Of a DNA stretch of 64,000 bases, positions 1-64,000 are shown piece by piece. The notes beneath the pieces were generated by a model. That model saw only the letters and a program-made list of their open reading frames with translations. It made no database searches and was not told where the DNA came from. This DNA is from Pelagibius sp. (GTDB lineage: Bacteria; Pseudomonadota; Alphaproteobacteria; Kiloniellales; Kiloniellaceae), in NCBI GenBank assembly GCA_028280305.1, contig JANQMC010000030.1:1-64000 (forward strand). Direction: 5' to 3'. The stretch's first letter is position 1, and each line of letters begins with the position of its first letter. A program made the translations under genes and the position numbers.

Positions 1-567
1 GGTGAAAAAGCTCTTGCGGAAGAAGGCCACCGACTCCTCGCCCTGTTCGGCGAGCGCCGCCTGGGTCACCAGGTAGCCGGAGTTGCTGTCCGGGTCCGAG
101 TAGGCATGGATGTCGCCGCGCAGATCCAGGATGTCCGCGGACGCGCGGCCCTGATCGACGATCAGGTAGGACTGGTAGAGCGGCTTTCCCCGCCACACCG
201 GTACGGCCAGAAGCGACAGCCGCGCGCGGTACTGGATGAAGGGGTAGCCGCAGATCCAGGCCGCATCGAGCTGGCCGGACAGCAGCAGGGCCGTGATCTC
301 CTGATAGGTGCGCCGCATCACCAGGCTCACCGGCCGCTCGAGGGCGGTGGAGAGGTAGTCGCGGAGCTGCGCCAGCAGTTCGAGATCGGAACTGAGAAAG
401 ACCGGCGTCAGGCCGAAGCGGACCTCATCCGCGTCCGCCCACGCGCGCCCTGGCAACAGCGTCAGAGAGCCGGCGCCGGCCAGACCCGTCAGAAAACGCC
501 GACGGTCATAGGCGCCCGCAGCCCTTCCCAGCGATGGCGCTGCACCAGCGGCCATCTGCCTCGGCAT
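1..567 (-). CDS. Periplasmic phosphate/phosphonate-type (PhnD-like) substrate-binding protein, C-terminus cut by window edge
   Basis: 189 codons are visible from an ATG at 567; the gene runs off the left edge. The N-terminus carries a twin-arginine-like signal (RRRFLTGLAGAGSLTLLPG, then AWA cleavage site). The mature part has FGLTPVFLSSDLELL, then YQEITALLLSGQLDAAWICG, and later YSDPDSNSGYLV. These match the PhnD/phosphonate-binding fold, in which the ligand site is formed around the G-x-LDAAW and SxSG segments. It should bind a small oxyanion or related ligand in the periplasm for an ABC importer, but no permease or ATPase is seen here. The ligand is not predictable. It precedes nothing obviously related; the ClpB-like gene ends 131 bp upstream on the same strand. 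Confidence 0.8.
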   Translation of the reverse strand, partial: MPRQMAAGAAPSLGRAAGAYDRRRFLTGLAGAGSLTLLPGRAWADADEVRFGLTPVFLSSDLELLAQLRDYLSTALERPVSLVMRRTYQEITALLLSGQLDAAWICGYPFIQYRARLSLLAVPVWRGKPLYQSYLIVDQGRASADILDLRGDIHAYSDPDSNSGYLVTQAALAEQGEESVAFFRKSFFT

Positions 568-698
568 CGTTCCCTCCCGATGACGCTCCCTCTATGGGGA
601 GCTTTCTCTTATTTGCGGGAGAGCTTACACCTTTCGGCCTCTCGCCGTCATGCGGCGATTGACGGCCAGTCCGCCGGCGGGTCCCGAGGGCCGCAGGC

Positions 699-3600
699 TC
701 AGAAGAGATCGAAGTTGCCGTCCAGGACGAAGTCCAGGCGCCCCGACCGCCAGTCCTTCACCGTATCGCGCACCAGCGGCGACGGCGCCGTGCGATAGCG
801 GCGGACGATGGCGGAGTTGTCGGAATTGGCCTCCGCGACCGCTGCCTCCGCCTCGCGCGCGAGCTGCTTTCTGTCCGCCGGCGGTTCGCCATCCCCCTGC
901 GCGGTCACCAGGACATGCACCGTATCCCGGTCGAACTGCTTGGGCTTGCCGCTGGGACGTTCCTGAACGTGGAGCCCGGATTCCTGGGCCAGCAGGCCAA
1001 AGGCCCCATAGCCCGACACGGCGTAGAGCCGCCGATAGCTGCTCTCCGGGTCAGGCTGCGCGCCGTTCAGCCGCGTGATCCTCATGCGGCGCTTTTCACC
1101 CCAGGACTCGTACATGCCCGAAACCTTCTCGGCGAAGGCGCGAACCTCGTCGGCATCCTGCGTCCCGTCGAGCCTGGCCTCGACAAGCAGGAAGGCATCG
1201 TAGGGCCGGCCTTCCAGAACATCGCCGCAGGCCGCCTGCAGCAGATGCAGGTTCTCGGCAAGAACGGCGATCAGGTTTGCCGGGATGCTCCCTGCCTTGC
1301 CTCCGGCGCCGCTCTCCAGGCGGCGCAGCAGCGACCCGGCGCGATCGAGCCCGGATGTGATGCGGTCGATATACTCGGTGAGGCTCAGGGTCCCGAAGCG
1401 CTGCGGCGACGACCAGAAGTCCGGCGCGTTCATTTCATCGAGCGCCAGTTGCTTCAGCTCCCGCCATTGGGCGTTTTCAACGGTCTGCATCAAGGCTTCG
1501 TAGTGCCGCTTCAGAGTTGCCAGCTCCTCCCGGGTACCCTGGGGCTGCGCAAGGATGCTGCGCGGCGTCCTTTCACCCTCGACGTCGGTCTGTGCAGGCG
1601 CTTCGGCGTCCTTGGCACCGCCCGACGCTTCCGCGTTGGGGTCGACGAACTCCGTGGTCAGGCGATCCTCGCTGGCCGAGATGAACAGGAACTGATCGCT
1701 GTCGGGCACCTGGCGGCGCACGATGGTCAGGGCCAGCGGCGAGAGCAGGTAGCGTTCTATGGCCCGGCGCAGTGGCCTTGCCCCGAGATCCGGTGTGAAC
1801 CCCTTGTCCAGCAGGAACTCGATCGCGCTCTCGTCCCACTCCACCGCCCAGGTGCGGTTCTTCAGGCCGCGCCGCTGAAAGGCGTCCAACAGCTCCTTCT
1901 GCAGGATCTCGCGCATCAGGCTACGCGTAAGCGGGCGAAAGACAACCACACGGTCCAGGCGGTTGATGAACTCCTTGCGGAAGACCTTGTCCACCGAGCG
2001 CCGGACTTCCCGCGGATCGAAGGCTTGGTTCTTGTTGCCGAAGCCGATGGCGACGCCGGTGGGGATGGTGGCCCCGAGGTTCGATGTCAGGACGATGATG
2101 GTGTGGCGGAAGTCGACGGTCTGGCCGCGCCGGTCGGTGATCCGGGCATCGTCGAAAACCTGGAGAAAGAGATCCCAGGCCTTGGGATGGGCTTTCTCGA
2201 ATTCGTCCAGTAGGACGACGGAAAAGGGCTGCCGACGGATCTGATCGGCCAGGGAGTCGCCCTCTCCGGCTTCGGGCTGGCCCAAAAGCCGGTCGGTGCT
2301 CTCCGGGGTCTGCAGTTCGCTCATGTCGAGCCGGATCAGCCGTTGCGGGTCACCGAACAGCCACTCGGCCAGAGCCTTGGCCAGCTCGGTCTTGCCGGTT
2401 CCGGTCGGCCCGGCAAAGAGGAAAACGCCGACCGGCCGGGTCAGGTCGTTGACCCCCGCCTTCAGCATGGCGACCCGCTCGACCAGGCAGTCGACGGCTT
2501 CCGCCTGCCCGATGACCCGCTGAGACAAGCGGGTTCTCAGGGCATCCAGGTCCAGGTCGCGGCGCTGGTCGAGCACTTCGAGCGGCAGGCCCGACTGGGC
2601 CGCGAGGGTCACGATGAGATCGTCCAGGCCTATTTTCGGTTGGGTCCCACTGGCCAGCGTATCCAGCCGCCGGTGGGTCGACTCCAGGAGTCCCAGAAGA
2701 TTGCCGGGCGCGGCGCGGTCGCTGAGGTACTGCTGGCAGAGGTCCCAGGCCTGCTGGAGGAAGGTGCCGTCCCCCTTTGCCATCGAGACCGCCTGCCACT
2801 GGCCCGCGAGTTCCAGCGTCTCCTCCTTCGGCAAAGGCTCCAGACGCAGCGCCGAAAGCGCCGTCACGGTTCTGGGCTGCTGCAGGAGCAGCCGCTCGAA
2901 GGCGCGGGGATCGATCTCGCCGACCACCCGGATAAGCCCCTGTTCGACCATGGGAAGCAGGGCGTCCAGCGCACCCACGGGGCTGTAGCGGTGACGCCCG
3001 GCAAAGGCCAGACTGTGGAAGTCCGGGATCATCCAGACGACCCGGCGGCCGCTGCCGAGCTGCGCCAGGATCGCCTTGAGCTGCTCCTCGAACTCGCCGA
3101 TGTAGCTCTTGCCGGCAACCAGATCGTTGTGGCCGGCCACGAAGACCCGCCAGCCGGCCTCGTAGAGGCGTTTGGCGAGGCGGCTCAGCAATGCGGTCTT
3201 GCCGACGCCGCGCTCGCCGACCACCAGGAAGGACTGGGGATGCTTGGCGGTGAGCGCGCTTTCAAGCTGGTCGACCGCAGCGGCCAGCGGTGCATGCTCG
3301 ATGATGGCCTCGGCAAGCTGCGAATCGCGCTCGGACCAGAGACGCCCGGCAGACCGCAGCAAATCGTCGTCGACCCGCCTGGAGTCCCACTCTTCCAGCG
3401 CCTCGAGCAAGGGGCCCCCGACCTCCGCGTCGAGGGCGTTCAGGAACCTCTTCAGTTCCTTGATCGCCTCGTCGTCGGGCGTGCCTCCTTCGGCGCTGAA
3501 CACGGCGCGCTCGCCGTCGGCGAGACGCCGCTTGATGAATTGGATGAGAAATCCCCTGGACAGGCGGTAGTTCAGATAGTCGGTCGTCCGAAACAGTACC

Positions 3601-4076
3601 GGGCCAACGACCGCCTGCCCGGGTTCGCATTTCTCCTCCAGAAAGCGCAGCGCAAAGTACTGCGGCCAGGGCGCGATGGTGCCGACGCAGGCCAGCACCT
3701 CCGAAATGGCCTCGCCGCCGTCCTCGCGCTGCCGCAGGGCCTCCAGGGCAAAGCAGGAGATGATGGCGTTGTCGCCGGTGGCGAAGCTGATCAGGTCGTC
3801 GACGGAGAACTCCGGCCCTGAGAGCAGCCGCACCGCCTCTTTGAAGTCTTCGCTGCCTTCCGCCAGGTTGTCGGGATGCGAGGTCGCGCTGTAGAAGTCC
3901 GAGAGACGCCCGGCGATCGCATAGATGCCGGCGGCGGTGCCGCTGAGGGCGGTGCCGTCGCCGCCCTCCTTATTGTCCTGGGTCTTGGATTCCGCCTTGT
4001 CGATGTAGAGACCGAAGGCCACCACCGCGAAGATGACGGCCAGGCAAATCACGACCCCAAGTATGATGTTTTCCAA
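699..4076 (-). CDS. Membrane-anchored ClpB-like AAA+ ATPase fused to a release factor 2-like (PCRF) domain
   Basis: 1125 residues, longer than ClpB (about 860). Residues 5-23 form one N-terminal transmembrane helix. Residues 280-410 resemble ClpB D1: Walker A GERGVGKTAL (287-296) and pore-loop-like SYIGEFEEQL (324-333), but the Walker B segment reads VVWMIPDF with no DE, and the arginine-finger region is not conserved. Residues 520-790 are D2: Walker A GPTGTGKTEL (556-565), Walker B VVLLDEFEKAH, sensor TSNLG, GARPLRRAIER; the usual GYVGY pore loop is replaced by EAGEGD. Residues 850-1125 resemble RF2: NAPDFWSSPQ, MYESWGEKRR, SGYGAFGLLAQESGLH and the tail VLDGNFDLF. The GGQ domain between them is missing. 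The gene stands alone. Role unknown; I infer membrane-linked remodelling, perhaps connected with ribosomes. Confidence 0.85.
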   Translation of the reverse strand: MENIILGVVICLAVIFAVVAFGLYIDKAESKTQDNKEGGDGTALSGTAAGIYAIAGRLSDFYSATSHPDNLAEGSEDFKEAVRLLSGPEFSVDDLISFATGDNAIISCFALEALRQREDGGEAISEVLACVGTIAPWPQYFALRFLEEKCEPGQAVVGPVLFRTTDYLNYRLSRGFLIQFIKRRLADGERAVFSAEGGTPDDEAIKELKRFLNALDAEVGGPLLEALEEWDSRRVDDDLLRSAGRLWSERDSQLAEAIIEHAPLAAAVDQLESALTAKHPQSFLVVGERGVGKTALLSRLAKRLYEAGWRVFVAGHNDLVAGKSYIGEFEEQLKAILAQLGSGRRVVWMIPDFHSLAFAGRHRYSPVGALDALLPMVEQGLIRVVGEIDPRAFERLLLQQPRTVTALSALRLEPLPKEETLELAGQWQAVSMAKGDGTFLQQAWDLCQQYLSDRAAPGNLLGLLESTHRRLDTLASGTQPKIGLDDLIVTLAAQSGLPLEVLDQRRDLDLDALRTRLSQRVIGQAEAVDCLVERVAMLKAGVNDLTRPVGVFLFAGPTGTGKTELAKALAEWLFGDPQRLIRLDMSELQTPESTDRLLGQPEAGEGDSLADQIRRQPFSVVLLDEFEKAHPKAWDLFLQVFDDARITDRRGQTVDFRHTIIVLTSNLGATIPTGVAIGFGNKNQAFDPREVRRSVDKVFRKEFINRLDRVVVFRPLTRSLMREILQKELLDAFQRRGLKNRTWAVEWDESAIEFLLDKGFTPDLGARPLRRAIERYLLSPLALTIVRRQVPDSDQFLFISASEDRLTTEFVDPNAEASGGAKDAEAPAQTDVEGERTPRSILAQPQGTREELATLKRHYEALMQTVENAQWRELKQLALDEMNAPDFWSSPQRFGTLSLTEYIDRITSGLDRAGSLLRRLESGAGGKAGSIPANLIAVLAENLHLLQAACGDVLEGRPYDAFLLVEARLDGTQDADEVRAFAEKVSGMYESWGEKRRMRITRLNGAQPDPESSYRRLYAVSGYGAFGLLAQESGLHVQERPSGKPKQFDRDTVHVLVTAQGDGEPPADRKQLAREAEAAVAEANSDNSAIVRRYRTAPSPLVRDTVKDWRSGRLDFVLDGNFDLF

Positions 4077-4200
4077 AGCCGTCCTCCCTGCCGGTCGACG
4101 CCCAGGAGGTCACACCGAACGCCCGCCGAGGTCAACCCCAAGGCGAGTCGGGCGCGGGTTTGGCGGATCCGCGCCGCAGCACTGCCCGGCCGGCGCGCCC

Positions 4201-4830
4201 TCAGAGGAATCGCGCCGCTTCTTCCAGGTCTTCCGGGCGGTTGGTGTTGAAGAAGGGGTCGAGGGGGCCGGCGGGGGTTTCCAGGTCCGGGAAGTCCACC
4301 TCCACCAGCCTGTGGCGGGCAGTCCAGCGGTCGACCTTGCGCATCTCCTCCTCCACCATGGCGCGGCGCAGATCCTCGCGCAGGCTTGAACGCCAGAGGC
4401 CGAAGACCGGGTGGGTGCGGCCGTGGGTGACGGCACAGGCAAGGTCCGCGCCCTCCGCTTCTACCGCCGCCATCATGCGGGCCACCAAGTCTTCCGGCAG
4501 AAATGGGGCATCGCAGGCGAAGCTGGCGAGCCATTCGGCCCCCGGCGCGTTCGCCGCCGCCCAATCCAGCCCGGTGAGGATGCCGGCCAGCGGCCCGGCG
4601 TAGCCCTCCACCACATCGGCGGCCACCGGCAGGCCAAAATCGTCAAAGCGGGCGGGATCGCCGTTAGCGTTCAGCACCAGGGCGCCCACCTGGGGCGCCG
4701 CCCGCTCGACGATGCGGGCGAGGATCGGCCGGCCACCCAGGCCCCGCAGGCACTTGTCGCCGCCGCCCATGCGCCGCGACAGCCCGCCGGCCAGCAGCAC
4801 TCCGGCCACCCTGTCCTTCTCAAATCCCAT
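4201..4830 (-). CDS. mobA: Molybdenum cofactor guanylyltransferase MobA
   Basis: 209 residues, normal for MobA. The enzyme transfers GMP from GTP to Mo-molybdopterin, making the guanine dinucleotide cofactor of formate dehydrogenase and related enzymes in the cytoplasm. The nucleotide-binding signature [14 protein letters not shown] lies at about residues 13-26. NANGDPARF and [17 protein letters not shown] follow, and the catalytic region FACDAPFLP is intact. It lies 17 bp downstream of fdhD on the same strand, so the two are probably cotranscribed; both serve molybdoenzyme maturation. The ATG start at 4830 gives a full N-terminal Rossmann strand. Confidence 0.93.
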
Positions 4831-4847
4831 GGGATGCGTTCAGGTCC

Positions 4848-5831
4848 TCACGCCGCGTCGTCGGCACGGCCGGCTTTGCGCTGGTGGCGCGGGTCTTCGT
4901 CTTCCAGGCTCTTGGGGTCGTGGTCGAAGACCAGGCGCTCCTCCCCCGCCAGGGCGACGAAGCGCTTGCCCTTGGCACGACCCACCAGCGTCAATCCGGC
5001 CTGGCGCGCCAGGTCCACTCCCCAAGCGGTGAAGCCGGAACGGGAGACCAGGATGGGAATGCCCATCTGCACCGTCTTGATCACCATCTCAGAGGTCAGG
5101 CGTCCGGTGGTGTAAAAGATCTTGTCGTCCGGCGCGATACCGTGGCGCAGCATATAACCGGCGATCTTGTCGACCGCATTGTGACGCCCGACGTCTTCCA
5201 TGTAGAGCAGCGGCCGGTCGCCCTGGCAAAGCACGCAGCCGTGGATCGCGCCGGCCTCCAGATAGAGGCTGGGAACGGCGTTGATCTTCTTCGACAGGTT
5301 CACCAGCCAGGAAGTCTTCAGCATCGCGTCCTGCGGCAGGGCAACGGTCTCGAACTTCTCCATCAGATCCCCGAAGACGGTACCCTGGGCGCAGCCGGAG
5401 GTGCGCACCTTCTTCTTCAGTTTTTCCTCGTAGTTCGTCTCGCGCTCGGTGCGCACCACGACGACGTCCAGTTCCTCGTCGAAGTCGACGCCCTCGATCA
5501 CGTCGTCCGGGCGCAGCATGTTCTGGTTCAGCAGATAGCCCAGCGCCAGATAGTCCGGATAGTCGCCGATGGTCATCATGGTGACGATCTCCTGCCCGTT
5601 CAGGAACAGGGTCAGGGGCCGCTCGACCACAACCGCGGTTTCGATGGCCGTGCCATCCTGATCGACGCCGGCGATGCGTTCGGTCAGGCGCGGGTCCGCC
5701 GGGTCCGGGCGCAGCGCGAACTCGCCGAGCAGCGCCGGGTCCACCGCCTTTGCTTTTCCCTTGCGCAGTTGTTTCACCGCCATCCCTTTCATCGGCGCCC
5801 TGCCTTCTTTCGCCACTGCCTTTTCGGCCAT
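4848..5831 (-). CDS. fdhD: Formate dehydrogenase accessory sulfurtransferase FdhD
   Basis: 327 residues from the ATG at 5831, chosen because GGGAGG lies 8 bases upstream; an in-frame TTG at 5888 has no such site. FdhD carries sulfur from a cysteine desulfurase to the molybdenum cofactor of formate dehydrogenase. Recognisable segments are ERPLTLFLNGQEIVTMM, GYLLNQ, RTSGCAQGTVFGDLM (Cys about 147), GAIHGCVLCQGDRPLLYMED, VGRHNAVDKIAGY and TTGRLTSEMVIKTVQMGIP. The E. coli protein has a CXXC pair in the active loop; here the equivalent is a single Cys followed by AQG, with further Cys in the GCVLC segment. It is followed at 17 bp by mobA. No formate dehydrogenase subunit is in the window. Confidence 0.93.
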   Translation of the reverse strand: MAEKAVAKEGRAPMKGMAVKQLRKGKAKAVDPALLGEFALRPDPADPRLTERIAGVDQDGTAIETAVVVERPLTLFLNGQEIVTMMTIGDYPDYLALGYLLNQNMLRPDDVIEGVDFDEELDVVVVRTERETNYEEKLKKKVRTSGCAQGTVFGDLMEKFETVALPQDAMLKTSWLVNLSKKINAVPSLYLEAGAIHGCVLCQGDRPLLYMEDVGRHNAVDKIAGYMLRHGIAPDDKIFYTTGRLTSEMVIKTVQMGIPILVSRSGFTAWGVDLARQAGLTLVGRAKGKRFVALAGEERLVFDHDPKSLEDEDPRHQRKAGRADDAA

Positions 5832-6037
5832 GGACAATCCTCCCAACGATCTGTTCTCGAATATGGAGCCCGCAGCCGCCGACCACAAGCCGACGACCGA
5901 GAAATCGCTTTAAGAGTTCCGTTTCATTAATGAATATCAAATGATTATAGGGGATTCTTCGAGCCATGAAATTGACGTTTTCGAGTGACGCCTGCGCGGA
6001 CCTTGGTGGCCTTCGACGGCCCCGCTATAAGGTTGTC

Positions 6038-7981
6038 ATGAATCGGATTCCCGCCCGCCTCGCCGCCACCCTGATTTTCCTGGCCACCACGATCTTGGGG
6101 GGACTGACCGCTTCGGCTCAGGAAGCGGGATCGGAAACACCGCTCCCACAGGAGCCACCTTCGCTGCGCTTCGAACTGGCAACCGGCAGCCTGCCGCCCC
6201 TGGCCGAACGCCTGCCGCAGACACCGCGGGCGGATCTGCCAACGCGCGAAGACTGGCGGGAGGGACGCTACGGCGGCAGCCTGCGTCTGCTCAGCCGTTC
6301 CGGCCGCGACGCCCGCGATCTGGTGCTGCTGGGCTACGCAAGGCTGGTGGTCTGGGACGAGTCCTTCGAGTTGGAGCCGGACATCCTGCAGTCGGTCGCC
6401 GTGGAAGACGGCCGCATCTTCACCCTCACCCTGCGGGCCGGCCACCGCTGGTCCGACGGGGCCTCCTTCACCAGCGACGACTTTCGCTTCTGGTGGGAGG
6501 ACGTTGCCAACAACGAGACGCTTTCGCCGCGCGGACTGCCGCCGGAGATGCTGGCCGGGGGCAAGCCCCCGCGCTTTGAAGTGTTGGATGAAGTCACGCT
6601 GCGTTTCACCTGGGAAACCGCCAATCCGCTGTTCCTGCCGGCACTGGCGGGCACCGCGCCGCTGTTCATCTACAGGCCCCGCCACTACCTGCAGCAATTT
6701 CACGCCGCCTATGTCGACGAGAAGGTGCTGAACGAACAGGCCGAGGCCATGGGCCTGCAGTCCTGGAGCGAGTTGTTCAGACGCCGCGACCGGCTGTTCC
6801 GTTTCGACAATCCGGAGATGCCGACCCTGCAGCCCTGGGTGAACACCGTAGCGCCGCCGGCCGAGCGTTTCGTCGCCAAGCGCAATCCCTACTTCCACCG
6901 GGTCGACGGTCAGGGCCGCCAACTGCCTTACATAGATGAAGTGGTTCTGACCCCAACCCAGCCGCGCCTCATGGCAACCAAGGCCGCGGCGGGGGAAGGC
7001 GATCTCATTGCCCGCGGTCTCTCCTTCAGCGATGCGCCGGTCCTGAAGGCTGCCGAGGAACGCGGTGAGATCACGCTGCGGCTCTGGCCCATCGGACGCG
7101 GCGCCCAGTTGGCGCTCTATCCCAACCTCAACGTCGTTTCCCCGGGCTGGCGCTCGGCGTTGCGCGATGTCCGGTTCCGCCGCGCGCTGTCCCTGGCGAC
7201 CGATCGCGACGAGTTGAACCAGGTGCTCTACCAGGGCACGGCGCTCCCCGGCGCCAATACCCTGCTGCCCAGCTCGCCGCTCTATGCCGAAGCCGCGCGG
7301 CAGGCCTGGGCCGGTTACGATCCCGATCAGGCTAATGCCCTGCTCGATGACATGGGCATGCTGTGGCGCGACAAGGACGGCATCCGCCACCTGCCCGACG
7401 GCCGCCGCGCCGATCTGATCATCGAAACCGCCGACACCGACCCGGCAGAGGTCGACGCCCTGGAGGTGATCACCGAACAGTGGCGCAAGATCGGCATTGC
7501 CGTGCTGGTGCGCAGCCAGGGGCGCCAGGCGGCACGTCAACGGGTGCGCAGCGGCGCCACCACCATGAGCATCTTCTACGGTCTCACCAACGGCCTGGCG
7601 ACGGCGACCATGAGCCCGGCGGAACTGGCGCCGACCAGCGACCGCCAGAACAACTGGCCGCTCTGGGGCCTTCACTTCGAAAGCAACGGCGCCGCCGGCG
7701 AGGCCCCAGACTCTCCCGAGGCACAGGAACTTCTGGCGCTGTATCGGGCCTGGACCAGCGGACCGGACGAAGCAGCAAAGGCGAAGATCTGGCAGCGGAT
7801 GCTGCAGATCCACGCCGATCAGGTCTTCACCATCGGCCTCTTGGGCGCCGTCCGCCAGCCGGTGGTCGCGAACGTCGACCTGCGCAACCTGCCCGAGGAA
7901 GCCGTCTACCTCTACGACCCCGGCGCCTATTTCGGCCGCTACCGCCCGGATACCTTCTGGTTCGCAAAGCGGCTGAGATAG
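6038..7981 (+). CDS. Extracellular oligopeptide-type ABC substrate-binding protein (family 5)
   Basis: 647 residues from the ATG at 6038 (AAGG just upstream), which places a Sec signal peptide (RLAATLIFLATTILGGLTASAQ) at the N-terminus; an earlier in-frame ATG at 5966 would bury it. The mature protein is a DppA/OppA-type SBP_bac_5 protein: GGSLRLL, LVVWDESFELEPDI, FTLTLRAGHRWSDGASFTSD, the YIDEVVLT segment and VRFRRALSLATDRDELNQVLY. It should capture a peptide or similar solute for an ABC importer. No permease or ATPase gene is adjacent, so it is an orphan receptor. It diverges from fdhD and precedes the polyferredoxin gene by about 200 bp; a link to the Mo genes is not shown. Confidence 0.88.
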   Translation: MNRIPARLAATLIFLATTILGGLTASAQEAGSETPLPQEPPSLRFELATGSLPPLAERLPQTPRADLPTREDWREGRYGGSLRLLSRSGRDARDLVLLGYARLVVWDESFELEPDILQSVAVEDGRIFTLTLRAGHRWSDGASFTSDDFRFWWEDVANNETLSPRGLPPEMLAGGKPPRFEVLDEVTLRFTWETANPLFLPALAGTAPLFIYRPRHYLQQFHAAYVDEKVLNEQAEAMGLQSWSELFRRRDRLFRFDNPEMPTLQPWVNTVAPPAERFVAKRNPYFHRVDGQGRQLPYIDEVVLTPTQPRLMATKAAAGEGDLIARGLSFSDAPVLKAAEERGEITLRLWPIGRGAQLALYPNLNVVSPGWRSALRDVRFRRALSLATDRDELNQVLYQGTALPGANTLLPSSPLYAEAARQAWAGYDPDQANALLDDMGMLWRDKDGIRHLPDGRRADLIIETADTDPAEVDALEVITEQWRKIGIAVLVRSQGRQAARQRVRSGATTMSIFYGLTNGLATATMSPAELAPTSDRQNNWPLWGLHFESNGAAGEAPDSPEAQELLALYRAWTSGPDEAAKAKIWQRMLQIHADQVFTIGLLGAVRQPVVANVDLRNLPEEAVYLYDPGAYFGRYRPDTFWFAKRLR

Positions 7982-8185
7982 GCGGCAAATCCCGCAGGAA
8001 AATTAGGGTCGTCTTTGTCGGGGCCGAAACGGTAGTATGCAGTCGAGTGGTCATACCAATTGGTCCGAAGATCAGGCCAAAAGGACGACACGCCAAAAAA
8101 CAACGAAAAGCGGTCCGAAGGGGTAGCCGGCGCGTCGGGGCGTGGCGCCCGCAGTCAGCGGAACCGCCTGGTGGAGAGACAGTCT

Positions 8186-10279
8186 ATGGAGATGGGCGGC
8201 AAGCGCGTCCTCGTCTGCAATTGCGAAGCTTCCATGCCGCTGGACGAAAAGGCGCTGACCAAAGCCTGTCAGGCAGCGGGGGCCAGCGGGGAGGCCGACC
8301 TCAACAGCCAGCTCTGCCGCGCACAGCTCGGCAACTTCCAGCAAGCGATCCTCGGTGACCAGCCGGTGCTGGTCGCCTGCACCCAGGAAGCGCCGCTGTT
8401 CGGCGAGGTGGCGGCGGAGGACAATCCCCAGGCGAACATCGATTTCGTCAACATCCGTGAGGACGCCGGCTGGTCCGCCGAGGCCGGCGGCGCAACGCCG
8501 AAGATCGCCGCACTGCTGGCGGCCGCCGCGGTGGAGGCCGAACCGACCCCGCTGGTTGCCCTGGCATCGCAAGGGGTCTGCCTGGTCTACGGCAAGGACG
8601 AGCGGGCGATCGAAGCTGCCAAGCAACTGGCCGGCCGCCTGGAGGTGACGGTGCTGCTGAGCCGGCCCGGCGAGATCCTGCCACCGCGCAACATGGACGT
8701 GCCGGTCTTCAAGGGCAGCATCGTCCAGGCCAAGGGGCACATGGGCGGTTTCGGCATCACGGTGAACGACTACGCCCCTGCCTCCCCCTCCGGCCGGGCG
8801 CAGTTGGTCTTCGAGGCGCCGCGCGACAATGCCTTTTCCGAATGCGATCTGATCCTCGATCTGACCGGCGGCACGCCGTTATTCCCGGCCCATGAGAAAC
8901 GCGACGGCTACCTGAGGCCCGACCCCGGCGATCCCGTCGCCGTGCAGCGCGCGCTCTTCGAACTGGGCGACATGGTGGGCGAGTACGACAAGCCGCGTTA
9001 CGTGAAATACAACGGCGACATCTGTGCCCATTCGCGCAGCCGCAAGACCGGCTGCACCCGCTGTCTGGACGTCTGCCCGACCTCGGCCATCACCTCCGCC
9101 GGCGATACGGTGGAGATCGATCCGCTGGTCTGTGCCGGCTGCGGATCTTGCGCTTCGGTCTGTCCGACCGGTGCCGCCACCTATCAGTTGCCCGCCGGCG
9201 ACAGCCTGTTCATGCGGTTGCGCGAACTGCTCGACGCCTACGGCAAGGCCGGCGGCGCGGCCCCCTTGCTGTTGCTGCATGACGACAAACACGGCGCCGA
9301 GGTGATCGCCCTCTCGGCCCGCCTCGGCCGCGGTCTGCCGGCGCGTGTCTTGCCTCTGCCTTTGAACGAGGTCACCCAGGTCGGAATCGATTTCCTCGCC
9401 GCCGCCTTCGCTTACGGCGCCGAACAGGTGGTCATTCTGGCCGACCCGAAAAAGCGCGACGAGTTGAGCGGCCTGGCCGGCCAGATCGGTCTGGCGGAAG
9501 CGGTCCTGAGCGGCCTCGGCTACGGCGCCGGCCGCATTCATCTCGTCGACGACGCCGACCCGGATGCGCTGGAACGCCAGCTCTATGATCTTGCTGTGCC
9601 GGAGCAGAATATGACCGGCGGCAACTTCCTGCCCCTCGGCGGCAAGCGCAGCCGGGCCTTCCTGGCTTTGCGTCATCTGCACGACAAGGCGCCGCAGCCG
9701 GTTGATCAGCTACCCCTGCCGCCCGGCGCGCCCTTCGGCGCCGTGAAGGTCGATACCGAGGGCTGCACCCTCTGTCTCGCCTGTGTCGGCGCCTGCCCGA
9801 CCGGCGCCCTGCTGGACGACGAGAGCCGCCCCTGGCTCGGCTTCAAGGAAGACGCCTGCGTGCAGTGCGGGCTCTGCCGTAACACCTGCCCGGAATCCGT
9901 GATCACCCTGGAGCCGCGGCTGAACTTCACCAGCGAAGCCATGGGCGCCGTTGTCCTGAACGAGGCCGAACCCTTCGAATGCATTCGCTGCGGCAAGCTC
10001 TTCGGCGTGCGCCAGTCCATCGAGCGGATCGTCGACCAACTGGCCGGCAAGCATCATATGTTCCAGGACAGCGCCCAGATTGACCTCATCAAAATGTGCG
10101 AAGATTGCCGCGTGACCGTGCAGTTCGAGAGTTCCGACAATCCCTTCCAGGGGGGCGACCGCCCGACACCACGCACCACCGACGACTACCTGCGCGAGCG
10201 CGAGATCGAGGACGCCCGGCAGAAGGTCCTGGCGGAGCGGGCCAACGGGAAGCCGGAAGACGGCAGCGGTAACGCTTGA
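8186..10279 (+). CDS. Polyferredoxin: 4Fe-4S dicluster protein with two ferredoxin pairs and a C-terminal CxxC...CxxC site
   Basis: 697 residues from the ATG at 8186 (GGAGAG upstream). Three cysteine regions stand out. Residues 290-326 hold two 4Fe-4S motifs (CTRCLDVCP and CAGCGSCASVCP). Residues 527-568 hold two more (CTLCLACVGACP and CVQCGLCRNTCP). Residues 599-642 hold CIRC and CEDC, probably a metal site. The N-terminus VLVCNCEASM and the early Cys residues may belong to a further redox or nucleotide module. The protein is soluble and cytoplasmic and should pass electrons between partners. Such proteins are often encoded near fdhD/mobA in alphaproteobacteria, which fits formate dehydrogenase metabolism; the exact partner is inferred. 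Confidence 0.85.
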   Translation: MEMGGKRVLVCNCEASMPLDEKALTKACQAAGASGEADLNSQLCRAQLGNFQQAILGDQPVLVACTQEAPLFGEVAAEDNPQANIDFVNIREDAGWSAEAGGATPKIAALLAAAAVEAEPTPLVALASQGVCLVYGKDERAIEAAKQLAGRLEVTVLLSRPGEILPPRNMDVPVFKGSIVQAKGHMGGFGITVNDYAPASPSGRAQLVFEAPRDNAFSECDLILDLTGGTPLFPAHEKRDGYLRPDPGDPVAVQRALFELGDMVGEYDKPRYVKYNGDICAHSRSRKTGCTRCLDVCPTSAITSAGDTVEIDPLVCAGCGSCASVCPTGAATYQLPAGDSLFMRLRELLDAYGKAGGAAPLLLLHDDKHGAEVIALSARLGRGLPARVLPLPLNEVTQVGIDFLAAAFAYGAEQVVILADPKKRDELSGLAGQIGLAEAVLSGLGYGAGRIHLVDDADPDALERQLYDLAVPEQNMTGGNFLPLGGKRSRAFLALRHLHDKAPQPVDQLPLPPGAPFGAVKVDTEGCTLCLACVGACPTGALLDDESRPWLGFKEDACVQCGLCRNTCPESVITLEPRLNFTSEAMGAVVLNEAEPFECIRCGKLFGVRQSIERIVDQLAGKHHMFQDSAQIDLIKMCEDCRVTVQFESSDNPFQGGDRPTPRTTDDYLREREIEDARQKVLAERANGKPEDGSGNA

Positions 10280-10333
10280 GGCCTGTACGGCGGTTAATCG
10301 CCTTTTCACCAAGAGCGGAGTAGGCTTGCCGCC

Positions 10334-11209
10334 ATGACTTCTGACGGCGAAAAGCCCGACCCCTTTCTCCATGCCTACCGCGACGATCTGGCGGCGGCTT
10401 CACTGAAGGGCCGGGTATCGGCAGAACGGTTCACCGAGGGCCGGCAAGCCGGTATCTGCAAAGGTCTCGTTGACCTGCGCCGCGAACCCGACGCGGGCTC
10501 CCGCCTCGACACCCAGTTGCTGTTCGGCGAAACCGCTACGGTCTACGACGAACGCGATGGCTGGGCCTGGGTCCAGAACGAAACCGACAGCTACGTCGGC
10601 TATGTCGAGAGCGCTGCCCTAGGCGAAGCACCGAAGCCGCCGACCGATCAAGTGTCGGCCCTGCGCAGCTACCTGTTTCCGGAACCGGACCTGAAGGCAC
10701 CGCCCCTGGACTGCCTCAGCATCGCCTCGCCCGTCCGCGTCGTCGGCGAAGACGGAGACTACGCGGCCTTGGACGGCGGCGGTTTCCTCTATCGCAAACA
10801 CCTCGCGGCCCTGCCGTCAGAAAACGAAAGCGACTATGTCGCCAGCGCGCTGCGTTTCCTCGGCACGCCTTACTATTGGGGTGGGCGCAGCAGCATCGGT
10901 CTGGACTGCGCCGCGCTTATCCAGCTCTGCCTCGCCCGCGCGGGGATGCCGGTATTGCGCGATTCCTACATGCAGGGCAGCTCGGTCGGACAGGCCGTCG
11001 ACTGGCGGCCGGGCGAAACGATTTTGCGACGCGGCGACCTCGTCTACTTCCCCGGCCATTGCGTCATCATGCTGGACGACCGGGAAGTGGTGCACGCCAA
11101 CGCCTTCACCATGTCGGTGGCCATTGAAGCGCTGGAAGCGGTGGAGCAACGGGTCATCGCCGAAAGCGGCGGCACCGGCATCACCGGCGTACGGCGGCTC
11201 CGCCCTTAG
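10334..11209 (+). CDS. NlpC/P60 (C40) family cell wall peptidase with SH3-like domains
   Basis: 291 residues. The N-terminal half contains two SH3-like stretches (LRREPDAGSRLDTQLLFGE and the DGWAWVQ/SYVGYVE region). The C-terminal half is a C40 cysteine peptidase: TPYYWGGRSSIGLDCAALIQ with nucleophile Cys192, GDLVYFPGHCVIML with His242, and VVHANAFTM with His254. Such enzymes cleave gamma-D-Glu/meso-diaminopimelate bonds in murein peptides. No signal peptide is visible, unusual for a wall enzyme but common in this alphaproteobacterial subfamily, where a muropeptide-recycling role is proposed. It lies 54 bp after the polyferredoxin gene and may be cotranscribed. Confidence 0.88.
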   Translation: MTSDGEKPDPFLHAYRDDLAAASLKGRVSAERFTEGRQAGICKGLVDLRREPDAGSRLDTQLLFGETATVYDERDGWAWVQNETDSYVGYVESAALGEAPKPPTDQVSALRSYLFPEPDLKAPPLDCLSIASPVRVVGEDGDYAALDGGGFLYRKHLAALPSENESDYVASALRFLGTPYYWGGRSSIGLDCAALIQLCLARAGMPVLRDSYMQGSSVGQAVDWRPGETILRRGDLVYFPGHCVIMLDDREVVHANAFTMSVAIEALEAVEQRVIAESGGTGITGVRRLRP

Positions 11210-11232
11210 ACCCGGCCTGCAATCCGCCTGGA

Positions 11233-11544
11233 CTATTGCGGCGGGGGCCCGCTGCCGCCGCCCACCTGGGCCTGACAGAGCGCCTCGGCCCGGCTCTTGA
11301 ACAGATCCGCCTGCTGGGCGGTGATGGTGCCCTCGGCGGCCATGCGGTCGATATCCACGGCCCGTTCCGCCAGACAGCGCGCCACCGGGTCGTCTGCCGC
11401 AAGGCCGGCTTCTTCCGGCGGTGGAAAGATGTCGTCACGATGCATCCAGCCCAGGGCGGCAGCCATAAGGAAGGCCACCCCGAGAGCCCAGAGTCGGGCA
11501 GCCGGGCGGTCTAGAAATGAGACCTTTTGAGACGAATCCGTCAT
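11233..11544 (-). CDS. Small single-pass membrane protein, unknown function
   Basis: 103 residues from the ATG at 11544. Residues about 15-33 (LWALGVAFLMAAALGWM) form one membrane helix. The rest, probably periplasmic, contains two cysteines (VARCLAERAVDID and AEALCQAQ) that could form a disulfide between two helices, plus a Gly/Pro tail. I do not recognise the family. It converges with the NlpC/P60 gene, leaving only 23 bp between the stops, and diverges from moaA. An alternative upstream ATG at 11580 adds 12 residues but has no better ribosome binding site. Confidence 0.6.
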   Translation of the reverse strand: MTDSSQKVSFLDRPAARLWALGVAFLMAAALGWMHRDDIFPPPEEAGLAADDPVARCLAERAVDIDRMAAEGTITAQQADLFKSRAEALCQAQVGGGSGPPPQ

Positions 11545-11673
11545 GCCCGAAAGGCTAAAGGCCCAGGATTGCCGCCGCAAGCCGGGCCATCGGCGGCCTG
11601 GGCGGAAATGTTCTTGGAAAATGGCTTGCCCCTACGAAAGTTGGGGGCGAAATATCAGCTGCCTGCTATTATT

Positions 11674-11687
11674 TTGATAAGCATCAA
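11674..11687. promoter_or_regulatory. Perfect FNR/FnrL box upstream of moaA
   Basis: TTGATAAGCATCAA matches the FNR consensus TTGAT-N4-ATCAA at all ten specified positions. It is centred 69 bp before the moaA ATG. If FNR acts as a class II activator, transcription would start near 11722. Molybdenum cofactor synthesis is often raised under low oxygen, so the placement is sensible. Confidence 0.75.
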
Positions 11688-11749
11688 TGAGGTGCGCCGG
11701 TTCAGCAGTCAACTTGGGCCGGACAAGACCAAGGTTTGGGAGAGGCTTG

Positions 11750-12751
11750 ATGGCAGAGATGATCGATCCCTTCGGGAGGGCGATCACCTACCTTCGTGTA
11801 TCGGTGACGGATCGTTGTGACTTCCGCTGTGTTTACTGCATGGCGGAGAACATGACCTTCCTGCCGAAAGCGGACATTCTGAGTCTGGAAGAACTCGACC
11901 GGGTCTGCAGCGCTTTCGTGCGCCAGGGCGTGAAGAAGCTGCGCATGACCGGCGGCGAGCCGCTGGTGCGCCGCGACATCATGAAGCTGTTCCGCAGCCT
12001 GTCGCGCCACCTGGAAAGCGGGGCGCTGAATGAACTGACGCTCACCACCAACGGCAGCCAGCTCGGCCGCTTCGCCCATGAGCTGGCGGATATCGGCGTG
12101 CGGCGGGTGAACGTTTCCCTCGATACGCTGAACCCGGACAAGTTCGCCGCCATCACCCGCTGGGGCAAACTCGATCAGGTGATGGCCGGGCTCGATGCTG
12201 CCAAGGCGGCCGGGCTGCAGGTGAAGATCAACGCCGTGGCGCTGAAGGGCGTCAACGACGACGAGGTCGACCGGCTGGTCTCCTGGTGCGGCGACGAGGG
12301 TTTCGATCTGACCTTCATCGAAGTCATGCCGATGGGCGACATCGGCGGCGAGGACCGGGTCGAACAGTATTGGCCGCTTTCCATGCTGCGCGCGCAGTTG
12401 GCCGAGTCTTGGACTCTGGACGAGATCGACTATCAGACCGGCGGACCGGCCCGCTACGTGCGGGTGAAGGAAACCGGCGGACGCATCGGCTTCATCACGC
12501 CGATGACCCATAACTTCTGTGAGAGCTGCAACCGTGTGCGGCTGACCTGCACCGGCACCCTCTATATGTGCCTGGGCCAGGAAGACGCCGCCGACCTGAG
12601 GGCGCCTCTGCGGGCGAGCGAGAGCGACGGCCTGCTCGACGATGCGATCATGGAAGCCATCGGCCGCAAGCCCAAGGGCCACGACTTCATCATCGACCGC
12701 CGCCGCAAACAGCCGGCGGTGTCGCGCCACATGAGCGTCACCGGCGGCTGA
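11750..12751 (+). CDS. moaA: GTP 3',8-cyclase MoaA
   Basis: 333 residues from the ATG at 11750, preceded by GGAGAGG. MoaA is a radical SAM enzyme that converts GTP to 3',8-cyclo-7,8-dihydro-GTP, the first step of molybdopterin synthesis. The SAM cluster motif CDFRCVYC gives Cys23, 27 and 30. The second cluster binding site is [18 protein letters not shown] near residue 257. [11 protein letters not shown] is the SAM-binding GGEP segment, and the C-terminal Gly-Gly (MSVTGG), needed for activity in MoaA proteins, is present. A perfect FNR box lies upstream. No moaC, moaD or moeA is in the window. Confidence 0.95.
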
Positions 12752-12769
12752 GCCTGCCGGTCAGTCCGA

Positions 12770-13285
12770 CTACTTGATCAGAACCTGATGGGCGAAGTCG
12801 CGCCCGTTGGAAATGGTGATCTGCTCGAAGCCGAGCATCTTCGCCAGATCGAAGAAGGTGAAGTAGTCCTCCACACCTAGTTCCGAGAAAACCGGCAGCA
12901 GCCGGGCCACCGCGGTCATCTGGGCGAAGATCGCCCGCGCCCGGTAGACGGTGTCGATCCGGCCGTCGTCCAGCGCCACGATGATGAGCTTCTCGGCCTC
13001 CGATCCCTTGGCGAAGATCGCCGCCGTCGGCGGATAGGGCGCCTTGTTCTGTTCGCTGGTGATGCCGGTGACAAAGGCGATGCGCGCCTTGCGGGAGGCC
13101 TCAGGCAGGGTGAAGGAGCGCGCCTGATAGGTCTCCGTCGTCTCGGGTTGTGGGTAATAGTAACCTGCATGCCGGTCGTCCGCCCGGGCCGCGTCACCAG
13201 CTGCGATCGTAGCGGTCAGCGCCATGCCAAAGAGCGCCACCAAGGCCACAAAAATCTTTCGTCCGGTCCGAAAACCAGCCTGCAT
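12770..13285 (-). CDS. Secreted protein of unknown function
   Basis: 171 residues from an ATG at 13285 with GAGAGGG just upstream. A Sec signal peptide is clear (KIFVALVALFGMALTATIAAGDAARA), so the protein is periplasmic or exported. The mature part, about 135 residues, has no cysteines. Its segments RKARIAFVTGITSEQ, AEKLIIVALDDGRIDTVYRARAI and DYFTFFDLAKMLGFEQITIS look like a small alpha/beta domain. I do not recognise a named family. It converges with moaA, 18 bp apart, but its job in cofactor synthesis is not evident. Confidence 0.75.
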   Translation of the reverse strand: MQAGFRTGRKIFVALVALFGMALTATIAAGDAARADDRHAGYYYPQPETTETYQARSFTLPEASRKARIAFVTGITSEQNKAPYPPTAAIFAKGSEAEKLIIVALDDGRIDTVYRARAIFAQMTAVARLLPVFSELGVEDYFTFFDLAKMLGFEQITISNGRDFAHQVLIK

Positions 13286-13535
13286 CTACCCTCTCCCTGT
13301 TTTTTGACCCACCAGTATTGACGGGCAGCCTGCGGGAGCCCTCGCGGTTTGGCAAGTAACGGTTTTGGCAGTGGGCCTTCGTTTTCGCCCCTTCATTCGG
13401 GAAAGAACGCAGTCTGGCGCTGCCCCGGCTGATCGCTATACTCGGCCACATCAAGGCTGGGCAATCCGGCCGCCCGCCCCAGGCAAACCGTTCAGGGGCG
13501 GTTTCTGCGAGACTGGCTTTCCATAAGAGGAATCA

Positions 13536-14309
13536 TTGGCCGTGACCGACCCGAAGATTGCGCTCGTTGCCAGTGATACGCCCGAGGCGGCGGCAGCCTT
13601 GGCGCGGCTGGAAAAGCGCTATGGCGGCACCAAGGCGGAGGACGCCGACATCATCGTCGCCCTGGGCGGCGATGGTTTCATGCTGGAATCCCTGCACCGC
13701 GTGATGGGAAGCGGCAAGCCGATCTATGGCATGAACTGCGGCACCGTCGGCTTTCTGATGAACCAGTACCACGAGGACGACCTGGCGGAACGCGTCGCCC
13801 AGGCCGAACAGGCAACCTTGCATCCCCTGCGCATGACCGCCGACTGCGTCAACGGCGAAACCAGCGAAGCCATCGCCATCAACGAGGTCTCCCTGCTGCG
13901 TGAAAGCCGGCAGGCCGCCAAGGTCGGCATCGCCGTCGACGGCGTCCAGCGCATGGACGAGTTGATCTGCGACGGCATCCTGGTTTCCACCGCCGCCGGC
14001 AGCACGGCCTACAACCTCTCCGCCCATGGCCCGATCATTCCCATCGGCGGACAGCTTCTGGCTCTCACACCCATCAGCGCCTTTCGTCCGAGACGCTGGC
14101 GCGGTGCATTGCTGCCGGCCACCGCCGAGGTTACCTTCGAGGTGCTCGAGGCAAAGAAGCGCCCCGTCTCGGCAACGGCGGACTTCACGGAAGTGCGTGA
14201 CGTCGCCCGGGTAAGAGTGCGCGAAGACCAGAGCCTCGATCTGAACCTGCTCTTCGACCCCGAACACGATCTGGAAGAGCGCATCATCAAAGAGCAGTTC
14301 CAGCCCTAG
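13536..14309 (+). CDS. nadK: NAD kinase
   Basis: 257 residues. NadK phosphorylates NAD to NADP using ATP. The GGDG motif is at residues 44-47 ([10 protein letters not shown]) and is followed by [12 protein letters not shown]. The NE pair is in [31 protein letters not shown] is the substrate-binding segment, complete. Proteins of about 255 residues are typical of the alphaproteobacterial form. Two starts compete: TTG at 13536, 5 bases after AGAGG, and GTG at 13542, 11 bases after it. The shorter form would begin [11 protein letters not shown] and is equally plausible. Confidence 0.93.
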
Positions 14310-14409
14310 CGCTTCCTGGCGTCGGTATCCGTAAGTCACAACTGCCGTAAGGAAACGAAGGGTGGCCGCCTGAACTGGCACCTGCGGAGGGTGCCTGGCA
14401 TTCCGCCGG

Positions 14410-15477
14410 TCAACCGACAGAGCGCCGAATGACCTTTGAGAGGGCGGCCAATATGCGCGGCCTGGAGGCGGCGATGAGCTTCCAGGATAATACCGCCCTC
14501 GCCATGCGCTGCGGGAGCAGACCCACCGAGAGGAACCAGGCAGCCAAAAAAGCGCGTCGCCGCAGGGATGCATTCATCTCCAGTGTTGCCGCTGCGCCGG
14601 CGGTACCCAGGGCCAGCCTGGAGTCTTCCGCGACGGGGTGCCGGGTCTCGTCTGCGCAGAGAGAAGCCAAGCGCTGTTCAAGATGGGTCGGATCGCGCAG
14701 ACAGACATCATCGGGCAACGTCATGCCGACCTCCGCCGCCTGCCGGGAAAGTGCCGCCATGCGGTGAAAATCGTGCTGTATTCGCCAACGCGCGCCTTCG
14801 GCGAGTCTGCCGTTGAAGGCCGAGTGATTGGCGCCGTGCCGGCGATAGGCGCCGAGACAACTGTCGATCGCGGTTACTCTTCCGTGAACTGGAGCGACCG
14901 TCACAAGATAACCGTCTGCTCCTTGGCGAAACGCGTCCTCCGGTATCGGCAGTATGGATTCCAGCGTCCTGCGATCGAAAGCCAGGCCGCTGGTAACCGT
15001 CGTCTGGTAGCGGCCGCGCCGCAGCAGGGCGGGCATAACGTTGCCCTCGTCAAACGGCAGTTCGGGCGGTGGATAGGTATCGGTGATCCGCAGCTCCTCG
15101 TCGACGACATGCAGCCGGAACTGCGCCTGCGTCGTGGCGCTGTCACAGGCATCGATCACCGCCGATACGGCATTGGGGTAGAGGTAGTCATCCGCGTCCA
15201 GGAAGAAGACGACAGCGCCGGACGACGCCGCAAAGCCGGTGTTGAAGGCAGCCGCATGCCCTCCGTTGCGCGGCTTCAGGCAAGGGATAACCCTGGAGCC
15301 GTAGGAACGGATGACGTCGCGCGACCCATCGCTTGAAGCATCGTCAACGACGACCACCTCGACATTGCTGTGGTTTTGATTAAGAGCGCTGCTGATGCAA
15401 CGATCGAGAAACTGCGCGTAGTTGTAGTTCGCGATGATGATCGACGCCGGGATGCGCGCTTTCGGGGCTTGCATCAC
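14410..15477 (-). CDS. Family 2 glycosyltransferase
   Basis: 355 residues. The N-terminal GT-A fold is intact: ASIIIANYNYAQFLDRCI, VEVVVVDDASSDGSRDVI, PRNGGHAAAFNTGF and the metal-binding FFLDADDYLYPNA (DxD at about 94-97). This enzyme class transfers a sugar from a nucleotide donor to a glycan or lipid. The C-terminal 100 residues hold a hydrophobic stretch (AFLAAWFLSVGLLP) that may associate with the membrane. No other glycan genes are adjacent, so donor and acceptor are unknown. It converges with nadK. Confidence 0.88.
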   Translation of the reverse strand: MMQAPKARIPASIIIANYNYAQFLDRCISSALNQNHSNVEVVVVDDASSDGSRDVIRSYGSRVIPCLKPRNGGHAAAFNTGFAASSGAVVFFLDADDYLYPNAVSAVIDACDSATTQAQFRLHVVDEELRITDTYPPPELPFDEGNVMPALLRRGRYQTTVTSGLAFDRRTLESILPIPEDAFRQGADGYLVTVAPVHGRVTAIDSCLGAYRRHGANHSAFNGRLAEGARWRIQHDFHRMAALSRQAAEVGMTLPDDVCLRDPTHLEQRLASLCADETRHPVAEDSRLALGTAGAAATLEMNASLRRRAFLAAWFLSVGLLPQRMARAVLSWKLIAASRPRILAALSKVIRRSVG

Positions 15478-15636
15478 GTCTCACCTCGCAATCTGATACC
15501 TCGCAAATCCGGCTTTGCCACTTGCAACGGACAAGCCGTCGGCTCTTCCTGCAGACCCGCCCGGAAAAAGGATCTCAGTAGCCTGACCAGCGGCAGGCCG
15601 GATTATTCCATAGAGATGAACAACGTCGACCCGACT

Positions 15637-16512
15637 CTAGGCCTTGGCAAAGACCCCCTCGATCCAAATACCGACGGCTTTGATGCGGGGCAAACCAACC
15701 AACTCGGACTGCGTCAGCAGCCAGACTTCGCGCCGGGCCTCCTTCAGCCCATTGGGGAGCGGGAGGCGCCTCACCTTCGCGTCCCGGTCGGCAATCAGGC
15801 AGGGCAGGAAAGAACGCCCAAGCCCTGCTGCCACGGCTTGATGGGCCGCTTCGACATCGTTGACCTTGACCGCGGCAGCCCGGCCGCCCCCGGTCTTGAT
15901 GGCCTGTTCGGCCCAGCGCGCCTGCGGCAGATGGCCCATGGTTTCATCGTAGGTGATCCAGGCCTGGGCCGCGGCTTGCTTTTTCGCTGTCGCAGCGGCG
16001 GTGTAAGGGGCGAAGGCCAGGATGCCAATGCGCCGGGCCTTGACCCGTGATCCACCGGCCTTGGGCCGTGCGAAACGCAAGGCCATGTCCGTCTCGCGCC
16101 GTGTGAGACTGAGGTCGCGGGCATCCGATATCAACTCAAGCCTCAAGTCCCCATGGTCTTTGAGCAGGTCGGGCAGCGCCGGCAGCAGAATATGGTTCTG
16201 CACCGCCGGAACGGTGGTCAAGCGCACCACCCCCGTAACCTCCGAAGGTCCGCTTCCAACGCCGCCGAGCGACGCAAGATCGCGCTCCATGCCTTCGGCC
16301 AGCCGGGCCAGGGACCTGCCGAGATCCGTCAACTCCAGGCGACCGTCCGCCAGCCGCTGATAGAGGCGAGCGCCGAGGTCGGCCTCCAGGGCGACAAGCC
16401 GGCGCGACACCGTCGTGTCGTCGACGCCAAGCAACCTTGCCGCCGATGAGAGCCGATCCTTGCGTCCGATCGCCAGAACGTAGCGCAGGTCATTCCAATT
16501 TGGATTCTGCAT
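15637..16512 (-). CDS. LysR family transcriptional regulator (divergent to yciI-like gene)
   Basis: 291 residues from the ATG at 16512; a much longer in-frame extension upstream would overlap the divergent gene and is rejected. The winged helix DNA-binding domain is at 1-65: WNDLRYVLAIGRKDRLSSAARLLG followed by VDDTTVSRRLVALEADLG. The remaining 220 residues form the periplasmic-binding-protein-like effector domain. It is divergent to a YciI-like gene 88 bp away. LysR proteins usually control such a divergent neighbour; the candidate operator is the palindrome at 16522-16533. Confidence 0.87.
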   Translation of the reverse strand: MQNPNWNDLRYVLAIGRKDRLSSAARLLGVDDTTVSRRLVALEADLGARLYQRLADGRLELTDLGRSLARLAEGMERDLASLGGVGSGPSEVTGVVRLTTVPAVQNHILLPALPDLLKDHGDLRLELISDARDLSLTRRETDMALRFARPKAGGSRVKARRIGILAFAPYTAAATAKKQAAAQAWITYDETMGHLPQARWAEQAIKTGGGRAAAVKVNDVEAAHQAVAAGLGRSFLPCLIADRDAKVRRLPLPNGLKEARREVWLLTQSELVGLPRIKAVGIWIEGVFAKA

Positions 16513-16521
16513 TTCTGCAGC

Positions 16522-16533
16522 TTTGCATGCAAA
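16522..16533. promoter_or_regulatory. Palindrome between divergent lysR and yciI-like genes
   Basis: TTTGCATGCAAA is a perfect 12-bp palindrome only 10 bases from the LysR start codon. It may be an autoregulatory operator. A related half, CAAATATGCAG, occurs about 20 bp further on. Function is inferred from position only. Confidence 0.35.
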
Positions 16534-16600
16534 TTCTCGCCTATCTACGGCAAATATGCAGCCGTAGCATTGCGTGCGGATCATCAGGCAGGAGGGAGCG

Positions 16601-16912
16601 ATGCTTTTCGCTGTGTTTTTCGAGGACAACACCGAACTGGACAAGGACCTGAGGCAACAGCATTTGCCCGCGCACCTGGCCTTTCTGGAGAAACACAAGA
16701 CGCAGGTCGTGGCCGCCGGGCCGCTGCTTGCCACTGGCGGTGAAGCAGAGGGCGGCGAGAGCGAGGGCGGGTTGTGGCTTGTCGAAGCCGCCGACCGGAA
16801 CGCCGTCACCACTTTGGTGAAAGAAGATCCCTTCTGGCCGACGGGCCTGCGAAAATCCTATCGCATCGCGATTTGGAAACAGGTGTTCGCCGACGGCCGG
16901 CGCCTGGTTTAG
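16601..16912 (+). CDS. YciI-like protein
   Basis: 103 residues from the ATG at 16601, which has the strong site GGAGGGAG 2-9 bases upstream. It is a ferredoxin-like alpha+beta domain: MLFAVFFEDN, RQQHLPAHLAFLEKHKTQVV, AAGPLLATG and EGGLWLVEAADR. The conserved His and Asp of the family (RxxHLxxHLxFL and the DPF segment) are present (HLPAH; EDPFWPTGLR). YciI-like proteins are probably small enzymes or dimerising subunits, and their substrate is generally unknown. The divergent LysR gene is a likely regulator. Confidence 0.88.
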   Translation: MLFAVFFEDNTELDKDLRQQHLPAHLAFLEKHKTQVVAAGPLLATGGEAEGGESEGGLWLVEAADRNAVTTLVKEDPFWPTGLRKSYRIAIWKQVFADGRRLV

Positions 16913-17262
16913 AGGCCCAGTTCCTTACGGACCTTTTTGGTCAGCTTGGCGGCGACGATACGGTGCGCTTCTTCGACATAGGCCTTGATGTCCTTGTCGG
17001 TCATCGCCCGCTTCTTCTGCAACTGTACCCACTTCGCACGGGCCAGGTAGGGCGCGGGGGCGATACCCTCCTGCTCGCTCAGCAGGGTGTAGGAAAGATC
17101 ACTGCACTTGAAGCTGATCTTCTGCTGCTCACCCGGACCCCAGTGGGAGCAAATGGCGAAGATCTTGCCGCCGACTTTCCACACCGAGGCATTGCCCCAC
17201 TGAATCACGTTGGTGGTGCCTGTCAGCGAGCGGCAAAACCGATCGAAACCCTCGCGCGTCAC
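16909..17262 (-). CDS. MmcQ/YjbR family protein
   Basis: 117 residues from a GTG at 17262 with AAGGAG 6 bases upstream; a longer ATG version would start inside the preceding gene. The family motifs are present: REGFDRFCRSLTGTT, WGNASVWKVGGKIFAICSHW, KCSDLSYTLLSEQEGIAPAPYLARAKWVQLQ, ending near KAYVEEAHRIV. YjbR proteins have a CyaY-like fold and unclear role. Its stop codon overlaps the yciI-like stop region on the other strand. It starts 16 bp after the flavodoxin-like gene and is probably in one operon with it. Confidence 0.85.
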   Translation of the reverse strand: MTREGFDRFCRSLTGTTNVIQWGNASVWKVGGKIFAICSHWGPGEQQKISFKCSDLSYTLLSEQEGIAPAPYLARAKWVQLQKKRAMTDKDIKAYVEEAHRIVAAKLTKKVRKELGL

Positions 17263-17278
17263 TGGCAACTCCTTCTTC

Positions 17279-17746
17279 TCAGAAAATCCCCGCATCCAAC
17301 CCGGCCGCCATGGCAGCGCCGATGTCACGGCAATCATCGACAAAACCGTCCTGCCAGTCGCCTTTGAAGATCACCGGCGGCTGCACCGCCCGCCAGCGCA
17401 GGCCGGTGGTGATGCTTTCCACTGCGCGGCGCGTGCCGGTACCGTCATGACCCGCCCGGATGTAAAGACAGTAAGGCAGGCCCTGGGTCTCTTCGAGACA
17501 GGGATAGTAACTGCGGTCGAAAAAGTCTTTCAACGCGCCACTCATGTAGCCCAGGTTTTCCGTGGTGCCGAGGATTACGGCCTGCGCCGCCAAAACGTCC
17601 TCAGGCCCGGCCTCCAGGGGCGCCCGGGCCACCACCTCCAGGTTTTCGGTTTCGCAATCCTCCGCCGCATCGACCACCGCCTGGCGGAGGCGCAGCGTAT
17701 TCGCCGAGGGCGCGTGGGCCACGATGAGCAAACGCTTGCGGCTCAT
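17279..17746 (-). CDS. Flavodoxin-like NAD(P)H-dependent oxidoreductase
   Basis: 155 residues. The N-terminus RLLIVAHAPSANTLRLRQAVVD is the phosphate-binding loop of a flavodoxin-type protein. AQAVILGTTENLGYMSGALKDFFDRSYY is the second FMN contact region found in such flavoproteins. Short length and lack of other domains suggest a small FMN-dependent reductase or flavodoxin in the cytoplasm. It is the first gene of a two-gene unit with the YjbR-like gene. Electron partners are not predictable. Confidence 0.85.
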   Translation of the reverse strand: MSRKRLLIVAHAPSANTLRLRQAVVDAAEDCETENLEVVARAPLEAGPEDVLAAQAVILGTTENLGYMSGALKDFFDRSYYPCLEETQGLPYCLYIRAGHDGTGTRRAVESITTGLRWRAVQPPVIFKGDWQDGFVDDCRDIGAAMAAGLDAGIF

Positions 17747-17818
17747 GATGTGCGGACGCCTCCCTTACCGCGTCCCGGCCTCCGGATAACCCAGCAGACG
17801 ATCAACTCTGCAGCCGGA

Positions 17819-18259
17819 TCACTTCGTCAGGCGCGTGTGAAGAGCGCGGAGGTAACGATAGTCGGCCGCCGTAAACTCGTCTTCCGCAATGTCTTCCTTG
17901 TAGCCTTCCAGCTCTTCGCGCAAAGCCGCGGAGCTGTCCGGCCGGGCCAGAAGTTTCTCCATCAGAGCCAGCGCTTCCGCATTTTGGGCCGTCTGCTGTT
18001 CCGGCGACAGCGGCTTGTCCTCGACGGCCTCTTCCTCACCCTCATCTTCGAACTCGTCTTCCGCCTCGTCGTCGAGCGCCGGTTCATATTCTTCGGGGTC
18101 TTCGGGCTCCTCGGGCAGGATCAATTCGTCCCAGGACGTACCCGCGGCCTCCAGGTTGCTGTGCAGCTGGCGGGCCGCCGTCAGAACTTCTTCATCCTCC
18201 GGGCTGCCCAGTTTCGACAGCAGCGCGATCAGTTCGTCGCGCTGTAGCGGCTCCGTCAT
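17819..18259 (-). CDS. Acidic hypothetical protein
   Basis: 146 residues, strongly acidic. The centre (about residues 45-80) is an Asp/Glu-rich stretch rich in EPEDPEEYEP and DEFEDEGEEE segments, likely disordered. The flanks are helical (LQRDELIALLSKLG; EALALMEKLLARPD). There is no signal peptide or membrane segment. I do not recognise the family. A GAGGT ribosome binding site lies just before the ATG at 18259. It stands alone between two other minus-strand genes. Confidence 0.65.
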   Translation of the reverse strand: MTEPLQRDELIALLSKLGSPEDEEVLTAARQLHSNLEAAGTSWDELILPEEPEDPEEYEPALDDEAEDEFEDEGEEEAVEDKPLSPEQQTAQNAEALALMEKLLARPDSSAALREELEGYKEDIAEDEFTAADYRYLRALHTRLTK

Positions 18260-18409
18260 GCCTGACCTCTTGAAAATACGAATCGCAATACCGCGGCGAC
18301 TGTAGCCGCTTTTCGACGGAAGCTACAGACCCCGCGGTACCGGAGATCAAGGATGATATGTAGAATTCCTGCAGATCGACCGTGACCCGCGCCGGATGAG
18401 GCAGAAGCC

Positions 18410-18661
18410 CTAGATCTGGCGGTCCCAACGCGTCTTGGCGGCCATGGCTTTCATGGATTCCGCCGAAAGGCCGATATCGCGCAACTGGCGGCCGCTCATG
18501 TTGGCCATGCTTGCCCGCTCTTCCGCGCTTTGCTGCCAGTCGATCATCAGGTCCAGCAGCACCACCGGCAGACGCAACAGGGTGCCCAACAGACTGCCGT
18601 TCGTCCGGGCGCTGCCGGAGCCCAGCAAGGGGGAGGATTTCTGGATCGCTGCGTTCGACAT
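18410..18661 (-). CDS. DUF1127 (YjiS-like) small protein
   Basis: 83 residues. The C-terminal half matches the DUF1127 signature: EERASMANMSGRQLRDIGLSAESMK, with the conserved RQLRDIGLS core. A hydrophobic stretch LLRLPVVLLDLMIDW precedes it. Short DUF1127 proteins are typical of alphaproteobacteria, and some bind RNA and affect phosphate or carbon metabolism. The function here is unknown. It is divergent from the GcvA-like LysR gene across 158 bp. Confidence 0.88.
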   Translation of the reverse strand: MSNAAIQKSSPLLGSGSARTNGSLLGTLLRLPVVLLDLMIDWQQSAEERASMANMSGRQLRDIGLSAESMKAMAAKTRWDRQI

Positions 18662-18776
18662 CTTAGTGTTCCTTATCTGACGGAATGCCCTCGTCTCTCG
18701 TCAGGCATCGAGTGAATTGCCCTCTCAGGCTCTCTCTTAGCCCTAAACCTATTGACGATTGCTGAATCCGGCAAAC

Positions 18777-18799
18777 GATGATATCTCATGAGGATCATC
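18777..18799. promoter_or_regulatory. Candidate LysR operator GATGAT-N11-ATCATC
   Basis: A perfect 6-bp inverted repeat with an 11-base spacer lies 20 bp before the GcvA-like start codon. The spacing is that of LysR-type T-N11-A operators. It could allow autoregulation and control of the divergent DUF1127 gene. Confidence 0.45.
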
Positions 18800-18819
18800 A
18801 GTAAATCTAATGCGAAACG

Positions 18820-19752
18820 ATGTCCCGGAAACTCCCGCCTCTGAAGGCTTTGCGGGCTTTCGAAGCCGCAGCACGGCATCTGTCCTTTACCAAGGCCGCC
18901 AACGAGCTTCACGTGACCCAGGCCGCGATCAGCCATCAGGTCAAATCCCTGGAAGAGCACCTCGGCCTGACGCTGTTCCGGCGCCTCAACCGGCGCCTGG
19001 TGCTGACCGCGGCGGGGCAGATCTACCTGCCGGTCCTGCGTGATGCCTTCGACCAGATCGCCAGCGGCACCAAGCAGCTCTACAAGGACGACGACACGGG
19101 TCCTCTGCAGATCAGCGTTCTTCCCTCCCTGGCCGCCAAATGGCTGCTGCCGCGCATGTCCCGCTTCCGCGACAAGCACCCGGACATCGACGTCATGATT
19201 TCCGCCAACAACAAGCTGGTCGACTTTTCCGACGATTCGGTCGAGATGGGCATACGCTACGGTGCCGGCAACTATCCCGGCCTGCAGGTGGATCTGCTGC
19301 TCAGCGACGAGGTCTTCCCGGTCTGCAGCCCGAGCCTGATGAAGGGTCCGAAGCCGCTCAAGACCCCCGATGATCTGCGCCACCATACGTTGCTGCATGA
19401 CGAGGTTTCACGCGAAGACGAAAGCCCGGACTGGCGTTCCTGGCTGCAGGCCGCGGGGGTCACCGGCGTCGATTGGAACCGCGGGCCCGGTTTCAGCGAT
19501 TCCTCCATGGTGATCGAGGCTGCCGCGGCCGTTCAGGGTGTGGCCCTGGGCCACCGCTGGCTGGCCGCCGCCGACCTGGAAAGCGGCCGCCTGGTGAAGC
19601 CCTTCGGGCCCAGCATCGCGTCAAAACATGCCTACTACATCGTCTGCCCGCCCGCCGTGGCCGAACGGCGCCGGGTTCGCCTGTTTCGTGAATGGTTGCT
19701 GGAAGAAGCCGAGAGGACTGGCGCAGAAACCGCCGCTCTGTCATCCTGCTGA
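18820..19752 (+). CDS. GcvA-type LysR family transcriptional regulator
   Basis: 310 residues. The N-terminus PPLKALRAFEAAARHLSFTK and AANELHVTQAAISHQVKSLE is the GcvA-subgroup winged helix. EEHLGLTLFRRLNRRLVLTA completes the DNA-binding domain. The effector domain ends in an ALGHRWLAAADLESGRLVKP segment typical of this subgroup, and the length is normal. Many such regulators control amino acid or beta-lactamase genes; the target is not known here. A palindrome with N11 spacing lies just upstream. The next gene downstream encodes a peptidase of the ArgE type. Confidence 0.9.
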   Translation: MSRKLPPLKALRAFEAAARHLSFTKAANELHVTQAAISHQVKSLEEHLGLTLFRRLNRRLVLTAAGQIYLPVLRDAFDQIASGTKQLYKDDDTGPLQISVLPSLAAKWLLPRMSRFRDKHPDIDVMISANNKLVDFSDDSVEMGIRYGAGNYPGLQVDLLLSDEVFPVCSPSLMKGPKPLKTPDDLRHHTLLHDEVSREDESPDWRSWLQAAGVTGVDWNRGPGFSDSSMVIEAAAAVQGVALGHRWLAAADLESGRLVKPFGPSIASKHAYYIVCPPAVAERRRVRLFREWLLEEAERTGAETAALSSC

Positions 19753-19795
19753 AACCGCCCGACACCCGTCTTTACCCTGCCTGGAGCCGATAAAC

Positions 19796-21001
19796 TTGCC
19801 TGATCCCCTGAATGCCGAAAGCCCGGCCATCAGGCCGGAATCCCGCGCCATGATCGAGCGTCTGATTGCCTTTGACACGACCAGCCGCAATTCCAACCTG
19901 GACCTGATTCACTTCATTCGCGACTATCTGGCCGATCTCGGCGTCAGCGCGACCCTGGTGCACGATGCCGACGGCCGTAAAGCCAATCTCTATGCCACGC
20001 TCGGTCCCAAAGACCGCGGCGGCATCGCGCTTTCCGGCCACACTGACGTGGTGCCCATCGACGATCAGGACTGGCAGCGCGATCCCTGGAAGATCAGCGA
20101 GGCCGACGGGCGGCTCTATGGGCGCGGCACCTGCGACATGAAGTCGTTCGTCGCCGTGGCGCTGGCCCATGCGCCGCGCTTTCTGTCGGGCGAACTGGAA
20201 ACCCCGGTTCACCTCTGCTTCTCCTATGACGAAGAGGTCGGCTGCCGCGGGGTACCCGATCTGCTCGCCTACCTCGCCGACCAACCGGTGCGGCCCCGGC
20301 TCTGTATCGTCGGGGAACCGACGGATATGAAGGTCATCACGGCACACAAGGGCAAGCTGTCGATGTGCTGCCACGTCCGCGGCAAGGAGGCCCACTCCTC
20401 CCTCGCGCCGCACGGGGTGAACGCGATCCAGGCGGCTGCGCGGGTCATCGGCAAGCTGACCGACATGGCGGCTGATAAGGCGGCAAACGGACCCTTCGAC
20501 GACGACTACGACGTGCCCTTTACCACGGTTCATACCGGGGTGATCGAGGGCGGCACGCAATTGAACATCGTCCCCGGCCACTGCCGCTTCGAGTTTGAGT
20601 TCCGCTACCTTCCGGAAGATTCGCCCAGCGCCTTGCTGGCCCAGGTCAAGGACTTCGCCGAGAAGGAGATCGCCCCGGCCATGCAAGCCATCGATCCCAA
20701 GAGCGGGTTCTCCTGGAAGGAACTGGCCGGGTTTCCCGGCCTGAACCTGCCGCCCGATGCCGAGGTCGTGGATCTGGCGAAAAGCCTGTCGGGCGGCAAC
20801 GCCACCGGCAAGGTGGCCTTTGGGACCGAGGCCGGCCTCTTCGACAGCAGCGGGATTCCGGCGGTGGTCTGCGGCCCCGGGTCCATCGACCAGGCCCATA
20901 AGCCCGACGAGTTTGTGACCTTGGAACAGATCGCCCTGTGTGAACGCTTCATGGATCGCCTCGAGCAACGCCTGCGCCCGCAGGAGACTGCCCGTGCCTG
21001 A
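19796..21001 (+). CDS. argE: Acetylornithine deacetylase-type M20 metallopeptidase
   Basis: 401 residues from a TTG at 19796 with GGAG 10 bases upstream; no in-frame ATG lies before the conserved region. Acetylornithine deacetylase releases ornithine for arginine synthesis. Metal ligands are visible: SGHTDVVP (His and Asp), GRGTCDMKSF (bridging Asp), SYDEEVGCRG (catalytic Glu pair), GEPTDMK and DQAHKPDEF (His near the end). The dimerisation domain includes AHSSLAPHGVNAIQ. The substrate could also be another N-acyl amino acid. Its stop overlaps the next start by 8 bp, so the two genes are translationally linked. Confidence 0.85.
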   Translation: MPDPLNAESPAIRPESRAMIERLIAFDTTSRNSNLDLIHFIRDYLADLGVSATLVHDADGRKANLYATLGPKDRGGIALSGHTDVVPIDDQDWQRDPWKISEADGRLYGRGTCDMKSFVAVALAHAPRFLSGELETPVHLCFSYDEEVGCRGVPDLLAYLADQPVRPRLCIVGEPTDMKVITAHKGKLSMCCHVRGKEAHSSLAPHGVNAIQAAARVIGKLTDMAADKAANGPFDDDYDVPFTTVHTGVIEGGTQLNIVPGHCRFEFEFRYLPEDSPSALLAQVKDFAEKEIAPAMQAIDPKSGFSWKELAGFPGLNLPPDAEVVDLAKSLSGGNATGKVAFGTEAGLFDSSGIPAVVCGPGSIDQAHKPDEFVTLEQIALCERFMDRLEQRLRPQETARA

Positions 21002-21629
21002 CGGCGCCCCCGCCAAAGCTCAACCCGTCAAGGCCGTGGTGTTCGATGTCGGCGGTGTCCTGCTCGACTGGAATCCCCGCCATCTCTATCGCAAGATCTT
21101 CGACGATGAAGCGGCGATGGAACGCTTCCTGACCGATGTCTGCTCCCACGACTGGAACGAGCAAGCCGATGCCGGGCGGCCGATTGCCGATATCACGGAG
21201 GAGCTTTGCGCCCGGCACCCTGACCAGACAGCGATGATCGAAACCTACTACGCCCGCTTTCCGGAGATGATCAAAGGGGCGATCGACGAGACCGTTGTTC
21301 TGCTGAAGCGGCTCCACGCCAGAAACATGCCGCTCTACGTGTTGTCGAACTTTTCCGCCGAGACCTTTCCCATCGCCCGCCAGCGCTTCGGGTTCTTCGA
21401 CCACTTTGCCGGTCTTTTGATTTCCGGCGCCGAAGGCATGAAGAAACCCGATCCACGGATCTACGAACTGGTGGTGCAGCGTTTCGGCTTGAGCCCGGCC
21501 CATACCTTTTTCATCGACGATCGGGCGGATAATGCCCAGGCGGCTGTCGATGGCGGCTGGCAGGCCCATCACTTCACAACGCCGGCGGCATTGGAAGCGG
21601 ATCTCAAAGACCGCGAACTGCTGGGCTGA
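20994..21629 (+). CDS. HAD-superfamily hydrolase (phosphatase-like)
   Basis: 211 residues from a GTG at 20994, with GGAG just upstream and an overlap with the previous stop. HAD motif I is VVFDVGGVLLDWN (nucleophile Asp), motif II is VLSNFSAET, motif III is KKPDPRIYELV and motif IV is FFIDDRADNAQ. The cap is the small helical C1 type. The family includes phosphoric monoester hydrolases and 2-haloacid dehalogenases; the DVGGVLLDWNPR start resembles the alpha-D-glucose-1-phosphate phosphatase YihX group. Its substrate is not established. Confidence 0.88.
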   Translation: MPDGAPAKAQPVKAVVFDVGGVLLDWNPRHLYRKIFDDEAAMERFLTDVCSHDWNEQADAGRPIADITEELCARHPDQTAMIETYYARFPEMIKGAIDETVVLLKRLHARNMPLYVLSNFSAETFPIARQRFGFFDHFAGLLISGAEGMKKPDPRIYELVVQRFGLSPAHTFFIDDRADNAQAAVDGGWQAHHFTTPAALEADLKDRELLG

Positions 21630-21637
21630 GGGCGGCG

Positions 21638-22594
21638 GTGACGGCGAGCGAGCGCTATCCCCTTGAGCTTGCGCCGCCGGACCTCTCCGCCTGGCGGAAA
21701 GGCAGTCATGAAACGGACTATGTCCACCATTTCGATTCCGGTTCGCCTGGCCCACAGGTCGTTGTCTCGGCGCTGGTCCACGGCAATGAAGTCTGCGGCG
21801 CCATCGCGCTTGACCGCCTGCTGCGCGACGGACTGCGGCCCAGTGCCGGCAGCCTCACGCTGGTATTCGTAAACACGGCGGCTTTTGAGCGGTTTTCCCT
21901 CTCGATACCCTATGCCAACCGCTTTATCGACGAAGACTTCAATCGGCTGTGGACGCGGGACATCCTGGAAGGGCCGGGCCAATCCCTGGAGCTTCAGCGG
22001 GCGCGGGAGCTGCGGCCGGTTTTCGATGCTGCCGACCTGCTGCTCGACATCCACTCGATGAGCAGGACAACCGAAGCACTGATGATGGCCGGACCCGCCG
22101 ACAAGGGCCTCACCCTGGCGCGCCGGGTGGCCTGCCCCGGCACCATCGTCCGCGACCGCGGTCATGCCGCCGGCCCGCGTCTGCGCGATTACGGCGACTT
22201 CATCGACCCGGCCAGCCCGCGCAACGCCCTGCTTGTGGAGTGCGGGCATCACTTTGCCGCCGAAAGCGCCGAGGTTGCCCTGGAGACTGCGCTGCGTTTT
22301 CTCGTCACGACCGGCACGATCGCGCGAGAGCGACTCTCCGCCTACGCAATCCCGTTGGAAACACCAGAGCAGCGGGTTATCGAAGTCAGCGAGACGGTGA
22401 CCGCCTGCAGCGAGAATTTCCGGTTTCTGGAAGACTATCGGGGCATGGACATGATTCCGAAAGCCGGCACGGTGATCGCCAGGGACGGCGATAAAGACCT
22501 GCGGACGCCCTATGACAACTGCATCCTGATCATGCCCGCCGAACAACCGCCGCAAGGCACCACGGCGGTGCGTCTCGGGCGGCAGTGCGTCTGA
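21638..22594 (+). CDS. Succinylglutamate desuccinylase/aspartoacylase family protein
   Basis: 318 residues from a GTG at 21638, 8 bp after the previous stop. It is a zinc carboxypeptidase-like fold. Ligand residues are in VSALVHGNEVCGA (HxxE) and LLLDIHSMSR (His); FVNTAAFERF and NRFIDEDFNR line the substrate pocket. Members remove acyl groups from amino acids such as N-acetylaspartate or N-succinylglutamate. With argE-like and transporter neighbours it may process an N-acylated amino acid. The downstream gene overlaps by one base. Confidence 0.85.
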   Translation: MTASERYPLELAPPDLSAWRKGSHETDYVHHFDSGSPGPQVVVSALVHGNEVCGAIALDRLLRDGLRPSAGSLTLVFVNTAAFERFSLSIPYANRFIDEDFNRLWTRDILEGPGQSLELQRARELRPVFDAADLLLDIHSMSRTTEALMMAGPADKGLTLARRVACPGTIVRDRGHAAGPRLRDYGDFIDPASPRNALLVECGHHFAAESAEVALETALRFLVTTGTIARERLSAYAIPLETPEQRVIEVSETVTACSENFRFLEDYRGMDMIPKAGTVIARDGDKDLRTPYDNCILIMPAEQPPQGTTAVRLGRQCV

Positions 22595-23694
22595 TGGTCT
22601 TGGCGAACTGGCAGCCGCCGCCCTGGCAGAAGATCGTCCTGGCCCTGGCCATCGGCACCGCCGGCGGTTGGCTGGCGCAGAGTCTGCACATCCCCCTCGC
22701 CTGGATGATCGGCGCCATGTCGGCCACGACCGTCGCTGCAATGGCCGGTCTGCCGATTACCCTGCCGATCGTCTATCGCACGGCCATGGTCGCCGTCCTG
22801 GGCGTGATGCTGGGCAGCGGTTTCGCGCCGGAGATCCTGAACCGGGTCGCCGACTGGGCCCTCTCGCTTCTCGGGCTCGCCGCCTACACAGTGGTATCGG
22901 CCGCCGTCGTGGCCGTTTTCCTGCGCAAGGTGGCCGGGTACGATCCGATCACCGCCTATTTCTCTGCCTCCCCCGGCGGCTTATCGGAGATGGTGATCAT
23001 CGGCGGCGCCAATGGCGGTGACGAACGCATCATCTCTCTCACCCATACCTCCCGCATCCTGCTGGTGGTGCTCGCCCTGCCCTTCGTGATGCAGTGGGTT
23101 TTCGGTCACACGCCGGGACCGCGCCCCGCCGGCGGCATTCCGCTGGCAGAGGCGGAGGCCGGCGATATGATCGTCCTCACTCTCTGCGGTGTCGTCGGTT
23201 TTTTTGCAGCCCGGCTGGTGCGCTTGCCGGCCGCCGCGATCCTTGGCCCCATGATCGTCTCGGCGGCTGTGCACCTGGTTGGCTGGAGCGATGCCAAGCC
23301 ACCGACCGAGCTGGTCGCCGCCGCCCAGGTCGTGGTCGGAACCACGATCGGCTGCCGCTTCGCCGGTATCGGCCTGCGCCTTGTCGGGCATACGCTGCTC
23401 GCCTCCCTCGGCAGCACCACCATACTGGTTGCCGGCAGTCTCGTTTTCGCCGTCCTGCTGCAGCCCGTCACCGATCTCTCGGCAGTCGCCCTCTTCCTCG
23501 CCTACGCTCCCGGCGGCGTCGCGGAAATGAGCCTTATCGCCTTGGCGCTCTCTATCGATGCGGCCTTGGTCGCCACCCATCATATCGCGCGCATATTCCT
23601 GATCGTTGTCTGCACGCCGCTGCTGTTCCGCTTGCTGCCCGTTTCGGTGATCGGCCGGAAGCCCGGTCAGAGCGGGAATCCTCCAGGGACTTGA
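22594..23694 (+). CDS. AbrB family integral membrane transporter
   Basis: 366 residues from the ATG at 22594, which overlaps the previous stop (TGATG). There are about ten hydrophobic helices in two homologous halves. Each half contains a repeat of the AbrB pattern: AWMIGAMSATTVAAMAG and AAILGPMIVSAAVHLVG; FSASPGGLSEMVIIG and LAYAPGGVAEMSLIA. The PF05145 family includes the putative ammonia monooxygenase AbrB of E. coli, a membrane protein of unsettled substrate. Its position in the argE-HAD-aspartoacylase unit suggests a role in amino acid or organic acid movement. Confidence 0.85.
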   Translation: MVLANWQPPPWQKIVLALAIGTAGGWLAQSLHIPLAWMIGAMSATTVAAMAGLPITLPIVYRTAMVAVLGVMLGSGFAPEILNRVADWALSLLGLAAYTVVSAAVVAVFLRKVAGYDPITAYFSASPGGLSEMVIIGGANGGDERIISLTHTSRILLVVLALPFVMQWVFGHTPGPRPAGGIPLAEAEAGDMIVLTLCGVVGFFAARLVRLPAAAILGPMIVSAAVHLVGWSDAKPPTELVAAAQVVVGTTIGCRFAGIGLRLVGHTLLASLGSTTILVAGSLVFAVLLQPVTDLSAVALFLAYAPGGVAEMSLIALALSIDAALVATHHIARIFLIVVCTPLLFRLLPVSVIGRKPGQSGNPPGT

Positions 23695-23828
23695 CACACA
23701 CCTGTCACGCGGCCGGCGGCAGGCTCAAAAGGTCATCTTGACCGAGTCCTGAAACCGCCATGTCCGATCGCCTTCTTGCCGTAACGCTGGCGCTTTGCCT
23801 GGCCCTGCCGCTCTGCCTCAGCCTCGAT

Positions 23829-23873
23829 GGGGATCTCTTCGGGGGGGATCTCTTCGGGCGGGATCTCTTCGGG
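23829..23873. repeat. Three tandem 15-bp repeats
   Basis: The unit GGGGATCTCTTCGGG occurs three times back to back (third copy begins with C). In the minus-strand reading frame it reads PEEIP. The length is a multiple of three, so the frame is kept. This is a simple slipped-strand type expansion. Confidence 0.9.
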
Positions 23874-24335
23874 CGGAACGCGGAGAGAACGGCACACCGT
23901 CAGGTCGAAGAGCTTCTCGGGGTAAATCTCGTCATCGAAGCAGCGATCGAGAGGGACCGGTTCACTGAGCGAGCCGGTGAAGAAGACCGCACCGCCGACC
24001 GCCAAGGGCCGGTCCGCAAGCAGGGGGCAATGCCGCCGCAGGCCGCGGCGCTGAGCGGCGCCAACCTCCAAAGCGATCTATCGCCCGCGCCACCACCTGT
24101 GGCCGACACGACCACACAGCGCTGACGCCGAAGCCGCGCAGACAGCAGATTCCAAACGCACTGATGAAACCGATCGCCCGGTTGGCCCGCGCGGTAATCG
24201 CGGATTTATAACGAATACCGCGAAAATAACGGAACATTAAGTATCTCACCTTATACAGCTACTCGTAATAGCTATTTAAATCGCTCAAACAAAAGGGATT
24301 TGGATAGTCATATTGATAATATAAAGCGAACTAGA

Positions 24336-24349
24336 TTGGTTCACATCAA
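24336..24349. promoter_or_regulatory. FNR-like site upstream of chemoreceptor gene
   Basis: TTGGTTCACATCAA matches TTGAT-N4-ATCAA with one mismatch and lies 76 bp before the start codon, in an AT-rich stretch. It could link chemoreceptor expression to oxygen. The match is weaker than the moaA site. Confidence 0.35.
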
Positions 24350-24424
24350 TCTCCTGTTGTAGCGAGACTGCGAGCCAAAGCGTCACGGTCTTTGGGCCGG
24401 CAATCGAAGAGGATGGAAAAGGCA

Positions 24425-26545
24425 ATGAGTAGTGTGGCAAAGCCGGGAGTTCCCGGAGATCAAATGGACAAGGGTATCTCCGCGGCGCGCGCGGCTGCAG
24501 GTGGCGCGCTCTCGAAAGCCGGGGGACTGCTCGGCTTCATGAACAACATCAAGATTTCGTCCCGCGTCTTCGGCGGTTTCGGTCTGATTCTGGCAATGCT
24601 GACCACGGTCGCCGTGCTGTCGATCTACTCTCTGGATGTGGCCAATTCCACGTTCACCGAGTACCGCACCCTGGCACGCCAAGCCAACGCGGTCGGCCGG
24701 GTGCAGGCCAACCTGCTGATGACCCGGATGAACGTAAAAGACTTCATCATCACGAAGTCCCAGAAGGACATCGACGAGGTCTTCCATTTCGAAGAGAAGA
24801 CCGTTGAACTGGTTGAAGACGCCGAAGAGCTGGTCGCCGATCCGGATCGCCTCGAACTGCTCGAAGGCATGAAAAACCGCATGGAAGAGTACCGCGGCCA
24901 CTTCGAAAATGTCGTCGCGCTGAACGACAAGCGCAACGAGATCGTCAACGGTACCCTCAACGTTATCGGGCCGCAGATCGAAAAAGACCTCTCGGCGATC
25001 ATGCAGAGCGCCTACCGAGACGGCGATGCCGAGGCAGCCTTCACCGCCGGCATGGTACTGCGGAACCTGCTTCTCGCACGGCTCTATGCGACCAAGTTCC
25101 TGGTCGACAACAAGCAGGAGTCCTACGATCGTGTGATGAAGGAATTCGGTGAGTTGGGGGAGCTGTCCGACGATCTGCTGGCCAGCCTGCAGAACCCGCG
25201 CCGGCGCCAACTCGCCACCGCCGTCGTGCAGAACGTCTCGATCTACCGCGAGTCGTTCGACGAGGTGAACGTGGTCATCAACCAGCGTAACAGCGTGATC
25301 CGCGAGAACCTGGACAAGATCGGCCCGGAAGTCGCCAAGGACATCGAGGACTACAAGCTGTCGGTCAAGTCCCGCCAGGACACGATCGGCCCCGAAGCCT
25401 CCGCCTCCATGCGCCAGGCCGAGATCGTTGACGGCATCATTTCCGTCATCAGTCTGGTCTTGGGCGTCATCATCGCCTGGGTGATCGGCATGGGCATTTC
25501 CCGCCCAATCAACCGCATGACCTCTTCCATGACCGAACTGGCCAAGGGCAACAAGACGATCGAGATTCCTTCGCTGGGTCAGAAAGATGAACTCGGCGCC
25601 ATGGCCGAAGCGGTCCAGGTGTTCAAGGAGAACGCCATGGAGGTGGATCGCCTGGCCGCCGAACGGGTCGAGCAGGAGAAAAAGGCCGAAGAGGAAAAGC
25701 GCAAGGCCATGAACGAACTGGCCGACGACTTCGAGGCTTCGGTCAAGGAAGTGGTGGACTCCGTTTCGACCGCCTCGAACGAGATCAAGGGCTCAGCTCA
25801 GAACCTGACGGGCGCCGCCGAGGATGCGACATCCAAGTCGACGGCCGTTGCCGCCGCAGCCGAGCAGGCCACGGCAAACGTCCAGACGGTTGCGGCCTCT
25901 TCCGAGGAGATGTCCAGCTCGATCAATGAGATCGCCAGGCAGGTCACCGAATCGACACGCAGCACCGGCGAGGCCAAGAGCGAGGTCGAGGAGACCGACA
26001 CCGTCGTCCGCGAGCTGGCTGCGGCTGCTCAGAAGATCGGTGAAGTCGTGACCCTGATTTCTGACATCGCCGAGCAGACCAATCTGCTGGCCTTGAATGC
26101 CACGATCGAGGCGGCGCGCGCCGGTGAAGCCGGAAAGGGCTTTGCCGTTGTCGCCTCCGAGGTCAAGAGCCTGGCCCAACAGACCGCCAAGGCGACGGAG
26201 GAAATCGCTCAGCAGATCGACAGCGTGCAGTCGACCACGGACTCCGCCGTGCAGGCCATCGGCCGGATCAAGGAGACCATCGTGAAGGTCGACGAGATCG
26301 CCGGGTCGATTTCCGCTGCTATCGAAGAGCAGACGGCGGCTGTCTCCGAGATCTCCACCAATACCCAGCAGGCCGCCACCGGCACGCAGGAGGTCTCTTC
26401 GAACATCGGCGATGTTCAAAAGGGCGCCGAGGAAACCGGAACCGCCGCCCGCGCGGCTCTGGAAGCGGCGACGGGTCTGTCTCAGCAGTCCGTCGAACTC
26501 AACAAGAAGGTCGAGGAGTTCCTCACCCGTATCCGCGCGGCCTAA
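24425..26545 (+). CDS. Methyl-accepting chemotaxis protein with long helical sensor domain
   Basis: 706 residues from the ATG at 24425 (GGAAAAGG 3-10 bases upstream). TM1 is at about 52-70, TM2 at about 336-358, so a helical periplasmic domain of about 265 residues lies between. Its size and helicity resemble the helical bimodular (HBM) sensor domain, inferred only. A HAMP domain follows ([14 protein letters not shown]...[20 protein letters not shown]). The cytoplasmic signalling hairpin has the tip [20 protein letters not shown] and EGKGF-like [13 protein letters not shown]. The protein should signal to CheA/CheW; no CheA or CheW gene is nearby. A strong terminator follows. Confidence 0.93.
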
Positions 26546-26571
26546 AACCGCACGGCAAGAGCTTGAAAAAA

Positions 26572-26609
26572 GGGCGTCCGGCTGACATCGCCGGGCGCCC
26601 TCTTCTTTT
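26572..26609 (+). terminator. Rho-independent terminator after the chemoreceptor gene
   Basis: A 10-bp stem GGGCGTCCGG / CCGGGCGCCC with one T-G pair and a 9-base loop is followed by TCTTCTTTT. Confidence 0.85.
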
Positions 26610-26624
26610 GCGTACTGCCGCGCC

Positions 26625-27437
26625 TCAGGAAAATTTGGCCGTCAGGCCGCCATCCACGATCAACTCGGTTCCGGTGATATAGCGCGCCTCGTCGCTGGCC
26701 AGGAACAGCGCCGCCCGGGCGACGTCCCAGGCATCCCCCATCTTGCCGGTCGGACACTGCGCATCGCGAAGACGGATCATTTCCTCAACGTCGCCGTCGG
26801 CATAGCTGTCTTTCAGCGGCTCCACGATCATCGGCGTGTTCATCAGGCCGGGCAGGATCGCATTGGCCCGGATACCCTGCTTGGCGTACTGCAGGGCCAC
26901 CGAGCGGGTGAAGGGCAATACCGCCCCCTTACTGGTGGAATAGGAGATGTAAGGCACGCCGGTGTCGCGGATGCCGGCGATGGAGGCGATGTTGACGATC
27001 ACCCCACCCCCTTGCCGCAGCATCACCGGCAAGACATGCTTGCAGGTCAGGAACATCGATTTCAGGTTGACGTCGAGCACCCGGTCCCAGCTTTCCTCGC
27101 TGGCCTCGACAGGGCCTCCCACCTCCAGAATGCCGACGTTGTTCTCCAGAACATCGATACGACCGTAACTGTCGAGACACTGCGCGACCATGGCGGCGAC
27201 ATCATCGGCCTTGGCGACATCGGCCTGCTGCGCCAGTGCCTCCCCGCCTTCGCTGCGAATGATCGCCACCGTCTCTTCCGCCGCCGAGAGGTTGATATCC
27301 ACGCAAAACAGTCTCGCCCCCTCGCGGGCGAAGAGAACCGCGGCCGCCTTGCCATTGCCCCAGCCGGGCCCGGAAGATCCCGCGCCCACCACCATTACCA
27401 CCTTGCCGTTCAGGCGCCCGGTTTTGCTCTCGGTCAC
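26625..27437 (-). CDS. Short-chain dehydrogenase/reductase
   Basis: 270 residues from a GTG at 27437 with GGGAGG 6 bases upstream; longer in-frame starts are poorer. The cofactor loop is VVGAGSSGPGWGNGKA, a variant of TGxxxGxG. NNVG replaces the typical NNAG. Active-site residues are IVNIASIAG (Ser) and YISYSTSKGAV (Tyr and Lys). IRANAILPGLMNTPM and ITGTELIVDGGL are conserved. It should oxidise an alcohol or reduce a ketone with NAD(P)H. It converges with the chemoreceptor and lies 222 bp before the globin gene; substrate unknown. Confidence 0.9.
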   Translation of the reverse strand: MTESKTGRLNGKVVMVVGAGSSGPGWGNGKAAAVLFAREGARLFCVDINLSAAEETVAIIRSEGGEALAQQADVAKADDVAAMVAQCLDSYGRIDVLENNVGILEVGGPVEASEESWDRVLDVNLKSMFLTCKHVLPVMLRQGGGVIVNIASIAGIRDTGVPYISYSTSKGAVLPFTRSVALQYAKQGIRANAILPGLMNTPMIVEPLKDSYADGDVEEMIRLRDAQCPTGKMGDAWDVARAALFLASDEARYITGTELIVDGGLTAKFS

Positions 27438-27659
27438 AGTCGTCCTCCCACGTTGCAGCCGTCTTGATGCCAGAACCCAAAGACGGTTGCCAGCCTGACG
27501 AGGGAGTGTGCCGGAGCGGGAAACGCGGCCGGGAGGTTGCAAGCAAGGCGGTGGGGTGCCCCATGAGCCATTACCGGGGATAACGACTCATGGGGCCTTG
27601 GGCAGGCCGGTGGAACTGTGGGAGAGCCAAACAGCCTGCAAAACTCGGGTGCAGTACGG

Positions 27660-28094
27660 CTAGTTCGTCGACGCCTTTCGATGGCTATAGGCACTGCTGA
27701 TCATGCGTGTCGCCAATTCGTCGTAGGCCTTGGCCCAGGCGTCCCGCGCCTCCTGCGAGAAGTCATCGCCAATCAAATCGGACAGCATCTGCACCAGGGC
27801 CTCGCCGACCAGGTCATAGTCCTCGGGCTTAACGCCGTAAGCGACATGGCGGAGGGCCAGGTCCTCCAGCATCGGAACAAGCGCGTCCAGATTCTGGATC
27901 TCCGCGACCACCAGACCAAGCTTGCTCATCAGGAGAGCGCCCTGCTGGTCCATGTCGTTGATAAACAGATTGCGCAGGCCGGGCTCGGCTTCGAAAAGGT
28001 TTTGGTAGAATCGGTTTGCCGCCTGCCTCTTTATCTGCGAGACAACACGGAAACTATCCCGGATCAGTTCCGCCTCTTCGTTCGTCAACGCCAT
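27660..28094 (-). CDS. Single-domain globin
   Basis: 144 residues, typical of a Vgb-type or globin-domain protein. Proximal His is seen in LALRHVAYGV (about residue 83). The N-terminal helix IRDSFRVVSQIKRQAANRFYQNLFEAEPGL and the FINDMDQQGALLMSKLGLVV stretch fit the A-E helices; the conserved distal site (Gln at DQQG) is plausible. It should bind heme and O2 or NO in the cytoplasm. No FAD/NAD reductase domain is fused. The start codon is an ATG at 28094. It diverges from a LysR regulator. Confidence 0.88.
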   Translation of the reverse strand: MALTNEEAELIRDSFRVVSQIKRQAANRFYQNLFEAEPGLRNLFINDMDQQGALLMSKLGLVVAEIQNLDALVPMLEDLALRHVAYGVKPEDYDLVGEALVQMLSDLIGDDFSQEARDAWAKAYDELATRMISSAYSHRKASTN

Positions 28095-28206
28095 CCAGCA
28101 GTGCCCCTGGAAACGACACAACGCCAAGTACACAACGGTGATCGCCGGGATCCGGGCAATCGCCGCAGTGTTACCTGACAATTTTGGAATACAGAAAAAC
28201 CATCCA

Positions 28207-28248
28207 GACTTGAACCCGAGAATGCGCACAAGGAAAATGCAGGATTGC
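28207..28248. repeat. Dispersed repeat family 1, copy A
   Basis: 42-bp element matching GACTTGAACCCG-M-GAAACCGCACAAGG-NNN-ATGCAG-NN-TGC. It is 112 bp upstream of the minus-strand globin start and 24 bp before the plus-strand LysR ATG. Weaker similarity extends about 20 bp upstream (GGAATACAGA). Three further copies lie at 32675, 38830 and 42964. Confidence 0.7.
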
Positions 28249-28258
28249 ATGATCCTGC
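28239..28258. promoter_or_regulatory. Palindrome GCAGGAT-N6-ATCCTGC before LysR gene
   Basis: A perfect 7-bp inverted repeat with 6-base spacer lies 13 bp before the LysR start codon and overlaps the end of repeat copy A. It may serve as an autoregulatory operator. Confidence 0.4.
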
Positions 28259-28271
28259 CAGGAGGCCGCCG

Positions 28272-29126
28272 ATGGACTGGGACAATCTGAAAGTCGCCCT
28301 TGCGATCAGCCGTGTGGGCTCTTTGACCCAGGCCGCCCAGTTGCTGGGGATCGACCAGTCGACCGCCGGCCGCCGGCTCTCGGCTCTCGAAGCCGACCTG
28401 GGGGTCATTCTCTTCGTCCGCTCCAAGACCGGCTTTGCCCCCACCGATGCCGGGGACGCCGCCATCAAGCAGGCCCTGGAGGTGGAGCGGCGCATCGAAC
28501 GGCTGACCGACGAGATCACCTCCGGCGACGAAGGCCCCGTCGGTATTGTCCGCCTGCTCGGAAACGCCTGGACCCTCGATCGCCTCGCTCAAAAGGCCAT
28601 GGCGCCCTTTTTGGCGGCCCATCCCCGCCTCGACCTGCGGATCATGACACTGACGCCGCGGGCCCGGGTCCGCGGCGAGGCCTCGCTGGGCCTCTGGTTC
28701 GAGGTCGAACCGGGGGACGCCGAGTTCGCGATCAAACTGGGCGACGTACCCTATGCGGTCTACCGGTCGCGCAATGCGCCGGTGAAGGGATCGGACTGGG
28801 TGTCGTTCTACGACGAGGATTCCCTGCGTCCCGCCATCACCCGGGCGCACAAGCGCCTGCGGGCCCGGGGAGAACCCCTGCGCGTCACCGCCACCGACGC
28901 CGGAATCATGCTGTCCGCGGTGCGCGAGGGTGTCGGCAGGGGCCTGCTGCCCATGTGCCTGGCCGAAAAGGATGACGGCCTGGTGCGGGTCGGTGAAGGC
29001 GAACCGGAGTTCGTGCGCGTCCTGCACCTCCACGCACAGCCGGACACCATCGAGTCCTCCCGCGTCCAGGCGACCATCCGCTGGCTGCGCGAGTCCTTCA
29101 AATCGGTCTTTCAGCCGGCCGATTGA
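28272..29126 (+). CDS. LysR family transcriptional regulator
   Basis: 284 residues from the ATG at 28272 with CAGGAGG 6 bases upstream. The N-terminal helix-turn-helix reads NLKVALAISRVGSLTQAAQLLG and IDQSTAGRRLSALEADLGVI. The effector domain is of usual length and contains TDAGIMLSAVREGVGRGLLP, which closes the ligand pocket. Its DNA-binding domain resembles that of the regulator at 15637-16512 (RxLxALEADLG), so the two are probably paralogues. It is divergent from the globin gene, which it may regulate. No effector is predictable. Confidence 0.88.
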   Translation: MDWDNLKVALAISRVGSLTQAAQLLGIDQSTAGRRLSALEADLGVILFVRSKTGFAPTDAGDAAIKQALEVERRIERLTDEITSGDEGPVGIVRLLGNAWTLDRLAQKAMAPFLAAHPRLDLRIMTLTPRARVRGEASLGLWFEVEPGDAEFAIKLGDVPYAVYRSRNAPVKGSDWVSFYDEDSLRPAITRAHKRLRARGEPLRVTATDAGIMLSAVREGVGRGLLPMCLAEKDDGLVRVGEGEPEFVRVLHLHAQPDTIESSRVQATIRWLRESFKSVFQPAD

Positions 29127-29224
29127 GCGCAGACCGCCGGTCTTCAGCCGCCAAACCTCACCTCATCCGCAAGCACCCGGACCTGGCAGAGCCGGGTTCG
29201 GGACAGCTTGGATAAGCATGAAAA

Positions 29225-29272
29225 GGTGCCCCACGGGCCGCCTCCAGGGGTGGAGAAGGCTGCGGCCCGTGG
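29225..29272 (-). terminator. Stem-loop after the small secreted cysteine protein
   Basis: An 11-bp perfect stem (CCACGGGCCGC / GCGGCCCGTGG, 29231-29272) encloses a smaller hairpin (CTCCA / TGGAG). Read on the minus strand it is followed by GGCACCTTTTC, a weak T-run. It is 75 bp after the stop of the gene at 29347-29760. Confidence 0.5.
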
Positions 29273-29346
29273 AGCTACGGCAGACTGGGTGGAGGGGTGG
29301 GAGAGCCCTATCAGCCTGCCGATCGGTGCTTCGCGAGGGACGCGCC

Positions 29347-29760
29347 TCAGCCAGCGGGGGCGAAGTACTGGCAGCGATACTGAAGACGGTATCTGCCGTC
29401 CTCGATGTGGACAGGTTGTTTCACCACCTCGAGACCGACCGAGTAGTTCGGATGACCCGTCGGACAATCAATGACGGGGGACTGACAAGTCATCCGCGAA
29501 AGATTGCCGCTGGTGTCGAGCTTCAGTTCGACCTGCGTCCAGCCCGGCAGACAGTTGGTCGGAGACGTTTTGAAACCGCCGACACCACCTTGATTCGTCG
29601 GCTGCGCGTTGTGCGGCAGGCGGTTGTCCGGGTTGGCCGTGTTCGGCTGAGTCTGGAAACTGCCGGATCCGCGTTGGATCTGGGCGTCGGCCCCTTGGCT
29701 GATAGCCACAACGGCAGAGATAGCGGCTACCGCCGCCAGAACCGGAAGTGCACGCTTCAT
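29347..29760 (-). CDS. Small secreted cysteine-containing protein, unknown function
   Basis: 137 residues from an ATG at 29760 with AAGGAG 6 bases upstream. A Sec signal peptide (ALPVLAAVAAISAVVAISQGADA) is clear. The mature part is Gln/Asn/Gly-rich at first (RGSGSFQTQPNTANPDN), then has four cysteines: NCLPGW, MTCQSP, IDCPTG and RCQYF. Two disulfides are likely. The end, VHIEDGRYRLQYRCQYF, looks like a beta strand pair. I do not recognise the family. It lies at the edge of the secreted protein array and its four-Cys plan is compatible with a related extracellular role. Confidence 0.7.
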   Translation of the reverse strand: MKRALPVLAAVAAISAVVAISQGADAQIQRGSGSFQTQPNTANPDNRLPHNAQPTNQGGVGGFKTSPTNCLPGWTQVELKLDTSGNLSRMTCQSPVIDCPTGHPNYSVGLEVVKQPVHIEDGRYRLQYRCQYFAPAG

Positions 29761-29992
29761 GAAAATTCTCCTTAACCACTGAAAAGGCGCGAGCGCCGTG
29801 TAACTACCTCTTCAGTCGGTGGAGAAGCCGCAGCGGTTCATTTTTTTTCGCAGACGCGAGATTTAGGTTAAATCCCTTATAAACCAGCGCATTTCCGGCG
29901 CCTGGAAGTCCCCGATTCCGGCCTCGGCGGCACGCTTGCATAGGGCCGGAGCCTGGGGCACAAGAGGGGGCCCAAGTCTGGTAGAGCCACGG

Positions 29993-30080
29993 GCCCGCTT
30001 GATGGAATTGGTAGACATACGAGACTTAAAATCTCGGGACCGTTCAGGTCGTGCCGGTTCGAGTCCGGCAGCGGGCACCA
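29993..30080 (+). tRNA. tRNA-Leu (anticodon TAA)
   Basis: 88 bases with encoded CCA. Acceptor stem GCCCGCT / AGCGGGC. The anticodon stem CGAGA / TCTCG carries the loop CTTAAAA, giving anticodon TAA. The T arm is GCCGG-TTCGAGT-CCGGC, and a long variable arm is present as expected for Leu. It is the only RNA gene seen and sits at the edge of the accessory region. Confidence 0.97.
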
Positions 30081-30117
30081 CTGACCCTATTCCCCACCGC
30101 CCTGCCCAAAGGCAGCA

Positions 30118-30477
30118 CTAGGACCGGGCCGCGAAGACCACGACATGGCCGACGATCAGGCAGGCGACCAGGCTGCCGCCCATGATCGGCAGATAGATGA
30201 TCGCACTCCAGGTATCCTTGAAGTCGAGGGTGAAGAACGGCAGCGCCACCGCGAGGACCCCAAGCAGAAAGTGCAGCCAGAGCGTCCCCATACCCGGTTG
30301 CTGATGCCAAAGCACCGTGCCGTAGACCACCAGAGTGACCAGCAGGGTCATCACGATACCGCCGTAGATCGCGTAGTAGCCGGGCTGGTAGACCGAGGCC
30401 GGAATCAAGCCGAAGAGGTATCCGGCCACCAAGTGCAGCGGCACGATGACGAAACCGGCGTGGGATGGCAGAGTCAT
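30118..30477 (-). CDS. Small four-helix membrane protein, unknown function
   Basis: 119 residues from the ATG at 30477; the in-frame 13-residue extension upstream is basic and would not improve it. Four hydrophobic helices are visible: FVIVPLHLVAGYLFGLI, YYAIYGGIVMTLLVTLVVYGT, LWLHFLLGVLAVALPFF and GGSLVACLIVGHVVVFAA. A conserved-looking loop FTLDFKDTWSAIIYLPIM lies between the last two. No family is recognised. It is immediately downstream (55 bp) of the first secreted modular protein gene on the same strand and could be cotranscribed with it. Confidence 0.6.
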   Translation of the reverse strand: MTLPSHAGFVIVPLHLVAGYLFGLIPASVYQPGYYAIYGGIVMTLLVTLVVYGTVLWHQQPGMGTLWLHFLLGVLAVALPFFTLDFKDTWSAIIYLPIMGGSLVACLIVGHVVVFAARS

Positions 30478-30532
30478 GGGTCTGGGTCTCCGGGCAGGTT
30501 TCGCGCTGGCACTCAACCTCTTTGCAATGCCC

Positions 30533-32080
30533 CTAGTCGGCCTTCTTCTGAAACTGCTTCAGCCTGATTGTCGGCTGCAACGTTTCGGGCCTGCCAGGTT
30601 GCGGGGGAGCCGCCTGAGGCACCCGGATGATCGCTGCCGGCGCTTTGCGGCTGCCGGCAGCTCCCGCCGGGCGCGGCTCCACCGTCAGGCCATCCTTGGG
30701 CACCACGACCGGATTCAGCCGGGCGGGACGGCATTGGGCGAAGTGGTGGCGCAGCGGAAGGGACGCCACGACCTTGTCGTTGGCGTTGGTCACGTTGAGC
30801 CGGAAGCCTCGGTGCTGCCCCATGGGGCCGTGAGGACTGGGCGGCGGCGTCTCGCTCCAGTCCAGCGTCGCGTCGGCGCCAAAGATCAGTTTCTGGCCAT
30901 GGGTAATGCTGTAGTCGTGCGGCGGGGCGAGATAGCCGGGCCCGAAGAAAACGACATTACCGGAGAAGTTGCCGCGCCCTTCAAGCAAGCCGACAAGCTT
31001 CAGGCGTTCGGGGCAGAGATAGCCGTGCACCTCAACCTTGCCCTGCTCGACAATCTGCATCGTCAACTTCGGCGGTTCGTTCGCCATCAGAGCACCCGGC
31101 CCACCCTCGACACATTCCATGGTGTATTCGGCCCAGGCGCTTTTGAAGTCGTGACTGACACCGATCATGCGCACGAAGCCGGTTTCCGCCAAGGCGATAC
31201 CCGACTCGCTGAAGCCGTTGTCGTTGATGGTGTACCAGTGGCTGAAGGTGGCGGTCTTGTTCTCGCCGGTGTTGACGCTCCAGACCTTGCTGGTCTTGCC
31301 TTCCTGATTGCGGTAGCGGAAGCTGACTTCGGTGTTCTTCTGGTCCGTGGTGATCCAGCCGTCGAGGCGAATCTTGCAGAGCCCGCCGATGCCGTACTGC
31401 TCGTAGATCGACAATCCCTTGTTCACCACCTTGGCCGGTGTAACGCCGAGGTTGTTGCTGGCCTGGGGAATTGATGCGCCCGGCCACTTCTTGCAGATCA
31501 CCTCCGTCTTCGGATGAGACTCCCAAGGCTTTGCTTCGACGAAATAGTTGCTGCCCGCGCCGTTGGTATCGGCGTCGAAATGGGCGATCACGGCAAGCTC
31601 CAGACTGCGATCCTGACCGAAGACGGCTGTGTTGCCGAGTCCCTGGGCGCGCAGATCATCCGCCAGTTCATTGCAGCGCGCCAGCACGAAGCTTTTCCAC
31701 ATCGTGGAGGGGACAATCAGCCGTTCGGTGCGGTCGACCCGGCGCGGCCGTTGGAAAGCGTCGTAGGATTTACCCTTGCCGAAGGTCGGAAAGTCGATGT
31801 GGTCACCGTCTCCGTTCGAGAGCCCAAGCCAGAGTTTCCAGCTTAGGACGCGGCCGACCGATCCCGTATCCACACGGATGCGCGCGTCGGCGACCAGGTT
31901 GGCCAGGTGCGACACGCGGTGGTAGCTGCTGCCGTTGCTCTCGACGATGATCTGCTTAGAGACCAGGTTAACGACCTCCGCATCAACGGAGTCGGCCAGG
32001 GCCGAAGCGGGCAACAAAGCCGCCAGCGCGGCGCTGGCTGGCATCAGACGAAGGCTGCGAAAGAATGAATGCGGCGACAT
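30533..32080 (-). CDS. Modular secreted protein 1 (one CP module, proline-rich tail)
   Basis: 515 residues, first of five paralogues. Signal peptide 1-29 (ASAALAALLPASALA). N-terminal domain about 30-200 has RCNELADDLRAQGLGN and VFGQDRSLEL, ending in VICKK. An Ig-like beta module follows (CKIRLDGWITTDQKNTEVSF...MEC). One CP module follows (YLCPERLKLVGLLEGRGNFS...AQC). The last 80 residues are rich in Pro, Ala and Arg, with no C-terminal domain or VFIMPG end, unlike its sisters. Each module is framed by a Cys pair, so it is probably disulfide-bonded. Ribosome site GGAAGAAAA. Extracellular or periplasmic; function unknown. Confidence 0.7.
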   Translation of the reverse strand: MSPHSFFRSLRLMPASAALAALLPASALADSVDAEVVNLVSKQIIVESNGSSYHRVSHLANLVADARIRVDTGSVGRVLSWKLWLGLSNGDGDHIDFPTFGKGKSYDAFQRPRRVDRTERLIVPSTMWKSFVLARCNELADDLRAQGLGNTAVFGQDRSLELAVIAHFDADTNGAGSNYFVEAKPWESHPKTEVICKKWPGASIPQASNNLGVTPAKVVNKGLSIYEQYGIGGLCKIRLDGWITTDQKNTEVSFRYRNQEGKTSKVWSVNTGENKTATFSHWYTINDNGFSESGIALAETGFVRMIGVSHDFKSAWAEYTMECVEGGPGALMANEPPKLTMQIVEQGKVEVHGYLCPERLKLVGLLEGRGNFSGNVVFFGPGYLAPPHDYSITHGQKLIFGADATLDWSETPPPSPHGPMGQHRGFRLNVTNANDKVVASLPLRHHFAQCRPARLNPVVVPKDGLTVEPRPAGAAGSRKAPAAIIRVPQAAPPQPGRPETLQPTIRLKQFQKKAD

Positions 32081-32192
32081 TTTTCTTCCTTTCTGAATGG
32101 GAGGCAGCGGTAGAAACTGCTGCGGCCTCCCTCGTCAGTCGGCCCAGCAACGGACCGGGTTCAATCGCTTTTGAACGCTTTCGCGGCGCATT

Positions 32193-32243
32193 GGGGTTAG
32201 TCGCCCAGGGGGGTTAGTCGCCCAGGGGGGTTAATCGCCCAGG
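32193..32243. repeat. Three tandem 17-bp repeats
   Basis: The unit GGGGTTAGTCGCCCAGG occurs three times head to tail; the third has A for G at position 8. It lies 113 bp upstream of modular protein 1. Each unit has GGG and CCC tracts that can pair locally. Confidence 0.9.
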
Positions 32244-32674
32244 CCCCGGACGAGCCGTAGCATACCGCCTCCCCCCAGCCTTATAGGAGCGATCACCCCC
32301 CTGATCCACTGCCCAAAGGTTGCAGACTGAGGGCAGAGGTAGTGCAGGCATCTTCTTCCTGATCAACGCCCGCGTCCTTGCCGAAGGGAGGCACAGCGTA
32401 AGCCACATCTTGCCTGCCGCCCGACAGAGCGCGGCAACCGAAAAAAACAGGCCCGTGGAAGACGGGGTTGCAGGGCGGATCTTTGGCGCTGAACTGCGGC
32501 GGCGATGCATGGCCGCTCTCCTATGGTCCACAGGCCATATCCGCGCCGTGAGGCAGCAACTCTCACGTTGATCGCGGGAAGAGACGTTTAGGTTCAATGC
32601 ATGACAAAGGGTGCGGCAACGCGCTTCTGCGTTCCGCAGGGACATGTCGCATGGAGATAGACACAGCAATGCCC

Positions 32675-32716
32675 GACTTGAACCCGAGAAACCGCATGAA
32701 CAGCATGCAGCTTTGC
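32675..32716. repeat. Dispersed repeat family 1, copy B
   Basis: 42-bp element sharing GACTTGAACCCGAGAA and ATGCAG..TGC with copy A, in the same orientation. Its middle is diverged (CATGAACAGC). It is 595 bp upstream of the start of modular protein 1. Confidence 0.7.
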
Positions 32717-33139
32717 GGGCTCCTTTCCCCGGTGTTTTCGGTCATAGTCCCCGCCGTTCGGTCTGGGCGTTCAGTCTGGGCGTGATGTCCAACCGAACCT
32801 TTGTGCCTAGACAAAAGCTGCGCCGAAGGATCAAGGAAACAACGGAAGACGCCAAGGCAAGCAGTTCGGCTGCGCTGCCACTGCACTTTCTTTGAACCAC
32901 GGCCTCGATGATACCGACAAGGGAACAGCTGCGGATTCCCTCTGCGTGAATGTTGGGACCGAGACTGCATGGCAGATGCGGCCAGGTTCCATGAGAGACA
33001 ACCCCTCTCTCATTCGCGGAGCGGCCGGCGTCGAGGAAGTGATTTGCCGAAAGCCGGTCAGAAATAAAGCCGTAACATATTGTTATTGTGAGTATTTTCG
33101 CAGCGACGATAAAGCCAATCAATTCACGGAGACTTACAA

Positions 33140-33955
33140 ATGACCAAACGTAAACTGACCCTGCTTGCCGCCGTTTCAGCGGTTGGCTTTTCTCTTGGCG
33201 GTGCGGCAATCAGCGACGCGATCGCTCAGAATGCCGACCCTGTCGTCCCCGAGCTGGAGTGGGACACCGGCCTCAAGAAGTTTCAGTTCGACGCCGACAA
33301 GTTTATCGGCCAGCGCTTCTCCGCCGTCTGCCCGCCGCGGTCGATCAGAGACGAAGTCGAACCGATCTTCGGCACCGACGTCTATCCCAGCAAAAACCCG
33401 ATCTGTGTCGCCGCGCTGCACGCCGGCAAGATCACCACGGACGGCGGGCCTGTCACCGTTCAGCTGAACCCGGGTGCGGAGTCCTACACGGGCAGCAGCC
33501 GCAACGGCATCGACAGCGGCAACCTGCCGGGCACCCCGCGCAGCATGGTGTTCGTCGACGCGACGGATGCGACCGCCGCCGACGAGGCCCGCGCGCCCTA
33601 CATCGAGCGTTTGAAGTGGGACTTTCGCTTCACCGACTCCGGTTATGCACGAAAGGACCTGGTGGGTCAGCGTTTCACCTTCGACTGCCCGGTTGCCCCC
33701 GGCGACCTGCGGCTGCGCAGGGTGGTCGGAACCGATTCATACGCCCATAACTCCATCGTCTGCCAGGCGGCGGTCCATGCCGGGAAGATCACGATGGAAG
33801 AAGGCGGCATTGTCGAGGTTCAGTTGGATCCGGGCATCAAGAGGCTCGTCGGCAGCATTCGCAACGGCATCGAAACCGCCGACGGTTCCGGCAACCCGCG
33901 TTCGATCTCCTTCGTCGACACCGCAGCCGCGCCGAGCACTGCCGTTCAGAACTGA
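33140..33955 (+). CDS. Secreted protein with two LCCL domains
   Basis: 271 residues. Signal peptide about 1-29 (LLAAVSAVGFSLGGAAIS...AIAQ). Two LCCL domains follow, at about 55-135 and 165-265. Each starts with GQRF-x-CP/DCP (GQRFSAVCPPRS; GQRFTFDCPVAP), has a GTDxYxxNxxxCxAAxHAGKI core with a Cys, and ends near GSxRNGI and PRSMVFVD or PRSISFVD. LCCL domains are found in secreted proteins of eukaryotes and bacteria; binding roles are proposed, often lipopolysaccharide. This is the only plus-strand gene inside the array. A good ribosome site (ACGGAGA) lies 6 bases upstream and a terminator follows. Confidence 0.85.
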   Translation: MTKRKLTLLAAVSAVGFSLGGAAISDAIAQNADPVVPELEWDTGLKKFQFDADKFIGQRFSAVCPPRSIRDEVEPIFGTDVYPSKNPICVAALHAGKITTDGGPVTVQLNPGAESYTGSSRNGIDSGNLPGTPRSMVFVDATDATAADEARAPYIERLKWDFRFTDSGYARKDLVGQRFTFDCPVAPGDLRLRRVVGTDSYAHNSIVCQAAVHAGKITMEEGGIVEVQLDPGIKRLVGSIRNGIETADGSGNPRSISFVDTAAAPSTAVQN

Positions 33956-34008
33956 AGTGTCGTTTTGAATGGATGAACCCGCTGGACGACAGGCGGGTCA
34001 AAGTGAGA

Positions 34009-34053
34009 AACACCCTGGCCGATGCCGTGCGCATCGCCAGGGTGTTTTCTTTT
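34009..34053 (+). terminator. Rho-independent terminator after the LCCL protein
   Basis: A perfect 11-bp stem AACACCCTGGC / GCCAGGGTGTT with a 16-base loop is followed by TTCTTTT. It lies 53 bp after the LCCL stop. Confidence 0.9.
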
Positions 34054-34123
34054 GAGGTTAAATATCACTGCCCAGCTAGGCGGCTTGTCAGGGAAACCTA
34101 TATGTGAACTGGGCAGCAACCTC
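34054..34123. repeat. Nested inverted repeats between convergent genes
   Basis: CTGCCCAG (34068-34075) pairs with CTGGGCAG (34109-34116), and outside them GAGGTT (34054-34059) pairs with AACCTC (34118-34123). The structure lies directly before the stop of modular protein 2 on the minus strand and could act as a terminator without a clear T-run. Confidence 0.6.
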
Positions 34124-34138
34124 ACAAGCTCTGCTGGT

Positions 34139-36361
34139 CTAGTTGCCAAGTCCCGGCATGATGAAGACCTTCGTTGATGCCGGCTTTTTTGGCGTCTTTG
34201 CCTTGCCCGTGGTCCTCAGGGACGGCACCTGGAAGTCGGCAATCTTGCAGACCTTCCTATTCTTGCTACCCGCCGGACAGACCTCTAGCCGCCAGCTCCG
34301 TCCGCCGGTGAGAGCCGCCAGTTTGAAGGCCGCCTTCCGCCCCGTCATCAGCCTCGGCAGCTTGGCCGAGCGGACATGCTGATAACCCTTACCGGTCTTG
34401 CGGTAGAAACGCAGCAAGTACTTGGCATCTGCCTTGCCGCCGGAAAGCTCGATCCGGCCGGACTTGATACTGCCCCTCGGCGCTTCGACCGCGAAGGTCG
34501 CCGCCGGCTGCAGGATCAACCCGCCGGCAGTCGACGGCCTGCCGGCCTGCTGCTGCGGCCGGCCTGCCGACAGGCCGCCAGAAGCGCCCCCGACGACGTT
34601 CGGCATGGCGACCTCTCTGCAAGCAATGTTCGTCATCCTCTCCGCCGTCTTCACAACATGGCCGTGCTGATTGGCGAATTGAATCGTGAACAGCAGTGTC
34701 TGCTCGAGCTTCATCTCCGGGTTCCAGGAGAGCTCGTACTCGATGCCGTAGCCATTGCCCGTGTTCGCCGGCAGATCGATCATATACTTCTGTTGCTGCG
34801 TCCCACCGACAAAGATGGAGAGAGACCCCTTCAGCGGCTTGTTGCCGCTCTGCAAGGAGCCGTCAACCCGCATTCGTTCCGGACAGACATAGCCGGGGAA
34901 CGTCTTCTCACCCCGGCGGACGACCGTCAGTCCCAGCACTTCAGGGACCGAAGCATCGGAGGTCCGGTCGCCGGGCCCACCTGCATTCGGTGCGCGGCAC
35001 TCAAAGGTCTGCGTCTTCTCCAGCTCGCCCACCTGCGGGCCGGCCTTGCTCATCAGATACAGACCCAGGTTGACGTCCTGCTTGAAAGATCCGTCCCAGG
35101 ACAGCTCCTGCTCGCCCTCCACGATAACCGTCTGACCATCTTCGGCAACGAAGGGCTGCTTTACCTTGGGCTTGCCATTTACGACCAGCCAGGCGGTGCC
35201 GGATTGAGCCTTGCTGCGGCCTTTGACGATACCCCAGACCTTGACCTTCGCCGGACAGAAGCGGCCCTGGTAGACGACCTCATCGGCAGTGGCAATGGCC
35301 TCCAGATGAAAAGCCTTAGGCGGCAGGACGGCCTGGAGATCATTCGGCGTCGCAATGCAGTCCAGATCATAGTTCTTCCAGGCCGAGACGAAGTTCGAGC
35401 TGACACCCTCAATGCGGACCTTACCCGAGTAGTCGCCGTCCGACGGCAGGTCGTATTCATGCTGCAGGATGGCCAGCGTACCGCCGCCGGTATTCACGGT
35501 CTTGATATCGCTCTGGTGACCCTGGTCGCTGACGTAGCGGAACCTCAGTTCCTCATGGGTCTTGTTGGTGGTGATGCGGGCGTCGATCTTCATCGTGCAG
35601 CCCCCGATGAAGCCGCTGGATTCATCCACCGACAGGATTTCGGCCGTCTTAACCTCCGGCTTCTCACGCGCAGGCTCCTCGACAACCGGCGGGACCTGCG
35701 TCGGCGCCTTTTGGCAGACGACGCGGACCTTGTCGCGATGCGGGTCTGAGGAATCGACCCAGGGAGGCGTCTCATGGATGCCGGCAGCCCCCGACATCTC
35801 CCATCTGTGACCAGTGCCCGCCCGGACTCTGATCATGCGATCTTGCGAGAAAATTTCCTGGTTACCCAATCCCTGCCGGTTGCGCAGACGATAGGCAAGG
35901 GCATTGCAGGCCGAGATCGCAAGGCTGTCGTAGGCAGCGCGCGGCACATTGAGAGTGACTGTGAGGTGGACTCTCCTAGGCCGATTGCCGGCATCATAGC
36001 TTCTCGAGTGACCGTAACTCTCGTACTTCACCCAAGGAATGAGCGGCACTGAATAACCGCCCTGCTCACTGCCGTCTTCGGCCTGGAGTTCCGCCCAGAC
36101 TTCCCAGAACGTCACCCGGCCAGCGACCTCGGCATCGAATTCGACCTCGATCGCCCCGGTAATGGCGGGTGGCGCCTCAACCAGCGAGGTATAGCTCTCG
36201 CCATCGCTCCTCACGGTGATGGTGGCTGAGTCCAACCTTGTTACCTTGGAACGTCCAACGTCCGCCAAGGCTGGCTCGGCAATCGCTAATACCGAAGCGA
36301 AAGCCGCGACCCCCGTAAGCCCCAGCCGCAGGGGCCTGCGGTTTTGGTTTCTCTGCGACAT
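34139..36361 (-). CDS. Modular secreted protein 2 (two CP modules, conserved C-terminal domain)
   Basis: 740 residues. Signal peptide 1-33 (GVAAFASVLAIAEPALA). N-domain: ITVRSDGESYTSLVEAPPAI, ACNALAYRLRNRQGLGN, IFSQDRMIRV, VVCQK. Ig-like module: CTMKIDARITTN to DLDC. Two CP modules: GRFCPAKVKVWGIVKGRSKA to FECR, and GYVCPERMRVDGSLQSGNKP to NIAC. C-terminal domain: GRIELSGGKADAKYLLRFYR, VRSAKLPRLMTGR, WRLEVCPAGSKNRKVCKIADF, ending VFIMPGLGN. Strong ribosome site GGAGGA before the ATG. It starts 80 bp after the stop of member 3, with which it may form an operon. Extracellular function unknown; nearest sister is member 3. Confidence 0.72.
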   Translation of the reverse strand: MSQRNQNRRPLRLGLTGVAAFASVLAIAEPALADVGRSKVTRLDSATITVRSDGESYTSLVEAPPAITGAIEVEFDAEVAGRVTFWEVWAELQAEDGSEQGGYSVPLIPWVKYESYGHSRSYDAGNRPRRVHLTVTLNVPRAAYDSLAISACNALAYRLRNRQGLGNQEIFSQDRMIRVRAGTGHRWEMSGAAGIHETPPWVDSSDPHRDKVRVVCQKAPTQVPPVVEEPAREKPEVKTAEILSVDESSGFIGGCTMKIDARITTNKTHEELRFRYVSDQGHQSDIKTVNTGGGTLAILQHEYDLPSDGDYSGKVRIEGVSSNFVSAWKNYDLDCIATPNDLQAVLPPKAFHLEAIATADEVVYQGRFCPAKVKVWGIVKGRSKAQSGTAWLVVNGKPKVKQPFVAEDGQTVIVEGEQELSWDGSFKQDVNLGLYLMSKAGPQVGELEKTQTFECRAPNAGGPGDRTSDASVPEVLGLTVVRRGEKTFPGYVCPERMRVDGSLQSGNKPLKGSLSIFVGGTQQQKYMIDLPANTGNGYGIEYELSWNPEMKLEQTLLFTIQFANQHGHVVKTAERMTNIACREVAMPNVVGGASGGLSAGRPQQQAGRPSTAGGLILQPAATFAVEAPRGSIKSGRIELSGGKADAKYLLRFYRKTGKGYQHVRSAKLPRLMTGRKAAFKLAALTGGRSWRLEVCPAGSKNRKVCKIADFQVPSLRTTGKAKTPKKPASTKVFIMPGLGN

Positions 36362-36441
36362 GACATCCTCCTTCTTAATCCTTTGAACGGAGGGCTCTGC
36401 GAATCGCTTGATTACCGGGCTTATGATGGCCTCCGCGAACC

Positions 36442-38655
36442 CTAGTTGCCGATCCCTGGCATGATGAAGACCTTGGTTGTTGTCGGGCTCGCAGGGGCTG
36501 TCACCTTGCCGACGCCTTTCAGCCGTGGCAGTTGAAAGTCCGACATCTTGCAGGCTTTCTTATCCTTGCGGCCCGCCGGGCAGACTTCGAGACGCCAGTT
36601 CCGGCTGCCGCTGAGCGCCTTCAGGTCAAAGTTGGCTTTAACGCCGGTCATCTGTTTCGGCAGCTTTGCCGAACGCACGCGCTGGAAGCCTTTCCCTGTC
36701 TTGCGATAAAAGCGCAGAGCGTACTTGGCATTCGGCTCGCCACCGGACAACTGGATCCGACCCTGCCTGACGCGCCCCTTCGGCGACTGGATCGCGAAGG
36801 CCGCAGCGGGCAGCAGTGTCGCCTTGCCGACTGCGACAGGTTTACCGGCCTGCTGCGAATGTGTCGGCTTCGGCTTGCCGATCGAATACCCCTCGGTTGC
36901 ATTGTTCACAACACCCACGGTGACGATCTTCTGGCACACGAAGTGTTCGATAACCTCCTTCGAGCCAACCTCATTGCCATATTCATTCCGCACCTTGAGC
37001 GCGTAGAGCACGGTTTGCGTTGAGGACCCGTTGCTCCAGTCCAGTTCGTGCATATAACTGGTGCCGTGGCCGTGATTGGGGGCCAGTTGCACGGGCATTT
37101 CATGCTTCAGCGAACCGCCGGCAAAGAACCCAGCGGTGCCGGAGAACCCGTTCGCATCGGCGCTGACTGTGCCGCTCATGTAAGCTCTTTCAGGACAGAC
37201 ATAGCCGTTCTGCGTTTTCTTGCCGAGCGGCGAGACCGACAGCGACACCGCCTTCGGCATCGGGATATTCGGCGCGAGCTCGTCAGCACCGCCCTCGAGG
37301 GCGCTATTTATCTCCGGGCTGCGGCATTCAACGCTCTTCATCTTCTGCAGGGCATCGACAGTGTCGCCCAGAGCATTTTGCACCACCATCGTGAGAGGCA
37401 CGTTCTGCTGGGTCGCGGGTTTTCCCTGCCAGGAAATTTGATGCTTGCCGGCAAAGACCTTCTTCTCGTCATCCTCGAAGCTGAAGGGCTTTTCGGCGAG
37501 CTGATTGCCGGCGGCGCCGAGCGTCACTGTGCCCGAGGCCTTACCCCGGCTATCGACCCGGCCGATGACAGTGATAACCGCCGGACAGATCTTGCCCTGG
37601 TGCGACACCTCTTCATCCACCGCGACAGTCAGCACCGCAGCCTTGGGCGGTAAAGCGCTCACCTTCTCGTTGCTCGGCCCGCCGCATTTGACGTCGTAGT
37701 CAGCCCAGTTGGAGAAGAAGGGAGGCGCCTGGCCGATCATCCGGACCTTGCCGGACTTATTGGCATTGACCGGGTAGTCGTGCTCGAAGACCGCCACGCC
37801 TTCGGCATTGGTCGTCACTGTCTTCAGGTTGCTTTGCTGGCCCTTGTCATCGACATAGAGGAATTTCACCTGAGTGTTCGGCTCGCTGGAGGTGATGGAG
37901 CCGGAGAGCTGCAGTTCGCAGCTGCCTTGGACGCTCTGGTCGTCGTTTGCGTTCAAGGTCGCAGCCGTAATGTCGTTCGCCACCGGGCCCAGGTCGGCCG
38001 GATCACCTTTACAGATAACGTTGACTTTCTTGCGCTGGTTCCAGCCGCTCACCTCCGGCAGATAGGGGGCGCCTTCGATCCCGCTCATTTCGTGTTCGCC
38101 CCAAGCGTCAACGGCGACTTGGATCCATCGGTCGCTGCCGAAGATCTCGGTATTGCTCATGCCCTGGCCGCGAAGCTTGTCTGCATGGTTTTCGCAAGCC
38201 GCGACCATGAGTGATCCATAGTCTTCAGGAAGCAGCGAGAATGGCACCTGCTCGTCAACGGTTTTGGGGCGCGGTACGGAGTAGCTCTGCGACGTACCGG
38301 CCGTATGAAAGTTGCCCCAGGAAGCAGCCCATCCGGGGTTCTCGTTGCTTTGATATCCCATCACCGGCCGGGTGCTCCAAAACTTCACGCGGCCCGACAG
38401 GCCGGCATCAAGTTCCACTCTGATCGTACCGGAAATCACGTTGGCGCTTGTTACCGCCGTGTACTCGTCGATGTTCGATGCCACCGTGACGGCCGAATTG
38501 CTCAACGCAATCACTTCAAACGAATAGGAATCGGCCGCAGTCGGCCCGGCCGCAGAGAAGGTGGCACCAAAGACTGCTGCGGCTATCAGGCGACGGCGAC
38601 GGGTTACCGCTCCCGCACTCTGCGGAAACAGCGTTTTCAACGATTGGCCCAGCAT
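36442..38655 (-). CDS. Modular secreted protein 3 (two CP modules, conserved C-terminal domain)
   Basis: 737 residues. Signal peptide about 20-42 (RRRLIAAAVFGATFSAAGPTAA). N-domain motif ACENHADKLRGQGMSN, IFGSDRWIQV, EMSGIEGAPY, VICKG. Ig-like module: CELQLSGSITSSEPNTQVKF to DVKC. CP modules: GKICPAVITVIGRVDSRGKA to VECR, and GYVCPERAYMSGTVSADANG to FVCQ. The C-terminal domain keeps GRIQLSGGEPNAKYALRFYR, VRSAKLPKQMTGVK and WRLEVCPAGRKDKKACKMSDF, ending VFIMPGIGN. Architecture equals member 2, but sequence identity outside motifs is modest. AGGAG lies 8 bases before the ATG. Confidence 0.72.
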   Translation of the reverse strand: MLGQSLKTLFPQSAGAVTRRRRLIAAAVFGATFSAAGPTAADSYSFEVIALSNSAVTVASNIDEYTAVTSANVISGTIRVELDAGLSGRVKFWSTRPVMGYQSNENPGWAASWGNFHTAGTSQSYSVPRPKTVDEQVPFSLLPEDYGSLMVAACENHADKLRGQGMSNTEIFGSDRWIQVAVDAWGEHEMSGIEGAPYLPEVSGWNQRKKVNVICKGDPADLGPVANDITAATLNANDDQSVQGSCELQLSGSITSSEPNTQVKFLYVDDKGQQSNLKTVTTNAEGVAVFEHDYPVNANKSGKVRMIGQAPPFFSNWADYDVKCGGPSNEKVSALPPKAAVLTVAVDEEVSHQGKICPAVITVIGRVDSRGKASGTVTLGAAGNQLAEKPFSFEDDEKKVFAGKHQISWQGKPATQQNVPLTMVVQNALGDTVDALQKMKSVECRSPEINSALEGGADELAPNIPMPKAVSLSVSPLGKKTQNGYVCPERAYMSGTVSADANGFSGTAGFFAGGSLKHEMPVQLAPNHGHGTSYMHELDWSNGSSTQTVLYALKVRNEYGNEVGSKEVIEHFVCQKIVTVGVVNNATEGYSIGKPKPTHSQQAGKPVAVGKATLLPAAAFAIQSPKGRVRQGRIQLSGGEPNAKYALRFYRKTGKGFQRVRSAKLPKQMTGVKANFDLKALSGSRNWRLEVCPAGRKDKKACKMSDFQLPRLKGVGKVTAPASPTTTKVFIMPGIGN

Positions 38656-38829
38656 GGATCTCTCCTAACATCCATCATGCACAGAGACCGGCCCAAGACC
38701 GGAAAGCTGCGACTTTGTCGTCACCGCCGAATCATTGGTTCAATGCGCCAAGCGGACTGCATAGGCGGATCTGGACAGAATGAAGAGGTGGCAACCCTTG
38801 CGGCGGCTGGGATACAGACAATTCCCCGC

Positions 38830-38871
38830 ACCATGAACCGGCGAAACCGCACAAGGCCTATGCAGCTTTGC
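38830..38871. repeat. Dispersed repeat family 1, copy C
   Basis: 42-bp element with GAAACCGCACAAGG and ATGCAGCTTTGC identical to other copies; the first 12 bases are more diverged. Orientation is as in the other three. Confidence 0.7.
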
Positions 38872-38949
38872 AGCGACGGCCCGACATCCAGCGATATCAA
38901 GGAGATCGCCGGACTCTCTGCATCGCCCATGAATCAGACGTTAAGGTTA

Positions 38950-38991
38950 CCGGTCGCGGCGACTGGCTGGGCGTGCAGCCGCCGCGACCGG
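38950..38991 (-). terminator. Perfect 12-bp stem-loop after modular protein 4
   Basis: CCGGTCGCGGCG / CGCCGCGACCGG with an 18-base loop lies 38 bp after the stop of the gene at 39030 on the minus strand. There is no T-run, so termination is inferred and weak. Confidence 0.4.
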
Positions 38992-39029
38992 CGCTGTGCC
39001 GGGTCCTAGGAGAAAGACCCGGCCAACCC

Positions 39030-42000
39030 TCACCCGCCCTGACCGGGCATGACAAAGACCTTGGTTGTGGCCGGATTGGCGGGGGCTTTCACCCCGCCGG
39101 CGCCTTTCAGCCGCGGCAGTTGGAAGTCCGCGGACTGGCAGGCCTTCTTGTCCTTGGTGCCGGCCGGGCAGACCTCGATGCGCCAGGTCCGGCTGCCGCT
39201 CAGGGCCCTCGGATTAAAGGTCGCCGTGCGACCGGTCATCTGCCGGGGAAGCTGGGCGGAGCGCACCGACCTGTAGCCGCGCTCGTCCCCGCGGTAGAAG
39301 CGCAGGTCATACTTGGCGTTCGCCGGGCCACCGGAAAGCTGGATCCTGCCTGCCCGCACCCGGCCCTTCGGCGCCTGGATCGCGAAGGCTGGAGCGGTCT
39401 GCAGCGCGAACGGCCCCACTACCTCGTTCGTCGGCGCATGAGTAGCATTTGAGCCGCCGGAGGACAGACCGCTGACGGCCGGATCGCGATTGGTCTCGAT
39501 CTTCTCGCAGGCGATGCGCTTGGTCACCACCTCGGAGCCGACCTCGATGCCGTACTGGTTCTCCACCTTGAAAGCATAGACCACATCCTTCTCGGGAAAG
39601 GCACCGGCGTCCCAGTCGAGCACATGCTCGACACTTTGCCCCTGGCCCGTATTCGGACCCAGGTTCACCCCCTGGCTGTGCTGCAGCACAGCCCCAGCAA
39701 AGTAACTGATCGAACCGGAGAACCCTTCGCTGCCGCTCTGAACAAAACCACCCATGCCGATCTTCGTCGGACAGACGTAGCCATTCCGGATCTTACTGCC
39801 GAGTTCCGATATGGAGAGGTTGTACGACTGCGGTTGCGGTGTTGCATTGGAAGAAAGGCCATCCACCCGGTCGGTATCACCACGGACAGACTCCGGATTA
39901 CGGCATGCAAAAGTCTCCGTCTCCGTCTCTCGGTCCACCTCGACCCCCTCGGCATTGTCGAGGCGCAAAACATACTCGACATCCTGCTGAAAAGGGCTCT
40001 CGACGCCCGCCCAGTTGAGAGTGTGCTCACCGAGAATGGTGTCAGTCACACCGTCTTCGATGGTAAAAGGTTCTTCTGTCAGAAGCCCTCCGTCCGCGCC
40101 CAGAAAGGCGTTGCCGGACGCGGACCCCTGGCCGGTGAACGCACCGATGAGCTTCACTCTCGTCGGACAGATACGGCCCTGATAGAGGATCTCATCCGTC
40201 GTGCGTATGACCTGCAGGCTGTGCACCTTGGGCGGGGCCATGTTGATGGCGGTCGGGAAATTCACGGTCTTGCAGCTCACCTCCAGCGGCCGCTCGACCG
40301 AGACCACGACGCCGCCGGCTCTGAAAATCTGAAACGAGAGATCCATCGTCTGTTTGGGCGGTGCGTCCCCGATCTGGGGCACGTTGCTCCACCGCACTTC
40401 AGGCTGGAAGGGCAACGCCAGTTCCTCATCCTTCACGATGCTGAAGCTGTATTCCTTCACCTGCGACTGGGATTCGAACAACGACGGCTGCTGCCTGGCA
40501 ATCAAGACCGCCCTGCCCTCAAAAGGGTCCCTACCGAGGATTTGAGCGTCCAGAACAATCTCCGCCGGGCAGATGTAACCCTGATACATCCTTTCGCCGA
40601 CCGACGTCGGAGAGAAGGTCGGCAGCGGTGGTGTTGGGTCGTTAGACGCAAGCTCGGCATCCGTACAGCTGACGGACACCATCTTCTGCAAGGCGTCTTG
40701 CAGGGGCGCTTGAGAAGAGGCCTCCGGTGCCGCTGCTTCGTTGCCTATTTCGTTGTTTTCATTGTCGCCGTTGTTGGTCGGCTTTTGCCCATAGACAAAC
40801 ATGGTCAAGGGTATGTCTTGCTGCGTCGCGGATTTTCCATGCCAGGAGATCTGATGCTTGCCTCTGAACGCGACAGTCTCATTGCCGGTGACCTTGAACG
40901 ACCATTCGGCGATCTGATTCCCGTCGGCGCCAAGCGCAATCTTACCCGAACTCTTGCCACGGCCTTCGATACTTCCGATGACCGCGATGACTGCCGGGCA
41001 AACCTTGCCTTTGTGGGCAACCTCCTTCTCGACCTCAAATCTCAACGCCGTGGCCTTCGGCGGCAGCAGGGTGGCGAAGTCGTTGGCCACGCAATTGACT
41101 TCGTAATTCTCCCAGGCCGACTTTGTTTCCTCACCCTCGATCACCATCCGGACTTGGCCGGTCTGGAGCCCCGTCCCCGACAACCGGTAAGTGTAGGCCT
41201 TCTGATGAAGAGAGTTCCCGGGTGTCACCACAGTATGAGTCTCGCTTTTCTGGCCGTTCCCACTTTCAAAATGGAAATCCACTTCTGTACCTGGCGCGTT
41301 CGTCCGGATGGTGGCGACCATCGAAACCGAGCAGACGGCGGCACTGTCATTGCCGACGACCTTCAGGTTGGCGATTTCAACTTCCGGCACCACCGGCGGC
41401 GTGACCAACGATGCCGATTTCTCGCAGATGATCCGGACCCTGGGGCCATCGTCGTCGGACCAGATACCGTACACCAGCCCTCGACCTTTGCCGTCGGCGC
41501 CATCCGGACCAGTCATCTCATAGGTGTACTCACCCCTGACACGGATACCGATGATGTGCTCCGCCGAGAAGATCTCTTCGTCGGACTGACCCTGGGTGTC
41601 TCGCAGATGTGCGGCGCGCGCGTTGCAGGCCTCCAATACATGGGCTTCATAGGCGGCGCGCGGAATGGAGAAGGGAAAGCTGCCCTGCACTCTCGTGGGC
41701 CGCTCCCCGAAAGGGTAAGTCACCGCATGACCGAGCTCTGGGAACTGCTGCTTTTCCTCCAAGCCCTCTGCCAGGATGCTGATCCAGGCATGCCAGGCTT
41801 TGACGCGCCCGATGAGTTCGGCGTCGAAATCCACGTCCAATTCACCGGTTATCGCCGGGGCGGATAGCAGCACCCTGGCGTATTCCCCCTCGTGATACAG
41901 CACCCTGATTTCTGCAGGGTCCAAATGGGCTAGCTCTACAGAACCATAGTCCGCCATAGCCGGATTGCCGGCGAACATCGTCACGACCAGCGCGGCGGCG

Positions 42001-42095
42001 GCCAGCAGGCCGCGCCCAGATCGCTTGCCAGGTGTATAGCGCATCACGCTGGCCATCTCGCGGGCATGTGCAAGGACGTTGAAGCGGCTGGGCAT
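39030..42095 (-). CDS. Modular secreted protein 4 (four CP modules, largest member)
   Basis: 1021 residues. Signal peptide about 25-48 (LLAAAALVVTMFAGNPAMA). N-domain: ACNARAAHLRDTQGQSD, IFSAEHIIGI, YEMTGPDGA, IICEK. Ig-like module: CSVSMVATIRTNAPGTEVDF to EVNC. Four CP modules: GKVCPAVIAVIGSIEGRGKS, GYICPAEIVLDAQILGRDPF, GRICPTRVKLIGAFTGQGSA and GYVCPTKIGMGGFVQSGSEG, each closed by a C residue at about 95-105 further on. The C-terminal domain (GRIQLSGGPANAKYDLRFYR, VRSAQLPRQMTGRTATF, WRIEVCPAGTKDKKACQSADF) ends VFVMPGQGG. Start ATG has GAGGAAAG upstream. It is the same plan as members 2 and 3 with two extra modules, hence modular expansion. Confidence 0.75.
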   Translation of the reverse strand: MPSRFNVLAHAREMASVMRYTPGKRSGRGLLAAAALVVTMFAGNPAMADYGSVELAHLDPAEIRVLYHEGEYARVLLSAPAITGELDVDFDAELIGRVKAWHAWISILAEGLEEKQQFPELGHAVTYPFGERPTRVQGSFPFSIPRAAYEAHVLEACNARAAHLRDTQGQSDEEIFSAEHIIGIRVRGEYTYEMTGPDGADGKGRGLVYGIWSDDDGPRVRIICEKSASLVTPPVVPEVEIANLKVVGNDSAAVCSVSMVATIRTNAPGTEVDFHFESGNGQKSETHTVVTPGNSLHQKAYTYRLSGTGLQTGQVRMVIEGEETKSAWENYEVNCVANDFATLLPPKATALRFEVEKEVAHKGKVCPAVIAVIGSIEGRGKSSGKIALGADGNQIAEWSFKVTGNETVAFRGKHQISWHGKSATQQDIPLTMFVYGQKPTNNGDNENNEIGNEAAAPEASSQAPLQDALQKMVSVSCTDAELASNDPTPPLPTFSPTSVGERMYQGYICPAEIVLDAQILGRDPFEGRAVLIARQQPSLFESQSQVKEYSFSIVKDEELALPFQPEVRWSNVPQIGDAPPKQTMDLSFQIFRAGGVVVSVERPLEVSCKTVNFPTAINMAPPKVHSLQVIRTTDEILYQGRICPTRVKLIGAFTGQGSASGNAFLGADGGLLTEEPFTIEDGVTDTILGEHTLNWAGVESPFQQDVEYVLRLDNAEGVEVDRETETETFACRNPESVRGDTDRVDGLSSNATPQPQSYNLSISELGSKIRNGYVCPTKIGMGGFVQSGSEGFSGSISYFAGAVLQHSQGVNLGPNTGQGQSVEHVLDWDAGAFPEKDVVYAFKVENQYGIEVGSEVVTKRIACEKIETNRDPAVSGLSSGGSNATHAPTNEVVGPFALQTAPAFAIQAPKGRVRAGRIQLSGGPANAKYDLRFYRGDERGYRSVRSAQLPRQMTGRTATFNPRALSGSRTWRIEVCPAGTKDKKACQSADFQLPRLKGAGGVKAPANPATTKVFVMPGQGG

Positions 42096-42448
42096 GGTCT
42101 TTCCTCGACAGTGATGATCGGAACCTCAGCCAAAGGCCGAGTGGTTGCCCTTAAGTCGCTTTCAAGCGGCCCGGTGTTCAACAACCGGACAGCGGCGAAA
42201 CCCCTCTGATCCCCATCACAAAGGCAACAGGAAACCCCCAAATTCCCTGGATATATCGCCGCGACAGACCTTTGAACCCCCGAGTACGAATAGCGCTATA
42301 CGAATTTGTTGAGCCCATCCCGGGCGCTTTGGCCGATGCCTTTCATCGATAGCGCGCATCGACAACACAAAAGGAAGGGTCAGGAGAGCCGTGAACCGGA
42401 CCTCCGGCCTTGGTTCGGCTCGAAACCTTCGGCCTGATGGGAAGGATA

Positions 42449-42520
42449 GACGGCGGGCGGCTGCAGTCGCCGCCAACAGCCGCCCGCCTACAAGTGCCGA
42501 GCAGACCAGCTGCATAGCTC
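42449..42520. repeat. Hairpin repeat family 2, copy 1
   Basis: Shared core CAGTCGCCGCCAACAGCCGCCCG, here in the form GGGCGGC-TG-CAGTCGCCGCCAA..., whose ends pair GGGCGGC with GCCGCCC. Weaker similarity extends to GCCGAGCAGA about 20 bases on. Position relative to the other copies: 354 bp upstream of modular protein 4. Confidence 0.7.
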
Positions 42521-42782
42521 TTCGAACAGGCCGATAGCGGCCCGAGGGCAAGAGCGGTTTCCGGGAAGATGCCCTGTGGGTGACCCTTCGCGGTCGGCAC
42601 TTGAGCTCTGAATTTTCTAAATAGAGCCGGCGGCACGTTCCATAAACCCGCGTCTGTGAATAGCGCTAAACGAAATTGTTGAGGGCCTGGCGGCAAGTGC
42701 GGATGAACGGGTGTTCGGGCGACAATGAAGCACTTGCCGCCGCAATGGCGCAGGCGTTCAGTTCAAGAAAAGGAAGTAAAAT

Positions 42783-42850
42783 GACGGGCGGCCGTAGTCG
42801 CCGCCAACAGCCGCCCGTCTGCAAGCACCGAGCAGACCAATTGCTCAACC
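42783..42850. repeat. Hairpin repeat family 2, copy 2
   Basis: GACGGGCGGC pairs with GCCGCCCGTC around the core AGTCGCCGCCAACA. It is followed by CCGAGCAGACCAATTGCTC. This copy lies inside the second half of the intergenic duplication. Confidence 0.75.
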
Positions 42851-42963
42851 CTGCCGCCTGGCCTATCCTGACCAGACGGCAAGAGCGTGATCCGAGAAGA
42901 TGCCATGTGGGTGACCCTTCGCGGCAGGCGCTTGCGGGAAATGACTTAATGGCAAAGTCGCCG

Positions 42964-43005
42964 TCTTGGAACCCGCGAAACCGCACAAGGCGAATGCAAG
43001 ATCGC
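42964..43005. repeat. Dispersed repeat family 1, copy D
   Basis: Contains TTGGAACCCGCGAAACCG then CACAAGGCGAATGCA, matching copies A-C over about 30 of 42 positions. It ends 25 bp before the stem of a plus-strand terminator. Confidence 0.65.
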
Positions 43006-43029
43006 AGGAACGAGGCCAACCTTGGTAAA

Positions 43030-43076
43030 GAGCCGGGACGACTCTCCTCTCAGGGGAGTCCTCCCGGCTTTTTTGG
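43030..43076 (+). terminator. Plus-strand terminator with no upstream gene
   Basis: AGCCGGGA / TCCCGGCT enclose an inner stem GACTCTCC / GGGGAGTC with loop TCTCA, followed by TTTTTT. No plus-strand gene is seen upstream for more than 9 kb, so the terminator belongs to an unannotated transcript or is a relic. Confidence 0.8.
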
Positions 43077-43114
43077 CAGTTCCACACGACGGGCGCTCTG
43101 GATGCCCGGCCACA

Positions 43115-43149
43115 GAAAAGGGCGGCTGCCGCCATGGCAACCGCCCTTA
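43115..43149 (-). terminator. Rho-independent terminator after modular protein 5
   Basis: On the minus strand AAGGGCGG-T-TGCC / GGCA-G-CCGCCCTT with a 5-base loop is followed by TTCT. It lies 48 bp after the stop of the gene at 43197. Confidence 0.75.
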
Positions 43150-43196
43150 TGCTTCCCTATCGCCCTCCGGACCTCAGAGGACGGACCGTCAGGGCA

Positions 43197-45365
43197 TTAC
43201 TGCCAGGGGTTACCCCCCGGGAAGACCGTCGAATTGTCGGGCTTCGGTTCCTGCATGTGCTTTCCGGGTCCTCCGGGCGCCGCATGCTTCACTTCGAAGC
43301 GCCGCTCCCTGCAGGTATTCGGCAGGATCTGGAGTCCGCGCCCATTGCGGGTGGCGCAAACCTCCACCCGCCACTGGCCAGGCTTCATCTTTGCGAGGTT
43401 CAGGTTGGCCACACCATTGGCCATCTTTGTCGGCAGGTAAGGATCCGTTACAAGCTTCATACGATAGAAGCGCAAAGCATAGATGGCGCCCGGTTTCGCG
43501 CCAACAAGGCGCACCTTTCCTCCGGCAACCTGAACGGCGCTGGCGGGAAGCCCGACCTGCGGATTGCCCGGCAACTGTGCGCTGCTGTCCGGAACGACTC
43601 CCGCCACCGGCGTGCATCTCATGACTTCGTCCTTGGATATGATCTCAAGAGTACTGCCGGAACTCCCGTAGACCTGCATGCTCAGGTGTATTTTTTGCTC
43701 CGGGGTCGGTTGCGGTCCCACGGCAGAGACCAGCCCGACGCCCTTCCACGCCAAAGTCCTTTCAGAGGGCGCGACGATATCCAGATTGACACCCTCATTC
43801 AGGGCAAAAGGAACCGGCCCGAAGCTCTTGTGTTCAGCGAAGAGTACTACTGTGCCGGAGACATCGCTGCGGCCGACGAGGTTCCCGATCACCTGGTAAC
43901 GGCTTGGACAGAGGAACCGCCCGCCGACGGGGACGGACTCGACGACCTTCACCTTGATCGACGGCTCCGGCCAGATCGGATGGCAAATCAAGCGCAATTC
44001 GTTCTCGTCTTCGTCGGCAACGAAAACATCGGCAGTACCCTCATTTGCGCGAACGATCGCCCGATAGATCACTAGCTGGTTCGGCGCGGTTTCGCTTGCC
44101 GCCGAAACGCCATGCCACGAGATATCGTGACCAGCAGCGAATTTTTCTTCGCTGCCCGCTTCGAGATCAAACTGGCGGATCTCCAGCAGTGAGTCATTGC
44201 CGAAGAGCTGAACCGTGGCTGCACCCTGAGCCCTGCCTGAGACCTGGCCGCGCACCCAGATGCGCGATGGGCAGGACCAACGCTCTCCGAGAACCACTTC
44301 TTTTTTTGTTTCAGCTTCCAGGATCTCGATCGTCGGCGGCAACTCGGTCGTCTTGCCGCCGGGCGCTGCCGTCGCGTTGCAGGTTACCGCATAGTCCACC
44401 CAAGGGGACTGGAAATTCGAACTCTCGCCGACCATGCGGATTTTGCCGCTCATGGCACCGCCGTCGTCCGTCAGCGGAAGCTGATGGGTGAAGTTGGCGA
44501 TCTTGGCCGCGGACGTCGTTACGGTCTTGACGCCGCTCTTTTCACCCTTGTCATCGACGTAGCGGAAGCTCACCGTTTCGTTCGGGTGTAGACTCGTGAT
44601 GCTGCCGGCAGCGTTCAGGCGGCAGACCGAGATGTTACTCGTCACGGCGATGGCCAGCGCCGAGTCCGCCACTTGATTCAGAGTCAAGGTAGTCAGAGGG
44701 CCGAACTCTATCTTCGCGCAGGTCACCATGAGTTCCGGATCGAGGGCGGCTTCTTGCGGTGGGACGATACCGCCGGCGGCACCTGACATCTCGTAGGTCA
44801 GCGCACCTCTGACAGGCACCTTGACCAAGTGGTCGGAACCGAAGATGTCGAAATTGGACATGCCATCCGCCCGCAGATCGGCGGCGTTCTGGTTGCAGGC
44901 ATCCGCGGCAAGTGCGGAATAGGCCGAGCGCGGGATTACCAAGGCCTCGTCACGGTCGACTGTTTTCGGGCGGCTGCCGACGGGGTAGGAGACCGTAAGC
45001 CCGTTGTCCTTGAAGTCGAACCACTGACCCGAACTCATCTTGCCCTGCGCCCAGGCGCTCCAAGTCTTCACCCGGCCGACGGTGCCGGCATCCAGCAGTA
45101 TCCGGACATGAACGACGACATCGTCTGTGCCGTCTTCCACTTGGGTGTAGATGGCACCGTTACCGATCACCTTGATTGACGGTGCGGACAGCTGCTTGAC
45201 ATAAATCTGACCGTCGTCGGCGAACACCGGCGCCGACAGCAAAAGGCCCGCCGCCATGGTGGCAGCGCCGATCAGACAGTGTTGAAATGCCGGGTTCCCA
45301 TGGCGGCGGCTCGACGCATGGCTTTGGCGGCGCCGGGCGCCGCGGCTCGAAGAGACCCACATCAT
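43197..45365 (-). CDS. Modular secreted protein 5 (two CP modules, divergent C-terminus)
   Basis: 722 residues from ATGATG at 45365 with AGGAG upstream. Signal peptide about 30-49 (IGAATMAAGLLLSAPVFA). N-domain: ACNQNAADLRADGMSN, IFGSDHLVKV, YEMSGAAGGI, MVTCAK. Ig-like module: CRLNAAGSITSLHPNETVSF to AVTC. CP modules: RWSCPSRIWVRGQVSGRAQG to LICH, and RFLCPSRYQVIGNLVGRSDV to MRC. The C-terminal domain is shorter: GKVRLVGAKPGAIYALRFYR and GQWRVEVCATRNG, then CRERRFEV and the end VFPGGNPWQ rather than VFIMPGxG. It is the most distant member, probably the oldest split. Confidence 0.7.
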   Translation of the reverse strand: MMWVSSSRGARRRQSHASSRRHGNPAFQHCLIGAATMAAGLLLSAPVFADDGQIYVKQLSAPSIKVIGNGAIYTQVEDGTDDVVVHVRILLDAGTVGRVKTWSAWAQGKMSSGQWFDFKDNGLTVSYPVGSRPKTVDRDEALVIPRSAYSALAADACNQNAADLRADGMSNFDIFGSDHLVKVPVRGALTYEMSGAAGGIVPPQEAALDPELMVTCAKIEFGPLTTLTLNQVADSALAIAVTSNISVCRLNAAGSITSLHPNETVSFRYVDDKGEKSGVKTVTTSAAKIANFTHQLPLTDDGGAMSGKIRMVGESSNFQSPWVDYAVTCNATAAPGGKTTELPPTIEILEAETKKEVVLGERWSCPSRIWVRGQVSGRAQGAATVQLFGNDSLLEIRQFDLEAGSEEKFAAGHDISWHGVSAASETAPNQLVIYRAIVRANEGTADVFVADEDENELRLICHPIWPEPSIKVKVVESVPVGGRFLCPSRYQVIGNLVGRSDVSGTVVLFAEHKSFGPVPFALNEGVNLDIVAPSERTLAWKGVGLVSAVGPQPTPEQKIHLSMQVYGSSGSTLEIISKDEVMRCTPVAGVVPDSSAQLPGNPQVGLPASAVQVAGGKVRLVGAKPGAIYALRFYRMKLVTDPYLPTKMANGVANLNLAKMKPGQWRVEVCATRNGRGLQILPNTCRERRFEVKHAAPGGPGKHMQEPKPDNSTVFPGGNPWQ

Positions 45366-45389
45366 CTTCTCCTAAGTCCGAATTGTCCT

Positions 45390-45409
45390 GGATCCGTAAC
45401 TCCGGATCC
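45390..45409. promoter_or_regulatory. Palindrome in the leader of modular protein 5
   Basis: Perfect 7-bp inverted repeat GGATCCG-TAACTC-CGGATCC, 24 bp before the start codon. It can act as a DNA operator or as an RNA hairpin near the ribosome site. Confidence 0.4.
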
Positions 45410-45533
45410 ATTGCCTGTGGGTCGCATGTATGGGGTGGGCGGTTCACTCCGACCTGAAGCCTTTTCGTCTCGTCGGGTTTCACGGGCGTTGCCGCCCCGC
45501 TGGAACGTCCAAGCAATAAGACGAAAAGATGGT

Positions 45534-45602
45534 GACGGGCGGCCGCAGTCGCCGCCAACAGCCGCCCGTCCACGGGTTGCCGAGCAGAAAAATTGCTCAC
45601 CC
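45534..45602. repeat. Hairpin repeat family 2, copy 3
   Basis: GACGGGCGGC-CGCAGTCGCC-GCCAACA-GCCGCCCGTC is nearly the same as copy 2, and AGCAGAAAAATTGCTC continues the match. It lies 169 bp upstream of modular protein 5. Confidence 0.75.
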
Positions 45603-45692
45603 CCCGTTCCTTCAGGCCGGCAAGCGGCCCGATTGCGCTCCTAGGTCGAACAGGAACAGGGTAAAGTTCAATCTTTCTGGGAAATTCGGCCG

Positions 45693-46589
45693 TCAGCTTT
45701 CGGGCAGGGGAATGAACTCGTCTTCGCCGGGCACGGCGGCGAAACGCCCGGCCTTCCAGTCCGCCTTGGCTTGCTCGATGCGCTCGGGCGTGGAGGCGAC
45801 GAAGTTCCACCAGATATGGCGCTGACCGTCGATGGCCGCGCCGCCGAGCAGCATCACCCGGCTGGCCACCCTTGCCGTCATTTCCACTGCCGCGCCGGGA
45901 GCAAGGACCGCCATGGTGTTCGATTCATACAGCCGTCCCGCGATCTCCAGACTGCCACCCACGACGTAGGCCGCCCGTTCGGCATGGTCGGCGGGCAGTG
46001 TCAGCGCCGCCCCTTCGTCGAACTCCGCATGAACATAGAACATCTCCGAAAACACCCGCACGGGCGAAGACTGGCCGAAGACCGCGCCGGCGATCAACCG
46101 CATCCAGACACCCGGCTGCTGGATCTCGGGCAAGTCCGCCGTTGGATAGTGAACGAATTCCGGTTTGGTCTCTTCCTGGGCCAGCGGCAGCGCGATCCAT
46201 GACTGCATCCCATGCAGACGCTGAACGCTCGCCCGGGCTTCCTCACCGCTGCGCTCAGAATGCACGATGCCCCTGCCCGCGGTCATCCAGTTCACCGCGC
46301 CCGGGCGGATCGCCTGAACCACCCCCAGACTGTCGCGGTGCATGATCTCACCGTCAAAGAGATAGGTGACCGTCGCCAGACCGATGTGGGGATGGGGCCG
46401 CACGTCAATCCCCTGCCCCGCCGCGAACGTCGCCGGCCCCATCTCGTCGAGAAAGATGAAAGGGCCCACGAGGCGCCTTTTGGCATAGGGCAGAATACGC
46501 CGCACGGAAAACCCGCCGAGGTCGCGGCTGCGCGGGGCGATGGTCAATTCGACCGGATCGTTGCTCTTGATCGTGGGGGAGTCGTTCAT
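45693..46589 (-). CDS. Pirin family protein
   Basis: 298 residues. Pirins are bicupins with an iron site; some have quercetinase activity, and bacterial members are implicated in oxidation state sensing. RILPYAKRRLVGPFIFLDEMGP and DVRPHPHIGLATVTYLFDGE with metal-binding His residues, MHRDSLG, NWMTAGRGIVHSE, and the Glu in IVHSER complete the N-terminal cupin signature. The C-terminal cupin is shorter (ALTLPADHAERAAYVVGGSL). No signal peptide. Likely cytoplasmic; the partner is unknown. Confidence 0.93.
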   Translation of the reverse strand: MNDSPTIKSNDPVELTIAPRSRDLGGFSVRRILPYAKRRLVGPFIFLDEMGPATFAAGQGIDVRPHPHIGLATVTYLFDGEIMHRDSLGVVQAIRPGAVNWMTAGRGIVHSERSGEEARASVQRLHGMQSWIALPLAQEETKPEFVHYPTADLPEIQQPGVWMRLIAGAVFGQSSPVRVFSEMFYVHAEFDEGAALTLPADHAERAAYVVGGSLEIAGRLYESNTMAVLAPGAAVEMTARVASRVMLLGGAAIDGQRHIWWNFVASTPERIEQAKADWKAGRFAAVPGEDEFIPLPES

Positions 46590-46640
46590 TGTCTTTTGTC
46601 CAAAAGGTCTCCGACCGACCCAGAGGCGCGCCGGGGCGGT

Positions 46641-46976
46641 CTAACGCTCTTGCTGTTCGAGCGAGGGAGTCCTGGTTTTCAGGCGCCACATCTCGAAGAG
46701 TCCCATGCAGATCGGCACAACGCCGAGAACCAGCAGCAACAATCCGGCCGGTTCGCTGCCCAAGCGGCTTTCCAGATAGGAAGTTGCATAGAAGTCGTCG
46801 ATGACGGGTTGCCCCCATTCACCATAGGACAACAAGGCGACGCTCCAGGCCACCATACAGAAAGCGGCGCTCAGCAGAGCCAGCACGCGGATGATGGAGC
46901 GCGCCAGATCGGCGCTGCCCAGGGCCAGCAGATAAGCCACTAAAGCGGTCGTAAACAGCAACGGCAGGAGGTCCAT
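46641..46976 (-). CDS. Small membrane protein, unknown function
   Basis: 111 residues from the ATG at 46976; an upstream extension to 47141 overlaps the CinA-like gene and is Arg/Gly-rich, so it is rejected. Three membrane helices are visible: LLPLLFTTALVAYLLALG, IIRVLALLSAAFCMVAWSVALL and PAGLLLLVLGVVPICMGLFEMW. Downstream of the third helix is a short charged tail. AGGAGGTCC immediately precedes the ATG. No family recognised. Confidence 0.65.
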   Translation of the reverse strand: MDLLPLLFTTALVAYLLALGSADLARSIIRVLALLSAAFCMVAWSVALLSYGEWGQPVIDDFYATSYLESRLGSEPAGLLLLVLGVVPICMGLFEMWRLKTRTPSLEQQER

Positions 46977-47046
46977 CGCCTTGAGCCCTTCTTTCTCCCC
47001 CGGCTTCCCCCGCCAGGGTCCTGTCTGCCCCCGAAATGCCCGACTG

Positions 47047-47862
47047 TCAGCCTGCAGCCCGCTCGCCCGTGGCGGCTCCCTTGCTGTCCTGCTCTTTCTG
47101 GAGCGGGCGATCACCCGGCTCCCAATCCCCGTCACCCCCAAGCGCCGCGATCATCTTATCGACGGCACCCGCCGCCTCTTCCAGCACCGCCTCGTCCGTC
47201 GACCGCAGCACCACCCTGACGCCGAAGTTACCCTGCCGGTTGAACGGATAGCTGCCGATCTCGACAGCGGGAAACCGCGTCTGGATCTCGCCCAGGCTTG
47301 CGGCGATGGTGCCCTCGCCCAAACCTATCGTCACGGTCTTCGACTGCAGCGGCGCGCCGCCGGCAAGACGATGCCGCAGGCTCTGGAACATCGCCTGCAT
47401 GATGGCGGGAATACCGGCCATCACGAAGACGTTCTCCATCTGGAAGCCGGGCGCCTGGCTCACCGGGTTCTCGATCAGCGTCGCCCCCTCCGGCGTCCGC
47501 GCCATCCGCAGGCGTGCCTCGTTCAGTTGGCCGGGTTCATAGTGGGCTTCAAGGATCGCCCGCGCCTCCGGGTTAACGATCAGGGGCACACCGAAGGCCT
47601 TTGCGACGCAGTCGGCGGTGATGTCGTCGTGGGTCGGCCCGATCCCGCCGGTGGTGAAGACATAATCGAAACGCGGGCGCACCTCGTTCAGGGTGGACAC
47701 GATGACCGCCTCGTCATCGGGCACCACCCTGACCTCCATCATGCGGATACCGATGCTGTTCAGTTCCTCGCCGATGTAGGCGAGGTTCTTATCCTGGGTG
47801 CGCCCGGAGAGAATCTCATTGCCGATGATAAGCAGGCAGGCTGTGATCGTCGGCGCCGTCAC
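47047..47862 (-). CDS. CinA N-terminal/molybdopterin-binding domain protein
   Basis: 271 residues. The N-terminal MoCF/MoaB-like domain has IIGNEILSGRTQDKNLAYIG and FTTGGIGPTHDDITADCVAK, the substrate-binding GGIGPTHDD motif. CinA proteins with this domain hydrolyse ADP-ribose or bind molybdopterin-like ligands. The protein lacks the C-terminal nicotinamide-nucleotide amidase domain found in full-length CinA (about 410 residues), so it is the short form widespread in alphaproteobacteria. Its middle (AGIPAIMQAMFQSL) matches the CinA linking domain. A separate pncC gene would be expected elsewhere. Confidence 0.9.
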   Translation of the reverse strand: MTAPTITACLLIIGNEILSGRTQDKNLAYIGEELNSIGIRMMEVRVVPDDEAVIVSTLNEVRPRFDYVFTTGGIGPTHDDITADCVAKAFGVPLIVNPEARAILEAHYEPGQLNEARLRMARTPEGATLIENPVSQAPGFQMENVFVMAGIPAIMQAMFQSLRHRLAGGAPLQSKTVTIGLGEGTIAASLGEIQTRFPAVEIGSYPFNRQGNFGVRVVLRSTDEAVLEEAAGAVDKMIAALGGDGDWEPGDRPLQKEQDSKGAATGERAAG

Positions 47863-47867
47863 GATAC

Positions 47868-48416
47868 TCAGAACTCCAGCCGCGGCAGCACGGCATCGCT
47901 GCGGACATAGCCCTTGGCTTCCATGCAGCCGGTCATCAAAGATCCCCGGCGCTGCCGCAGGTCGAACTCGTCGACCCGCTGGCGCAGGCCGGAATAGCGC
48001 GACTGGCTGGTCAGCGTGTCGATCCCGGCGTTACGGTCATCGGTGATCTGGGCGTCGCGTCGCGTCTGCGCCGATGCATAGGCATAGCAGTCCTCGATGT
48101 CGGCCCGATAGGCCTCTTCATCCTCGGCCCGCTGCACCTGCCAGGTGGAGCCGTCGGGGCCCTTCAGGATCACGCCGCCTTCCTCTTCGCCATCGGCCGC
48201 CGGCAGGCCCGCGCTCTGTTCGCTTTCGCTCACGCCCGGGGGCGGTAGGGCATCGCCACCGGCCGCACCGGCATCAACGCTGCCCGGCGGCGGTGCGGAG
48301 CCGCTGTTGTCGCCGCCGAGTACATTGGAATCCGAAGTGCAGGCGGCCAGCGCCAGCAGACCTGCGGAAGCGATGGAGATAAGCAAAAGCGAACGGCGGC
48401 TTGACTGGACGAGCAT
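47868..48416 (-). CDS. Lipoprotein, unknown function
   Basis: 182 residues from the ATG at 48416. A lipoprotein signal (LLLISIASAGLLALAAC) ends in a lipobox LALAAC, so the Cys should be lipidated. A Gly/Ser/Pro-rich linker follows, then a small domain with cysteines in ADIEDCYAYASAQ and MTGCMEAKGYV. These two Cys with QTRRDAQ and RYSGLRQRVDE may form a conserved disulfide fold. It resembles outer-membrane small lipoproteins of alphaproteobacteria of unknown role. It ends 5 bp before the CinA-like gene on the same strand. Confidence 0.8.
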   Translation of the reverse strand: MLVQSSRRSLLLISIASAGLLALAACTSDSNVLGGDNSGSAPPPGSVDAGAAGGDALPPPGVSESEQSAGLPAADGEEEGGVILKGPDGSTWQVQRAEDEEAYRADIEDCYAYASAQTRRDAQITDDRNAGIDTLTSQSRYSGLRQRVDEFDLRQRRGSLMTGCMEAKGYVRSDAVLPRLEF

Positions 48417-48622
48417 GGAAAATCCCTTGCGGCGACGAGGTCCAATAGGCGCCTCCAAACCCAGATCGAAGAGCCTGGGTGGAGCAGGCGGAAAGGCATT
48501 GCTAGACTGTGATTCCTAGAGTGGCTTCCCGGGCTGTAAGTTGCAAGCCCATGTCATTAACTCTTCGCGGAGCGATAACACCTGACGGTTGAGCGCCTCG
48601 AGGCTTCAATTAGATCATCGTA

Positions 48623-49324
48623 ATGGACTTTCCAGCCCCCCTGATCCAAGGCCGTCTGATCCGGCGCTACAAACGTTTTCTCTCCGACATCGAAATGCCG
48701 GACGGCAGTGAAATCGTCGCTCACTGTGCCAACCCAGGCTCCATGCTGGGTTTGGCCACTCCCGGTTCGGTTGCATGGCTCTCCCCCGCGACCAACCCAA
48801 AGAGAAAGCTGAAATTCTCCTGGGAACTGGTCGAATCCGACGGGGCGCTGGTCGGAATCAATACCGGGCGGGCCAACGCGGTGGTCGCCGAAGCGCTGGA
48901 GGCGGGCAGCCTGGAGGCTTTTCAAGGCTATGGGGCGGTGCGGCGCGAGGTTCCCTACGGGTCCAACAGCCGGATCGACTTCCTCCTGCCGGGCGACGAG
49001 GCCCCGGACTGCTTTATAGAAGTGAAGTCGGTCACCCTGAAGCGCGGCGGCGGTCTGGCGGAATTCCCGGATTCGGTTACGGCGCGCGGCGCTAAACATC
49101 TGATGGAGCTCGCAAAAATTGCCCAAGAGGGTCAACGGGCGGTGATGCTCTTCCTGGTGCAGCGCGGCGATTGCGATGCCGTCTCCGTGGCCGAGGACAT
49201 CGATCCCGTCTACGCCGCCGCCCTTCGCCAGGCGTTAGCAAAAGGGGTTGAAGTCCTGTGCTATAGTTGCAACGTATCGCCGGAGGCGGTGAGGTTGGAC
49301 GCTGCCCTGCCTTTAAGGCTATAA
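48623..49324 (+). CDS. sfsA: DNA/RNA nuclease SfsA
   Basis: 233 residues. SfsA proteins have an N-terminal OB-like domain (GRLIRRYKRFLSDIEM, CANPGSMLGL) and a C-terminal nuclease-like domain. RIDFLLPGDEAPDCFIEVKS carries the PD-(D/E)xK core, and FPDSVTARGAKHLMEL plus AVMLFLVQRGDCD follow. In E. coli it was identified as a stimulator of maltose genes. The ATG at 48623 gives the expected start MDFPAPLIQGRLIRRYKRFL. It diverges from the lipoprotein gene. Confidence 0.95.
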   Translation: MDFPAPLIQGRLIRRYKRFLSDIEMPDGSEIVAHCANPGSMLGLATPGSVAWLSPATNPKRKLKFSWELVESDGALVGINTGRANAVVAEALEAGSLEAFQGYGAVRREVPYGSNSRIDFLLPGDEAPDCFIEVKSVTLKRGGGLAEFPDSVTARGAKHLMELAKIAQEGQRAVMLFLVQRGDCDAVSVAEDIDPVYAAALRQALAKGVEVLCYSCNVSPEAVRLDAALPLRL

Positions 49325-49370
49325 GCGGCTTCCGCAGCGCGACTCTTTAAGGAAGACTGCGGTAAGATTT

Positions 49371-49399
49371 GGCCCCGAGAGCCAGTTTTTTTTGGGGCC
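49371..49399. promoter_or_regulatory. Stem-loop in the map leader
   Basis: GGCCCC (49371-49376) pairs with GGGGCC (49394-49399); the loop contains an uninterrupted TTTTTTTT run. It lies 38-66 bp before the map start codon. It could be a transcriptional pause or the end of the sfsA transcript. Confidence 0.4.
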
Positions 49400-49436
49400 G
49401 GTTTCGGAGAGCAACTCCCCAACAGGGGTCGAAGAG

Positions 49437-50264
49437 ATGAAGCAAGGTTACAGCGCAGAAAGAGTCAGCCCGCGGGACGGCGGCTACGTCATTCACGACG
49501 AAGCCGGCTTTGAAGGCATGCGCCGGGCCGGCAGACTTGCCGCCGAGACCCTGGACATGATCACCCCGGAGGTGAAGCCGGGTGTAACGACGGAAGATCT
49601 GAATCAGCTCTGCCACGACTTCATCGTCGGCCACGACGCCGTTCCGGCGCCCCTGGGCTATCGCGGTTTTCCCAAGTCGATCTGCACCTCGGTGAACCAT
49701 GTCGTCTGCCATGGCATTCCCAGCCCCGACAAGCGGCTGGAGGACGGCGACACGCTCAACATCGATGTCACCGTCATCGTCGACGGCTGGCACGGCGATA
49801 CCAGCCGCATGTTTTACGTCGGCGAACCCAAGATCAAGGCCCGCCGCCTCGCCGAAGTCACTTATGAATCGATGATGCGCGGTATCGAGGTGGTGAAGCC
49901 CGGCGCGACCCTGGGCGACATCGGCCACGCCATTCAGAGCTTCGCCGAGAAGCAGCGCTTCTCCGTGGTGCGTGACTTCTGCGGCCACGGCCTGGGCCAG
50001 GTTTTCCATGACGCGCCCAGCGTGCTGCACTACGGTCGGCCGGGCGACGGCATCGCCCTGCGCGAAGGCATGTTCTTCACCATCGAGCCGATGATCAACG
50101 TCGGACGGCCGGAGGTGAAAATCCTGCAGGACGATTGGACGGCGGTGACCCGCGACATGAAGCTTTCGGCCCAGTTCGAACACTCCATCGGCGTCACCGC
50201 GACGGGCTATGAGATCTTCACCCTCTCGCCCAAGGGCTGGCATGCCCCGCCCTATGAGGTCTGA
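49437..50264 (+). CDS. map: Type I methionine aminopeptidase
   Basis: 275 residues from the ATG at 49437, preceded by AGGGGTCGAAGAG. It removes initiator methionine from new proteins. Metal ligands are in NIDVTVIVDGWHGDTSRMFY (two Asp), FCGHGLGQVFHDAP (His), FTIEPM (Glu) and AQFEHSIGV (Glu). VNHVVCHGIP is the conserved His segment of the substrate pocket. A GGCCCC/GGGGCC stem (49371-49399) with a T-rich loop lies in the leader. Adjacent radC starts 31 bp after the stop. Confidence 0.95.
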   Translation: MKQGYSAERVSPRDGGYVIHDEAGFEGMRRAGRLAAETLDMITPEVKPGVTTEDLNQLCHDFIVGHDAVPAPLGYRGFPKSICTSVNHVVCHGIPSPDKRLEDGDTLNIDVTVIVDGWHGDTSRMFYVGEPKIKARRLAEVTYESMMRGIEVVKPGATLGDIGHAIQSFAEKQRFSVVRDFCGHGLGQVFHDAPSVLHYGRPGDGIALREGMFFTIEPMINVGRPEVKILQDDWTAVTRDMKLSAQFEHSIGVTATGYEIFTLSPKGWHAPPYEV

Positions 50265-50294
50265 CGCAAAACACCGCAAGCCGGCCTAAGTCAG

Positions 50295-50993
50295 GTGGAA
50301 GAGGCACCCTCAAAGGACCTAAAGCCTCACTATCACGGGCATCGCGACCGCCTGCGTGATCGCCTGCTGGAACGCGGCGGCGACAGCCTTGCCGACCACG
50401 AGATCCTGGAATTCCTGCTGTTCGGCGCCAAGCCGCGCGGCGACACCAAGCCACTGGCCAAGGCGCTGCTGACCGCCTTCGGCAGCCTTTCGAAGGTGCT
50501 GACCGCCAACCCGGAGGCCCTGGCCAAAGTGCCGGGCATGGGCAAGGCCTCCATCGCCGCCCTGACGATCGTGCCGGAGGCCGCCGCCCGCCTGGCGCGC
50601 GAAGAAATGAACGAGGCGCCGGTCATCTCCGGCTGGGACAAGCTGCTGGACTACTGCCGCATCACCATGGCCCACGAGCCGGTGGAACAGTTCCGCCTGC
50701 TGTTCCTAGACAAGCGCAACCGCGTCATCGCCGACGAGGTGCAGCAGCAGGGCACCATCGACCACACCCCAGTCTACACCCGCGAAGTGGTGAAGCGGGC
50801 CCTGGAGCTGGGCGCCGCCGCCCTGATCCTCGTGCACAATCATCCCTCCGGCGAACCCGAGCCCTCGCCCGCCGACATCGCCATGACCGAGGAACTGCGC
50901 GCCGCCGCCGACAAGCTGGGCATCGCCATCCACGACCATCTGGTCATCGGCCGCGCCGGCCACGCCAGTTTCCGGGCAATGGGTTTGCTGTAG
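50295..50993 (+). CDS. radC: RadC (JAB domain) family protein
   Basis: 232 residues from a GTG at 50295. The N-terminus HGHRDRLRDRLLERG is the RadC family signature, followed by a helix-hairpin-helix (ANPEALAKVPGMGKASIAAL). The C-terminal JAB/MPN+ domain has the metal motif LVHNHPSGEPEPSPADIAMT. The family name comes from an E. coli mutant; biochemical function is unsettled, and deubiquitinase-like metalloprotease folding is inferred. Start codon has weak spacing to CAGG. Followed by purB after 118 bp. Confidence 0.93.
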   Translation: MEEAPSKDLKPHYHGHRDRLRDRLLERGGDSLADHEILEFLLFGAKPRGDTKPLAKALLTAFGSLSKVLTANPEALAKVPGMGKASIAALTIVPEAAARLAREEMNEAPVISGWDKLLDYCRITMAHEPVEQFRLLFLDKRNRVIADEVQQQGTIDHTPVYTREVVKRALELGAAALILVHNHPSGEPEPSPADIAMTEELRAAADKLGIAIHDHLVIGRAGHASFRAMGLL

Positions 50994-51049
50994 GGCCTGC
51001 GCGGCGCTATAAAGCAGGCCTCGCAGCACTGTCTTTCCTTTCCTTCCGC

Positions 51050-51065
51050 GGCCCCTTTCGGGGCC
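51050..51065. promoter_or_regulatory. Small hairpin in purB leader
   Basis: GGCCCC-TTTC-GGGGCC, a 6-bp stem with 4-base loop, no T-run after it, 46 bp before the purB start. A weak terminator or leader structure for purB. Confidence 0.35.
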
Positions 51066-51111
51066 TGCTCTCGTTCAGGACCGGACGCCTCTTGTTTCAG
51101 GAAACCCTTGG

Positions 51112-52404
51112 ATGATCCCTCGCTACAGCCGACCCGAAATGACCGCCATCTGGGAACCGGAGAACAAGTTCCGCATCTGGTTCGAGATCGAGGCCCATGC
51201 CTGCGACGCCCAGGCCGAACTCGGCGTGATCCCCAAGGAAGCCGCCAAGGCGGTCTGGGAGCGCGGCGCCTTTGAGGTCGCGCGGATCGACGAGATCGAG
51301 CGCGAGACCAAGCACGACGTCATCGCCTTTCTGACCAACCTCGCCGAACACGTCGGCGAGGAGGCGCGCTTCGTGCATCAGGGCATGACTTCCTCCGACG
51401 TGCTGGACACCTGTCTGGCCGTGCAGTTGACCCAGGCCGCCGACATCCTGCTGACCGATCTCGACCGCCTGTTGGCGGCGCTGAAAGAGCGTGCGCTGGA
51501 ACACAAGAACTCGGTCTGCCTGGGCCGCAGTCACGGCATTCATGCGGAGCCGACCACCTTCGGCGTGAAGCTGGCCGGCCACTACGCCGCCTTCCAGCGC
51601 AACCGAAAGCGCCTCGAACAGGCGCGCGAGGAAATCGCCACCTGCGCCATCTCCGGCGCCGTCGGCACCTTCGCCAACATCGACCCCTTCGTTGAGGTGC
51701 ATGTCGCCGAAAAGCTGGGCCTGCAGGCCGAGCCGGTCTCCACCCAGGTGATCCCCCGCGACCGTCACGCCGCTTTCTTTGCGACCCTGGGCGTAATCGC
51801 CGCCTCGATCGAAAACCTCGCCACCGAGATCCGTCACCTGCAGCGCACCGAGGTGCGCGAGGCCGAGGAGTTCTTTGCGCCGGGCCAGAAAGGCTCTTCG
51901 GCCATGCCCCACAAGCGCAACCCGATCCTGACCGAAAACCTCACCGGTCTCGCCCGCGTGGTCCGCGCCGCGGTGGTGCCGGCACTGGAGAACGTGACGC
52001 TCTGGCATGAGCGCGACATCTCCCACTCTTCGGTGGAACGGATGTTCGGGCCCGACGCGACGGTGACCCTCGACTTCGCCCTCAACCGGCTGGCCGGGGT
52101 GATCGAGAAGCTGCTGATCTATCCCGAAGCGATGCAGGAGAATCTGGATCAGCTCGGCGGGCTGGTCCATTCCCAGCGCGTCCTGCTGGCCCTCACCCAG
52201 GCCGGGATCAGCCGCGAGGATTCCTATCGCCTGGTCCAGCGCAACGCGATGAAGGTCTGGGCCGGCAAGGGCGATTTCCTGGAACTGCTGAAGGCGGACC
52301 CGGAGGTGTCAGGCAGGATCGACGAAGCGGCCCTGGCCGCCTGCTTCGACCCGGCCTATCACACCAAGCACGTGGATACGATTTTCAAGCGGGTCTTCGG
52401 TTGA
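51112..52404 (+). CDS. purB: Adenylosuccinate lyase
   Basis: 430 residues. PurB cleaves SAICAR to AICAR and adenylosuccinate to AMP, in the purine pathway. Conserved segments include IPRYSRPEMTAIWEPENKF, EHVGEEARFVHQGMTSSDVL with active-site His, and GRSHGIHAEPTTFGVKL. The fumarase superfamily signature is complete: GSSAMPHKRNPILTENLTGL, with catalytic Ser. ISHSSVERMFGPDAT holds a conserved Arg. It begins the purine block, though purC lies 1.6 kb away with other genes between. Confidence 0.97.
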   Translation: MIPRYSRPEMTAIWEPENKFRIWFEIEAHACDAQAELGVIPKEAAKAVWERGAFEVARIDEIERETKHDVIAFLTNLAEHVGEEARFVHQGMTSSDVLDTCLAVQLTQAADILLTDLDRLLAALKERALEHKNSVCLGRSHGIHAEPTTFGVKLAGHYAAFQRNRKRLEQAREEIATCAISGAVGTFANIDPFVEVHVAEKLGLQAEPVSTQVIPRDRHAAFFATLGVIAASIENLATEIRHLQRTEVREAEEFFAPGQKGSSAMPHKRNPILTENLTGLARVVRAAVVPALENVTLWHERDISHSSVERMFGPDATVTLDFALNRLAGVIEKLLIYPEAMQENLDQLGGLVHSQRVLLALTQAGISREDSYRLVQRNAMKVWAGKGDFLELLKADPEVSGRIDEAALAACFDPAYHTKHVDTIFKRVFG

Positions 52405-52429
52405 GCCGGAAACTGCAGAGGCTTGGCCT

Positions 52430-52753
52430 CTACTCCTCCATGATCTGCTTCTTGGCCTCGACCATCAGTTCTTCCATGCGCGTGCGCAGGCGGTGCTCGG
52501 TGAAATCGACGCCCTTGGCTTCCAGATCGCCCATGACCTTGCGCACCACATCGTCGGGGCCCGGTTCGTCGAGGTCGGAAGCCACCACGTCCTTGGCGTA
52601 GGCATCCACCGCATCGCCTTCGAGGTCGAGCAGTTCGGTCGCGAGCCACTGGCCCAGGAGCTTGTTGCGCCGCACCTCGGTGCGGAACTGCAAATCCTGG
52701 TCGTGCTTGAATTTGTCCTCGAAAGCCTTTTCGCGCTCGCTGAATGTACTCAT
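52430..52753 (-). CDS. F1-ATPase inhibitor zeta subunit (DUF1476)
   Basis: 107 residues from the ATG at 52753, with AAAGG upstream. FSEREKAFEDKFKHDQDLQF at the N-terminus matches the alphaproteobacterial zeta inhibitor, and RRNKLLGQWLATELL plus GPDDVVRKVMGDLEAKGVDF complete it. In Paracoccus, zeta binds the F1 core to block rotation in the ATP hydrolysis direction. Its N-terminal helix is the inhibitory part. Presence strongly supports an alphaproteobacterial origin. It converges with purB (25 bp apart) and diverges from the NRDE gene. Confidence 0.93.
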   Translation of the reverse strand: MSTFSEREKAFEDKFKHDQDLQFRTEVRRNKLLGQWLATELLDLEGDAVDAYAKDVVASDLDEPGPDDVVRKVMGDLEAKGVDFTEHRLRTRMEELMVEAKKQIMEE

Positions 52754-52837
52754 CGGACCTTTTGTCTCCCGGAAGGGTCTCTGCGTTCTTAACAGGTGGC
52801 GGTTCTCTATCGCTGCGTCAAGCCGTAGCGTCCAGTG

Positions 52838-52880
52838 ATAGGCGAAGCCTATAAGGCAGCCCGTCATAGGCGAATCCTAT
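52838..52880. promoter_or_regulatory. Tandem palindromes ATAGG-N5-CCTAT between zeta and NRDE genes
   Basis: ATAGG-CGAAG-CCTAT (52838-52852) and ATAGG-CGAAT-CCTAT (52866-52880) lie 28 bp apart, about 2.7 helical turns, within a direct repeat. They sit 85-127 bp upstream of the zeta start. They may be operators or a duplicated insertion. Confidence 0.45.
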
Positions 52881-53015
52881 AAGAGAGTTATAGCCAGCTT
52901 CGCCGCCGGTTGAAACCGCTTGCTGTCGGGGGCCGGCCTGTGGGAAAGGGGGAGACGGCGGGTCGGCCCGCCGCCGCAACCGACCGGAAAACCTGCCGCC
53001 CGGAAACTCGCCGCT

Positions 53016-53804
53016 ATGTGTACGCTCATTCTTCTGCGCCGCCCGGGCCAAGCCTGGCCTCTGCTGCTCGCCGCCAACCGGGACGAAATGATCGACCGGC
53101 CCTGGGCCGCCCCCGGGCGTCACTGGGCCGACCGGCCGGAAACCCTCGCCGGCCTCGACCGCACCGCCGAGGGCTCTTGGTTGGGGATCAACGACCACGG
53201 AGTGGTGGCGGCGATCCTGAACCGCCAGGGCAGCCTGGGCCCGGCCGCCGACAAACGCAGCCGCGGCGAGTTGGTGCTGGAGGCTCTCGACCATGCCGAC
53301 GCCGCCGTCGCCGCCGAGGCTTTGGCCGACCTCAACCCCGCCGCCTACCGCAGCTTCAATCTGGTGGTCGCCGACAACCGCGACGCCTATTGGATCAAGA
53401 ACCCGGGCGGCCCCGAAGCCCGGGTCATGGAGGTCCGACCCATTGCTGAGGGACTTTCCATGATGACGGCCTACGACCTGAACGACCTTGCGAGCCCCCG
53501 GACCCGGCGCCATTTGGAAGACCTTCGAGCCGCCGGTGTACCGGATCCGGATAGAGGCGACTGGCGGGCCTGGCAGGCGATCATGGCCCGCAGCGCCGCC
53601 GGAGATCCCGACGCACCGCCGGAGGCCGCGATGACCGTCGACCTCGGCGGCTTTCAGACCGTGTCCTCCTCTCTCATCGCCCTGCCCGCCGCGCCGCTGG
53701 CGCCGGGCGAGGAACCGCCCGACCCGGTCTGGCTGTTCGCCCCGGGGCGCCCCGATCAGCACCTCTACCAGCCGGTCAATCTGGCTGCGGCGGGGACCAT
53801 CTGA
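53016..53804 (+). CDS. NRDE family (TANGO2-like) protein
   Basis: 262 residues from the ATG at 53016. The N-terminus MCTLILLRRPGQAWPLLLAANRDE has the family Cys2 and the NRDE motif. RPWAAPGRHW, GSWLGINDHGVVAAILNRQG and FNLVVADNRDAYW are conserved. These are Ntn-hydrolase-like proteins related to eukaryotic TANGO2; a heme-handling role has been suggested for that family, so Cys2 may be a nucleophile or heme contact. Soluble and likely cytoplasmic. The exact substrate is unknown. Confidence 0.9.
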   Translation: MCTLILLRRPGQAWPLLLAANRDEMIDRPWAAPGRHWADRPETLAGLDRTAEGSWLGINDHGVVAAILNRQGSLGPAADKRSRGELVLEALDHADAAVAAEALADLNPAAYRSFNLVVADNRDAYWIKNPGGPEARVMEVRPIAEGLSMMTAYDLNDLASPRTRRHLEDLRAAGVPDPDRGDWRAWQAIMARSAAGDPDAPPEAAMTVDLGGFQTVSSSLIALPAAPLAPGEEPPDPVWLFAPGRPDQHLYQPVNLAAAGTI

Positions 53805-53890
53805 GCCCGGGAAACCGCCTGCGCGGATTAACCGCCGCACATTAATTGGGGACGCGAATCCGAGGCGGCGCAAGGCCCCCCGGGGGACGA

Positions 53891-53919
53891 TTGTTTTGCC
53901 CCCCTCCACCTGCTATATG
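53891..53919 (+). promoter_or_regulatory. Candidate sigma70 promoter of purC
   Basis: TTGTTT and TATATG are separated by 17 bases. Each matches four of six consensus bases. Transcription would start near 53926, leaving a leader of about 95 bases. Confidence 0.4.
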
Positions 53920-53987
53920 ACTGGCCCCTTTCGAGGGGGCGGGACGGGTCGGCAGAGGTGACCGGCAGGCCATCCAAATCCAACAAT

Positions 53988-54003
53988 TAGGATCAACATC
54001 CTA
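53988..54003. promoter_or_regulatory. Hairpin in purC leader
   Basis: TAGGAT-CAAC-ATCCTA, a perfect 6-bp stem with a 4-base loop, 17 bp before the purC start. It may influence ribosome access. Confidence 0.35.
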
Positions 54004-54020
54004 GACAATGGGTGCCAACG

Positions 54021-54782
54021 ATGCGACGCAGACAGATCTACGAAGGTAAGGCCAAGATCATCTACGAGGGCCCGGAGCCGGGCACCGTCGTGCAGTACTT
54101 CAAGGACGATGCGACCGCCTTCAACAATCAGAAGAAGGGCACCATCACCGGCAAGGGGGTGCTGAACAACCGCATCTCCGAATACCTGATGACGCGGCTT
54201 GAAAGCATCGGCATTCCGACCCATTTCGTGCGCCGCCTGAACATGCGCGAGCAGTTGGTCCGCGAGGCCGAGATCATCCCCATCGAGGTGGTGGTCCGCA
54301 ACATCGCCGCCGGCACCCTGGTGAAGCGCCTGGGGCTGGAGGAAGGCGCCCGTCTGCCGCGCTGCGTCGTCGAGTACTATTACAAGAACGACGAACTGGG
54401 CGACCCCCTGGTGTCGGAGGAGCACATCACCGCCTTCGGCTGGGCCAACACCCAGGACCTCGACGAGATGCTGCAGTACGCCCTCCGGATCAATGATTTC
54501 CTCTGTGGGCTGTTCCTTGGCGTCGGCCTGAAGCTGGTCGACTTCAAGCTGGAGTTCGGCCGCCTCTGGGAAGACGAGGAAATGCGCATCGTGCTGGCCG
54601 ATGAGATCAGCCCGGACTCCTGCCGCCTCTGGGATGTGGCCACCGACGAGAAGCTCGACAAGGATCGCTTTCGCCGCGACCTCGGCGGCGTCGAGGAGGC
54701 CTATCAGGAGGTCGCCCGCCGTCTCGGCGTGCTGCCGGAAGCCGGTCCGATCGACATCAAGGGCCCCCGCCTGATGCAGTGA
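54021..54782 (+). CDS. purC: SAICAR synthase
   Basis: 253 residues from the ATG at 54021; a GTG at 54012 would add three residues and cannot be excluded. It joins CAIR with aspartate to make SAICAR. The glycine loop [15 protein letters not shown] and [10 protein letters not shown] start the ATP-grasp-like fold. [29 protein letters not shown] and LVDFKLEFG plus [15 protein letters not shown] hold the catalytic residues. Length is normal. A candidate promoter lies about 100 bp upstream. Confidence 0.96.
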
Positions 54783-54808
54783 GGCCTGCGGCGTCAGCCG
54801 TCACCAAC

Positions 54809-54825
54809 TGACAATCCAGTTGTCA
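54809..54825. promoter_or_regulatory. MarR operator site 1
   Basis: TGACAA-TCCAG-TTGTCA, perfect 6-bp inverted repeat with 5-base spacer, 29 bp before the marR start. The same pattern recurs twice downstream of the gene. Confidence 0.7.
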
Positions 54826-54854
54826 TGTTCCGGCAGCCTTGCTAGGCCTGCGGG

Positions 54855-55349
54855 ATGATCAAAACTTCATCCGGAACCTCAAGACGGCGCCGCCCTTCGG
54901 CCGAGACCCGGGCCGTTTTCGATCTGCTCCTGGCGATCGTCAGCACGGCCCATAAACTGCGCGCCGTCGGTCAACGCAACGGCAGCGTCACTGCCTGGGG
55001 TGGCGGTCTCTGGGGCCTGCTCCACAGTCTCGAGACGGGCGGACCGCAGACCGTGCCGCAATTGGCCCGGGCCCGCCCGGTAGCACGTCAGCACATCCAA
55101 AAGCTGGCCGACGAAATGGCGGCGGAAGGCCTCGTTGCCTTTGTCGAAAACCCGGCCCACAAGCGCTCCCGCCTGCTTGAAGTGACGCCACAGGGAGAAG
55201 CCGTTTATCTTGAGATTACGAATGAACTGATGGCGCTCTGCGGCGACTTCTCCGCCGGACAAGACCTCCATGACTTGGAATTAAGTATAAGCACTATCAA
55301 TGATTTGAAAGACAATCTTTCCGCACTACTCGATGATGAGAATATCTGA
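54855..55349 (+). CDS. MarR family transcriptional regulator
   Basis: 164 residues. The winged helix core is visible: TAWGGGLWGLLHSLETGGPQTVPQLA (helices to recognition), PVARQHIQKLADEMAAEGLVAFVENPAHKRS, and SRLLEVTPQGEAVYLEI as the wing. A basic N-terminal extension (SGTSRRRRP) precedes it. MarR proteins are usually repressors released by small phenolics or lipids. Three copies of TGACAA-N5-TTGTCA flank it, at 54809, 55376 and 55410, so autoregulation and control of the next transcript are strongly suggested. It precedes the methyltransferase gene on the same strand. Confidence 0.9.
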   Translation: MIKTSSGTSRRRRPSAETRAVFDLLLAIVSTAHKLRAVGQRNGSVTAWGGGLWGLLHSLETGGPQTVPQLARARPVARQHIQKLADEMAAEGLVAFVENPAHKRSRLLEVTPQGEAVYLEITNELMALCGDFSAGQDLHDLELSISTINDLKDNLSALLDDENI

Positions 55350-55374
55350 GAAGCGAGACTGTAGGCGACCCAAA

Positions 55375-55403
55375 TTGACAATTTAATTGTCAATTTTTAG
55401 GAT
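55375..55403 (+). promoter_or_regulatory. Consensus promoter of the methyltransferase unit
   Basis: TTGACA at 55375-55380, 17-base spacer, TAGGAT at 55398-55403. The perfect -35 and spacer are occupied by operator site 2, and site 3 lies just downstream of the expected start, so a bound repressor would block it. Confidence 0.6.
55376..55392. promoter_or_regulatory. MarR operator site 2
   Basis: TGACAA-TTTAA-TTGTCA, extended to ATTGACAAT-TTA-ATTGTCAAT, a perfect palindrome overlapping the -35 element and spacer. Confidence 0.75.
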
Positions 55404-55409
55404 ACTGCA

Positions 55410-55426
55410 CGACAACTAGATTGTCA
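55410..55426. promoter_or_regulatory. MarR operator site 3
   Basis: CGACAA-CTAGA-TTGTCA, one base short of the perfect inverted repeat. It lies at the expected transcription start, 34 bases after site 2. Confidence 0.65.
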
Positions 55427-55441
55427 AAAAGAGGTGAGCTC

Positions 55442-55489
55442 ATGTCTTGGATGAAACGATCTGATCACCGCTGCAGGGCGGGCCGGTGA
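55442..55489 (+). CDS. Leader peptide overlapping the methyltransferase start
   Basis: ATG with the excellent Shine-Dalgarno sequence GAGGTGA 4 bases upstream opens a 15-codon frame, MSWMKRSDHRCRAGR, ending in TGA. The TGA overlaps the GTG of the next gene (GTGA). Translation of the leader would deliver ribosomes to the GTG, which has only a weak own site, so translational coupling is inferred. Basic residues and rare codons are noted but not evidence of attenuation. Confidence 0.5.
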   Translation: MSWMKRSDHRCRAGR

Positions 55490-55968
55490 GCGGCGGAGAG
55501 GAAGAGGATCACGCCGGAGTCATCGCCCATCCGCCGGTGCTCTATCTCGGCTTTCTGCTGGCCGGCCTGGCTGCCGACTGGGCCTTCGGACTGCCGTCCC
55601 TGACATCTCTCTCCGGCATCTCCGGTATCCTTCCAGCCGCGGTTCTGGGCGCCGCGGGTTTCGCCTTGTTATTCGCGGCAGCCTGGCACTTCGTCAAAGC
55701 GGGCACCAACATTCCGACCCACCGCCCCTCCACGGCATTGGTGACCCAGGGGCTCTACCGCTTCAGCCGCAATCCGATCTATCTCGGCCTTACCCTCATC
55801 TATCTCGCCCTGGTGCTGGGGCTCGGCAGCCTGGCGGCGCTGGCCCTTTTACCGGCGCTCCTGGCCGTTATGGAGATCGGGGTGATCCGGCGCGAGGAAC
55901 GCTACCTGGAGGGGAAGTTCGGCGAAGCCTACAGGGCCTACAAACAAAGGGTACGGCGTTGGCTCTAG
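55486..55968 (+). CDS. Isoprenylcysteine carboxyl methyltransferase-like membrane methyltransferase
   Basis: 160 residues from a GTG at 55486. About four membrane helices are visible: LYLGFLLAGLAADWAFGLP, PAAVLGAAGFALLFAAAWHF, NPIYLGLTLIYLALVLGLG and LAALALLPALLAVMEIGVI. The catalytic end has LYRFSRNPIYLG, typical of the PEMT/ICMT family (PF04191), and RREERYLEGKFGEAYRAYKQRVRRWL, whose E(R)YL...FG..Y..Y motif binds SAM. The substrate may be a lipid or an isoprenoid; unknown. The MarR circuit suggests induction by a lipid-like or phenolic signal. Confidence 0.88.
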   Translation: MSGGEEEDHAGVIAHPPVLYLGFLLAGLAADWAFGLPSLTSLSGISGILPAAVLGAAGFALLFAAAWHFVKAGTNIPTHRPSTALVTQGLYRFSRNPIYLGLTLIYLALVLGLGSLAALALLPALLAVMEIGVIRREERYLEGKFGEAYRAYKQRVRRWL

Positions 55969-56028
55969 CCTGACGGGGCTATAGGATGGGCTTCGTCATC
56001 ACCTTTGCCGGATTCGAAGGAGGCAACG

Positions 56029-56589
56029 ATGCGCTTCAGGTTCCCGACCGTTTTGACTGTTCTGACGATCGCTTTCGCTGTTCTGGTGTTTCAGGACAGC
56101 GCTGCCAGGGCAGAGAAAGCGGCGACCATCGAAAAGAACTCCCGCACGGCCCTGGAGCAGTTGAACCAGACCTCGGAAGCGGCCAAGCGGCTGGCCGAGG
56201 ACGCCGCCGCCATCCTGGTGTTTCCCAAGATCGTCAAGGGCGGCCTGATCATCGGCGGCCAGTATGGCGAGGGTGCCCTCATGCAGGCGGACGCCGTCGC
56301 CGGCTATTACAGCACCGCCTCGGCCTCCTTCGGGCTGCAGGCCGGTTTGCAAACCTTCGGCTACGCCATCTACTTCCTCAAAGAAGACAGCCTCAGCTAC
56401 CTGGACAACAGCGACGGCTGGGAGATCGGAACCGCCCCCAATGTTGTGGTGGTCGACAAGGGCGCCGGGGCATCGCTGACCACGACCTCGGGGCGCGGCG
56501 ACATCTATGTCTTCTTCTTCGACCAGAAGGGCCTCATGGCGGGCGTTACGATCGAGGGTACCAAGATCACCACGATCAACCCGGAATAG
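56029..56589 (+). CDS. SYLF (Ysc84-like) domain lipid-binding secreted protein
   Basis: 186 residues from the ATG at 56029, which has GAAGGAGG 5 bases upstream. Signal peptide RFPTVLTVLTIAFAVLVFQDSAARA. The SYLF domain is recognised from AAAILVFPKIVKGGLIIGGQYGEGAL, ADAVAGYYSTASASFGLQAGLQTFGYAIYFL, and GTAPNVVVVDKGAGASLTT. The family binds phosphoinositides in eukaryotes; bacterial members are exported with unknown role. The mature domain is of normal length. It lies after the methyltransferase gene, 60 bp away, and could be part of the same MarR-regulated transcript. Confidence 0.88.
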   Translation: MRFRFPTVLTVLTIAFAVLVFQDSAARAEKAATIEKNSRTALEQLNQTSEAAKRLAEDAAAILVFPKIVKGGLIIGGQYGEGALMQADAVAGYYSTASASFGLQAGLQTFGYAIYFLKEDSLSYLDNSDGWEIGTAPNVVVVDKGAGASLTTTSGRGDIYVFFFDQKGLMAGVTIEGTKITTINPE

Positions 56590-56695
56590 ACTGCAAAAGC
56601 AGGCCCGCCCGATGCTCCCGCCGCTTGTCACAGGAGGTCGGCGCAGCTAAGTTCCGGCCAGATTTCATCCACCCGCGAGTCGGAGCGACCTGCCC

Positions 56696-56938
56696 ATGAA
56701 GGCCCGCGTTCATGTTACCCTCAAAAACGGCGTTCTTGACCCTCAGGGCAAGGCCATCCAGCAGGCCCTCGGCGCCCTCGGCTTCGGTGGCGTCGACGAC
56801 GTCCGCCAGGGCAAGGTGATCGAGTTCTCCTTGCAGGAAGCCGACCCGGCCAAGGCCCGCGCCGACGTCGAGGCCATGTGCCAGAAGCTGCTGGCCAACA
56901 CGGTGATCGAAAACTACGCCATCGAGCTGGACGCCTGA
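56696..56938 (+). CDS. purS: Phosphoribosylformylglycinamidine synthase subunit PurS
   Basis: 80 residues, normal for PurS. It joins PurQ and PurL in the FGAM synthase complex, where PurS bridges the two. KARVHVTLKNGVLDPQGKAI and ALGALGFGGVDDVRQGKVIEF are the signature segments; MCQKLLANTVIENY is the C-terminal contact. The gene lies 48 bp before purQ. Confidence 0.96.
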   Translation: MKARVHVTLKNGVLDPQGKAIQQALGALGFGGVDDVRQGKVIEFSLQEADPAKARADVEAMCQKLLANTVIENYAIELDA

Positions 56939-56986
56939 TCCGGGCCTGACGGCAGAAATGCCCCTTGCAACCTTGGGAGAACGCCC

Positions 56987-57672
56987 ATGAAAGCCGCGGT
57001 GATCGTCTTTCCGGGATCGAACTGCGACCGCGATGTGCAGGTCGCCCTCAGAAAGGCCATGGGGCAGGAGCCGCTGATGGTCTGGCACAAGGAGACGGAC
57101 TTCGATGCCGTCGACCTGATCGTACTGCCCGGCGGTTTCTCTTATGGCGACTATCTGCGCTGCGGCGCCATCGCGGCGAACTCGCCGGTTATGAACGAAG
57201 TGATCAGGCGCGCCGGCAAGGGCGTCGCGGTCCTGGGCATCTGCAACGGCTTTCAGATGCTGACGGAAACCGGTCTGGTGCCCGGCACCCTGATGCGCAA
57301 CGCCGACCTGCGCTATATCTGCCGCGACGTCGACATCAAGGTGGAGACGAGTCAGAGCCTGTTCACGGCCAAGTATGAACAGGACCAGGCAATCCGCATT
57401 CCCGTCGCCCATCATGACGGCAATTATTTCGCCGACGACGATACTCTCGCAGCCCTGGAAGACCGGGGCCAGGTCGCTTTCCGCTACTGCGATGCCAAGG
57501 GAAACGTGACCCCCGAGGCCAACCCCAACGGCTCTCAGCGCAACATCGCCGGGGTCTACAACGAAACCAAGACGGTGCTGGGGCTGATGCCCCACCCGGA
57601 GCGGCTGGCCGACCCCAAGCTGGGCGGCAGCGACGGCAAGCCTTTCTTTGACGGCCTCGTGGAGGCGCTGTC

Positions 57673-57676
<4 letters not shown>
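56987..57676 (+). CDS. purQ: Phosphoribosylformylglycinamidine synthase glutaminase subunit PurQ
   Basis: 229 residues. PurQ releases ammonia from glutamine for FGAM synthesis. The N-terminus [19 protein letters not shown] is diagnostic. The nucleophile elbow is [21 protein letters not shown] (Cys), and the His-Glu pair is at GLMPHPERL. The class I amidotransferase oxyanion loop [19 protein letters not shown] is intact. Its TGA overlaps the purL GTG by four bases. Confidence 0.97.
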
Positions 57677-59883
<2,207 letters not shown>

Positions 59884-59967
59884 GCACCGCTGCTGGCGCA
59901 AAAGAAGAGCTGGCACGAGAAAACAGAAAGAAATCCCAAGGATGGGATCAGGGGAAGGATCTGACGC

Positions 59968-60207
59968 ATGCCGATGAATCCGGCGGAAATTGAGGGCATG
60001 ATCAAGTCGGCGATGCCGGATGCCGAGGTCCGCATCGAAGACCTTCGGGGCGATGGCGATCACTATGCCGCCTATGTCGTCTCCGCAGCCTTTGAGGGCA
60101 AGTCCCGGGTTCAGCAGCATCAGATGGTTTACGAAGCCCTGCAGGGCCGCATGGGCAACGAGTTACATGCGCTGGCACTGCAAACCTCGACGCCGCCGGA
60201 GGCTTAA
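59968..60207 (+). CDS. BolA family protein
   Basis: 79 residues from the ATG at 59968. Segments match small BolA2-like proteins: NPAEIEGMIKSAMPDAEVRIEDLRGDGDHYAAYVVS is visible in parts. FEGKSRVQQHQMVYEALQGRM contains the conserved RVxxHxxVYxAL motif with the cluster-binding His. It works with monothiol glutaredoxin in Fe-S trafficking or iron regulation, and the grxD gene follows 72 bp downstream, a classic pairing. Confidence 0.95.
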   Translation: MPMNPAEIEGMIKSAMPDAEVRIEDLRGDGDHYAAYVVSAAFEGKSRVQQHQMVYEALQGRMGNELHALALQTSTPPEA

Positions 60208-60279
60208 CCGCCTATAAGCGCCGCCGAGGCCGCAGACAGCTACAGCGCCAAACTGCAATCGCAACAAGGAGTGAGGGTT

Positions 60280-60618
60280 ATGGACGAAACCGTAGCCGCG
60301 AGGATCAAGCAGGAGATCGATGACAGCGAAGTCGTGCTGTTCATGAAGGGTACGCCGGTGTTCCCGCAGTGCGGTTTTTCCGCCGCCGTGGTGCAGATCC
60401 TGTCGCATCTGAACGTGAAGTTCAAAGGCGTCGACGTGCTGCAGGACCCGGGCATCCGCCAGGGCATCAAGGACTTCGGCAACTGGCCGACCATCCCCCA
60501 GCTCTACGTGAAGGGGGAGTTCGTCGGCGGCTGCGACATCATCCGTGAAATGTTCCAGACCGGCGAACTCGCCGAGTTCCTGAACACCAACGGCGTCAAC
60601 GCCAAACCGGCCGCCTGA
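60280..60618 (+). CDS. grxD: Monothiol glutaredoxin Grx4 (CGFS)
   Basis: 112 residues from the ATG at 60280 (AAGGAG, 9 bases upstream); a GTG at 60271 is less likely. VVLFMKGTPVFPQCGFSAAVV holds the CGFS motif; NWPTIPQLYVKGEFVGGCDI is the glutathione-binding TVP-like loop. CGFS glutaredoxins bind a [2Fe-2S] cluster with glutathione and pass it on. Works with the BolA protein upstream. A terminator follows 26 bp after the stop. Confidence 0.96.
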   Translation: MDETVAARIKQEIDDSEVVLFMKGTPVFPQCGFSAAVVQILSHLNVKFKGVDVLQDPGIRQGIKDFGNWPTIPQLYVKGEFVGGCDIIREMFQTGELAEFLNTNGVNAKPAA

Positions 60619-60644
60619 CCGCCGGAAGCAACCGTGAACAAGAT

Positions 60645-60681
60645 GAGCCGCTCCGAAGACCTCGGGGCGGCTCTTTCTTTT
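60645..60681 (+). terminator. Rho-independent terminator after grxD
   Basis: GAGCCGCTCCG / CGGGGCGGCTC with a 7-base loop, one mismatch pair, followed by TTTCTTTT. Confidence 0.88.
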
Positions 60682-60692
60682 CTGCGCGAACC

Positions 60693-61388
60693 TTAGAATG
60701 TCTTGATGTAGACCAGGGTTTTCTGGTGCGGGCCAATCTGATACCGGGGCATCCAGCCGCCAAATGGCCGGTCATGAATGTGCGGCACAAGGTTGTCGAG
60801 TAGCACTTGGCGTCCCGGTCCGTAGTCCACCCCCAGCATCATATGCGCCTCGCCGGATAAGAGAATACCGGCCACCAGGTGCAGGTTCTGAAGCGGCCAT
60901 CCCCGGGTATAGAGAACATAGCCTTTGAGCAGCGCGTAGTCCTCGCAGTCACCCCCCTCTTTCAGGGTCTCCAGGGGACCATACCAGCGATCCCGCCCCC
61001 CGCCGTGCCGCCAGTCGGAGAGATAGCGAACGTCGCTGTTGACCATTCGATTGACGGCAGCCACCAACCGCTCGTCATGCGTCTGCGGCAAGCCGGAGAG
61101 TTCGCGGCGCCAGCGGACCAGGACCGGGTGATCGGAAGTGTGCAGAGTTGGGGTTTCGCGCTGGAGGATTTCCATCCATTGCTGCAACCGGGCCTCTATC
61201 TTGGGCTCGGACCGCTGCAGGGCAAGAAAGGTATGGTGATGCCGTGTTGAATGATGGAAGGGGCTGATCGAGGGATGCCTGTGCCGGCCCGGCGGAGCGA
61301 CGGCCGGCCGTGCTGTAAATGGGACAACGGCGCTGGCGGCCAGGACGGCAGCCGGCAAGGAAAGCACCTGGCGGCGGGTGAAGCGCAC
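60693..61388 (-). CDS. Bacterial transglutaminase-like cysteine proteinase (BTLCP)
   Basis: 231 residues from a GTG at 61388 behind GGAGGGAG. A Tat-like signal (RFTRRQVLSLPAAVLAASAVV) suggests export. The transglutaminase-like triad is visible: GGDCEDYALLKGYVLY (Cys), GEAHMMLGVDYG (His) and VLLDNLVPH (Asp). The family (PF06035, DUF920) includes periplasmic proteases such as LapG of the biofilm LapA system; the GDCEDYAL motif is shared. No LapD-like partner is seen in the window. It converges with grxD. Confidence 0.88.
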   Translation of the reverse strand: MRFTRRQVLSLPAAVLAASAVVPFTARPAVAPPGRHRHPSISPFHHSTRHHHTFLALQRSEPKIEARLQQWMEILQRETPTLHTSDHPVLVRWRRELSGLPQTHDERLVAAVNRMVNSDVRYLSDWRHGGGRDRWYGPLETLKEGGDCEDYALLKGYVLYTRGWPLQNLHLVAGILLSGEAHMMLGVDYGPGRQVLLDNLVPHIHDRPFGGWMPRYQIGPHQKTLVYIKTF

Positions 61389-61740
61389 TCCCCACTCCCT
61401 CCCCGACCGGCCGACCCCCCATCAGCGATACTCGCCCGGTCAGAGACTGAAAAGACCGGCAATCCCGGTCCCTTATTCACTTAGACGAATCAGGCCCAAG
61501 GTCAAATGCGCCAGATGACAGGGCACCTCTGACAGGCTGCCGCGTCAAGCTGATCAATTCCCGCGGCGGTGCAGGGTGTTATTGGCAGGAAAAGGGGGTT
61601 GAGCCGTGTGATTCCGGCGAATTTCCGCCGCTGAGCCATGCCCGGCACACATGCCCCCTGCCGGACCTGCCGGTTTGCGCCTTTTTCCCACAGTCCTTAG
61701 ACTCCTCCCAGCCGCACACTGAACCAAGAACCGCCAGCCC
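61389..61740. other. Divergent intergenic region
   Basis: 352 bp between the BTLCP gene and the MFS gene, transcribed outward. No gene or clear operator is seen. GGGACCGGGATTGCCGGTC may form a small hairpin. Confidence 0.5.
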
Positions 61741-62967
61741 ATGACCGCTTCCTCTCCGGCCCAAGATCCCCTGCCGTTCTGGCGCGCGACCCTTTTCATC
61801 ATTGCCGCCGGCTGCCTGCTGGCGCTGCTTTCCTTCGGTATCCGCGCAAGCTTCGGCCTGTTCCTGGAGCCGATGTCGAGCGAGTTCGGCTGGGGGCGCG
61901 AAGTCTTTGCCATCGCCATCGCCCTGCAGAACCTGCTCTGGGGCCTGGCGCAGCCGGTTGCCGGCGCCTTTGCCGACCGCTACGGATCCGGCCGGGTACT
62001 GACCATCGGCGCGGTAATCTATGCCGCCGGGCTGTTCATCATGGCCAACGCCTCGACACCCGGCCTGCTGGTTCTCTCCGCCGGCGTGCTGGTGGGGCTC
62101 GGCGTCGCCGGCGCCTCCTTCGCCATCGTGCTGGCGGCCTTCACGCGGCTGGTGTCGGAGGACAAGCGCTCCTGGGCCCTGGGCATCGGCACCGCGGCCG
62201 GCTCCGCCGGCCAGTTCCTCATGGTACCGCTCGGCCAAAGCTTCCTCAGCGCCTACGGCTGGTCCATGGCGCTCACCATCTTCGGCTTCATCGCGCTCTG
62301 CATGGTGCCCTGCGCCGCCGCCCTGACCGGGCGTTCCAACAAGACATCGCAGTTTCACCAGTCCGTCGGCGCCGCGCTCAGCGAAGCCTTCCGCCATCCC
62401 AGCTACAATCTGCTGGTCGCCGGCTTTTTCGTCTGCGGCTTCCACGTCGCTTTCATCCAGGTTCACCTGCCGGCCTATATCACCGACATGGGCCTGAATG
62501 CCGGGCTTGCGGCCTGGGCGCTGGCCCTGGTCGGCGGCGGCAACATCATCGGCGCCTATACGTCAGGCGTTCTGGGCGGGCGCTATAGCAAGAAGTACCT
62601 GCTCTCCGGGCTCTACCTCGCCCGCGCCGTGGTGATCACGCTCTTCATCACCCTGCCGATCAGCGAGTTCAGCGTGCTTGCCTTCTCGCTGGCCATCGGC
62701 CTGCTCTGGCTCTCCACGGTGCCCTTGACCTCCGGCCTGGTGGCCCAGTTCTTCGGCACCCAGCACATGGCCATGCTGTTCGGCATCGTCTTCTTCAGCC
62801 ACCAGATCGGCGCTTTCCTGGGTGTCTGGATGGGTGGCTACTTCTTCGACGTCACCGGCTCCTACGACCTCGTCTGGTGGGTCAGCGTCGCTCTGGGCAT
62901 CTTCGCGGCGGCGGTTCACTGGCCAATCCGCGAGCAGAGTGTGGTCCGCCCGGCGGCAAGCGGCTGA
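61741..62967 (+). CDS. MFS transporter
   Basis: 408 residues with twelve predicted helices. MFS signature between helices 2 and 3 is GAFADRYGSGRVLTIG, and the first helix region ends RASFGLFLEPMSSEFGWGRE, as in OxlT-like/OFA monocarboxylate carriers. The C-terminal half repeats with GVLGGRYSKKYLLSGLYLARAV. WVSVALGIFAAAVHWPI is the final helix. Substrate is unknown, perhaps a carboxylate. It is the first of a short plus-strand set with the next small membrane gene. Confidence 0.9.
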   Translation: MTASSPAQDPLPFWRATLFIIAAGCLLALLSFGIRASFGLFLEPMSSEFGWGREVFAIAIALQNLLWGLAQPVAGAFADRYGSGRVLTIGAVIYAAGLFIMANASTPGLLVLSAGVLVGLGVAGASFAIVLAAFTRLVSEDKRSWALGIGTAAGSAGQFLMVPLGQSFLSAYGWSMALTIFGFIALCMVPCAAALTGRSNKTSQFHQSVGAALSEAFRHPSYNLLVAGFFVCGFHVAFIQVHLPAYITDMGLNAGLAAWALALVGGGNIIGAYTSGVLGGRYSKKYLLSGLYLARAVVITLFITLPISEFSVLAFSLAIGLLWLSTVPLTSGLVAQFFGTQHMAMLFGIVFFSHQIGAFLGVWMGGYFFDVTGSYDLVWWVSVALGIFAAAVHWPIREQSVVRPAASG

Positions 62968-62979
62968 CCGGCCTTGGCC

Positions 62980-63363
62980 ATGGCGGAGAACACCCATGGC
63001 ATTGCACTAAAGGTGCTGGCGCTATTCCTCGGCCTCTGGTTGGCCGCCATGGCCATCGCCCTGCCCCAGGCCGCGCTCGAAGACGACGAAAGCGGGATGG
63101 TGCTGGCGGTCTTTCCCTGGAATCTGCCGGCGGACGGCAATCTTCTGCGCATCGCCGCCGCCGAGGGCAGACCCATCCGCAGCCTGCTCGGCGGGCGGCT
63201 CTGGCTCGCCCAATCCGATCAACCCGGTTTCGTGGAGAACCTGAAAGCAGCGGGCGCCTGGGCGGCCTTCACTCCGGAGATCCTGATCGGCCTGCCCCAG
63301 GGCGGCTGCTTCTACATCTCCGTCCATCCGCCGGGGCCGCCGCGCCCGCATCCGCCGATTTGA
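62980..63363 (+). CDS. Small membrane-anchored protein, unknown function
   Basis: 127 residues from the ATG at 62980; a TTG at 62974 is possible. A single N-terminal helix (VLALFLGLWLAAMAIALPQAAL) may be a signal anchor. The following domain contains GMVLAVFPWNLPADGNLLRI, SLLGGRLWLAQSDQPGFVENLKAAGAWAAF in parts, and one Cys (GGCFYIS). A Pro-rich end (PPGPPRPHPP). I do not recognise the family. It begins 12 bp after the MFS stop, so an operon is likely. Confidence 0.65.
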   Translation: MAENTHGIALKVLALFLGLWLAAMAIALPQAALEDDESGMVLAVFPWNLPADGNLLRIAAAEGRPIRSLLGGRLWLAQSDQPGFVENLKAAGAWAAFTPEILIGLPQGGCFYISVHPPGPPRPHPPI

Positions 63364-63427
63364 ACTTTCTGGGGATAAGCAACGACTACCAGGGAGCAGA
63401 CCAGCTCAATCGTCGGAGTACTATCCT

Positions 63428-64000
63428 ATGTTCGCAAAGCTTTCCCTGGCGTCCGCTACGGCCGCCCTCGCCTTCATTGCCGCCGCCCCTGACTTCGCCA
63501 AGGCACCGTCTCTTATGAAGGAAGCTCAAGCCGAATCGGCCGCCTATCGCTATGGACACAGCATCGTTCAGGTTCCGGTCCAAACGGCGCAGCGTCAGAA
63601 GTTCGAGAAAGCGCCACACAGACGGGCGCCAATCAAACGGGCGCCGACAGTCCCGACCAGGCCGTCAAACAACCTGGCCAGCCCCTTCATCGACCTGGTG
63701 GGCGAGTACTTCAATCCGCAGATCCAGGAAGGCATGGAGGGCAGCCACTACTGCTCCAATGAATCGAGCCCGCAGCAGCGCTCCAGGTATGTTCAGATCA
63801 TTGTCCGCAACAAGGGCACCAACGTCGCCGCGCCGGTCCACGTCTCATTCACCTTCGCCACCGGCCAGTTCCTGACTCATACCATCCCGCTGATACAAGC
63901 CGGCGACGCAAAAGGATCCGCGGTCGCCATCCCCGATCAGGCCTGGAAGAACGGCAAGGCCCAGTTCCACATCAGTATCGACCACACGAATCAGGTCAAC
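63428..64000 (+). CDS. Secreted protein with CARDB-like region, cut by window end
   Basis: 191 codons are visible from an ATG at 63428 with GGAG 8 bases upstream; no stop before the right edge. Signal peptide about 1-25 (LSLASATAALAFIAAAP). A basic Pro/Arg-rich linker (APHRRAPIKRAPTVPTRP) follows. The visible domain has YVQIIVRNKGTNVAAPVHVS and FATGQFLTHTIPLIQAGD, resembling a CARDB/Ig-like bacterial adhesion fold, with one Cys (HYCSNESS). The remainder is out of the window. It could be related in style to the secreted array at 30-45 kb but shares no specific motif with it. Confidence 0.65.
   Translation, partial: MFAKLSLASATAALAFIAAAPDFAKAPSLMKEAQAESAAYRYGHSIVQVPVQTAQRQKFEKAPHRRAPIKRAPTVPTRPSNNLASPFIDLVGEYFNPQIQEGMEGSHYCSNESSPQQRSRYVQIIVRNKGTNVAAPVHVSFTFATGQFLTHTIPLIQAGDAKGSAVAIPDQAWKNGKAQFHISIDHTNQVN

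Follow-up and report, generated by a model that had tools for sequence, protein, structure and literature searches.

The window (the whole stretch of 64,000 nucleotides analysed here) carries on its minus strand a gene for a protein of 1125 amino acids in which a two-ring Clp/Hsp100 ATPase is fused to the body of a bacterial release factor. Sequence profiles and the predicted structure identify its C-terminal domain as domains 1, 2 and 4 of release factor 2 (RF2) without domain 3. Proteins with this fusion make up a new Clp ATPase subfamily in which an RF2 body has been repurposed. Its conservation in about ten phyla, with the RF2 body kept and neither catalysis nor decoding retained, points to a second use of the RF2 scaffold, and the fusion may couple the ribosome to the unfolding or degradation of proteins. 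To our knowledge, no fusion of a Clp unfoldase with a release factor is known in bacteria. No description of a Clp–RF2 fusion was found in the open-access full-text literature, an earlier report elsewhere being possible, and a review of release-factor evolution does not mention Clp (PMC6514570).

The sequence GGGAGG, which resembles a ribosome-binding site, is found directly upstream of the TTG start. The gene is laid out as follows:

4076-699, minus strand: whole gene, 1125 aa, TTG start, TGA stop at 701-699
4011..4070, minus strand: N-terminal transmembrane helix, residues 3-22 (hydropathy 3.12 over 19 residues; helix 2-30 in the model)
3348..3953, minus strand: all-helical N-terminal domain, residues 42-243 (AlphaFold model; poorly conserved)
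2655..3293, minus strand: AAA+ ring D1, residues 262-474 (Walker A GERGVGKT kept, Walker B degenerate, YIG aromatic kept)
3096..3104, minus strand: D1 pore loop Y-I-G, residues 325-327 (aromatic-x-Gly in 71/72 members)
1641..2549, minus strand: AAA+ ring D2 and small domain, residues 510-812 (Pfam and alignment)
2040..2048, minus strand: I-G-F tripeptide, residues 677-679, candidate ClpP-docking loop (aligns with the IGF of ClpA from the same genome)
1566..1640, minus strand: flexible linker, residues 813-837 (pLDDT <50 at 818-833)
1212..1565, minus strand: RF2 domain 1-like helical bundle, residues 838-955 (RF2-specific FW motif)
891..1211, minus strand: RF2 domain 2-like (PCRF) core, residues 956-1062 (MYESW, SGYGA, ESGLH; no SPF, no GGxE tip)
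810..890, minus strand: short helical linker, residues 1063-1089, in the place of RF2 domain 3 with GGQ
702..809, minus strand: RF2 post-GGQ strand and domain 4 tail, residues 1090-1125: IVRRYRTAPSPLVRDTVKDWRSGRLDFVLDGNFDLF

Pfam matches are AAA_2 (547-709), ClpB_D2-small (716-795) and PCRF (976-1040). A search of the N-terminal helical domain (42-243) against PDB sequences gave no relative. The membrane helix, already noted in the preliminary description, is present in this protein, but it is not a property of the whole family, since a TM-like N-terminal helix is found in 44 of 64 testable members. Comparison with a 96%-identical relative in another genome indicates purifying selection, with a dN/dS of about 0.08 over residues 353-1125 and of 0.12 in the RF part.

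The relationship of the C-terminal domain to RF2, first proposed by eye, is borderline for the single sequence and decisive with a profile of its relatives. Alone, the protein scores 23.4 bits against Pfam PCRF (cut-off 24, E 5.9e-5), and NCBIfam prfB matches residues 958-1052 with an E of 7e-7; PCRF is found individually in 41 of 45 family members. A profile of the C-terminal domain was built from 56 relatives and searched against 177,635 distinct PDB sequences. Its top match is E. coli RF2 (E 1.3e-18), and all 41 significant matches are RF2 or RF1, with scores of about 70 bits for E. coli RF2 and of at most about 49 for RF1. Alignment with genuine RF2s by hhalign gives a probability of 98.5% and an E of 2e-15 over 237 columns.

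The predicted structure leads to the same assignment. The AlphaFold model of the C-terminal domain has a pLDDT of 94.6, and the best 50 Foldseek matches to it are all RF2 or RF1 chains. Superposition on RF2, proposed earlier as a check, covers domains 1, 2 and 4 of the free E. coli protein (1gqe), with a VIA-align Z of 19.8 over 265 residues and model residues 9-288 lying on RF2 residues 5-356. The two outcomes named beforehand as refuting, lack of any PCRF or RF2 match and lack of fold similarity to RF domains 1, 2 and 4, are both absent. Domain 3 of release factors, which bears GGQ, is an insertion in the codon-recognition domain (PMC6514570). In the C-terminal domain studied here it is swapped for a short helical linker; in the joint MAFFT alignment the region around this lost domain is wrongly placed, so residue-level statements there are drawn from the fold only.

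Residues of the RF2 fold core are invariant or nearly so in 21 sampled members. These include the M, Y and W of MYxRW, the G and A of GxxA, the L, E, G and H of SGVH, the R and Y of IRSY, the P, V and D, and the VLxGDxD tail. Several of the shared features are specific to RF2 and absent from RF1, namely the FW of domain 1, the W of MYxRW (Y or F in RF1) and the P-x-x-x-V-[KR]-D spacing. The functional elements are gone. In the same 21 members the columns of the GGxE tip of helix alpha-5, of the R after GVH and of SPF carry no conservation; SPF is found in 0 of 71 relatives, and the absence of GGQ noticed in the 1125-residue protein extends to all 71 relatives, none of which has GGQ at the corresponding site. 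The letters GGQ occur elsewhere in 3 relatives, by chance. Because domain 3 and GGQ are missing, the family would be unable to hydrolyse peptidyl-tRNA by the RF2 mechanism, as the preliminary description had supposed. Because SPF and the GGxE tip are lost, it should also be unable to read a stop codon, judging from RF2 function (PMC5378476), and RF2-style docking on a stop codon would therefore be impossible. Judged by the absence of GGQ and of the decoding elements from its sequence, the 1125-residue protein is not a release factor. The family has a C-terminal motif of its own, RRYRxxPSPLVRD-WRTGRLDRVL-GDFDL, in place of IRSY-VKDLRTG-VLDGDLD in RF2. Over the same domains the median net charge is 0 in the family and -11.5 and -15 in RF1/RF2, which gives no clear indication for or against RNA binding.

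Alignment with ClpA and ClpB from the same genome shows two AAA+ modules. In D1, the Walker A lysine is kept in 70 of 72 members while the DE pair of Walker B (hhhhDE) is kept in none (0/72). D2 looks catalytically complete: Walker B, the sensors and the arginine finger are present in 72/72 and GPTGTGKT in 71/72, and in the 1125-residue protein Walker A and B, sensors 1 and 2 and the arginine finger are all intact. In its D2 pore loop the GYVG aromatic is missing, and 63 of the 72 members, this protein included, have no aromatic there. At the docking-loop site the protein reads AIGFGNKN versus AIGFGREN in ClpA of the same genome, and nothing similar is present in its ClpB. The tripeptide (L/I/V)-G-(F/L) in this loop is the ClpP-docking motif (PMC8745299). 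Across the family GF is invariant (72/72), and the residue before it is L, I or V in 44 members and P in 19; the loop containing IGF (675-683) is predicted to be disordered in the model, as flexible docking loops are. Among the structures closest to the full-length model are ClpC-ClpP, ClpB and ClpAP subunits. By the curated NCBIfam cut-offs the protein is neither ClpA nor ClpB, its scores lying far below them (311 versus 993 and 320 versus 1232 bits), and Clp_N is not among the 25 Pfam matches listed for the protein or the family. The ATPase was at first called ClpB-like. The assignment to the two-ring Clp/Hsp100 AAA+ proteins stands, but the layout is nearer to ClpA than to ClpB, because the IGF loop is present and alignment with ClpB of the same genome reveals no coiled-coil M-domain of the ClpB type.

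The question raised earlier, whether the fusion occurs in other genomes, is answered by 71 near-full-length relatives with the same fusion in about ten phyla; 80 loci were kept from the genome scan. The relatives are labelled as Pseudomonadota, Acidobacteriota, Planctomycetota, Deltaproteobacteria/Myxococcota, Bacteroidota, Gemmatimonadota, Krumholzibacteriota, Latescibacterota, Eisenbacteria, Thermoleophilia and one Bacillota bin, where some bins may be mislabelled and the tree covers nine groups. The fusion gene is a sporadic single gene; culturable carriers include Lysobacter antibioticus, Luteimonas and Inquilinus limosus. With the own genome counted, it is found in 4 of 61 genomes of the order and 2 of 8 of the genus; it is found in 6 of 8 genomes of one other genus and in 1 of 298 other Pseudomonadota genomes. 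A PCRF profile search of the own genome returns RF1, RF2 and the 1125-residue gene, the RF1 and RF2 being distinguished by inspection of the two ORFs. Ordinary RF1 and RF2 accompany the fusion gene in most of 14 carrier genomes: 13 have two ordinary PCRF genes of RF size or one member of such a pair, and 12 give three PCRF matches with the fusion family member among them. Each of the 15 genomes examined for ClpP has a gene for it. In the unrooted tree the family, RF1 and RF2 form one clade each, the family on a long branch, so that the RF1/RF2 tree gains a third clade, one without domain 3. An origin from RF2 is suggested by the shared signatures and the profile scores; nesting within RF2 is not demonstrated by this unrooted tree with its long family branch.

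Flanking genes were compared by clustering of ORFs, only part of which were identified. This gave no generally conserved neighbour and no recurrent translation or protease genes. In Lysobacteraceae and their relatives alone, the upstream neighbour is a mutS-like ORF. Matches to PADLOC defence models are confined to generic AAA regions, with no recurrent neighbours among the clustered flanking ORFs, and the phage and plasmid collections contain no match to the fusion gene.

Our preferred reading, put forward tentatively as a good possibility that falls short of a probability, is that the protein is a ClpA-like unfoldase whose RF2 body serves as a docking arm for ribosome-linked unfolding or degradation. 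It would form a hexameric, often membrane-anchored ring, the hexamer being assumed from the Clp family, in which D2 would hydrolyse ATP and D1 would grip the substrate. The RF2 body would release no peptides and read no stop codons. On its flexible tether it could carry the unfoldase to ribosomes or translation complexes, docking via domain 1 and by fitting, independently of the codon, into an empty A site or close to it. The x-G-F loop would couple the protein to ClpP, which is probably its partner, and overall the protein would clear or remodel nascent chains or stuck proteins in connection with the ribosome. Contact with the ribosome or mimicry of a release factor, as suggested in the preliminary description, is plausible, and the ribosome is the likeliest target, although this is a guess. 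It is a natural one because RF2 binds the L11 stalk through its domain 1 and, together with ArfA, can occupy the A site without using SPF (PMC5378476).

Much of the above is consistent with a ribosome-docked unfoldase: homology to RF2 by profile, fold and RF2-specific residues, retention of the fold core with loss of the function residues (GGxE, the R of GVHR, SPF and GGQ), RF1 and RF2 also present in most carrier genomes, and the precedents of SPF-independent A-site occupancy and of L11-stalk binding by domain 1 (PMC5378476). The coupling to ClpP is favoured by the xGF loop, which is in the canonical form in 44/72 members and is aligned with IGF of the own ClpA while absent from the own ClpB, by the resemblance of the full-length model to the ClpC/ClpP and ClpAP complexes, and by ClpP in every genome checked. 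Other observations do not fit so well. The decoding contacts of RF2 (SPF and the alpha-5 tip) are gone, no translation or protease genes recur nearby, and P-G-F replaces the canonical tripeptide in 19/72. Strong threading into ClpP is doubtful because the pore-loop aromatic of known Clp threaders is missing from D2 in 63/72, and the large C-terminal domain may sit on the face of the ring that would be turned towards ClpP.

A serious though somewhat doubtful alternative is that the RF2 body was taken over as a stable module for binding proteins and that its present partner is not the ribosome but, for instance, an adaptor or a substrate of the unfoldase. Such a module would agree with a fold core kept while decoding and catalytic motifs were lost, with the family motif RRYRxxPSPLVRD-WRTGR-DxVL-GDFD in place of the RF2 motif, with a median net charge of 0 rather than -11.5 and -15, and with the lack of conserved translation neighbours. 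However, across great divergence the family has kept domain 1 and the entire 2/4 superdomain, beyond the needs of a generic module, and the new motif largely overlaps IRSY...VKDLRTG of RF2 itself. It is quite unlikely that the protein acts like Pelota/Dom34, as a dead release factor that binds ribosomes stalled with the A site empty and whose own ATPase splits the ribosome or ejects the complex independently of ClpP. The logic of a GGQ-less release factor joined to an ATPase is the same, the D2 catalytic set is intact and the missing pore aromatic speaks against classic threading into ClpP, but the invariant xGF loop lies at the ClpP-docking position and a presumed hexamer would bring six RF bodies to one A site. 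Very improbable is a regulator of termination, which would compete with or sequester RF2 or its partners (RF3, PrmC) or unfold release factors. PrmC acts on the glutamine of GGQ. This target is gone along with GGQ, and a sporadic distribution (1/298 other Pseudomonadota genomes) ill suits a core regulator, although the domain 1 used by RF2 at the L11 stalk is present (PMC5378476). A chance resemblance to RF2, or a fusion created by assembly, can be practically discounted. The single-sequence PCRF score lies slightly below its curated cut-off, but the family profile, the fold and the family conservation under selection rule out chance; an artefact is ruled out by the same fusion on 71 contigs and in a second genome of the genus, and by the 96%-identical copy in another genome.

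On the ribosome-docked reading, the fusion protein is a concrete candidate, open to test, for a protein that physically and directly connects the bacterial ribosome with an unfoldase or protease. Drawn further by analogy, it would describe a machine in one polypeptide, in which an RF2 body that is dead and blind to codons attaches a ClpP-coupled AAA+ ring to ribosomes that have stalled or whose A site is empty, a counterpart of Cdc48-Vms1 and Pelota arisen independently from RF2. We regard this extended form as unlikely. Cdc48-Vms1, an unfoldase with an RF-like factor, and Dom34/Pelota, a catalytically dead release factor on stalled ribosomes, are working analogies only (PMC5989216, PMC6514570). 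In contrast to the bacterial fusion, they are eukaryotic or archaeal, consist of separate polypeptides and use the unrelated RF fold of the aeRF1 superfamily.

Among bacterial proteins, RF2 (PrfB) shares with the fusion protein the fold of domains 1, 2 and 4, the core residues and the RF2-specific signatures, whereas the fusion protein has no domain 3 with GGQ, no SPF and no GGxE tip and is joined to a Clp ATPase; relative to RF1 and RF2 its family is a separate clade in the unrooted tree. With ClpA and ClpC, the Hsp100 partners of ClpP, it has in common the two AAA+ modules, the lack of an M-domain, the D2 catalytic set and the GF loop, but it has lost the D1 Walker B and the D2 pore aromatic and carries in addition a TM helix and the RF2 body. 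PrfH is a standalone protein of the release-factor type. This divergent relative of the bacterial class-I release factors, solved on damaged ribosomes, matches the fold in part (Z ~10), while the fusion protein differs from it in having no catalytic domain and an ATPase attached.

The Clp–RF2 fusion gene is flanked in the window by the following ORFs:
4201–5888, (-) strand, ORFs judged by eye to be MobA-like and FdhD-like
1–567, (-) strand, ORF similar to a PhnD-type periplasmic binding protein, continuing past the window edge

The MobA-like and FdhD-like ORFs lie immediately upstream of the fusion gene on the same strand and end 124 bases before its start. Possibly they form a single transcript with it. 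Relatives do not share this arrangement. The PhnD-type-like ORF is located downstream, as it also is in the sister genome (L005), and one is observed in the vicinity of the fusion gene at locus L044.

Clustering of the flanking ORFs reveals a mutS-like ORF upstream of the fusion gene at 12 loci from Lysobacteraceae and relatives (L056, L058, L060, L062, L064, L066, L068, L069, L081, L082, L091, and L092). The same clustering places neighbor family cluster 11 at all of L099, L100, L102, and L104, divergent and mostly planctomycete members of the fusion family, which retain KLVDLRQG or KLVNL, nearer to the MVKDLRTG motif of RF2. At L033 and L035, the reading frame is interrupted inside the AAA or RF part, which could be caused by sequencing errors or decay.
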